This document shows, piece by piece, positions 1 to 35,234 of a stretch of DNA of 35,234 nt; the first letter of the stretch is position 1, and the number at the start of each line of letters is the position of its first letter. Where the stretch lies: positions 1 to 35,234 of IMG/VR virus record IMGVR_UViG_3300020438_005163. One strand, written 5' to 3'. A program made the position numbers and the translations under genes. The stretch comes from a virus. The notes under the pieces are model-generated. The model searched no databases. It saw only the letters and a list, made by a program, of their open reading frames with translations, and was not told the DNA's origin.

Positions 1-250
1 ACTTCCACGGTGCCAGACCTGATGTGATACGAAAGAAATTGAAACCATTGAGTATGTTCCAATCGATAATCCTATCTAAATCCATGGCATTGGCCAATGT
101 CAATTCACTAGCATAATCCAAACCCTTAGACTCAAAGGTTCGTTTAATCATCGACCTACCAGTAGTGATAGGTGGGATACCCCTTTCTCGACCACCATAT
201 TTCTGTGGGTAACTTAACTGCATGTTAATACAAGCATAACCTAAGTTCAT
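1..250 (-). CDS. uvsE: UV DNA damage endonuclease, UvsE/UVDE family (N-terminal part, cut by window edge)
   Basis: The first 83 codons of a gene that runs off the left edge. The start ATG at 250-248 is preceded by AAAGGA. The translation opens with LGYACINMQLS, then has TTGRSMIKRTFESKG, a leucine- and asparagine-rich helix (ELTLANAMDLDRI), and WNILNGFNFFRITSGLAPW. This is the N-terminal pattern of the UvsE TIM-barrel endonucleases, which nick DNA 5' of UV photoproducts and start alternative excision repair. The metal-binding His and Glu residues lie in the missing part, so activity cannot be judged. It is the most downstream gene of the minus-strand array, close to the MBD4-like glycosylase at 864-1259, which suggests a small DNA-repair group. 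Family assignment is by recalled sequence pattern. Confidence 0.85.
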   Translation of the reverse strand, partial: MNLGYACINMQLSYPQKYGGRERGIPPITTGRSMIKRTFESKGLDYASELTLANAMDLDRIIDWNILNGFNFFRITSGLAPWK

Positions 251-253
251 ATT

Positions 254-391
254 TTATCCTTTATGTATGAATAGAAAGTATAAATATACCAAACTTGCTA
301 TTGAAAAACAAGCAATTTTTACATATTCAAAGAAAATATCTTCATTGGTTGCTTTTCTTTTACTCTTCTCTACTTTATCCCAATTATTCAT
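254..391 (-). CDS. Small single-helix membrane protein, unknown function
   Basis: A 45-residue protein if the ATG at 391 is used. It has a charged N-terminal half (NNWDKVEKSKRKATNED) followed by one hydrophobic segment (IACFSIASLVYLYFLFI) and a short basic end, so it is probably a single-pass membrane protein. The frame stays open to an alternative ATG at 436 and a GTG at 493, but none of these starts has a convincing Shine-Dalgarno sequence. The shorter version was chosen because it leaves the 465-854 gene intact. It ends 3 bases before uvsE. Such tiny membrane proteins are common in phage genomes; no function is recognised. Confidence 0.5.
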   Translation of the reverse strand: MNNWDKVEKSKRKATNEDIFFEYVKIACFSIASLVYLYFLFIHKG

Positions 392-464
392 AACTAATCT
401 ATTGATGTAATTAAATAAATACAGACTATAATGCATATAATCACTAAAAAACCACCTAACCAAA

Positions 465-854
465 TCATTCCCACCCCCAAAAATTAGAAGCACCTGTGTA
501 AGGTATTCTGATTAAATGATACATCCTACCATCCACTTGAAATAATCCAGCAGTTTTATCAGGATTAGATATCTCAAATGCAACTCTCTTGTAAATAATC
601 TCTAATGTCTCTTCTTTTTGTGGTTCTGGCATATTCATAATACTTTGTGGATATATTAACTCAATACCCATTTCCAACCTACAATCAGGTACAGGATCTA
701 ATGGCACAATCTGATATGGAACTAACTCTGGTGGTATTGGTAATAATTCAAAATTAGAATTCACATAGTAATCAAGCTCTTGACCTCTGGTAACTGATAT
801 TAAGGTTATAATAACTATCAAAAGATGTATGGCGCTAAGTGTTGTTTTTTTCAT
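465..854 (-). CDS. Small exported protein, unknown function
   Basis: A 129-residue protein with a clear signal-peptide-like N-terminus: MKKTT, then a hydrophobic stretch (AIHLLIVIITLISV) ending near TRG-QE around residue 24. The mature part is rich in proline (PIPPELVPYQIVPLDPVPD) and acidic residues, with no family I recognise. The ATG at 854 has a strong TAAGGAGAATAA ribosome-binding site. It lies 9 bases downstream of the MBD4-like glycosylase gene. It is likely periplasmic or outer-membrane-associated in a Gram-negative host. A role in lysis or superinfection would be a guess. Confidence 0.65.
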   Translation of the reverse strand: MKKTTLSAIHLLIVIITLISVTRGQELDYYVNSNFELLPIPPELVPYQIVPLDPVPDCRLEMGIELIYPQSIMNMPEPQKEETLEIIYKRVAFEISNPDKTAGLFQVDGRMYHLIRIPYTGASNFWGWE

Positions 855-863
855 TTATTCTCC

Positions 864-1259
864 TTATGTTACTCTTAAATATTCCATCAGAACCTTATCT
901 GTTGGATTTATTTTTCTGTTATCATTTTGAAATATCTCCCATGAATCACTAGCATATTGTCCAACTCCATATAATTCTTTGACATCACTAAATCCATTTA
1001 CCCACATCCAACTAAATTTAATCAGAGTCTTAGCTCTTCTATTATACAACCCCAATGGTTTTAATATTTCTGACAACTCCTCTTCATCTGCTTCCATCAT
1101 CTCGTACTCGGTTGGATACTTATCAAACAATTCATGTCGAACTCCATCTACCTGCTGTCGTTTAGTTAGATTTAGTAATATACAACATACCATCATCTTC
1201 CAAGGATCATCTTGATATACCTCTTGTAATAATGGTCTTATTATGTCTCTTATCTTCAC
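864..1259 (-). CDS. MBD4-like HhH-GPD DNA glycosylase (mismatch thymine/uracil type)
   Basis: About 131 residues, almost only the catalytic HhH-GPD domain. It shows DPWK near residue 18, a helix ILLNLTKRQQ, KPLGLYNRRAKTL near 67-79 and YGVGQYASDSW near 97-107. These follow the pattern of the C-terminal glycosylase domain of animal MBD4, including the Asp of the GNDSYRIF-type motif (here SDSWEIF, Asp about 105), the catalytic residue in that family. No Fe-S cysteine cluster of the Nth/MutY kind is seen. The family removes T or U from G mispairs arising by deamination. The start GTG at 1259 overlaps the deformylase stop in a GTGA junction; a GTG at 1271 is also in frame. The protein ends soon after the NPTDK segment, like the compact MBD4 domain. 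Confidence 0.75.
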   Translation of the reverse strand: MKIRDIIRPLLQEVYQDDPWKMMVCCILLNLTKRQQVDGVRHELFDKYPTEYEMMEADEEELSEILKPLGLYNRRAKTLIKFSWMWVNGFSDVKELYGVGQYASDSWEIFQNDNRKINPTDKVLMEYLRVT

Positions 1260-1888
1260 TCCATCACCCACCCATCATTTATAAACTTTTGTGCCTTCTT
1301 GTATTTCAATACCTTAACAGCATCACCTTTTTTAATAGTGACTAAATTATTACGACCAATCTTCTTCTCTGATTTAGTTGGTTCTAATTTAATCTCTCTG
1401 TCGTAAATGGTTATGCCATTCAAATGGTCAATCTCATGCTGAACACAAACAGATTCTAACAATCTTAACTCCGAGTCTTTATTTTTTCTTTCCACTTCCC
1501 AACTACCACGACTCTCATCTGCTGGAATCTTAGCACCACTAAAATACCAACCACATTCTTCTTGTGCAGTTTGAATGATTACATCTCTGTATCTTTTAGT
1601 TCTGATGGCATGACCTGGATAAGATAAACAACCCTCTCCATATACTATTTCAAATTCCTTCTCAATGTACTTAGGGTTGATGAGTACCAAAGGTTCAACA
1701 ACATTGACAACGGCCACTTGTGCATCAATTCCCACTTGATTAGCTGCCAGCCCAATACCGTCCCCTCTTTTGTTAAGTATCTGAAATAGTTCTTCTGCAA
1801 TAGCCAGTCCTTCTTCAACTGATACCTCTCTTAGTTTTTTATTGATGATAGGGTTATCATCATTATTACAATTTATTATTTTATTCAT
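1256..1888 (-). CDS. def: Peptide deformylase with an insertion and a C-terminal extension
   Basis: A 210-residue protein with all three deformylase motifs: GIGLAANQ (44-51), EGCLSYPG (85-92) and HEIDHLNG (151-158). The Cys and two His that bind the metal are intact. The enzyme removes formyl groups from nascent proteins, and deformylase is a known auxiliary gene of marine phages. It differs from the short phage forms in two ways: about 40 residues between motifs 2 and 3 contain a charged insert (YFSGAKIPADESRG and following), and about 30 residues after the usual end hold a lysine-rich module (TIKKGDAVKVLKYKKAQ, ending DGWVME). The ATG at 1888 lacks a clear ribosome-binding site. It overlaps the downstream glycosylase start. 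Confidence 0.92.
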   Translation of the reverse strand: MNKIINCNNDDNPIINKKLREVSVEEGLAIAEELFQILNKRGDGIGLAANQVGIDAQVAVVNVVEPLVLINPKYIEKEFEIVYGEGCLSYPGHAIRTKRYRDVIIQTAQEECGWYFSGAKIPADESRGSWEVERKNKDSELRLLESVCVQHEIDHLNGITIYDREIKLEPTKSEKKIGRNNLVTIKKGDAVKVLKYKKAQKFINDGWVME

Positions 1889-1894
1889 ACTGAT

Positions 1895-1923
1895 AACTTA
1901 CGAAAAAATAATCAATTTGTCAA
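1895..1923 (-). promoter_or_regulatory. Possible sigma70-type promoter just upstream of def
   Basis: On the minus strand TTGACA (1918-1923) is followed after 17 bases by TAAGTT (1895-1900), 6 bases before the deformylase ATG. The -35 box is perfect; the -10 box matches at only 3 of 6 positions. If real, the transcript would start near the start codon, which would fit the missing ribosome-binding site. In DNA this AT-rich it may be chance. Confidence 0.2.
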
Positions 1924-2087
1924 GGAATTTCTTTTAATATATGCCTTGGAACTACAAATATTTGTCCCATGTTATTCAAGACTCTGGCGTGTCCATCCCT
2001 CTCGTGTTCTATCGTTACCTTTTCATTCACGTGTAGTGTTCCATTTTCATTGTGAAAATCTTTTACCAATACTGCTTTTTTCTTCAT
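1920..2087 (-). CDS. 55-residue SH3-like small protein
   Basis: A short gene: ATG at 2087, TGA at 1920-1922, 55 codons. It begins MKKKAVLVKDF, continues through alternating hydrophobic and charged strands (TLHVNEKVTIEHERDG, ARVLNN, GQIFVVPRHILKEIP) and looks like a small beta-barrel of SH3 or KOW type. The start overlaps the stop of the HNH-like gene by four bases (ATGA), the same junction used across the window, which supports it as a real gene. Function is unknown; nucleic-acid or protein binding is only a guess from the fold impression. Confidence 0.6.
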   Translation of the reverse strand: MKKKAVLVKDFHNENGTLHVNEKVTIEHERDGHARVLNNMGQIFVVPRHILKEIP

Positions 2088-2590
2088 TTGTAAAATACTC
2101 CTGCTGATGGGAAATGACCGTTAAAAGACAAATAACAATTAGGACATAAAAGTCTGATGTTATTCATCGTTGTGTTGCTACTATCCCCATCTTTAAAATC
2201 TATTAATAATGCTACTTTATCCTTAGTCATTACAATTTCGTTATAACTACAATTACTACATTCTTCATTCGTCCAGCCATCTTCAATTAATCTCTTCTTC
2301 AAATAACTTCTAGTTAATTTTACTTTTCTATCTGTGGATAGCAATTCTTCTAAAGATTTTCTATATTTACCATAGCCTTTTTTAATACCAACACCTCGTT
2401 GATTAAGGTGTTGTTCCCAAACTCCGTATATTTTAGCATATTTACGGTAAGTTAAGTAATTAACACCCAACCATCTAGATGCTTCAGAATTCGATTTAGT
2501 TTGTTTCTGAGCATCTTCAATCATCTTCTTGGTAATAGTTTTTTTTCTACCAGGTATTTTAATAGGTTTTTCAAAACTACGACTTGACAT
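2084..2590 (-). CDS. HNH-like zinc-finger protein lacking the catalytic histidine
   Basis: A 168-residue protein with two parts. Residues 1-60 are basic and contain a helix-turn-helix-like stretch (KSNSEASRWLGVNYLTYRKYA) of the kind found in homing-endonuclease DNA-binding regions. Residues 105-160 form an HNH-like zinc finger with C111-x2-C114 and C149-x2-C152 around IDFKDGD and an NIRLLCPNC segment. In active HNH enzymes the DF position is DH, and CPNC is followed by His; here these are Phe 132 and Tyr 153. It is therefore probably a DNA-binding protein, or an inactive or retuned nuclease. The ATG at 2590 has AAAGGT upstream and lies inside the end of the preceding gene. Confidence 0.7.
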   Translation of the reverse strand: MSSRSFEKPIKIPGRKKTITKKMIEDAQKQTKSNSEASRWLGVNYLTYRKYAKIYGVWEQHLNQRGVGIKKGYGKYRKSLEELLSTDRKVKLTRSYLKKRLIEDGWTNEECSNCSYNEIVMTKDKVALLIDFKDGDSSNTTMNNIRLLCPNCYLSFNGHFPSAGVFYK

Positions 2591-2798
2591 ATACCTTTAA
2601 TTTTGGCTGAAATCTTGTAGTTAAATTTTCAACTATGTCATGACATATAGTCTCATCTATCTTACGATAAATTTTGTCCGTGTTTAATGGTTTTAACCTA
2701 AAGGTTTCCCCAGCAACTACGTCACCATATATCTGTTCCTCAAAATCACTACCTAAACTTGGTGGATCATATCTATCTTTAGCGTGGTCATTTGACAT
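2577..2798 (-). CDS. Small conserved-looking protein, unknown function
   Basis: A 73-residue, charged, soluble protein (MSNDHAKDRYDPPSLGSDFEEQ at the N-terminus, basic QPKLKVYVKS at the C-terminus). It has no cysteine pair, signal or membrane segment. It starts at the A shared with the upstream stop codon (TAATG at 2798) and overlaps the HNH-like gene by 14 bases, so it is translationally embedded between its neighbours. No family recognised. Confidence 0.6.
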   Translation of the reverse strand: MSNDHAKDRYDPPSLGSDFEEQIYGDVVAGETFRLKPLNTDKIYRKIDETICHDIVENLTTRFQPKLKVYVKS

Positions 2799-2998
2799 TA
2801 CACTTCTCCACTTTTTAGTTGGTTTAAAGCCTTCACAATATACTCTAAATTTTCAGAGACTAACTCCGTTGGATTTACTTTTTTATAAGTGACCTTGACA
2901 GCATCTTTCTTCTCGTACAACTCAATTTCCAATTTATCATATAAATTGTCAACTGCATTTCTGATGTTGTTAAGTATTCTTAATTGTTCTTCATTCAT
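2798..2998 (-). CDS. Small helical protein, unknown function
   Basis: A 66-residue protein, almost entirely predicted helix: EEQLRILNNIRNAVDNLYDKLEIELYEKK at the start and LVSENLEYIVKALNQLKSGEV at the end, with a heptad-like spacing of Leu/Ile that suggests a coiled coil or helical hairpin. The ATG at 2998 has a good GGAG ribosome-binding site and overlaps the preceding gene by 8 bases. No known family. Confidence 0.6.
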   Translation of the reverse strand: MNEEQLRILNNIRNAVDNLYDKLEIELYEKKDAVKVTYKKVNPTELVSENLEYIVKALNQLKSGEV

Positions 2999-3341
2999 CT
3001 TTGAACTCCAATTCGATTTGATTTTCTTTGTTGTTTTCTTTTTCTAACACACAACCCAAATGGTTTGTGCCAGATAAATAATCATAGTCCACTTCATGTG
3101 TGTGTTTTCCACATATACCACAAGTCCAATGTTCCATGTAAAGTTTTTTAGCCTTGTCGCTTGTATCCTCTTCAAACTCAGGCAGTTCTTCTATCTCATC
3201 AATGTAATTAAAGATAAAGGAACTTATATCATTGTTAATTTTCTTTAGCTTTTCCAATGCCAATTCCCTAACAAACGGTTTCTCATCTGTATTTTGTATG
3301 GTTGACATTAGATTGTTTATATATAAACCTAATTTATTCAT
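2991..3341 (-). CDS. Zinc-knuckle protein, unknown function
   Basis: A 116-residue protein. Residues 1-65 are helical and acidic (EEIEELPEFEEDTS-like). Residues 68-98 hold a treble-clef-like zinc site, CGICGKHTHEVDYDYLSG then NHLGC, that is C-x2-C, His residues and a final Cys. The end is acidic. The ATG at 3341 follows AGAGG and the only clear intergenic gap in the left part of the window (3342-3371), so it may head a small transcription unit of orphan and DNA-repair genes. Function unknown; zinc binding is inferred from residue spacing. Confidence 0.6.
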   Translation of the reverse strand: MNKLGLYINNLMSTIQNTDEKPFVRELALEKLKKINNDISSFIFNYIDEIEELPEFEEDTSDKAKKLYMEHWTCGICGKHTHEVDYDYLSGTNHLGCVLEKENNKENQIELEFKDE

Positions 3342-3371
3342 GATAACCTCTATTATACCTATAAATATATA
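3342..3371 (-). promoter_or_regulatory. Short AT-rich intergenic gap with a -10-like box
   Basis: Thirty bases separate the GT2 gene from the zinc-knuckle gene. On the minus strand they hold a perfect TATAAT (3352-3357), followed 10 bases later by the ATG, with AGAGG between. No -35 box is seen 17 bases upstream. On the plus strand TATAAATA (3360-3367) matches the T4 late-promoter box but points away from any gene. A promoter here is possible, not shown. Confidence 0.25.
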
Positions 3372-4586
3372 CTATTTCTTGCAAACGATTAAATCTTTTT
3401 CGTATGTCTTTAAGTTCTTAACCTTAACACTAAATACATCCAACTCAAACTCACCTATCTCACCTTGCTCTTCTAATATCTCAGGCAGTTGAGTTAACAT
3501 TTGAAAGTTCTGATGATTTAAATACTGGCAATCGATGTGAACCACAATGTCATTTGTTGGATTCATGTGTTGTGAATGTATCCTCTTACTTAACTTAAAG
3601 TCTGTATTTGGTTGTTCATTCTCTATGTATTTGTTTACATGGAATCCCTTATGTCCAACCCAATCACCATAGATATCCGAACACCACGGTTCTAATTCTT
3701 GTAATGCTTCAAGTCCACAGTTCTCTACCACAAATCCTATATTATATTTTGGTGGTATTATTGGCATCATGTAAGAATCATGTTTTACAAAATGTCCCCA
3801 CTTACGAATAAAGTTACGGGTTGACCTTTGATTCTGTTTCAACCACTCGTCTGTTTCTCTGTTCTTCATGAATACTTGACCATCAGGATTTCTTTTAGCA
3901 CCGTCAGCAAATCTACTACCACGACAGGTCATATGATATACAAAACCTTGCCAGGTCTGTCTTAAATCATAACCAGCCAACACAAACCTATTGAATATAT
4001 CCGAATCCTCTTTTGACTGTGGAGCATACAACGGGTCGTGTCCACCTATGGCAAGAAAGTCTTCCTTGTACATAGCCCACGGAGCAAAGATACCTCTTGT
4101 ATATTTTTCTGGTCGTTCTTCATTTATCCAACTTAATAATCCTTGTTCATCAAACTCTTCAGGTTCTATTCCGAAGTCCTTCAATACCTTTTCAGGTCCG
4201 TCTGGATGTAGTGGTGGTTCTATTCTTGTAGCACTTACCACACTACCCTTAGTTAGTTTATCCAACACGGCTTCATCCATACCAGGACAAGCATACATGT
4301 CAGCATGATAAATCATAACAATATCACTTGTCGCCATATCTACGAGCGTATCATAGAGAATGGTATGTCCAAGTCTTGTAGGTCCTTCGTTCCTATGTAT
4401 CCTTACATTCTTATCCTTTTCAGCAATCTCTTGCATCCACTCCCAAGTACCATCATTTGAAAAATCATCAGCCCAACATATCTCGTGTCTGTATCCAAGA
4501 TTCTTTCTGATAGAGTTGTAGCTCCATTGTAGGTATTTTAAATTGTTTCTACTCGGTTGTATAAAACTTATTACTCTGTCACTCAT
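3372..4586 (-). CDS. Family 2 glycosyltransferase (GT-A fold)
   Basis: A 404-residue protein. The N-terminus (VISFIQPSRNNLKYLQWSYNSI) is the usual GT2 nucleotide-binding start; WADDFSNDGTWEWM follows, and the metal-site region reads IVMIYHADMY around residue 95. Residues 170-240 hold the acceptor half: MYKEDFLAIGGHDPLY, KEDSDIFNRF and HMTCRGSRF. About 130 residues after the catalytic domain are less conserved. It is a paralogue of the shorter GT2 at 9774-10679, sharing the GGxDP, ED-D-F and SRF blocks. Probably adds a sugar to a surface glycan; donor and acceptor unknown. It overlaps the MazG-like gene upstream by 8 bases. Confidence 0.85.
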   Translation of the reverse strand: MSDRVISFIQPSRNNLKYLQWSYNSIRKNLGYRHEICWADDFSNDGTWEWMQEIAEKDKNVRIHRNEGPTRLGHTILYDTLVDMATSDIVMIYHADMYACPGMDEAVLDKLTKGSVVSATRIEPPLHPDGPEKVLKDFGIEPEEFDEQGLLSWINEERPEKYTRGIFAPWAMYKEDFLAIGGHDPLYAPQSKEDSDIFNRFVLAGYDLRQTWQGFVYHMTCRGSRFADGAKRNPDGQVFMKNRETDEWLKQNQRSTRNFIRKWGHFVKHDSYMMPIIPPKYNIGFVVENCGLEALQELEPWCSDIYGDWVGHKGFHVNKYIENEQPNTDFKLSKRIHSQHMNPTNDIVVHIDCQYLNHQNFQMLTQLPEILEEQGEIGEFELDVFSVKVKNLKTYEKDLIVCKK

Positions 4587-4839
4587 TTATCAAGTTGCTC
4601 CATTTTTTTAACTTTTTGTTTTTTATTTCCATACGTTCAGATATACCCTCAGATGTAACTAAACCACGATCCATTATTAAATTTATCATAAATAATACAT
4701 CACCAACTTCCTCTGTTAATCTATCATCTTTGTAATTTTCACAACGAATGGCTTTACTGCATGCTTCAATTAACTCTCCACACTCTTCCATTGTGATTAC
4801 CATCAGTTCAGTATTATATTCTAATTTTTTATTTATCAT
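4579..4839 (-). CDS. MazG-like nucleotide pyrophosphohydrolase
   Basis: An 86-residue single-domain protein with the two acidic helices of the all-alpha NTP-PPase fold: ITMEECGELIEACSK and DRLTEEVGDVLFMINLI, the E-x2-E and E-x2-D metal ligands. The family hydrolyses NTPs or dNTPs to monophosphates; phage MazG proteins are proposed to reshape nucleotide or alarmone pools. It starts at ATG 4839 (a TTG at 4842 is also in frame) and overlaps the ends of both neighbours. It sits inside the sugar cluster rather than beside DNA-metabolism genes, so its substrate cannot be inferred from context. Confidence 0.8.
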   Translation of the reverse strand: MINKKLEYNTELMVITMEECGELIEACSKAIRCENYKDDRLTEEVGDVLFMINLIMDRGLVTSEGISERMEIKNKKLKKWSNLINE

Positions 4840-5710
4840 CAATAACAGCCCTACCTTTAAGATTCTTCCAATCTTCTTCTGGTCTGACCTCTAAGTTCTT
4901 TTCCCAAGCACCTCTTAATACACTTGGATTTATACTAAACATCTCAGCAAAATCAATCATCGCCTGTATGTCTTTTGGGAAACAACTACCACCGAATCCA
5001 AACTTACCATCAGGACCTGGTACATTCATATGTGAATGCCCTATCCTACCATCTGATACAAATCCACTTACAGCCTCATCCCAATTAGCATCTATCTTTT
5101 CTGCTATCTGATACATCTCATTCATAAACGACACCTTAGTAGCAAAGAAGCAATTATTCATGTACTTAATCAACTCAGCAGTTTCATAACTTGTTTCCAT
5201 TATCGCAACACAATCACCAAACCTGTCTTTGATTAATTGAACAAATTTTTCTGATTGCATAAGACTACCCATCTTACCATTATTACCAACTATAAAACGA
5301 CTCTGATTTATAAAGTCAAAATTAGCAGACCTTTCAGTTAGAAACTCTGGATTAAATAATATATTTAATTGTGGATACTTTGTCTGTAGTGACCATGTGG
5401 TGCCAGGTATTACAGTAGACCTAATCAGAATAGCATTTTCTCTTCCCTCATGAACTTTACTTATATCATTTAAAGCACCCTCTAAGATATCAAGATTAAT
5501 TGAACCATCTTCATTTGCTGGAGTTGGTACTGATAAAAATATAAAATCAGATTTATTAACGGTTTCTTCTAATGTATGAGTTGATTTATTTGGATTTTTA
5601 TCGTAAACTCTAACCTCAGCATCACAACCAACCTGTGGTGAAAAACCAAACTTAACTGCTCCACCTACAAATCCATTACCAACCACACCTATCTTTTGTT
5701 TTAATATCAT
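4829..5710 (-). CDS. UDP-glucose/GDP-mannose dehydrogenase family, short form
   Basis: A 293-residue protein. GVVGNGFVGG (8-17) is the NAD-binding glycine motif, FLSVPTPANEDGS (58-70) and STVIPGTT (98-105) are family signatures, and GFGGSCFPKD (238-247) carries the catalytic Cys 243. These enzymes oxidise the C6 alcohol of a nucleotide sugar to the carboxylate (UDP-Glc to UDP-GlcA, or related). The usual C-terminal UDP-binding domain of about 100 residues is missing: the protein ends about 45 residues after the catalytic Cys, a truncation that would normally affect substrate binding. ATGA overlap with the upstream gene. The exact sugar is not determined. Confidence 0.85.
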   Translation of the reverse strand: MILKQKIGVVGNGFVGGAVKFGFSPQVGCDAEVRVYDKNPNKSTHTLEETVNKSDFIFLSVPTPANEDGSINLDILEGALNDISKVHEGRENAILIRSTVIPGTTWSLQTKYPQLNILFNPEFLTERSANFDFINQSRFIVGNNGKMGSLMQSEKFVQLIKDRFGDCVAIMETSYETAELIKYMNNCFFATKVSFMNEMYQIAEKIDANWDEAVSGFVSDGRIGHSHMNVPGPDGKFGFGGSCFPKDIQAMIDFAEMFSINPSVLRGAWEKNLEVRPEEDWKNLKGRAVIDDK

Positions 5711-6642
5711 ATAAAAACATCCTCAATTTTATTTAGTATTTTTGTGTAATCATTTTCATCACCTTCATCTAAGACGACATGAATTTCAGCATCTGATAAT
5801 TTATTAACATAAGAGTTTTCTTTAGTTAAATAACCAGGTCTTAATTCTTTTCCATGTGGTACATAAAATAACACTTTTTTATCAAAATAGCAAGTTAAAA
5901 TTCCACCACCACCATTAGTAGTTATGAAACCATCAGCTCCAGCAAAACATTTTAACTGAAATTCATTATAATTGTCCGTATCAAAATCATTTAAATTATA
6001 TACAGTATCATAATATCCACATAAATCATAGTCGCTAAGTATACCTTGATCAGTTATTTCCATAAACTCATGACCACCATGTAGTGTAGCCATTTCATTT
6101 TGGTCTAATGTAAACTCTGTATTATTTGGTCTCTTATAAACTATATTATATCCAGCATCCGTTAACTCAGAAAAAATCCAACTAAGAGTTTGTAAATTAA
6201 AATATCTCCTTGATTCTGTTATGTCATTTCCAAACTCTATATTGTAATTGTTGTTTACAACCACATAAGGTTTTAAATCTGTAAATTCATTCCAAAATCC
6301 AAAGTGATTTTTATAAGGTGGTGGTGTCCATTGTGAGTAATCCAATACACCATTTGCTTCTGTCTGTTCATCTTGAGTTAACTTATCATAAGTCTTACCA
6401 AATACAGCCTCAGCATTATGGTGAACCCAATTATTTGGAACATCGTTTAATCCATTTTGATTCATATCAAATGTTCGATAATCAAATCTCTCCTCTACAT
6501 CATCACAGAAATAATAAAATGGTTTCATACCTTTACTTGTTATTACTCTTTCTAATTGATTATTCTGATGTAACCAATAAGCATATGGTATCACACATAT
6601 CAACTCCGAAGCAAATTCACAATTAGTTTTAATTGTTTTCAT
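5707..6642 (-). CDS. Probable GT-B-type glycosyltransferase
   Basis: A 311-residue soluble protein. The C-terminal half resembles the nucleotide-binding half of GT-B glycosyltransferases: KCFAGADGFITTNGGGGILTC, where a glycine-rich turn follows a beta strand, then KKVLFYVPHGKELRPGYL. The N-terminal half (FASELICVIPYAYWLHQN) resembles the start of heptosyltransferase-like folds that recognise an acceptor. I do not recognise an exact family. Its position between a nucleotide-sugar dehydrogenase and a methyltransferase, with four-base overlap downstream, supports a glycan role. Confidence 0.5.
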   Translation of the reverse strand: MKTIKTNCEFASELICVIPYAYWLHQNNQLERVITSKGMKPFYYFCDDVEERFDYRTFDMNQNGLNDVPNNWVHHNAEAVFGKTYDKLTQDEQTEANGVLDYSQWTPPPYKNHFGFWNEFTDLKPYVVVNNNYNIEFGNDITESRRYFNLQTLSWIFSELTDAGYNIVYKRPNNTEFTLDQNEMATLHGGHEFMEITDQGILSDYDLCGYYDTVYNLNDFDTDNYNEFQLKCFAGADGFITTNGGGGILTCYFDKKVLFYVPHGKELRPGYLTKENSYVNKLSDAEIHVVLDEGDENDYTKILNKIEDVFI

Positions 6643-7243
6643 AATTTGAATACACCTCCTGTGATAATAATTTTACTTCTTCATTAGGTAATAATTCTTT
6701 TCTTGGAGACAGAACAGCAACAGTTCCACCAGAATCAATTATCTCGTAATACTTCAATACTCCATGATAATAAGTTCTGTTATTAAAATCATCAAACACT
6801 ATATGACCACCTTCCTTTAAGAAAAAACTAGCAACATAACAACACATAACTCTGCATCTACCATCCACTATAATTATATCATAATCTTTATGCTCTAACT
6901 CAAATGGTTTTCTTATGTAATCTATTCCACAATGCCAATCAAAACCAGCTCGTGTGTTCCAAAAAGTCTGACCATTTATCTCCAAAGGATCTCCAGCACA
7001 TTGTAGTAAATCACTAGCATGCTCATCCAAATCATCATCCCTTTGTGAATGTGATGGCACGTAGTGGTAATCAACATTAGCAGGTAAGTTTTGTCTTATT
7101 TTATCATACCATCCGTGGTCATGTTCTATTGATACTAAAGTATTTACTGTTTTAGCCCAATGGTGTGTACTCTCCCCACTACCCCATTCTAAAACTTTAT
7201 CTTGGTTTTCAATGTACTGAACTGCTTTAGGATTGTCAATCAT
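6629..7243 (-). CDS. Class I SAM-dependent methyltransferase-like protein
   Basis: A 204-residue protein with a Rossmann methyltransferase pattern: VLEWGSGESTHHWA (SAM-binding loop, about residues 18-31), LVSIEHDHGWYDKI (acidic residue at the end of strand 2), YDIIIVDGRCRVMCC (strand 4) and GGHIVFDDFNNRTYY (strand 5). The family is common in LPS and capsule clusters, where it O-methylates sugars. It overlaps the upstream gene by four bases (ATGA at 7240-7243) and the downstream one by 14. Substrate unknown. Confidence 0.65.
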   Translation of the reverse strand: MIDNPKAVQYIENQDKVLEWGSGESTHHWAKTVNTLVSIEHDHGWYDKIRQNLPANVDYHYVPSHSQRDDDLDEHASDLLQCAGDPLEINGQTFWNTRAGFDWHCGIDYIRKPFELEHKDYDIIIVDGRCRVMCCYVASFFLKEGGHIVFDDFNNRTYYHGVLKYYEIIDSGGTVAVLSPRKELLPNEEVKLLSQEVYSNYENN

Positions 7244-7671
7244 TCTTCAATAAAACCTTTGAATTGTTCATCTAATTTATTTTTTGATACGGCTCTATTC
7301 TCATTTGCCTTTCTTATTAACTTATGGTTTCTCGTGAAATGCTCCAATGATGGATTGTCTGACGTGGCTTCTTTTAGATTAGCTCTATCACCCTCACCGG
7401 TTGTGATATCATTATTAATCAATTCCTCAAGAGTCTCCACGATATCCTCTGGCTTATAGGTTCTCTTCTCCGATACATACTCGTACTCACCCTCACGATA
7501 AACATCATCAAACAAAACAAATAATCTATCTTTTATTGCTGATATCACTTGCTCTTGATGTTCTATGTTTTCATCAACACCATCTTTCTTAAAAAAGTAT
7601 AGTTTTATATTTTCAGATATCAACCTATCTAATAGTGCTGACAAAGTATCTATGTTTGTTATGTAACTCAT
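7240..7671 (-). CDS. Phage-type helical protein, unknown function
   Basis: A 143-residue, highly charged, helical protein. The N-terminus (NIDTLSALLDRLISENIKLYFFKKDG) and the later RANLKEATSDNPSLEHF and RKANENRAVSKNKLDEQF segments remind me of small conserved proteins in marine T4-like phages, but I cannot name the family. No membrane segment or cysteine motif. The ATG at 7671 has a good GGAGA ribosome-binding site. Its insertion between two methyltransferase genes is odd for a sugar cluster and favours a phage origin. Confidence 0.6.
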   Translation of the reverse strand: MSYITNIDTLSALLDRLISENIKLYFFKKDGVDENIEHQEQVISAIKDRLFVLFDDVYREGEYEYVSEKRTYKPEDIVETLEELINNDITTGEGDRANLKEATSDNPSLEHFTRNHKLIRKANENRAVSKNKLDEQFKGFIEE

Positions 7672-8879
7672 CTTCTCTCCAATTTAACCTCTGGAAAATA
7701 TCTAAGAAACCAATCGTTTTTGTTGTCTCTTGTTTTTAATATTCTCTCTTGTATTTCATCATAAAAATTCCAAGCCAAAGGTATGAATAATATTTTATCA
7801 TCTTCTTTGTACTGTTTTAAAAAACCATTTGGTTTAATTATAGTATTTTTACCTGGCGTATAAAGGTTATGTTTTAATTCATTATCATCTATAATAACAT
7901 CTAAATTAACATCAGCAAAATTCAAGAAAGTCATACCTTTAGCAGCTGCTCCATATCCAACTAATTTAAATCCCTCTCGTTTAGAGTTTTGAACCAACTC
8001 TTTAAAATTACCAACAACACTTATAACATTTTTAGCATATTCATCATAAGTTTTTTTACTCAACAAACCTCGTTGTCTTTCCACTTCTATTTCATTGAAG
8101 ACTTTTCTTCTACCTTCAAATGTATTTTTAGTAAATCTAAACAGATAACTTATACCATGAACTGGTGTTTTAATAACATCGGTTAAGGTCAAATTGGTTC
8201 TCTTGACCAACTCATTCATGGAATTGATGTTAAAAAATGATACATGTTCGTGATAGATTGTATCAAATTGATTATTCAATATCATCTCTGCTTGTGAGGT
8301 CTGAATGTAAAGTACAGATTCATCATGCATCAACTCATCACAATGTTCTAAAAATTCTTTTGGATTACTATTATGAGCAAATACATTCTGTGCTGTTATT
8401 ACATCAAATTGTCTGTCAAATTTATCCGCATTAAAATAATCACAAACAACTGTATGATTTTCCGAACTTAACTTATGTAGGTTTTCGGCAGGATCAATTC
8501 CATAAGTTTTAAAACCTTCATCTTTAAAATAATTTAATTGTGTTCCGTCATTACAAGCAATATCTAACACACTATTACCCTTACCCCATATTGTAGTTTC
8601 AAGCACATAGTCAACAAACCATTTCATATTATCATGTAGTGTTTTTGTAGTCCCACTAACATACAGATAGTCCTTGAATAATAAATCAGGATTAACTACA
8701 TGAGTTAACTGAATGTGATAACAATTGTTACATATATTTACACCAAGTGGATATTCATCCATCTCTTTTGTATTATTATGATATGAATTAGCCAAAGGTT
8801 GATTGTTTAAATCCAATAGTATTTTAATATCCGTTGAATCACAACATAAACATCTATCCAATGATTTATAATCACTCAT
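7668..8879 (-). CDS. Sugar C-methyltransferase-like protein (zinc-binding N-terminus, SAM domain, C-terminal domain)
   Basis: A 403-residue protein with the three-part layout of deoxysugar C-methyltransferases such as TylC3 and NovU. An N-terminal zinc site (CLCC at residues 10-13, then LLDLNNQPLANSY and a second pair CNNC) is followed by a SAM domain (VLDIACNDGTQLNYF, ITAQNVFAHNSNP) and a C-terminal Rossmann-like domain (GYGAAAKGMTFLNF). Members methylate C-3 of 4-keto sugars to give branched sugars. The adjacent SDR could reduce the keto product. The start is ATG 8879; a TTG at 8885 also has GAGGT at good spacing. Close homologues also occur in ordinary LPS clusters. Confidence 0.8.
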   Translation of the reverse strand: MSDYKSLDRCLCCDSTDIKILLDLNNQPLANSYHNNTKEMDEYPLGVNICNNCYHIQLTHVVNPDLLFKDYLYVSGTTKTLHDNMKWFVDYVLETTIWGKGNSVLDIACNDGTQLNYFKDEGFKTYGIDPAENLHKLSSENHTVVCDYFNADKFDRQFDVITAQNVFAHNSNPKEFLEHCDELMHDESVLYIQTSQAEMILNNQFDTIYHEHVSFFNINSMNELVKRTNLTLTDVIKTPVHGISYLFRFTKNTFEGRRKVFNEIEVERQRGLLSKKTYDEYAKNVISVVGNFKELVQNSKREGFKLVGYGAAAKGMTFLNFADVNLDVIIDDNELKHNLYTPGKNTIIKPNGFLKQYKEDDKILFIPLAWNFYDEIQERILKTRDNKNDWFLRYFPEVKLERR

Positions 8880-9786
8880 AATCAATTACCTCACTTCTAT
8901 CCGTTTTCTTCATCTCATTCCAATTATCTCTTAGTTCAGTAGCCAATCCTTCTACGGTATCTTTGAATTTAAATCCAAACTCTTTTCTAAACTTCAATGT
9001 AGATATTGAAAAGTTATATGCTTTGGTTTGATTCTTAGTATTTTTTATCTGTGTAGGATCAGCCTCAAACTCTTGAACTTGAACACCCATGACATTTGCA
9101 ACCTCATAGGCAATCTGTTCAGCAGTTTTATTAAATGATGCCAAATTATACAAACCTCTTTTATCTTCATCACTAGCAAGTATATAACGAATAGCCTCAC
9201 ATAAATCATTTATACCTAATATTGGTCTCATCGTATCCTTGATGTAAAGTTTAATGTGACCATCAACTATCGCACTATTGACCATAGCATTTATCATCAC
9301 ATCGCTTCGTAGAAATGGTGAGTATCCATTTACAGTTCCAAACCTAAGAGCATAGTATTCCACATCTGATTTCTGAGCATACAAGTCTGCTGTATGTTTT
9401 GATATATCATACTGATTGTATGGTTCAAATCCAAAGTATTTTTCATTTACAGTTTTACCACCAACTGAACCATATACACTTGATGAACTGGCATATATCA
9501 ATTTCTGTTTGTCTAGCTTTTCTATCAAGTCAATGAAGTTTCTGACATTATTATTAAAACAACTATTCAATCCACCCTCAGACATCTTAACACTTGAATG
9601 TCCAGCAAGTAAAATGATATTATCAAACTCAGAATAATAATCTCGTGTTAAGTCCTTGAAGTCAACATCCTTCTTACCCCTCTTAAACCAATTAATGTCA
9701 ACACCTGTTGCTTGCATTTCTTTCATGAGTCGTGAACCTATGTATCCACCACTACCTATTATTAATGTTCTCTTCAAAATGGCCAC
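8872..9786 (-). CDS. NAD(P)-dependent extended SDR, sugar epimerase/reductase
   Basis: A 304-residue extended short-chain dehydrogenase. IIGSGGYIGSRL (about 9-20) is the nucleotide-binding motif, LIYASSSSVYGSVGG holds the catalytic serines and YDISK supplies the Tyr and Lys. Later RFGTVNGYSP and RPILGINDLCEAI are typical of sugar-nucleotide epimerases and reductases. With the C-methyltransferase just downstream it may be a 4-ketoreductase or epimerase of the same sugar. The start is uncertain: GTG 9786, or TTG 9777 overlapping the upstream TGA (TTGA) with GAGTGG before it. Confidence 0.82.
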   Translation of the reverse strand: MAILKRTLIIGSGGYIGSRLMKEMQATGVDINWFKRGKKDVDFKDLTRDYYSEFDNIILLAGHSSVKMSEGGLNSCFNNNVRNFIDLIEKLDKQKLIYASSSSVYGSVGGKTVNEKYFGFEPYNQYDISKHTADLYAQKSDVEYYALRFGTVNGYSPFLRSDVMINAMVNSAIVDGHIKLYIKDTMRPILGINDLCEAIRYILASDEDKRGLYNLASFNKTAEQIAYEVANVMGVQVQEFEADPTQIKNTKNQTKAYNFSISTLKFRKEFGFKFKDTVEGLATELRDNWNEMKKTDRSEVIDYE

Positions 9787-10679
9787 TCTATTTTATTTGG
9801 GTTATTAGTTCCTGTTATTGGTACGACAAAACTATCTTCATCTTCACCAGGTAGTCGTCCCCACTTCTCCACAAACCTTTCCATAGCTCTCTGTTCCCAA
9901 CGAACAATATGTGCTGGTCTTTTGTTATTATCTAAGTTTTTTTCACCATTGGGAAATCTTGATGTCCTTGATGTGAAATGCCATATCAGAGACTTACTTG
10001 TCATTATGAATTTATATCCTTCCATTTGCATTCTCATGAATAAATCTTTATCTTCCCAATACATTGGTTGAAATATAGGATCATTACCACCGATATTGAT
10101 ATGGTCTTCTACCCTACAAAAGTAACCAGCACCACCAGCTTTTCTAATCTGTATATCATTATCTTGTGTAAATTCAGCAGCCCAATCATCAAAATAATTC
10201 TGTTCAAAATTATCATCATGTTCACCAAATTGGTCAAATGGAACAAACACCGTACCAGGTCTGTAAGGTGGATCATTTGGAAATATATTTGGTTGAACCC
10301 TAAATGATGAAGCAATTAATCTCTCACCTGGTTTTAAATCATCGTATAGTTTTAACAACTCAATGTCTTGATTATTAGCTAACCAAAAGTCTGAATGTAA
10401 TATATTGACAAACTCTGTTTTTACTTTACTGACACACAAATCTATACCACCACCAATACCTCTTTGATTTTCTCTATCCCCATCATTCTCTATGTAGTAT
10501 TCAATATCAAGTTCGTCAGCATTTTCTGCTAACCATTCATTTGTACCATCGGTACAGTTTTCAGCAAAGATAATAATAGGCATATCATTGTAATAACAAT
10601 TCTGTCTTACCGATTGAACTGTTAGTTTCAGAAATGGTAAGTTATTATAGGTTGGTATTACAGATGTTATTTTACTCAC
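9774..10679 (-). CDS. Family 2 glycosyltransferase, paralogue of the 3372-4586 gene
   Basis: A 301-residue GT2 protein. ITSVIPTYNNLPFLKLTVQSV starts the GT-A domain, FVNILHSDFWLAN is the metal-site region (Ser-Asp rather than a canonical DxD), and NIGGNDPIFQP, WEDKDLFMRM and HFTSRTSRFPNGE mark the acceptor half. The last three blocks align with the GT2 at 3372-4586, so the two are probably ancient duplicates. It starts with GTG at 10679, supported by GGAG seven bases upstream. Probably builds a glycan; donor unknown. Confidence 0.83.
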   Translation of the reverse strand: MSKITSVIPTYNNLPFLKLTVQSVRQNCYYNDMPIIIFAENCTDGTNEWLAENADELDIEYYIENDGDRENQRGIGGGIDLCVSKVKTEFVNILHSDFWLANNQDIELLKLYDDLKPGERLIASSFRVQPNIFPNDPPYRPGTVFVPFDQFGEHDDNFEQNYFDDWAAEFTQDNDIQIRKAGGAGYFCRVEDHINIGGNDPIFQPMYWEDKDLFMRMQMEGYKFIMTSKSLIWHFTSRTSRFPNGEKNLDNNKRPAHIVRWEQRAMERFVEKWGRLPGEDEDSFVVPITGTNNPNKIEWPF

Positions 10680-11712
10680 TATCTACTCCACTTAGGTTAG
10701 CAAAAAAGTCATACCAGTATTTACAAAAGTTATGAGCTGAATATAATTCATCATAAACTTTTCTACTGTTATCTATAATATACGACAATTTATTGGGATT
10801 ATCAAGCATTTTTATTACTATTTCATTTAAATTTTTCCAATCCAAATCAACAGGTATGTATGTCTCATTTGCTATATAAGGATTAGGATTTGTATTGACT
10901 ATATCCATATTTGGTTTTATCATAGCCACACCAAATTCTGGTATCTCAAAATCACGATAACAAACCTCACCTTGTCCAAACGGAGACAATGCCATCTTGG
11001 ATTGATACAAGGATTGTATGTATTCCTGATAAGGTAATTTATCCTTACGGAATGTGTATCCGGGATTATCACCAATTACTTCCCAAGCTCCATGTCTATG
11101 CTTCATGTAATGTGAAGCATTTTCAGCCAAATGGTCGGCACTTGGTGGGTGGTCAGCGGAATAAATAGCAGACAAATCTATGGTCTTGTTCGGTGATATA
11201 GGATGCCAAGTCTGAACTTGTGGTCTGAATCCATTTGGTGCCATGTAACCCAAGTTCCAACCTGATAGTTTTATCCTATCCCAATTCTCTTTTGGTATGT
11301 CGTATCCCAAGTCTAAACCAGAACCATCACCGAAGAACCATTTATTAAATGATGTCTTTTTTTTGTAGTCCTCACGAGTTTTCAATAACTGATTCTTAAA
11401 CAGAAACTTAGCATCACTCTGTTCCAATACCTCATAAGAACCCATTAATGATGTTGAATCTGAAGCATCAAATATAAAACAATCTCCACCACGAGCATAC
11501 TTGTCAATGTTTTTTAGTCCATACTCAATACTTTCTTCAAGTCCAATTGACTTGTCAAGTATGTCATCAGCACCCAAGAAAGCATAATCAAAATCATCCG
11601 AGTCTGTTATCTCAATGCTGTAATCTCGTAACATCTGTTGCATTACCAAGAAACCAGTAAAAGATATTCTGTTTTTACCAGCAACAGGATTGAATATTTT
11701 TATCTTAATCAT
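10672..11712 (-). CDS. Exostosin/GT-B-like glycosyltransferase
   Basis: A 346-residue protein. The C-terminal half has LYQSKMALSPFGQGEVCYRDFE, then PEFGVAMIKPNM, a pattern of exostosin-like (GT47-like) and related GT-B proteins, where the acidic RDFE segment binds the donor nucleotide and the sequence after it names a favoured acceptor site. The N-terminal half contains DYAFLGADDILD and GDCFIFDASDST. It shares one base with the stop of the Gmd gene (TAATG at 11712), so it is translated right after GDP-mannose dehydratase. The sugar is unknown. Confidence 0.6.
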   Translation of the reverse strand: MIKIKIFNPVAGKNRISFTGFLVMQQMLRDYSIEITDSDDFDYAFLGADDILDKSIGLEESIEYGLKNIDKYARGGDCFIFDASDSTSLMGSYEVLEQSDAKFLFKNQLLKTREDYKKKTSFNKWFFGDGSGLDLGYDIPKENWDRIKLSGWNLGYMAPNGFRPQVQTWHPISPNKTIDLSAIYSADHPPSADHLAENASHYMKHRHGAWEVIGDNPGYTFRKDKLPYQEYIQSLYQSKMALSPFGQGEVCYRDFEIPEFGVAMIKPNMDIVNTNPNPYIANETYIPVDLDWKNLNEIVIKMLDNPNKLSYIIDNSRKVYDELYSAHNFCKYWYDFFANLSGVDSE

Positions 11713-12686
11713 TAATAATACACACTCTTTTCATGATACTTTTTAATATCATTCTTGACCATCTTTGAAACCATTTCTTCCAATGATGTTTTAGGAGTCC
11801 AACCTAATTCTTCATTAGCTTTACTAGCATCACCAGCCAAGTAAAATACATCTGCTGGTCTGTAGTATCTTTCATCCCTTCCAACATATTCTTCCCAATT
11901 CTCAACACCAATCTCTTTGAAAGATGCTTGTATAAAATCACCTAAAGTATGAACCTCGCCGGTTGCTACCACATAATCACTTGGTTTATCTTGTTGTAAC
12001 ATCATCCACATAGCCTCTACGTAATCAGGTGCATATCCCCAATCTCTTTTCGTATCAAGATTACCTAACATTATTTTATCTTGTAGTCCTAAATGAATCT
12101 TAGCCACACCATCAGTAATCTTACGAGTCACAAATTCAATACCTCGTCTTTCCGATTCGTGGTTAAATAATATACCACAACTTGTAAACATATCATAAGA
12201 TTCTCTGTAGTTAACCGTAATCCAATGAGCATATAATTTAGCAACACCATAAGGTGAACGTGGATAAAATAATGTATTTTCATTAGCAAATTGTTCCATC
12301 CTACCAAACATTTCTGATGTTGATGCTTGATAAAATCTAATCTCCTTGTTGTACTCTCTGATGGCTTCGAGTATTCTCAAAGCACCCAATCCAGTTACAT
12401 CACCTGTTTGTTCTGGTGTGTTCCAACTCTCACCTACAAATGATTGAGATGCTAAATTATAAACCTCGTCAGGATCTGATTCCTTCAAACACCTCATCAA
12501 AGAGTTTTGGTCTGTCAAATCACCAGTAACAAATGTTATCTTATCCTCAAGGTGTTGACAATTAATTCTAATTTTTGTAGATGAACGTCTTTCCATACCA
12601 AAAACTTGATATCCCTTTTCAAGTAAAAACTCTGCAAGGTATCCACCATCTTGTCCGTTAATTCCTGTTATTAATGCTTTTTTCAT
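11712..12686 (-). CDS. gmd: GDP-mannose 4,6-dehydratase
   Basis: A 324-residue extended SDR with the Gmd pattern: ALITGINGQDGGYLAEFLL at the N-terminus, YNLASQSFVGESW, YQASTSEMFG (catalytic Thr-Ser and Glu region), YGVAKLYAHW (YxxxK), FNHESERRG and RDWGYAPDYVEAMW. It converts GDP-D-mannose to GDP-4-keto-6-deoxy-D-mannose, the branch point for fucose, rhamnose, perosamine and colitose. Its nearest plausible partner here is the ColD-like 3-dehydratase at 28610-29770. AGGAG lies upstream of the ATG at 12686. A cupin overlaps the start by four bases. Confidence 0.93.
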   Translation of the reverse strand: MKKALITGINGQDGGYLAEFLLEKGYQVFGMERRSSTKIRINCQHLEDKITFVTGDLTDQNSLMRCLKESDPDEVYNLASQSFVGESWNTPEQTGDVTGLGALRILEAIREYNKEIRFYQASTSEMFGRMEQFANENTLFYPRSPYGVAKLYAHWITVNYRESYDMFTSCGILFNHESERRGIEFVTRKITDGVAKIHLGLQDKIMLGNLDTKRDWGYAPDYVEAMWMMLQQDKPSDYVVATGEVHTLGDFIQASFKEIGVENWEEYVGRDERYYRPADVFYLAGDASKANEELGWTPKTSLEEMVSKMVKNDIKKYHEKSVYY

Positions 12687-13054
12687 CTTTGACTATCTCC
12701 TGGTAATACTCGATAGGAATCTGAATCTTCGTGATATGTTGACACTTCAAATATCCTACCATAAGTTAATGATTCTAATTGATGTGGTTGACCTGGTCTT
12801 TGCCTAACTACATCACCTTGTTTTAATATTTCAGTATGTATAAGGGCTTTCTCTGTATCTATCCACCTATACTCAAAATCCCCATCTTCTACATACCAAG
12901 TCTCATCTTTGTTCATGTGATAATGCATTGAAAATTTACACTCTGGCTCAAACACCAAAATCTTACCACAATACTTTTCGTTGTTTTCAATTATAATTTC
13001 TTCGCCCCAACCCTTTGGAACACGACAACCTTTTGTTACTTCTGGTTTAATCAT
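12683..13054 (-). CDS. Cupin-domain protein, phosphomannose-isomerase-like
   Basis: A 123-residue single-cupin protein. WGEEIIIENNEKYCGK, then KFSMHYHMNKDETWYVEDG (cupin motif 1, HxHx3-4E) and RQRPGQPHQLESL (motif 2, with His). It resembles the C-terminal, metal-binding cupin of bifunctional mannose-6-phosphate isomerase/GDP-mannose pyrophosphorylases. Located directly before gmd, it may feed mannose-6-phosphate towards GDP-mannose, or act as a sugar isomerase or epimerase. GGAG precedes the ATG at 13054; the downstream gene starts in the ATGA overlap. Confidence 0.72.
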   Translation of the reverse strand: MIKPEVTKGCRVPKGWGEEIIIENNEKYCGKILVFEPECKFSMHYHMNKDETWYVEDGDFEYRWIDTEKALIHTEILKQGDVVRQRPGQPHQLESLTYGRIFEVSTYHEDSDSYRVLPGDSQR

Positions 13055-14097
13055 TTACTCTCCAATACTTTTTTTAAATCATTGTATTCTTTAAACTTAC
13101 CTTGACCACTAACTAAGGTGTTAATGTTTTCCTTTGACATATTTAAAAAGGTTTGAAAATCATTATTCTTTTGATTTATAAATGAATAAGGATTATCCTC
13201 ATTTAAAACGTACATTCTTTTTTGTGGATGTCTTCTAGCATGGACATGTAAAACATTTTCACAAACAAATTGTATGTAATTCTGATTCATTAATCTATAT
13301 GCCATAACAGATAATCCCTCATCATCATTGTATAATAAACAAGATGGTATATTCACACCTGATTTAATCAAGTCCGATGATAATACTAAACAAGCACCAC
13401 TTATCTTCGGTTGTTTAATCATACCAAAATCAAACTCTCCATTTGCTTTAGCATTTATTTCATTCATCATATCAATAGCCATAGGTGATTTTGCTTGATT
13501 GGGATTTAGATGTCCTTTGTCATCATCTATAAATTCAATATTACGATAGTCTACATGAACTAAAGGATCCCAACTTGCATCCCACATCTTTCTATCTGAA
13601 AAACTCATCAAGTATCTATGTATGTTTTGTTCATCGGTATATTTTGAAAGAGCTTCAACCACTTGAAATGCTTCTCTTGGAAAGAAACTATCGGTCTCAC
13701 CCCACATCACATAATCTACTTTCTTACAGTAGTTGTAGTTTAAATCTCTTCTATAGTCAGCATGAAAGTAAAACTCATCTGTAGCAGGAACTCGACCATC
13801 CTCATCTACCCATGTATCAGTACCACTTATAATCTTTTGATTAACAATAAATCCCATAGACTCTAATGTAGATACACCCTTCTTGAATTTAATTACCAAC
13901 TCATGTTTTTTTATCTTATCATAATCAACCTTTTCAAAGTGCTGTAGCATATTGAAACACAAATCAATAGTCACATTTTCTCTGTTCTCTACAGTTTCTA
14001 ATAAATTTACCATGCCATTTATGAAATCATTATACATCTCAATTTCAAACCACATCACATGTGTTCCTATTACATATCTTTTTGTTAATTTATCCAT
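13051..14097 (-). CDS. Glycosyltransferase-like protein, family unclear
   Basis: A 348-residue protein. A GT-A-like core is suggested by MWFEIEMYNDFINGMVNLL near the start, KVDYVMWGETDSFFP around residue 130, where a Glu-Thr-Asp lies at the position of a metal motif, and a later NIPSCLLYNDDEGLSVMAYRLM. HVHARRHPQKR follows near the C-terminus. It sits between genes of clear glycan function with four-base overlaps, which supports a transferase, but no family is recognised. Confidence 0.45.
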   Translation of the reverse strand: MDKLTKRYVIGTHVMWFEIEMYNDFINGMVNLLETVENRENVTIDLCFNMLQHFEKVDYDKIKKHELVIKFKKGVSTLESMGFIVNQKIISGTDTWVDEDGRVPATDEFYFHADYRRDLNYNYCKKVDYVMWGETDSFFPREAFQVVEALSKYTDEQNIHRYLMSFSDRKMWDASWDPLVHVDYRNIEFIDDDKGHLNPNQAKSPMAIDMMNEINAKANGEFDFGMIKQPKISGACLVLSSDLIKSGVNIPSCLLYNDDEGLSVMAYRLMNQNYIQFVCENVLHVHARRHPQKRMYVLNEDNPYSFINQKNNDFQTFLNMSKENINTLVSGQGKFKEYNDLKKVLESK

Positions 14098-14851
14098 ATA
14101 AATACTCGTATGTTTTTTTCATCCAATATAAAGTTAATTTGTCTTCTTGATTGTTTGGTATGCTATTGTACTGATATATCCAACCCCATTTTGTAAATAA
14201 CATATCTTCGGTAAGCGCTTCTTTCCTAACCATATCACACATGTTATACTCATAAGGCAACCACTTAAAATCCACATCTCTGTCGTGTATTAAAAAGTTA
14301 ACTGGTGTTTGGTCTGTACCACCATGCCACTCCTTCTCTACTTGTCTCAAAAGTTCACTATTTTCATTGTAAAATTCTATAACTTGTTTGAAGAAATCTC
14401 TGTGTGTATCATTTACAATTACAAATCCACAATCAATGTATTTCCAAAAATCCATCACGTGACCGTTGAAAAAATACTTACCATAGTTTTCAATACTTCT
14501 GATAATCCAATCGTAACTACCCTCGTTGTGAACTCCACACATCTTTTTATCTGTCATCTCAAAAAAATTAGGACAATCAGGATGAACAATTGTATCAGCA
14601 TCAACAGAAAGTATTTGGTCATACTTAATATCATTAGCATCTAATATGTCAAACAAGTAATACCTTTGCCAACATATGTTCATCTGTTCTTTTGGCAATA
14701 ATAAATCAGTAAGAACGAATAGTTCACAATCATTTTTAGCACACCATTTTTCCCAACTCTTTATTGAATATTGATAAGGTAATCTTCTCGTACTGGCATA
14801 TCTACCCTCACCAGCCAAATCAATATCCATCGTAAAAACTATATTCTTCAT
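14090..14851 (-). CDS. GT-A glycosyltransferase with DxD motif
   Basis: A 253-residue protein. YDQILSVDADTIVHPDCPNFFEM carries a clear DAD metal motif (about residues 80-82); the rest, GTDQTPVNFLI and WLPYEYNMCDMV, fits a GT8-like or capsule GT-A transferase. The N-terminal domain of the fusion protein at 22616-23962 is its paralogue, sharing the PNFFE-TD, SYDWIIRSI and GTDQTPVN blocks. Probably adds a hexose or hexosamine to a surface glycan. Start ATG 14851, AAAGGTG upstream. Confidence 0.68.
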   Translation of the reverse strand: MKNIVFTMDIDLAGEGRYASTRRLPYQYSIKSWEKWCAKNDCELFVLTDLLLPKEQMNICWQRYYLFDILDANDIKYDQILSVDADTIVHPDCPNFFEMTDKKMCGVHNEGSYDWIIRSIENYGKYFFNGHVMDFWKYIDCGFVIVNDTHRDFFKQVIEFYNENSELLRQVEKEWHGGTDQTPVNFLIHDRDVDFKWLPYEYNMCDMVRKEALTEDMLFTKWGWIYQYNSIPNNQEDKLTLYWMKKTYEYLYG

Positions 14852-15642
14852 CCAATCACCTTTGACATAAAACCACGTTCCCCTTCAACCATATATTTGC
14901 TAACTCTGTAGTGTTTACTCAACTTAACAGCCAAATCTCTTATTCCCTTTTCCTCAAAAATCACATTTAAATTTCTTGCTATCGTGTTCCAATCGGCGGT
15001 ACCAGTTATGTCTGTTGGAGTGTCAGTTTTATCACTTCTATCCAATAGCACCTTGCTGTATTTTTCTCCCATGTCAAATCTATCTGCAACTTTATCAAAA
15101 AACTTCTGTTTGAAAAAAGAAAAAGAACCTCTTGGTACTGGCGATCTGTCAGCATTTGTATTGTAAACCATTAACCAATTATCATAGTTTGCTAAAACTT
15201 CACGATTATCGTGATAATATAACTCACATTTTCCTTCAACGATATCAGTAACCAATTCATAGTCTGTAATATAAGTATCATCATGTATGTAGCAAACGTA
15301 CTCATAATCTTTATAATCGTAAATTTCTAACCATTGGTTTACGTATTGGTAATCACCATAATTATTTTCAGCCTCAATTATCTCAAAACCCAACGATTCA
15401 AAATATTCATTTGATGGCTTTTCTGAATACAACTCGTAGTCCATCCTACCAAATAAAGTATCCTTATTGACCTTTTTCAATACCTCTAATTTTTCTTCAT
15501 GAACAATAGGCAAATCAATGTCTCTATGTGTTACTATAAAATTATCAAATTCGTAACCAATTGGTACAGACAAGTTAGCCATTTGTTCATAGAATTTTTT
15601 AGGGTAGTGCCATCCAGCTATTAATACTGCTATCTTATCCAC
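14848..15642 (-). CDS. GT-A-like glycosyltransferase, family unclear
   Basis: A 264-residue protein. It opens KIAVLIAGWHYPKKFYEQM, and EYVCYIHDDTYITDYEL is a strand followed by a DD motif at the position of a GT-A metal site. GSFSFFKQKFFDKVADRF resembles acceptor-side segments of glycosyltransferases that check a lysine- or phenylalanine-rich loop. A GTG start at 15642 shares a base with the upstream TAG (TAGTG) and has GGAG seven bases before it. Function is inferred from the motif and its neighbours. Confidence 0.55.
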   Translation of the reverse strand: MDKIAVLIAGWHYPKKFYEQMANLSVPIGYEFDNFIVTHRDIDLPIVHEEKLEVLKKVNKDTLFGRMDYELYSEKPSNEYFESLGFEIIEAENNYGDYQYVNQWLEIYDYKDYEYVCYIHDDTYITDYELVTDIVEGKCELYYHDNREVLANYDNWLMVYNTNADRSPVPRGSFSFFKQKFFDKVADRFDMGEKYSKVLLDRSDKTDTPTDITGTADWNTIARNLNVIFEEKGIRDLAVKLSKHYRVSKYMVEGERGFMSKVIG

Positions 15643-16304
15643 TATAAGACTCCATAATATCCACCAATCCCAAATGGTATTTTGGTGTTGATTGTTAAAT
15701 GATTACTCTCAATATACCTTGACTTAGGTATAACTCTGAAATCAAAACTTACCCTCGTCACAGATGTTATGTTTTGTTTATTACCATGAGTTAATTTAGT
15801 CGCGTCCCACTCCACACACTCACCATAATTTCCTCTTATCTCTTGGAAATCACCCAAGTCTTCTTCTGTCTCTGCCCATATCGTATTAGTTCCATAAGCT
15901 TTTGTTAATGGCATAAAGTAATTTAACTCCTGTACCCTTTCAGCCCATTCTTCATTTCGATAATGTCTGTCTTTATGAAACTCACCTACTGATATATTAC
16001 CAGGTAAATGAACCCTAAATGTTGGTATTTTTTGATAAACTATTTCCTCATCAAATCTTGGTTTGATATGTTGATGTAAAAAGTCCACATACAATCTATC
16101 AAAAGTATCATCTTCTCGTATCTTACCATAAAAACATTTATGCCACACGGTTGATTGGTCATTCTCTCTTTTAAATAAATCATAAGACTTGTGGAAATGT
16201 AAACGTTCTAATCCACCTGGTGGTAATATCCCATCAGAATCAAACCAATCAAAAATTATTGACCTGAAATCAAATAAAAAATTATCATAATTTATTTTAT
16301 TCAA
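15642..16304 (-). CDS. StrG-like Fe(II)/2-oxoglutarate-type oxygenase
   Basis: A 220-residue protein. GEFHKDRHYRNEEW holds the HxD iron ligands (about residues 109-111), NYFMPLTKAYGTNTIWAET follows, and LTHGNKQNITSVTRVSFDFRVIP gives the distal His and the Arg that binds 2-oxoglutarate. This pattern is that of the streptomycin-cluster protein StrG and relatives in polysaccharide clusters, where hydroxylation of a sugar or cyclitol is suspected. The start is TTG 16304, overlapping the upstream TGA as TTGA, with AAGGG upstream. Next to the nonulosonate genes, it may modify that sugar. Confidence 0.72.
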   Translation of the reverse strand: MNKINYDNFLFDFRSIIFDWFDSDGILPPGGLERLHFHKSYDLFKRENDQSTVWHKCFYGKIREDDTFDRLYVDFLHQHIKPRFDEEIVYQKIPTFRVHLPGNISVGEFHKDRHYRNEEWAERVQELNYFMPLTKAYGTNTIWAETEEDLGDFQEIRGNYGECVEWDATKLTHGNKQNITSVTRVSFDFRVIPKSRYIESNHLTINTKIPFGIGGYYGVL

Positions 16305-16963
16305 ATCTCTACCCTTGTTAAATTCATATTTTCTAATTCTTCAACCTCATCTAAATGTTTTTTAGCTGTGGTAATCATATTAAATTTAATCAAAGGATGT
16401 CTGGCAACTAAATTATACAAGACATCTTGCATAGGACCATTTACACCCCAATCAGTAGCATCAGGTGTCCCAACTAAGTAACCACTATTTTCATAAAAGT
16501 CCAACCCAAGAATATTCACCACATCACCATCTTCGGCTACTTCTAAAACTGTGTAAGCCAAAGTAGCAGTACCCGTGGATGGATAAGAGTATTTGTATTT
16601 GAAATCATCTGGTAGATTAACACCTCGTTGATACATCCAATCCTTATGCAAATCAGATAAGAATATATCAGGTAAATGACAAGAGTTTTGAATATTTACC
16701 CTACCCTCATCATGCATGTATGGTCTCATTAACTTTGTAACATTATAATTATCAAAGAAATTTATCCTTTTATATGAGTCAAGTTCTGTAGGCCAACCAT
16801 TACAACAAATATGAACCTCAGAGTCCTTTATGTATTCACCTATCTGTGGAAAAGCTTCTAACTCATTTCCAAACTCATTGGCTATAACCGTAAACTTTGG
16901 TTTCTCCAATGAGTCTATGAATTTAGCACTCTCTCCTCTAGCAAAAAAAGTAACTATCTTCAT
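16301..16963 (-). CDS. Sialyltransferase-like Rossmann protein (GT42/CST-like)
   Basis: A 220-residue protein. The N-terminus (FFARGESAKFIDSL, then FTVIANEF) and the strand STGTATLAYTVLEVAEDGDVVNILGLDFYEN resemble Campylobacter CST-type alpha-2,3-sialyltransferases, in which IALGYKEIYLSGIDFYQN occupies the same place. In CST-II a catalytic His follows in a YIGHS segment; here the aligned stretch reads WGVNGP, so His appears to be replaced by Asn. Its ATGA overlap with the NeuB-like gene supports a role with nonulosonic acid. It could instead be a related DUF115-type protein. Confidence 0.5.
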   Translation of the reverse strand: MKIVTFFARGESAKFIDSLEKPKFTVIANEFGNELEAFPQIGEYIKDSEVHICCNGWPTELDSYKRINFFDNYNVTKLMRPYMHDEGRVNIQNSCHLPDIFLSDLHKDWMYQRGVNLPDDFKYKYSYPSTGTATLAYTVLEVAEDGDVVNILGLDFYENSGYLVGTPDATDWGVNGPMQDVLYNLVARHPLIKFNMITTAKKHLDEVEELENMNLTRVEI

Positions 16964-17787
16964 ATAGTATCATTTACCTTTCTTAACTTTTCAGCAATCG
17001 GTACTTCTGAATCATATACTACTTTTTTACCATCACCTAACATCTTTCCAATCTTACGAACACTAACCATCAGTTCAGCAACACTCTCGATAGACGCTAC
17101 TTGGTCTGAACCATACATTAATCTGTCTTTGGTGATGTGAAACTCTAAACATTCAGCACCCAAAGCAGTAGCACCAATACAAGCAGCTAACCCACTATAA
17201 TGATTTGAAAATCCAACACTTAAATGTGGATATTTTTCTTTTAAAGTCGTTATATATTTTAAATTAACTTCTTCCTCTTTTGTTGGATAAGTGCTAGTAC
17301 AAGCTAATATGTATTCTGTATGTTTTAATATTTTCAGAGCAGCATCAACTTGTTCATCAGTACACATACCAGTCGATAGTATGATTGGTTTGCCAGTATA
17401 ATGTAGGGCTTCCAAAAAGTCTCTGTCCGTTGCCAAAGCAGAAGCAACCTTGTGATACTTAACATCTAAATGTTTTTCAACTAAATCTAAACTTTTTTCA
17501 TCCCAACAAGATACTATAAAATCTAAACCAAGTTCTTGTGTATAAACTTGTAGTTCTTTATACTCTTCTATATTAAACTCAATACCTTCTTTTTGTTCTC
17601 TTGTTGTTGTACCAAAAGGTGATTTTCTTGGTGTATCTAGCTCTTCTTGAGTATAAACTGATTCAATATCTCTTTTTTGAAATTTAACAGCATCACAACC
17701 ACAAGAACTTGCGGTTGCAATTAACTCTTTAGCTACATCCATATCCCCATTATGGTTTATTCCTATTTCTGCTATTACGTAAGTCAT
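16960..17787 (-). CDS. NeuB-like nonulosonic acid synthase without SAF domain
   Basis: A 275-residue (beta/alpha)8 barrel protein: VIAEIGINHNGDMDVAKELI, CDAVKFQKRD, KVASALATDRDFLEAL, PIILSTGMCTDEQV, CTSTYPTKEEEVNL, VGFSNHYSG and CLEFHITKDR. NeuB-family enzymes condense phosphoenolpyruvate with an N-acylated hexosamine to form sialic, legionaminic or pseudaminic acid. The usual C-terminal SAF (antifreeze-like) domain of about 60 residues is absent; the protein ends after the barrel. AGGAG precedes the ATG. No hydrolysing epimerase or dehydratase for the precursor is in the window, so the substrate may come from the host. Confidence 0.88.
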   Translation of the reverse strand: MTYVIAEIGINHNGDMDVAKELIATASSCGCDAVKFQKRDIESVYTQEELDTPRKSPFGTTTREQKEGIEFNIEEYKELQVYTQELGLDFIVSCWDEKSLDLVEKHLDVKYHKVASALATDRDFLEALHYTGKPIILSTGMCTDEQVDAALKILKHTEYILACTSTYPTKEEEVNLKYITTLKEKYPHLSVGFSNHYSGLAACIGATALGAECLEFHITKDRLMYGSDQVASIESVAELMVSVRKIGKMLGDGKKVVYDSEVPIAEKLRKVNDTI

Positions 17788-17801
17788 TTTAATCTCCTAT
17801 G

Positions 17802-18587
17802 TTATAATCTTGTATTGTTTTTTGTTTTTAAAAAATCACCTAAATTTTCTCTGTATTTTTTATATAAAATATTATCTTTTTTTGCATTCTTACTTCTAAT
17901 TGAAAAATTAAATGCTCGTCTATTTTTATCACTTTTATTAGAAAAACTTCCATGAATAACAATTGGATTATGAAATACACAATCTCCTGGCTTTAATAAA
18001 ATGGTTTCTACCTGATAATGTTCTTTCATTTTTATAAAAGTTTTTTCATCAATACATTGAGATGCTCCTAAATTTCCTTCAGGTTTATGTGGTAATGTAC
18101 CCTCTTGAAAAGAACCTACTAAATAATATAGTGGTCCATTTTCTTCTGTTGTTTCATCTAAAGGAATCCAACAAGTTAATGCTTCAGGTGGATTAAAGCA
18201 AAAAAAAGCATTATCTTGATGTGGTTTGGTTTCATAACCTTTAATTTTTGGTTTACCCCAAAAAGATGAGTTAAATTCAAGGTCGTCTATTTCCCCATAC
18301 AATTGATTAAATAAATCAACTATTGAAGGCGAACTTCTTAAAAGTTTATATTTAGGAATATAATTAGTTAAATTATGCATACTGCTAATTTCACCATCTT
18401 CAAATAAAATAAGATTTTCAATAGCATTACTCAAATCTTTACTTTTTGATATTTTTTTAATACTTGAATACAAATTATGTAAAAAATCTAAATCAAATAA
18501 ATTTTTAATTTTAACAAAACCATTTTTTTTATATTCAATAGAAAACTGATTAATTTCTTCTTTTGATAATTTTCTACTCTGTACCAT
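17802..18587 (-). CDS. PhyH-like Fe(II)/2-oxoglutarate dioxygenase, unusually AT-rich
   Basis: A 261-residue protein of the phytanoyl-CoA dioxygenase family. KPHQDNAFF holds the HxD ligands (about residues 142-144); CWIPLDETTEENGPLYYLVGSF is the conserved double-stranded helix stretch; IHGSFSNKSDKNRRAFNF gives the distal His and Arg. Such enzymes hydroxylate small molecules or sugars; the substrate here is unknown. Hand counts of lines in this gene give roughly 10-22% G+C, against over 40% in part of the neighbouring NeuB gene, so it may be a recent arrival. The ATG at 18587 has a weak ribosome-binding site. Confidence 0.78.
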   Translation of the reverse strand: MVQSRKLSKEEINQFSIEYKKNGFVKIKNLFDLDFLHNLYSSIKKISKSKDLSNAIENLILFEDGEISSMHNLTNYIPKYKLLRSSPSIVDLFNQLYGEIDDLEFNSSFWGKPKIKGYETKPHQDNAFFCFNPPEALTCWIPLDETTEENGPLYYLVGSFQEGTLPHKPEGNLGASQCIDEKTFIKMKEHYQVETILLKPGDCVFHNPIVIHGSFSNKSDKNRRAFNFSIRSKNAKKDNILYKKYRENLGDFLKTKNNTRL

Positions 18588-18589
18588 TT

Positions 18590-19024
18590 TTATACAAGCT
18601 CAACTAACTCAATTAATGTTCCATCAAAATCTCTACAAAAACAAACTTTAGCATTTCCATCTGGAGAAATTTGTGGTTCACATATAAATTCCAATTCCAT
18701 ATCTGTCAAATCATTATAAACCTTATCTAAATTTTCTACTGTTAGAGCAAAATGAGAACATCCAACTTTCCTTACTTTGCTTTTTAAATTTTCATTGTTG
18801 TCTTCTAAATGAGAATGAAAATGTAATAACTCAATCATTCCACCATCACTATCTTTCATTTTTACCGTATTAACCCTTACATCTTTCTCACCCATTAAAT
18901 TAGATATAAACTCTCCTGTTTCCAAGTCATCCCAAACAACTTCAAACCCAAAATAATCTTTATATAATTTAAGTGATTTTTCCATGTCAGTAACAGTAAT
19001 TCCTACGTGTCTTAATTTAAACAT
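18590..19024 (-). CDS. Glyoxalase/VOC-superfamily protein
   Basis: A 144-residue two-module protein of the vicinal-oxygen-chelate fold. The metal ligands appear as His 7 (LRHVGITVTD), Glu near residue 66 (GMIELLHFH), His near 92 (GCSHFALTV) and Glu near 140 (GTLIELVEL), the methylmalonyl-CoA-epimerase or glyoxalase arrangement. The function in a sugar cluster is unclear: an epimerase, a dioxygenase or a detoxifying lyase are possible. It lies 2 bases before the PhyH-like gene, and both look like one AT-rich cassette. AGGA precedes the ATG. Confidence 0.75.
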   Translation of the reverse strand: MFKLRHVGITVTDMEKSLKLYKDYFGFEVVWDDLETGEFISNLMGEKDVRVNTVKMKDSDGGMIELLHFHSHLEDNNENLKSKVRKVGCSHFALTVENLDKVYNDLTDMELEFICEPQISPDGNAKVCFCRDFDGTLIELVELV

Positions 19025-19982
19025 TTTTTTGTCCTGTATTTATTTTTTTTATTCCATTAAATATTAGAGCTCCACCAAGCATTTCATCATTGATAAGTTT
19101 TTCGTACTCTAACTCCACTCGTTTGTAAAACTCGTTAATTTTTTCATTCTTACTTACGTTACTTACAAATGCCTTATCAGCACTTAACATAGGTTTGTTG
19201 TTTTGTTGCCAATGAACGTGATTGAAAAATGAATAATCCAAGAAACTTTTCACACCACCTTGAAATCCAACAGATTCGCATAAATCCAATATGGAGTGAC
19301 TTGTAAAATAATTAATATGAGCTTTGTGATAATAAAATTTTTGATACTTTTCACATTCGTAATTAGTTAATAATACATCATTATGATTTGGTATTGCTAC
19401 CACTAATATACCATTTTCTTTTAACAAATCAAAGCACTTTTTTAAAAAATCTTTTGGATTAAAAACATGTTCAACCACATCAAATGCCACAATAATATCA
19501 AAATAATCCTTTGGTAAATCCGCATCTTTTAAAATCGAATTATGAACAATGACATTTGGATTTTTGTACTTGACAAAATCGGAATCTTGTATGTTTGGTT
19601 CTACTACTTGACATTCTTTTACACCAAAGTCATTCACTCTTGATACGATACCACCATGAGCACAACCAATCTCCAAGAACTTTGTTTCACTTGTTAGTTT
19701 ATCTTTGAATAGGTTGAATTGTCTATCATTCAATTCTTTATATATATGAAAGTGTTCCTCGGATTTTTTTCTTCTCCCCTCACTATCGGCACTAAACTCA
19801 TCCCTATACTTCTCGGAATAAAAATCATCTTGAACCCAAAACTCCGATGCTAGTATTCCGTGACCTGTTGGTTCGTGAAACCACAATACCGCCTCGTCTC
19901 CATCTCTCAATGTTATTGGTTTTAAAGTGAAATCGTCTACATCATAATCAAAACCAAGATTGTGTAGTAAATCAAGACGCAT
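19017..19982 (-). CDS. SAM-dependent methyltransferase (class I)
   Basis: A 321-residue protein from ATG 19982, which has AGGAG at 19988-19992. An N-terminal region of about 85 residues precedes the SAM domain: KFLEIGCAHGGIVSRV (motif I), YFDIIVAFDVVEHVFNPKDFL (motif II-III with the DVVEH signature) and ENGILVVAIPNHND. This is the Methyltransf_23 style found in polysaccharide clusters. The start overlaps the aminotransferase stop by 11 bases. A longer frame exists upstream but has no ribosome-binding site. Substrate unknown. Confidence 0.8.
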   Translation of the reverse strand: MRLDLLHNLGFDYDVDDFTLKPITLRDGDEAVLWFHEPTGHGILASEFWVQDDFYSEKYRDEFSADSEGRRKKSEEHFHIYKELNDRQFNLFKDKLTSETKFLEIGCAHGGIVSRVNDFGVKECQVVEPNIQDSDFVKYKNPNVIVHNSILKDADLPKDYFDIIVAFDVVEHVFNPKDFLKKCFDLLKENGILVVAIPNHNDVLLTNYECEKYQKFYYHKAHINYFTSHSILDLCESVGFQGGVKSFLDYSFFNHVHWQQNNKPMLSADKAFVSNVSKNEKINEFYKRVELEYEKLINDEMLGGALIFNGIKKINTGQKNV

Positions 19983-21222
19983 TGTAACTCCTAATGAAAT
20001 CTCTGATAACTCCCATTGATTCAATAATAGCAGACTCAGATATCGTCAATGGTGGTCCTAACTTAATAGACTCTCGTTTAGTCCATACGGTAAGAACACC
20101 ATTTTCAATACAGTTCTCCGTAACATAGTTCCCCATGTCAGCATCCTTAACGATTATAGCAGAGACCATACCCCTTACGTTCACAACCTCAACACCCTCT
20201 TCTTGTTCTAACTGTTTGTTTAGTTTCTCAAACAACTTTATTTTTTTCTTCAAATTACTTTGAAATAAATCATCAGTTAAGTATTCAAGATTAGCCAAAC
20301 CAGCCGCACAACACAAAGCATTTCCAGCTTGTGTGCTACTTAGATTTGCTGATGAATCTACATCAATTATTTCTTTTCTACTCAATACAGCAGACAAAGG
20401 TAAGGATGATGTTAATCCCTTACCAAGTGTTACTATATCTGGTTTGTAGTCTCCATAAGTCATATATCCATACAACTCACCCATTCTGTAAAAACCTGAT
20501 TGTACCTCATCAAAACAAAACAATATTTTATTCTCTTGACATATCTTATATATCTCATCAATGTATTCTTTTGGATACATCCAAGCACCCCAACCTTGAT
20601 AAGTTTCTAAAAAGAAAGATGCTATTTTATTCAACGGTGGTAAATCCTTTAACTTTAACTTATCACCTTTCTTTGGAAATGGTAGAAACAAAATCTCACT
20701 ATCTTTAACATTTGACCACTCTGTACTTGTACTTGTCCCACCAATCAATTCAGAACCCAATACCCTACCGTGGTAATTACCAGTAAATACAACTATGTAT
20801 TTTCTTTTGTTTTTCTTCCCCCATAGTTTTATCAAACGATAAGCGGCATCTGTAGCCTCACTACCAGAATTCAATAATGTAACTTTATCAAAATGAGATG
20901 GTGATATATCTAATAGTTTCTTAATAAACTTATCTCGTATGTCTGTATTATATTGATAAGCAAAAACTAAATTAGAATCAACTTGATTCTTTATAGCCTC
21001 ATTGATGTAAGGATTAGAGTGTCCAGCATTTGTAACGAATATACCAGATGTCATGTCTATCCATCTATTTCCCTTGTCGTCAAAAACATAAAAGTTTTTA
21101 GCTTCTTTCCACTTAACTGGCATCTCACAAATATTAGATGGTTCGTGTTTGTGTTTGAAATCTCTGTAAGATTTTACGTCAAACTTGAAGTCTTTTATAT
21201 ACCTATGCTCGGTTGTTATCAT
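19972..21222 (-). CDS. Class III PLP aminotransferase (GSA-aminomutase-like)
   Basis: A 416-residue protein. LLNSGSEATDAAYRLIKLW (about 117-135) is the PLP-phosphate loop, FTGNYHGRVLG follows, FCFDEVQSGFYRMG holds Asp 228 that contacts the pyridine nitrogen, and IVTLGKGLTSSLPL carries Lys 258 for the Schiff base. All catalytic residues are present. Aminotransferases of this class accompany NeuB and NeuA homologues in several bacterial glycan clusters, and here the gene directly follows the NeuA-like gene, so a role in an amino-nonulosonate or its precursor is reasonable. AGAGG precedes the ATG. Confidence 0.88.
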   Translation of the reverse strand: MITTEHRYIKDFKFDVKSYRDFKHKHEPSNICEMPVKWKEAKNFYVFDDKGNRWIDMTSGIFVTNAGHSNPYINEAIKNQVDSNLVFAYQYNTDIRDKFIKKLLDISPSHFDKVTLLNSGSEATDAAYRLIKLWGKKNKRKYIVVFTGNYHGRVLGSELIGGTSTSTEWSNVKDSEILFLPFPKKGDKLKLKDLPPLNKIASFFLETYQGWGAWMYPKEYIDEIYKICQENKILFCFDEVQSGFYRMGELYGYMTYGDYKPDIVTLGKGLTSSLPLSAVLSRKEIIDVDSSANLSSTQAGNALCCAAGLANLEYLTDDLFQSNLKKKIKLFEKLNKQLEQEEGVEVVNVRGMVSAIIVKDADMGNYVTENCIENGVLTVWTKRESIKLGPPLTISESAIIESMGVIRDFIRSYNAS

Positions 21223-21880
21223 TGATTGCCTCTAATATTTTGAAATCATCTAAAGTATCCACATCATGTGTAAATGGTGTGATGTAAGCTAACATTTTAT
21301 CTCCATGTAAATCATCGTTATTCATAAAATAGTCTGGTCTAACAATGTCTATATAACCATTTGGATTGTATGTCTTTGGTAACATCTGTCTTGGTAAGTT
21401 ATAATAATCACCTTTCATTTGCCCATCAAACAATCCACCCCAATAGATATCATTTTGTTTAAATGATTTATAAGCAGTTTCAGATGACTCATGAGCAGAC
21501 CTCATGGATGTACAATGTTTATTTTTTAAAAAGTAATCTATTGCATCATCCAAGATATGTGGTTTTATCATGGGAGTTGTAGCCCTTAAATGTATAATAT
21601 CACTATAGTCATCCAAGTATTCCACAGCATGTCTCATCGCACCTATATCTAATGATTCGTCTTGAGCAAACTCTGATGGTCTATCAATTACTTCAGCATC
21701 ATGTCCTAAAGCAATATTTTTAATCTTATCATCATCTGTCGAAACATAAACTTTAGATATTCCCTTTGTCATATGAGCAGATATTATAGGGTAAGCTAAT
21801 AAAGGCACTCCATTTAACTTTTTAATATTCTTACCTGGAACACCCTTACTACCACCACGAGCTAATATTATTACTTTCAT
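21203..21880 (-). CDS. NeuA-like CMP-nonulosonate cytidylyltransferase
   Basis: A 225-residue GT-A-fold nucleotidyltransferase. VIILARGGSKGVPGKNIKKL is the CTP-binding signature, VYVSTDDDKIKNIA, IIHLRATTPM, YNPNGYIDIVRP and a final DVDTLDDF match NeuA and PseF/LegF enzymes, which activate nonulosonic acids as CMP derivatives. Together with the NeuB-like enzyme it forms the core of the CMP-nonulosonate route. AAGGAG lies upstream of the ATG, inside the end of the deacetylase-like gene (ATGA). Confidence 0.87.
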   Translation of the reverse strand: MKVIILARGGSKGVPGKNIKKLNGVPLLAYPIISAHMTKGISKVYVSTDDDKIKNIALGHDAEVIDRPSEFAQDESLDIGAMRHAVEYLDDYSDIIHLRATTPMIKPHILDDAIDYFLKNKHCTSMRSAHESSETAYKSFKQNDIYWGGLFDGQMKGDYYNLPRQMLPKTYNPNGYIDIVRPDYFMNNDDLHGDKMLAYITPFTHDVDTLDDFKILEAINDNNRA

Positions 21881-22623
21881 AACAACAACTCCTTTGGAAA
21901 TGTTTTAGTTTCACTATTCATTGATTCCAACAACTCCTTGTTTCTTTCCTGTATTAGTTTTGTGAAATTACTAATATTATCATACCCATCCTCTGACCAA
22001 GAAAAAGGATGAGTTAATAATTGCATCTTCTGTGGCAAATCCCAATAGTCAACGTGAAAGGGATGTCCATACTTCCACTCGTGATTGGAATCTGCTAAAT
22101 AATGAACTCGTAATTCTTGTGGTTTATCACCACTAAAATAATGAAAAAATTCCTCACCATAACAATTTATTTTATTAGGAACTTCCACATATTTTTCCAA
22201 TAAAGTTGGATTGCTACCACACCTATGAAAAGCAAATCTATCAACTTCAAATCCATAGTAGTGTTCTAATGTCTTTATATCTTTTAGTATGTAATCAACT
22301 AATTCATCATCTTCCATCATAGGTGGATTCTGATGTAGTCCGATGTAATGTCCCATAGACTCTATCTCTTGAATAGCCTCTATGTTCTTTTGTGATAGGG
22401 CATTATATGTATTGTTTCTTAACTGAACCGTGTAGGTAGAATGAACGTTTAAATCCTCGTGTTCAATACGAGCCATTTCTAATGCTCTATCAATTGAAAA
22501 CTCTATATCATGTCTCAAAACACAGAAAGAATTAACCTCATCACTTACTTCAGAAAAATCCATTATTGGTAAATTTTGTTTTACCAAAGTAATTACATTT
22601 CTATATTCAGCATAACTAAACAT
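21877..22623 (-). CDS. Polysaccharide-deacetylase-like protein
   Basis: A 248-residue protein from the ATG at 22623, chosen because GAGGGAG (22633-22639) lies nine bases upstream; a longer in-frame extension to 22689 lacks this support. CVLRHDIEFSIDRALEMA is a metal-binding HD motif of the NodB-like fold, and SMGHYIGLHQNP supplies two more His. The family removes acyl groups from amino sugars, or uses the fold for other hydrolyses. Near NeuA, the likely targets are a sugar precursor or a glycan chain. Assignment by motif only. Confidence 0.65.
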   Translation of the reverse strand: MFSYAEYRNVITLVKQNLPIMDFSEVSDEVNSFCVLRHDIEFSIDRALEMARIEHEDLNVHSTYTVQLRNNTYNALSQKNIEAIQEIESMGHYIGLHQNPPMMEDDELVDYILKDIKTLEHYYGFEVDRFAFHRCGSNPTLLEKYVEVPNKINCYGEEFFHYFSGDKPQELRVHYLADSNHEWKYGHPFHVDYWDLPQKMQLLTHPFSWSEDGYDNISNFTKLIQERNKELLESMNSETKTFPKELLL

Positions 22624-23962
22624 TGACAATAACTCCCTCTCTACCAATAAAAGTTTTATTGTTAGCAGCAACAAAACCTTTGTCCTCACCTATATGTGTA
22701 ACTAATTTTATAGTACCATCCGAAAGTTTAGAGTTGATTGCATCTCTGACAGTTCTACCTTCATGTCCATAATCATCGAATATAAAAGTTGGATTGTTTA
22801 ATTGTTTAGATAATCTATCAATGTCAAAAACTACCTCTTCAAAGGTATGTCCAGCATCAATATGTACAACGTCAACATCTGGTATCTTAAAATTCACGTC
22901 ATATACATCCGAGTTTATAAACTCGACATTATTAACATCACTACAATTTTCCTTTGTCTTTTCATAATTTACAACATCCCTTTCAACTGCTATCACCTTT
23001 TTAAAACATTCCGAATAAACTCTCGTGGTGTTTCCTTGATGACATCCTAATTCTAATATGGTTTTATCTTTGTAACCCTCACCAAATATTCTCAGTATGT
23101 CCTCTTTGAATTTACGCGATGTGGTGCTTTTATTCTTACCTTTATTTTCTATTTTATTTAGCACAAAATTTTCATCATAATTATGTTTCACCAAATTCCA
23201 AACTTGTTTCATTATATGTGTTCTTTGATCTTTTGGTATGCCAGTAAAAACCCAATTATAAGCATGTTTGATGAACAACGGAGTCTTATCCTCATTTAAT
23301 TGCCAGTTATGTCCAAACATATCTTTACGATGTATATGGGTTAATTTATAAACAAAAGGTAGCGTTAAATTCATCTCCACGTTGTTAACCTGTAACCAAT
23401 AATTCAATGGCGTTTGTTCAGTCCCCTTTCCAACTATTTTGTCTTGCAACTCTACAAATGTATCCACGTTATCATAGTATAACTTCTTGAATGATTTGAA
23501 TACCTCTTTGTGTTGTTCATTAAAAATCATAGGTGAACTGCTAACGTACTTTTGTTTGTCAAACTCAAACCCATCAAAGAAATCTTTATACCCCACAATA
23601 CTTTTATATATCCAATTCAAGTTATCCGTGTCTCTTACAGCAGTTAATTTATGGTCTGTTAATTCAAAGAAATTTGGAGCATCCCATTTAATCATATGTG
23701 TACAATCTATCTGACAAATTTGGTCATAGTCAATACCCCTACGTTCCATCTCATCAAACACAAAGATAGCTTTCTGCCAGTTTATTCTGAATCTACTTAA
23801 ATCTTCTTCAATTGGTTTTTCAAAGGGAACAAACAACACATCATTTTTCTTACACCAATATTCCCAAGTCTTTCTTGAGATATCAACCCATTCCCATCCA
23901 CCATACTTGTGAGCATACTTATCGTTTTTTACACCAATCCACCAAATAACATTTTTCTTCAT
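22616..23962 (-). CDS. Fusion: GT-A-like glycosyltransferase domain plus SAM methyltransferase
   Basis: A 448-residue protein with two domains. Residues 1-255 resemble the GT at 14090-14851 (APNFFELTD, LNWIYKSIVGYKDF, GTEQTPLNYWL), but where that protein has DAD this one has DCT (YDQICQIDCTHMIKWD), losing the second metal Asp. Residues about 285-448 are a class I methyltransferase: TILELGCHQGNTTRVY, VVAVERD-like KVIAVERDVVNYE, VDVVHIDAGHTFEEV and FIFDDYGHEGRTV. It may transfer and methylate a sugar in one chain, or the first domain may be only a binding scaffold. AGAGG precedes the ATG at 23962. Confidence 0.7.
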   Translation of the reverse strand: MKKNVIWWIGVKNDKYAHKYGGWEWVDISRKTWEYWCKKNDVLFVPFEKPIEEDLSRFRINWQKAIFVFDEMERRGIDYDQICQIDCTHMIKWDAPNFFELTDHKLTAVRDTDNLNWIYKSIVGYKDFFDGFEFDKQKYVSSSPMIFNEQHKEVFKSFKKLYYDNVDTFVELQDKIVGKGTEQTPLNYWLQVNNVEMNLTLPFVYKLTHIHRKDMFGHNWQLNEDKTPLFIKHAYNWVFTGIPKDQRTHIMKQVWNLVKHNYDENFVLNKIENKGKNKSTTSRKFKEDILRIFGEGYKDKTILELGCHQGNTTRVYSECFKKVIAVERDVVNYEKTKENCSDVNNVEFINSDVYDVNFKIPDVDVVHIDAGHTFEEVVFDIDRLSKQLNNPTFIFDDYGHEGRTVRDAINSKLSDGTIKLVTHIGEDKGFVAANNKTFIGREGVIVNV

Positions 23963-25461
23963 ATTGCCTCTATGATTAATTTTGATTTATTAGTAACACA
24001 TTGACCATCTGGTAAACTGAACTTCCAATTATGTGTCGGACACACTATTTTACCATCTATGATTTTTCCCTTTGACATATCACCCTTAGCATGTGGACAG
24101 TATCTTTGACACTTATAATCCTTACCGTTGAATTTCAAGTCAAACATTTCCTCTTCCAATTTATCAAAGTGAAAATCTTCATACTCTTTATATGAAACAG
24201 GATCTGCTAATTTTAAAAATGCCATAAGGTGTTCATTATACATATCAGGTTTTCTTCTAGCTTTAAAACCCAAAGTTAAAAAGAACTCTTCCCAAGTCAT
24301 TTTATTTTTTAAAATATGATTTAGCCATTTACCTTGAATATCAAACTCATAAAAATACTCTTCATCATTGAAATGTTTAACTGTTTTATTTACAAAATCA
24401 ATTATTATTTTTTCCTCATAATTACCACTAACGTTGAGCAAAACAGAACCACCTATATTTTCACACAACCTTGGCGCTGACCTCATCAATGGATAAAAAT
24501 ATTTAATACATTTTCTCCATAAACTATAATCTACCTTTTCTATTTTACTCAATGCTTCTTTTATAACATGTTCTCTTCTATCTTTATATTTTTTGAGATA
24601 ACCTACTTTATCGGTAAAACACTCATGCTGTAAATTATCTTTCCAATCATCACCAACCGAATCACCTGGCATCAACACCATGAATTTTTCGGAAATACTT
24701 GGGTGATTTTCTTTGAAGAAATTATATATGTCGGCTTCACTTGGAAATGTATTCTCCACTAAAAAATTTATATGATAAGTATCATTCTGTAAAAAACAAG
24801 GAGGTCCTGCAAACGGAATATAGAATTTAGGATTTAATTCATTGATAACATTTAGTATCACTTGATACTTAAATAACCTCTTATCCCTACACAAGTCATA
24901 CATCTTATCGTCATCATAATCATAGACCAGAGGATACCAACTAGCACCTGAATATTGTTTTAACAAGTAGTCAACTTCATACCTTTTCTTTATCCAATCG
25001 AGGTCTTTCTGTGACGGTTTCATATCATTGAAATTAACAATTACCTCACCATTCATTTCAAAAATCATAGCACTATCTTCTTGTCCCATTGGAATTTGAA
25101 TCATTGGTGTGTACTTTACATCTCCTAATTCAAAAGTAGTTCTATCATCCACCTCTATGATTTCATTTACTAAATTATCTTTTAGTAAATTGACGTATCT
25201 TTTATTGATAAAATTAGCAGTAACTATTTTTGTAGATGGATTTAACTTTTTTAAAAACTCTATATCACAGTGGTCTCCATGCTCATGTGAAATACAAACA
25301 TAATCCAACCCATCAACCCAACTAAAATCAATATCAGTATTATCTGGATATTGAAACCAAGTTGATTCATAAGCACCTGTTTTGGAAAACCAAGGATCGG
25401 TAACAACGGATGTGTTATCGGTTTTCATGTATAGAATAGCATGACCTAAGTATTGTATCAA
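23959..25461 (-). CDS. MBL-fold/Rieske hydroxylase of the CMAH/NamH family
   Basis: A 500-residue protein. The N-terminal metallo-beta-lactamase-like domain has VVTDPWFSKTG and CISHEHGDHCD (about 57-66), then LKQYSGASWYPLVYD and FAGPPCFL. The last 60 residues form a Rieske [2Fe-2S] domain, YCPHAKGDMSKG then VCPTHNWKFSLPDGQC, with C-x-H and C-x2-H ligands (about 455, 457, 474, 477). TWEEFFLTLGFKARRKPDMY recalls animal CMP-Neu5Ac hydroxylase (CMAH); the domain order matches the mycobacterial UDP-MurNAc hydroxylase NamH. Both turn N-acetyl into N-glycolyl. The start is TTG 25461, overlapping the upstream TGA. Confidence 0.85.
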   Translation of the reverse strand: MIQYLGHAILYMKTDNTSVVTDPWFSKTGAYESTWFQYPDNTDIDFSWVDGLDYVCISHEHGDHCDIEFLKKLNPSTKIVTANFINKRYVNLLKDNLVNEIIEVDDRTTFELGDVKYTPMIQIPMGQEDSAMIFEMNGEVIVNFNDMKPSQKDLDWIKKRYEVDYLLKQYSGASWYPLVYDYDDDKMYDLCRDKRLFKYQVILNVINELNPKFYIPFAGPPCFLQNDTYHINFLVENTFPSEADIYNFFKENHPSISEKFMVLMPGDSVGDDWKDNLQHECFTDKVGYLKKYKDRREHVIKEALSKIEKVDYSLWRKCIKYFYPLMRSAPRLCENIGGSVLLNVSGNYEEKIIIDFVNKTVKHFNDEEYFYEFDIQGKWLNHILKNKMTWEEFFLTLGFKARRKPDMYNEHLMAFLKLADPVSYKEYEDFHFDKLEEEMFDLKFNGKDYKCQRYCPHAKGDMSKGKIIDGKIVCPTHNWKFSLPDGQCVTNKSKLIIEAI

Positions 25462-26498
25462 TTTGACTCCTTGTAAGCATCTTGATACCAATCCAAGTAA
25501 TTACTCATGCCATCTTCAAACGTTGTAAATTCAAAATTCCCAAACTCTTCTTCATACCTATCTAATGATATGGAAACTTTTTTTGGTGCCGAGGATGCAA
25601 CATCATTATTTACCTCACCCTTGACAATCTCTTTGTTAAATCTATCACCGATTATTTTTGCCATATCATATATGGTAGTCTCTTCCTTGCCACCTACGTT
25701 GTAGACTTCGTGTTTTCCTTTTAGTAAAATGTTAATTAACATTACACAACAATCAGAGATATGTTGATATTTCCTAAATGCAGAACCATCATCAAATAAA
25801 TTTATAGTTTCATTCTCAATACCCTTCAAGGTCAACTCACTCATCACACGAGTATCTTCCATCACGTGACCAGGTCCATAGCATAGCGAAACCCTAGCTG
25901 ACTTCACATCATAACCTTTTTGTCTTAATAACCCCACGTTATATTCACCTGTGGTCTTACCTATTATATAGGGAGCTCTCTTGTGCCAAAGGTCAAGTTT
26001 TAATTCATCGGTTTCACAATGTGGTTTAGTCGTGTCGTTTAGAGCATAGACTTCAGAACTACTGATAAAAAGCATCTTTGATTTTTTTCTCTCAAACATC
26101 ACACTTTGAAAAGTCTTAACCATAGAATTTACATTTAACTTATAGGTCTTTTCCGCATCCGATAAAAATTTATTTGGTTGTGCATATCCAGCACAATAAA
26201 TACAAAAATCTATCTCATCAAAAAACCAAGAATCACTTGTCAAATCTCTTGAATGATACACAACATCGTTTCTATAAATAGAATTACCCAATCTATTAGG
26301 CTTATCACTCAAACTTGTCAATACCAACTTACAATTAAAATCATGCTCATCATTGAGGTACATGAAAAAATCAGAAAGAAAACCACCAATCAATCCATTA
26401 GCGCCAGTAATCATAATTGTCTTGTTTTTGAATTCATCTAAGTTAGAACCCAAGATGTTAAATATTTTTTCCATTGATTTTGTCAAGAATTTATTCAT
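25458..26498 (-). CDS. Extended SDR, nucleotide-sugar epimerase/dehydratase-like
   Basis: A 346-residue extended SDR. About 25 extra residues precede the Rossmann motif TIMITGANGLIGGFL. CIYCAGYAQPNKFL, LFISSSEVYAL (catalytic Ser) and PYIIGKTTGEYNV (YxxxK) follow, then RVSLCYGPGHVMEDTRV, KYQHISDCCVMLI and YNVGGKEETTIYDMA, as in UDP-glucuronate decarboxylase-like and related epimerases. It lies after the split transketolase and before the CMAH/NamH-like gene, so it could act on either product. The exact reaction is not determined. Confidence 0.82.
   Translation of the reverse strand: MNKFLTKSMEKIFNILGSNLDEFKNKTIMITGANGLIGGFLSDFFMYLNDEHDFNCKLVLTSLSDKPNRLGNSIYRNDVVYHSRDLTSDSWFFDEIDFCIYCAGYAQPNKFLSDAEKTYKLNVNSMVKTFQSVMFERKKSKMLFISSSEVYALNDTTKPHCETDELKLDLWHKRAPYIIGKTTGEYNVGLLRQKGYDVKSARVSLCYGPGHVMEDTRVMSELTLKGIENETINLFDDGSAFRKYQHISDCCVMLINILLKGKHEVYNVGGKEETTIYDMAKIIGDRFNKEIVKGEVNNDVASSAPKKVSISLDRYEEEFGNFEFTTFEDGMSNYLDWYQDAYKESN
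25467..25472 (-). promoter_or_regulatory. Ribosome-binding site fixing the TTG start of the CMAH/NamH-like gene
   Basis: AAGGAG on the minus strand, five bases before TTG 25461, within the last codons of the SDR gene. The in-frame TTG at 25491 has no such site, and the shorter protein starts just before the first conserved beta strand. Confidence 0.7.
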
Positions 26499-27371
26499 TT
26501 ATATCCACGATAGTTTTTGTATTATTGATTGTTTATCCATTCCAGCATCATTTCTTAAATTACTAAAATTTCCGTAATTTGTCAAGAACTTTCTTTCCAA
26601 ACCTATTCTTTTTACAGCAACATTAAATTTATCGGAAATAAAATCCCCTAACCCACCTATGGTAAAATGATTTTCAACACTATATATTTTTTGAGCATTT
26701 TCTATTAATTTTGTAATATGAAAACAAGACTCATCGGTAACATGAGATAATGTCGGAACATAAATCACCCCAATATTTGGTGATTCTAAAACATCATCTA
26801 AAATGTGACCAGTTACAAAAACCCATCTATTAGTTTTTGATTTTTTAATAACTTTCATAACTCCTGGTTCAACTTCAAAATCTTGTGAGTGTTGTTCCTT
26901 AGATAATCTAAAATATTTTGGTAATCCATTACCCCACGTTTTTTCAAATAAGGTTCTGAATTCTTTCGGGGTTGATGGTTCAAATACTTGCATATTCGGA
27001 ATTAATCTCATCATAGCTATATCACCATAACAATGGTGTGTACAACCTAAATCAGAATAATCATAAGTTCCACCAACCGTTACTATTGTCACTTCCGTGT
27101 TTTGATATCCAATGTCATTCTTTATCTGTTCAAATGCTCTCTCTACTAAAAATGGAGCGATAGTATGTATGATAGGTCTCATACCCTCGATTGCCATACC
27201 ACTTGCCATTCCAACCATTGATTGCTCACAGATACCAATATTATAAAATCTATCAGGCGCTACTTGTTCCGTTTCTCTTAAAAGAAAGTGACTTATATCA
27301 CCGACCATCACCACAGACTTGGAATCATTCTTTACGGTTTCTAAACATAATTTAGCAAACTCTCTTCTCAT
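26499..27371 (-). CDS. Transketolase C-terminal subunit (pyrimidine-binding and C domains)
   Basis: A 290-residue protein corresponding to the second half of transketolase. VVMVGDISHFL and FYNIGICEQSMVGMASGMA (catalytic Glu 49 that activates thiamine diphosphate) form the pyrimidine domain; GGTYDYSDLGCTHHCYGDIAMMRLIPNM is the conserved GxTHxxxED-like region; the C-terminal domain includes FVTGHILDDV and YSVENHFTIGGLG. It must pair with the N-terminal subunit immediately upstream, to which it is coupled by ATGA. See the N subunit for function. Confidence 0.88.
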   Translation of the reverse strand: MRREFAKLCLETVKNDSKSVVMVGDISHFLLRETEQVAPDRFYNIGICEQSMVGMASGMAIEGMRPIIHTIAPFLVERAFEQIKNDIGYQNTEVTIVTVGGTYDYSDLGCTHHCYGDIAMMRLIPNMQVFEPSTPKEFRTLFEKTWGNGLPKYFRLSKEQHSQDFEVEPGVMKVIKKSKTNRWVFVTGHILDDVLESPNIGVIYVPTLSHVTDESCFHITKLIENAQKIYSVENHFTIGGLGDFISDKFNVAVKRIGLERKFLTNYGNFSNLRNDAGMDKQSIIQKLSWI

Positions 27372-28102
27372 CCTATCACCTCTATGAATTTTTTATATTC
27401 CTCTTCAGTTGGAGCACGATGGTGCCAAGCAAACATATCCTTCTCTATTTCTTTTATACCTTTACCCTTTAATGTATTTGCCAATACAACCTTTGGTTTA
27501 TCAACAACAGACATGGAATCAATCAATTGTTCCACATCATGTCCGTCTACTAAAGCAACATCACATCCAAATGATTTGAACATTTGAGTATTTAAATTAG
27601 GTTCTAATGACCTGATTTGAGACTTGTTATAATCAATTATAACAATCAAGTTATTTAATTTATTACTAACGGCAATCAATAATGATTCCCAAATAGAGCC
27701 TTCATTCGATTCCCCATCACCTACGATACAAAATATATTACCTTTTTTATTTTGTATTTTTTTAGCCATAGCAGCACCCACAGCTATCGGAAGTCCATGT
27801 CCCAATGAACCCGTAGAGGCATATATTTGGTCTAATTTATTTCTATCAGGATGACCACCTAACTTGATGTTGTATTTACCAAAGTTCAAAACCTCATCCA
27901 AAGGAACATGACCTTGTAGATGTAACATGGCATAAAGAGCCAAACAACCGTGACCTTTACTTAAAATAATTTCATCTTCTTTTTTCTGTACTTCAGAGTA
28001 TGCTTTCAGTATCTCAACCAATGATAAAGCACTCGGTATGTGACCATGTTTAGCATGATAAGCAGCCTGAACTATTATCTTTCTCATATCCTTTGTATTC
28101 AT
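27368..28102 (-). CDS. Transketolase N-terminal subunit (ThDP pyrophosphate domain)
   Basis: A 244-residue protein, the first half of a split transketolase. SKGHGCLALYAML, STGSLGHGLPIAVGAAMA and the ThDP/Mg motif GDGESNEGSIWESLLIA (128-144), ending in IIDYN, are intact, as is a terminal WHHRAPTEEEY. Two-subunit transketolases transfer two-carbon units. In sugar clusters such pairs are suspected or known to build branched or chain-extended sugars. Its neighbours, an RmlC-like epimerase and a ColD-like dehydratase, make a glycan role more likely than central metabolism. GAGGGA precedes the ATG. Confidence 0.9.
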   Translation of the reverse strand: MNTKDMRKIIVQAAYHAKHGHIPSALSLVEILKAYSEVQKKEDEIILSKGHGCLALYAMLHLQGHVPLDEVLNFGKYNIKLGGHPDRNKLDQIYASTGSLGHGLPIAVGAAMAKKIQNKKGNIFCIVGDGESNEGSIWESLLIAVSNKLNNLIVIIDYNKSQIRSLEPNLNTQMFKSFGCDVALVDGHDVEQLIDSMSVVDKPKVVLANTLKGKGIKEIEKDMFAWHHRAPTEEEYKKFIEVIG

Positions 28103-28617
28103 GAGTCCCTCGGTTGTAAAATTGGTTTATCGATTGGCCAGAATATATCTAAAATAGGATCATCCCATTTCAAAGTAAATTGTTCGTCAATGTCAGGATA
28201 GTCCCCATCATATGCCCACTTATACAGTATATTGGCACTTTCACTCAATATCAAATAACTAAGTCCCACACCTGGTGGTAATACTAAAATATTTCTATTA
28301 TGTAAACTTAATATTTCCCAACTCCATTCTGCAAAAGTTTCAGAGTCCTCTCTGTTATCAACAATAACACAATAAACCTCACCATGAACACAGGTTATTA
28401 ATTTAGTTGTTTTGTAATCACCATGTATGCCACGTAATACATTTTTTGATGAAGAACTTATCTTATCTCTAACGTAATTATTTTTAGAATCTATTGTGTT
28501 GTCATAGACCGTATAATAATAACCTCTATGGTCTTGGTAAGCATCTTGCTCAATAAATTTAACACCTTTAAAATTACAATCTCTTATTTTTCTACTTGTA
28601 AATTTTTTTTTATTCAT
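28099..28617 (-). CDS. RmlC-like dTDP-sugar 3,5-epimerase-type cupin
   Basis: A 172-residue protein of the dTDP-4-dehydrorhamnose 3,5-epimerase family. FIEQDAYQDHRGYYYTVYD, KNVLRGIHGDYKTTKLITCVHGEVYCVIVDNR (catalytic His in RGIH) and NILVLPPGVGLSYLILSE match, followed by KWAYDGDYP and a short C-terminal tail. RmlC-type proteins epimerise 4-keto sugars at C3 and/or C5. Following a ColD-like 3-dehydratase, where C3 has lost its hydroxyl, epimerisation at C5 is the plausible reaction, but some family members are only isomerases. Start ATG 28617 with GGTGGGA upstream. Confidence 0.82.
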   Translation of the reverse strand: MNKKKFTSRKIRDCNFKGVKFIEQDAYQDHRGYYYTVYDNTIDSKNNYVRDKISSSSKNVLRGIHGDYKTTKLITCVHGEVYCVIVDNREDSETFAEWSWEILSLHNRNILVLPPGVGLSYLILSESANILYKWAYDGDYPDIDEQFTLKWDDPILDIFWPIDKPILQPRDS

Positions 28618-29770
28618 TTATCCCACCATTAATTATATTAGAAATGTAAACTATCTCACCATCTGTTATATGTGGATTGTTTGGTACATAAAAACCATAC
28701 TGATCTATTTCTGTAACATTGGGTAATTCTAATCTACCATACTCTTTTACATAAAAAGGTTGAGTTCCCATTGAACCACAGATCATTGGTCTGACTTCAA
28801 CACCACCTCTTTCTAATTGTTCAACTATTTTATCTCTATTGGGATGTATTACAGGATAAGCAAAGTTAGAAGTAAAATCATTTAACTGCTTATTCGGTTT
28901 CCAATAATTATTTTTTACCAATTCTTGATAAGTTAAATAATTATATTCTCGTCTCACACCCCAACCATCAAGTTTATCAATTTGAGTTAATCCTATATAA
29001 GCCTGTAAATCTGTAGCTCTGACATTAAAACCTTGATAGTAAAAAGTATACAATGAATTAAAAGTAGATACATCCCAATCTTGCTGTAATTCAATCTGTT
29101 TTTCTGTATCCAAGTCTCTGTCCCAACCGTGAGCCCTTATTGATACCAATATATCATACAAATCCTTATCATCAGTTGAAACAAACCCACCTTCAATTGT
29201 TGAGATATGATGACCAAAAAATGTAGAAAAACTAGACATTCTTCCAAACGTACCTAATTTTCTTTTTCTGTATTTAGAACCCATTGACTCACAGGTATCC
29301 TCTAATAAGATAACATCATATTTTTCACATAAGTTTACAACCTTCTCCATCTCAGGAACCAGCCCTAAAACAGAAACAAACATTATCGCTGATGGCGATT
29401 CTTCTTTAAATATTTTTTCCAAGTGTATTAAATCAGCTGATAAATCCCTCTTATTGGAATCACATAGTATTGGTTTCAATCCCAACTGCATGACTGGTGC
29501 TAAATCAGTAGCCCAAGCCACGGATGGAACTACTACCTTATTGTTCTTTAAATATTTACCTTGTTGTAATGCCGACAACATCAAAAGATTAGCAGATGAA
29601 CCCGAATTACAGAATACTGAATACTTTCTACCCAACCAATTGGAGTATTTTCCCTCTAATTCTAATGTTACAGGTCCTTTGGTTAATCTTGGATACCCCT
29701 TCAACCAATCAACTAATCTATCTATATCTTGATTGTCAATTGTATCTTTTACTAAACTTATCTTATCCAT
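28610..29770 (-). CDS. ColD/RfbH-type PLP-dependent 4-keto-6-deoxysugar 3-dehydratase
   Basis: A 386-residue DegT/DnrJ/EryC1-fold protein. CNSGSSANLLMLSAL (PLP-phosphate loop), LLEDTCESMGSKYRKRKLG (Asp that binds the pyridine N) and FSTFFGHHISTIEGGFV are intact. At the normal Schiff-base Lys there is His 188, as in ColD (GDP-4-keto-6-deoxymannose 3-dehydratase, His 188) and RfbH. No Fe-S cysteine set of RfbH is seen. It therefore probably removes the C3 hydroxyl rather than adding an amino group, giving a 3,6-dideoxy sugar; with Gmd in the window the GDP route to colitose-like sugars is favoured. Confidence 0.85.
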   Translation of the reverse strand: MDKISLVKDTIDNQDIDRLVDWLKGYPRLTKGPVTLELEGKYSNWLGRKYSVFCNSGSSANLLMLSALQQGKYLKNNKVVVPSVAWATDLAPVMQLGLKPILCDSNKRDLSADLIHLEKIFKEESPSAIMFVSVLGLVPEMEKVVNLCEKYDVILLEDTCESMGSKYRKRKLGTFGRMSSFSTFFGHHISTIEGGFVSTDDKDLYDILVSIRAHGWDRDLDTEKQIELQQDWDVSTFNSLYTFYYQGFNVRATDLQAYIGLTQIDKLDGWGVRREYNYLTYQELVKNNYWKPNKQLNDFTSNFAYPVIHPNRDKIVEQLERGGVEVRPMICGSMGTQPFYVKEYGRLELPNVTEIDQYGFYVPNNPHITDGEIVYISNIINGGINE

Positions 29771-30755
29771 ATAACTCTTCTATTTGTCTTCTGACTTTTT
29801 TAAAACTAAATTCTTCATTGACTTTATTCCAAGCATATTCGATAGCTTGAAATCTCTTCACATCATCCTTTACATATTCATCCATTAAATCCTCTAAAAT
29901 ATTCAAATCACATGTAGCACTATTTGGATATAAAATCTCATGAGATTCATTAACACCACCAATGTGTATAGAACCAATGGATGCCACTTGAATACATTGA
30001 CCACCTGGATGAATGTTAATCGGATCTAAATTAAAGTGATATAAAGACGGAGACCATAACTCCACAAATTCTCTTTGTGATAAATAATCAAACTTTTGAC
30101 CTTGTTGTAATGATTTATATCTTATCGGTAAATTATGTTTTTTACCCATACGATTAGCAAAATCATAAGTGTCACCTCTACGATGTAAAGGAGCTGGTAA
30201 GTAAGCATAAATACTATTTTCTTTCTCATCACTATAAAAATTATCAAAGAAAAACTCAGTATTGACTGGTTGGTTTGTGAAATTTATTTTACGACCTGTA
30301 ATCTGTTCAATCTTGACAAACTCATCAAGGGTTTTCATCCTACCAGCAGCTTCAGCATGTATATAATCACATTCGTTTAAGAATTTAATTCTGTTTTCAT
30401 ATCTATTTTCTTTTACGTATACTTCTTTTAGATATCCAACTATGGTAGCGTTTTTATATTTATCCCTTAATCTCTCAACACAATATCTATCATAATGCTC
30501 ATCATCTAATCCATTTCTTTCATTAGCATAAAATATAACATCAAAATCATTATCAGGTAATTCATCCCATTCTGCTAGATGTAAGAAAACACCATCACCC
30601 CACAAAAAAGTAAAATTATGTGTTGATGGATAGCATTGTGGTGAAACAGAATGATGGTACGTGTAGGGTTTTCCATCAAAGGTGTGACCTGTCGAGTCCT
30701 TTACATAATAAGAACTTATGTTTATTGCCTCATCCCAAAAAAGACCAATTTTCAT
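29763..30755 (-). CDS. GT-B-like glycosyltransferase
   Basis: A 330-residue protein. The first half (KIGLFWDEAINISSYYV, FTFLWGDGVFLHLAEWDELPD, DVIFYANERNG) and the second half (YAYLPAPLHRRGDTYDFA, LWSPSLYHFNLDPINIHPGGQCIQVASIGSIHIGG) suggest two Rossmann domains as in GT-B transferases, and the C-terminal helix ends EEFSFKKVRRQIEELYG, a usual GT4 end. No family is recognised with certainty. It shares a base with the SDR stop (TAATG at 30755). Confidence 0.5.
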   Translation of the reverse strand: MKIGLFWDEAINISSYYVKDSTGHTFDGKPYTYHHSVSPQCYPSTHNFTFLWGDGVFLHLAEWDELPDNDFDVIFYANERNGLDDEHYDRYCVERLRDKYKNATIVGYLKEVYVKENRYENRIKFLNECDYIHAEAAGRMKTLDEFVKIEQITGRKINFTNQPVNTEFFFDNFYSDEKENSIYAYLPAPLHRRGDTYDFANRMGKKHNLPIRYKSLQQGQKFDYLSQREFVELWSPSLYHFNLDPINIHPGGQCIQVASIGSIHIGGVNESHEILYPNSATCDLNILEDLMDEYVKDDVKRFQAIEYAWNKVNEEFSFKKVRRQIEELYG

Positions 30756-31654
30756 TACTTTATAACCTCAGATATGTAATCCTTTATATTTAATGTAGGC
30801 GTCCAACCAAGTTCTTGATTTGCTTTTGTATAATCAGCCAAAGTAAATGGATACTCACCTTTTCTTGCTGGTATGTATTCAACCTCTGTTTGACCGAACA
30901 TTTCTGATAACTCATTGATTGAAAAATTCACACCTCTACCCAACTCATAAGCTTGACCACTAATTTCATGACTACGATCAGTAACAAGTATATCACCACA
31001 TCGAACTATACCATCCACAATATCATCTATGTGAGTAAAATCTCTTCTTTGTTCACCATCACCAGTAACAGTTAGTGGTTTGTTTTCACGATATTGTTTT
31101 TCAAAAATACCCACAACTGTGGCATATGCTCCATCTTCTAATTGATGTGGACCATATACATTGTAAAACCTACAAATAGAAATTGGTAAATTATACACTT
31201 TATTATATAACTCACATAACTGCTCTCCACCATATTTTGACCAAGCATAAGGACTACCCCACAATCCGTGATGAAGTGTACTTGAACCAGCAAAAACAAC
31301 AGGTGTATTATTTTGTCTTGCCCACTCCAATGTATGTAGAGCACTATTGAAATTATTTCTTATGGTCTTTAGTGGATTTTTTAAAGATGGTTGTATTCTA
31401 GCCAAAGCAGCAACGTTGAATATCAAATCAAATTCATATTCTCTCCAATACGGATATGTACCGTGGTCTACATAAATACCTAACATACGTTCACTTGCTA
31501 AATCATACTCGTGATAAGTACAACCATCTTGATGATTTGTTTTAAAACCAGTAGAGTAGTTATCTACAGCATGAACTTCCTGTTTGTCTTTTAATAATCT
31601 TTTTATTAAGTTAGTACCGACAAATCCAGCACCACCCATTACCATTATCTTCAT
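30755..31654 (-). CDS. Extended SDR, UDP-sugar epimerase-like
   Basis: A 299-residue protein of the GalE/WbpP type. MVMGGAGFVGTNLIKRLL is the NAD motif, VHAVDNYSTGFKTN the strand-2 acidic region, IFNVAALARIQPSLKNP a substrate-loop, FAGSSTLHHG (catalytic Ser/Thr) and SPYAWSKYGGEQLC the YxxxK site; FYNVYGPHQLEDG, QRRDFTHIDDIVDGIV and ELGWTPTLNIKDYI finish it. Likely substrates are UDP-Glc, UDP-GlcNAc or UDP-GlcA. The UDP-sugar dehydrogenase-like gene at 4829-5710 could supply the last. Confidence 0.87.
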   Translation of the reverse strand: MKIMVMGGAGFVGTNLIKRLLKDKQEVHAVDNYSTGFKTNHQDGCTYHEYDLASERMLGIYVDHGTYPYWREYEFDLIFNVAALARIQPSLKNPLKTIRNNFNSALHTLEWARQNNTPVVFAGSSTLHHGLWGSPYAWSKYGGEQLCELYNKVYNLPISICRFYNVYGPHQLEDGAYATVVGIFEKQYRENKPLTVTGDGEQRRDFTHIDDIVDGIVRCGDILVTDRSHEISGQAYELGRGVNFSINELSEMFGQTEVEYIPARKGEYPFTLADYTKANQELGWTPTLNIKDYISEVIK

Positions 31655-32280
31655 CTTTGAATCCCACTATATTTTTTATTTTGTTGTTCTTGTTTATCTA
31701 TTGTTTTTGGATGTAATATACAGAATGGTTTATCCATTGGTAGAGTCGCATAGGTTTGATAACCTGTTATCATCTCATGTACTTTATATTGCCATCTGAT
31801 ATTTGGTCGATTACGAAATATCCTACCTTGCCAATCAGGAAAGTTTATCCAACCCTCTTCATTCATTTTCCAACCCCATTGATTAAGATGATAGCCAGGA
31901 TCAATACCATCTACTGTATTTATTCTTGGTAAGTATATTAAATCAATTCCCTCGTTTGCTCCTATTATCTCGTGTACATTTTTAATCATCCAAAGACTTA
32001 TCATCTCATCAGCATCAAGGTTAAAACTATAATCACCACTACCCATTGATTTTAAATGATTCTTTTGTGAAGCAAAATCACCTAATAGATTTCTTTGTTC
32101 AAATACTATATCGTGTGCTGATACATAGAAATCCAAAATATCCTTCGTCTTTTCATTATCAGAATAATCATCGAGTATAACAATCTCATCATTGGGATCT
32201 TTCCACTTCACCAAAAACTTCAACAACTTCTCTAAGGTATCGGTTTCATTATGAACCAATAAAGAATAACTAATTTTCAT
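31651..32280 (-). CDS. Family 2 glycosyltransferase, compact
   Basis: A 209-residue GT-A protein. ISYSLLVHNETDTLEKLLKFL (start of the fold), EIVILDDYSDNEKTKDIL, FASQKNHLKSMGSGDYSFNLDADEMIS (DAD metal site) and WQGRIFRNRPNIRW with KVHEMITGY follow the order of WaaE/KdtX-type GT2 enzymes that transfer glucose or similar to LPS core. The protein stops soon after the catalytic part, so it is a minimal enzyme. ATGA overlap with the upstream gene. Confidence 0.85.
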   Translation of the reverse strand: MKISYSLLVHNETDTLEKLLKFLVKWKDPNDEIVILDDYSDNEKTKDILDFYVSAHDIVFEQRNLLGDFASQKNHLKSMGSGDYSFNLDADEMISLWMIKNVHEIIGANEGIDLIYLPRINTVDGIDPGYHLNQWGWKMNEEGWINFPDWQGRIFRNRPNIRWQYKVHEMITGYQTYATLPMDKPFCILHPKTIDKQEQQNKKYSGIQR

Positions 32281-32735
32281 ATTATGAATTCTGTGTTTAT
32301 TTGACTAACTTGTAGTGATGTCAAACTTTTTATTTTGTAACTACGATATGCTTGTTTAAAATATTTATCAGCCAATATAACATCCGAATAAAATCTTTTG
32401 GTGGACATAGCAGACCTTTTCTTTGGATTTGATATTTGAATTCTAAAGTAATCTTCTTTTAAAAATACTAAATTTTCTTCTTCTTCTAACTTACCTTTTT
32501 TAAACTGAATTACACTAAAAAGTTTTTTGAGTTTTGTTGGATTTAAATAATTTATGTTTATGCCTTCTAAAACATTTATTTTAGGATTGTTATGTAAAAA
32601 AAGTAATATAGGTCTTGGATCTTTAACAGCTTTTTCAGAATAATTAAAAGTCAATATCATACCTGGTAACAATTTACCAACGGCTACCTTTTGACCTATT
32701 TTTACTATTTTACGATTGTTGTACCGATTTGCCAA
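32277..32735 (-). CDS. Phage-like protein, unknown function
   Basis: A 152-residue basic protein. The blocks GKLLPGMILTFNYSEKAVKDPRPILLFLH and EGININYLNPTKLKKLF, plus a C-terminal FKQAYRSYKIKSLTSLQV, resemble small conserved proteins of T4-like phages that I cannot name. The start is TTG 32735, with GGAG seven bases upstream; the next in-frame Met is at residue 25. Its presence among glycan genes is one of the reasons for reading the window as phage DNA. Function unknown. Confidence 0.6.
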   Translation of the reverse strand: MANRYNNRKIVKIGQKVAVGKLLPGMILTFNYSEKAVKDPRPILLFLHNNPKINVLEGININYLNPTKLKKLFSVIQFKKGKLEEEENLVFLKEDYFRIQISNPKKRSAMSTKRFYSDVILADKYFKQAYRSYKIKSLTSLQVSQINTEFII

Positions 32736-33105
32736 TTATTTTCTCCATTTTCTCAATCATCTTGAAAGCATCTGCAAAAGTGGGAACTATAACTTCTGTA
32801 TTGGTATCATCTAAAGGTACTATTTTCCATTTAAGTATTTCATCTACAATAGGAATAACCGTGTAGTGTTCTGTAGTGAATGAAGATGGCGCCCACCACC
32901 TATCTTTTATTTTTTTACAAACATCTTGAAATTCTTCAGCATTGTAATCATCAGATTTCATTTTGTTATTAGAACCAAAACCACACCCCAAGCACTGCAT
33001 GTTTTGTTCATCATCACCAAGTAATAGTAAGTTATCTCTCGTGTTTTCTTCCCCATCTTCTAACATACAACACGGACATTTAACCCTTAGAACCATATCT
33101 TCCAT
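32710..33105 (-). CDS. Zinc-ribbon protein, unknown function
   Basis: A 131-residue protein. The N-terminal 45 residues form a zinc ribbon with VKCPCCMLEDG and MQCLGCGFGSN (C-x2-C twice, about 24 residues apart). The rest is mixed alpha/beta (FKDVCKKIKDRWWAPSSF-like, then TVIPIVDEILKWKIVPLDD). No family recognised; similar ribbons occur in small phage proteins that bind nucleic acid or other proteins. It shares a base with the upstream stop (TAATG at 33105) and overlaps the next gene by 26 bases. Confidence 0.6.
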   Translation of the reverse strand: MEDMVLRVKCPCCMLEDGEENTRDNLLLLGDDEQNMQCLGCGFGSNNKMKSDDYNAEEFQDVCKKIKDRWWAPSSFTTEHYTVIPIVDEILKWKIVPLDDTNTEVIVPTFADAFKMIEKMEKIIGKSVQQS

Positions 33106-34463
33106 TAAGTTACCTTTTTCAATTTAGGTAATTTTATCGTTGCATTTTGTGGTTTTTTACCATCAACTTTTTTAAGCTTCGGTAACTTTAATGAGACGGC
33201 AGATGGTATCTGTTTTAATACATTATCTAATATTTTATTAAATTGAATTGCCATTTTATCCAATGAATATTCTCTATGATTTTTCTTACCTAATCTTTTA
33301 CCTTTTTTAATAAAAAGAGAGTGTTTTTTATGAAACATTCTGACCTTACGGATAACATCAGCCTCAGTTGGATTAAACCATTTACTTGGTTTAACAATAA
33401 TAGGTTTCCAAAGTTGTCCTTCGGGAACATCTTTTAAATGACCTTCTATTAACAATGAGTCGTTTTCGTTTAAAAAATCTAAATGACCACTCCACTTTGA
33501 AGCAATCACAGGTAACCCACAACAACTAGCTTCTAGTAATGGTCTACCAAAACCCTCACCATGTGTACAACTGATAAAACACTTTATCTTTGGATTGTTG
33601 TACAAATGCGACATTTGTTCTATTGTTAAATCACCGTGTATCAAATATATTGATGGTAATCTATCTGCTGAAGCAAATTGTTTTTTTATATTTTCTATAT
33701 TCTTGATAGTTTCTTCTCTATCCAATATAGAGAAATCAGCACCACTTGTTTTCAATACCAATGCTGGTGGAGCAGGATGATTAGTAAATGCCTGAAGAAA
33801 ACACTTTATTAATAATGGAATGTTTTTTCTATCTTCACCGTATTTACCTCTTGTCCATTGTCCAACATGTAGATAAGCAAAGTTTTCTTTTATCAACCCA
33901 TCAAGCTCTTTACTGAAATCAGATGTTAAATCTTTAGGTTCTAATGGTTTATATACATCAGTATCCACACCTTCGAACAATACACTTATTGGTTTTTGAA
34001 GACTAACTTGACCAGTTTTCTGTTTTGAACCATCTGGCATGTCTTTGATTTGGTCGTAACTGCAATTTTTAAATGTATTTGCTGTAAAATTAGAGGGTAC
34101 TATATTTAAGTTCATGTTATTCATACCAGCTATAAATTCAGGTGAAACCACGTTGGTTTCCACTCCAGCAGTTACACCAATGTTGAATTTACCACCATTA
34201 CCAAACTCGTTAGGTATTCTGATGTCAATATAAACATCTGGTTGTTGTTTTATCTCTTGTTGATTTACAAAAGTATCCAATAACTTCTTATGTCTTGGAA
34301 CTTCTGGTTTCAAATGATTTCTTGGTGTACTTCCCCATTTAACATCAATACATTTTATATCGATATCCTTTCTATCCATAATGGAATAAAATATTGACCT
34401 TGCATGGTCTCCGTAACCACTACGAGTGTTGAAAGGTGCTACCATAACTACTGATTTCTTCAT
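33105..34463 (-). CDS. GT4-family glycosyltransferase with repeated basic C-terminal tail
   Basis: A 452-residue GT-B protein. VVMVAPFNTRSGYGDHARSIF is the N-terminal donor-side start, FNIGVTAGVETNVV and VLFEGVDTDVYKP come next, FAYLHVGQWTRGKYGEDRKN begins the second Rossmann domain, and CTHGEGFGRPLLEASCCGLPVIAS is the E-x7-E donor motif of GT4. The last 40 residues leave the fold and repeat a basic octamer: SLKLPKLKKVDG and TIKLPKLKKVT. It probably transfers a hexose to a surface glycan. ATGA overlap with the upstream GT4. Confidence 0.85.
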   Translation of the reverse strand: MKKSVVMVAPFNTRSGYGDHARSIFYSIMDRKDIDIKCIDVKWGSTPRNHLKPEVPRHKKLLDTFVNQQEIKQQPDVYIDIRIPNEFGNGGKFNIGVTAGVETNVVSPEFIAGMNNMNLNIVPSNFTANTFKNCSYDQIKDMPDGSKQKTGQVSLQKPISVLFEGVDTDVYKPLEPKDLTSDFSKELDGLIKENFAYLHVGQWTRGKYGEDRKNIPLLIKCFLQAFTNHPAPPALVLKTSGADFSILDREETIKNIENIKKQFASADRLPSIYLIHGDLTIEQMSHLYNNPKIKCFISCTHGEGFGRPLLEASCCGLPVIASKWSGHLDFLNENDSLLIEGHLKDVPEGQLWKPIIVKPSKWFNPTEADVIRKVRMFHKKHSLFIKKGKRLGKKNHREYSLDKMAIQFNKILDNVLKQIPSAVSLKLPKLKKVDGKKPQNATIKLPKLKKVT

Positions 34464-35234
34464 ATACTTACCATATCATATTTTTTTCTTGGTTTCCAAT
34501 TCTCAAAAGCACCATTCATTGAACTGATAAAATTATCACCCATGGCAACTGCTGTCATTTGATTTTCTCTAAAGAACTTAGTACCTATGTTACCAAGTCT
34601 CTTTCTTTCTTTTCTACCCATATCATAAAACTCTCTAAGACATTTAGCGGCATCCTCAGGCTGACATCTATCGTCCCAAATGTATGGAGTAGGTGGTGAA
34701 CCTTGTAGAGATATTGAGGTTGGGAAGACCGGTTTTACCCATTCTCCGTGGTCTTTATATCTACCTCTGTGATTTGTACCTAACTCAACATAATCTTCAG
34801 GTGTTAGCAAATTACCATCATCATCTGTAAATCCACATTGGTCTTGTAGTCCACCTGTAACATTTACAATGATTGGTGTTCCAACTGTAATTGCCTCAGC
34901 ACTACCCAAACCGAATCCTTCATTAGAAGCAATATTAATGTAAACATCAGCTGAATTAAATAATAAATTCATAGACTCATCATTAAATGCACCACCCTTG
35001 TTATAAGTAAAACACACATCATACTCAGGACATAAGTGTTTGTGAACTCGTGGTAAATCAGTACCATTATTATCACAAGGTTGAGTATGAAATACCAACA
35101 CACACTCATCTCTTTGTTCTGGCGTTAATTCATCCATAAAGTATTTGTACGCCAATAAGACATCACCAGGTTGTTTTCTTCTGATGTTTCTATTACTATA
35201 CAATATCTTATACTTCTTGTCTGATATTCCGTAT
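34460..35234 (-). CDS. GT4-family glycosyltransferase (5' end beyond the window)
   Basis: The C-terminal part (about 258 codons) of a GT4 enzyme; the frame remains open to the right edge. YKILYSNRNIRRKQPGDVLLA is the start of the second Rossmann domain, CVLVFHTQPCDNNGTD follows, NSADVYINIASNEGFGLGSAEAITVGTPIIV contains the E-x7-E-type motif, and the C-terminal helix lies around MGRKERKRLGNIG. The N-terminal acceptor domain is not in the window. It is in tandem with another GT4 (33105-34463), suggesting successive additions in one chain. Confidence 0.82.
   Translation of the reverse strand, partial: YGISDKKYKILYSNRNIRRKQPGDVLLAYKYFMDELTPEQRDECVLVFHTQPCDNNGTDLPRVHKHLCPEYDVCFTYNKGGAFNDESMNLLFNSADVYINIASNEGFGLGSAEAITVGTPIIVNVTGGLQDQCGFTDDDGNLLTPEDYVELGTNHRGRYKDHGEWVKPVFPTSISLQGSPPTPYIWDDRCQPEDAAKCLREFYDMGRKERKRLGNIGTKFFRENQMTAVAMGDNFISSMNGAFENWKPRKKYDMVSI

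Follow-up and report, generated by a model that had tools for sequence, protein, structure and literature searches.

A phage lineage of the CMAH/NamH superfamily encoded within a nonulosonate-type sugar gene cluster

N-Glycolyl sugars occur in animals, as Neu5Gc, and in mycobacteria and their kin, as N-glycolylmuramic acid. To our knowledge, both characterised enzymes that combine an MBL domain with a Rieske domain, CMAH and NamH, act on an N-acetyl group, the substrate of NamH being UDP-MurNAc; the MBL-fold hydroxylases CmlA and FrsH act on carrier-bound amino acids. In CMAH the Rieske domain stands at the N-terminus and the MBL domain follows it (PMC8227644), and a review from 2016 knew of no published CMAH structure (PMC4819959).

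Here we describe a protein of this superfamily from a virus record of 35,234 bases (the whole stretch of DNA analysed, hereafter the window), whose plausible genes lie on the minus strand. The original prediction placed the gene at 23959-25461; these coordinates are exact, and the strand, which it did not give, is minus. The TTG start overlaps the stop of the epimerase gene upstream (TTGA), and the stop overlaps the ATG of the gene downstream (ATGA). The gene, its motifs and the sugar genes upstream are as follows.

28610..29770, minus strand: DegT-family enzyme with GHH at the position normally held by the lysine site; by inspection it resembles ColD/RfbH
25458..26498, minus strand: NAD-dependent epimerase/dehydratase (Pfam), overlapping the hydroxylase start
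25467..25472, minus strand: Shine-Dalgarno sequence AAGGAG, with 5 nt spacing to the TTG start at 25461
23959..25461, minus strand: putative CMAH/NamH-superfamily hydroxylase, 500 aa, with MBL fold, SCP2_Rv3818 domain and C-terminal Rieske domain
25270..25287, minus strand: MBL metal motif HEHGDH, residues 59-64, present in the sequence
24208..24504, minus strand: SCP2_Rv3818 domain (PF25451), Pfam match
24031..24099, minus strand: Rieske motif CPH-x16-CPTH, residues 455-477 of 500, by Pfam and in the sequence

The GHH at the lysine site of the DegT-family enzyme, which has a 73% identical counterpart in the related viral contig L098, suggests a deoxygenase of the ColD/RfbH type. Elsewhere, a transketolase is encoded in the sugar cluster as two genes, for the N-terminal and pyrimidine-binding parts (26499-28102), an arrangement that recurs in a small number of NeuB loci, and a peptide deformylase gene lies at 1256-1888.

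An MBL fold and a C-terminal Rieske site had been predicted for the protein, and both are borne out: the motifs are present, and the Pfam models Lactamase_B_3 (39.5 bits, cut-off 24), SCP2_Rv3818 (60.7 bits, cut-off 28.2) and Rieske (35.9 bits, cut-off 20.3) all score above their cut-offs. Within HEHGDH the family alignment shows no variation at the two outer histidines, the aspartate and the last histidine. The Rieske site is intact, and across an alignment of 20 phage and bacterial homologues the residues of the metal and Rieske sites vary little or not at all. A single chain thus holds an MBL HxHxDH site and an intact Rieske CxH-CxxH site, the combination that marks the MBL-Rieske superfamily. 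The AlphaFold model, built with 20 homologues as input, has a pLDDT of 91.6 and a pTM of 0.90; Foldseek places FrsH first and CmlA fourth, both MBL-fold diiron hydroxylases, with UlaG-like and NAPE-PLD-type hydrolases as further neighbours. The match to FrsH and CmlA covers the MBL part alone.

By sequence the protein is a member of the CMAH/NamH superfamily, and we assign it to that superfamily and to neither NamH nor CMAH. The predicted match to these two families therefore stands at superfamily level and, for NamH (Rv3818-type), in the shared order of MBL, SCP2_Rv3818 and C-terminal Rieske domains; it does not extend to a CMAH-like architecture, in which the Rieske domain lies at the opposite end, nor to a position nested among NamH-type proteins. 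Bacterial NamH-type relatives are 26-31% identical over the full length, and an approximate, unverified CMAH sequence, whose match can serve as a lead only, aligns over about 430 residues of the MBL and SCP2-like parts (23% identity, E 4e-15). The phylogeny that had been put forward as a check, built without a verified Rv3818 sequence, groups the window protein with further phage proteins and those of two Gammaproteobacteria MAGs, one of them Legionellaceae, in a lineage that is sister to the bacterial NamH-type lineage. Support in the first tree is 98/99 for the NamH-type side and only 90/78 for the phage side, which reaches 96/92 in the second; the branch of the approximate CMAH sequence is much longer in the first tree, and the homologue of contig L095 sits on a long branch and is of unsure placement.

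The bacterial homologues are mostly from Actinomycetota, and the Rieske domain is C-terminal in 79 of 80, the remaining one being counted as N-terminal. On two actinobacterial plasmids murB lies close to the relative, which fits hydroxylation of UDP-MurNAc. The window protein differs from NamH in belonging to a separate lineage and in lying in a phage glycan cluster, with no mur gene among the window proteins scanned; NeuA, NeuB or SpsF was found near none of the 80 bacterial homologues. In the two Gammaproteobacteria MAGs (L056:7935-9554 and L082:7995-9557) the hydroxylase is followed by an epimerase and, farther on, by a glycosyltransferase-like gene; a surface-glycan role is possible for these copies. 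The idea that the gene was recently acquired from one widespread in proteobacteria is unsupported, the seeded genome being the only match among 398 Pseudomonadota genomes sampled.

The phage origin of the gene, originally called probable, is solid. Besides coming from a virus record, it has homologues in at least six further viral lineages, which are 61% (L008-L011, one virus), 56% (L098), 43 and 42% (L244 and L245), 30% (L100, cut by the contig end) and 29% (L095/L099) identical to the window protein. T4-like core genes share a contig with the hydroxylase in two of these lineages: a T4-type clamp loader was located upstream of it by tblastn in L009, and the L098 record carries a clamp loader, likewise by tblastn, and by inspection DNA polymerase, UvsX-like and ribonucleotide reductase genes. 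The MBL-SCP2_Rv3818-Rieske architecture is intact in the window, L098, L244 and L245, and both motifs are retained in L009 and L095. Searches of viral contigs with the window hydroxylase as sole query, or with the GT42-like protein P0006 alone, gave no match and alignments were required; each new alignment brought in more members, and short peptide patterns miss some, so all distributions and counts given here are lower bounds. No homologue was found by tblastn against 50,697 phage records, PHROGs holds no family for the hydroxylase, and the literature covered, mostly outside subscription journals, yielded no report of a phage CMAH or NamH homologue. A distant separate branch of Rieske-less MBL homologues, left out of the analysis, occurs in phages with terminase- and portal-like genes (L012:2414-3670, L013:828-2201 and L014:2-1408); a Halobaculum plasmid protein in L007 likewise lacks the Rieske site.

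Downstream of the hydroxylase the gene run continues, in this order, to a protein of 220 aa.

22616..23962, minus strand: GTMT, a glycosyltransferase-like N-terminal part (labelled by inspection, no Pfam match there) fused to a methyltransferase
21877..22689, minus strand: WbmS/NodB-deacetylase-like protein with RHDIE motif, function by inspection, no Pfam match
21203..21880, minus strand: NeuA-like CMP-ulosonate cytidylyltransferase, by Pfam and further searches
19972..21222, minus strand: class III aminotransferase of a NeuB-NeuA-aminotransferase-methyltransferase-VOC cassette, by Pfam and recurrent context
19017..20024, minus strand: methyltransferase of the cassette, by profile match and recurrent context
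18590..19024, minus strand: VOC/glyoxalase-fold protein of the cassette, by Pfam and recurrent context
17802..18587, minus strand: PhyH-type 2OG-Fe(II) oxygenase (Pfam)
16960..17787, minus strand: NeuB-family synthase of 275 aa that lacks the SAF domain, by Pfam and curated profile
16301..16963, minus strand: predicted GT42-like (CstII-type) transferase P0006, 220 aa, by predicted fold; overlaps neuB

The hydroxylase had been described as lying beside NeuA and NeuB. Both genes are real and belong to the same gene run on the same strand, but neither is adjacent, NeuA lying 2.1 kb and NeuB 6.2 kb downstream. The PhyH-type oxygenase beside NeuB is a second candidate O2-dependent hydroxylase of the same operon.

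The TIM-barrel of the window NeuB matches PF03102 at 205.7 bits (cut-off 22.1); it shows no SAF match and misses the cut-off of NeuB_NnaB TIGR03569 (225 against 399.65 bits), and no recognisable NeuC is present in the window. Genes of the NeuB family that lack SAF, such as those of the window and of L107-L186, are widespread among viral contigs, with 446 matching stretches, and many of them sit in the NeuB-NeuA-class III aminotransferase-methyltransferase-VOC cassette. Among phage cassettes with a short NeuB, that of Marine virus AG-345-L05 (Kyanoviridae) has a SAF-less NeuB 60% identical to that of the window and then a GT42-like gene, as here; unlike the window, its record lacks the hydroxylase. 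Sequence searches and Foldseek alone gave no significant match for P0006. Its model (pTM 0.74), however, has as its top eight structural matches exclusively GT42 sialyltransferases, namely CstII and enzymes from Pasteurella, which superpose on 165-175 residues with an rmsd of 3.8-5.0 and reach Z 9.2-9.9, followed by a MAF glycosyltransferase at Z 9.0 and unrelated proteins from 8.0, and its homologues accompany NeuB in several other viruses. From this predicted fold P0006 is probably a transferase of a CMP-activated sugar, and with NeuB and NeuA the window would then hold synthase, activating enzyme and probable transferase for a CMP-sugar.

A comparison of loci shows that the hydroxylase is an uncommon accessory of such clusters. 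In a set of 80 viral loci picked for the similarity of their NeuB, the NeuB, NeuA, aminotransferase and VOC genes occur together in about 20, and none of the 80 carries the hydroxylase; the idea that every NeuB cassette of phages includes it was accordingly rejected. The clearest case for a nonulosonate setting, judged by gene content, is L244, where one cluster holds NeuB, NeuC, NeuA, a PseB-like dehydratase, a PseC-like aminotransferase, a GT42-like gene and, about 5 kb farther along, the hydroxylase; this NeuB has a SAF domain and scores 378.8 bits, slightly below the 399.65 cut-off, and NeuC scores 407 bits against a cut-off of 235.9. L245 carries SpsF-DegT, NeuB, a GT42-like gene and the hydroxylase. 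Each of the six viral lineages whose sugar loci can be read (window, L098, L095, L009, L244 and L245) has a CMP-ulosonate-type cytidylyltransferase, a count that is weak alone because about half of WbmS loci carry a cytidylyltransferase regardless; the three contigs of close lineages that are long enough to span the NulO cassette (window, L244 and L245) all have NeuB. In the T4-like phage contig L095 (2263-4292), the hydroxylase operon holds KdsA, above its cut-off, a KdsD-like isomerase and a cytidylyltransferase, likely a route to a Kdo-type CMP-sugar. Kdo has no N-acyl group, and L095 thus shows the hydroxylase gene alongside genes for a sugar that lacks one.

The position of the hydroxylase relative to WbmS and GTMT suggests a tailoring slot. 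WbmS and GTMT bracket a place that is filled in different phages by a hydroxylase or a formyltransferase: the order in L098 is WbmS, hydroxylase, GTMT, SpsF-type cytidylyltransferase, DegT and contig end, and L108, L109 and L118 carry, one after the other, WbmS, formyltransferase, GTMT, SpsF, DegT and NeuB. A formyltransferase likewise lies between WbmS and GTMT in L192 and L201, and in at least six other loci the two genes adjoin and the slot is empty. The slot formyltransferase matches Formyl_trans_C above the cut-off, with its N domain below; in the PDB its top hit is the domain of ArnA that N-formylates a sugar (E 8e-20), and PseJ is also listed. These N-formyltransferases are unrelated to the hydroxylase and would place a formyl group on an amine, whereas the hydroxylase would act on an N-acetyl group; finding both in one slot is the picture expected of an N-acyl tailoring position. 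The swap is apparently an exchange of N-acyl-modifying enzymes, and it is suggestive since a single hydroxylase-bearing virus, L098, has the gene in exactly that slot.

Our structural and contextual data suggest a model in which the protein hydroxylates the N-acyl group of a nucleotide-activated amino sugar, most likely a nonulosonate or a precursor of it, a reading to which we give a probability of about 0.6. N-acyl hydroxylation as such is likely, and a nonulosonate is a probable target. The Rieske cluster would take electrons, probably from a ferredoxin or flavodoxin system of the host, none being seen encoded near the hydroxylase, and pass them to the iron site of the MBL domain, which with O2 would convert the N-acetyl methyl into N-glycolyl. 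The substrate would most likely be a CMP-nonulosonate or precursor, part of a glycan made by the phage's own gene cluster; the modified sugar may later be transferred by the GT42-like protein or a glycosyltransferase partner, to a glycan displayed either by the virion or at the surface of the host.

Rather unlikely, in our judgement, is a UDP- or GDP-linked N-acetylamino sugar transferred by the adjacent GTMT, the NulO cassette being an unrelated neighbour in a sugar-rich locus. Such a substrate would agree with the action of NamH, the closest architecture, on UDP-MurNAc, with the GDP-mannose dehydratase and DegT genes present, and with the fact that the most constant neighbour of the hydroxylase is GTMT or its glycosyltransferase part, directly downstream in the window, L098, L244 and L245, and not NeuA or NeuB; WbmS-GTMT pairs are moreover found without NulO genes, which leaves room for a slot sugar other than a nonulosonate. 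The constant presence of the cytidylyltransferase and of NeuB in the contigs counted above speaks against it. Highly improbable is hydroxylation at another position of the sugar, such as one of the carbons in CMP-activated Kdo or another 3-deoxy-ulosonate of the nonulosonate kind. CMP-ulosonate genes are common to all contexts, the L095 homologue lies among Kdo genes, and CmlA and FrsH do not act on N-acyl groups; against this, L095 is just 29% identical and may differ in role, both characterised MBL-Rieske enzymes act on N-acetyl, and it is the N-acyl group that the exchange with formyltransferases implicates. We give hardly any credence to the view that the gene has decayed or been repurposed and its product is no oxygenase, for which the rarity of the hydroxylase among NeuB-bearing phages might be cited, as the metal and Rieske residues are all kept, the start signals are good and the frame is intact across viral lineages at 42-61% identity.

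The originally suggested route to an N-glycolyl nonulosonic acid thus gains from the nonulosonate-type pathway in the gene run, the formyltransferase exchange and the NeuB-NeuC-NeuA-GT42 set of L244, and loses from the SAF-less NeuB and missing NeuC of the window and the Kdo genes of L095. We tentatively propose, at somewhat less than even odds, that T4-like phages possess their own route of this kind, comprising NeuB, NeuC, NeuA, a GT42-like transferase and a hydroxylase of NamH domain order, and that swapping the hydroxylase with an N-formyltransferase in the tailoring slot diversifies the N-acyl group of a surface sugar as a shield or adsorption block. If N-acyl hydroxylation is indeed the reaction, a viral enzyme lineage in clusters for sialic acid-like sugars would mean that the N-acyl chemistry of surface glycans is adjusted by phages. 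The swap between hydroxylase and formyltransferase offers a clear, testable idea of the role of the slot, and the phage proteins would provide new enzymes of NamH domain order for the study of the N-acyl hydroxylation reaction.
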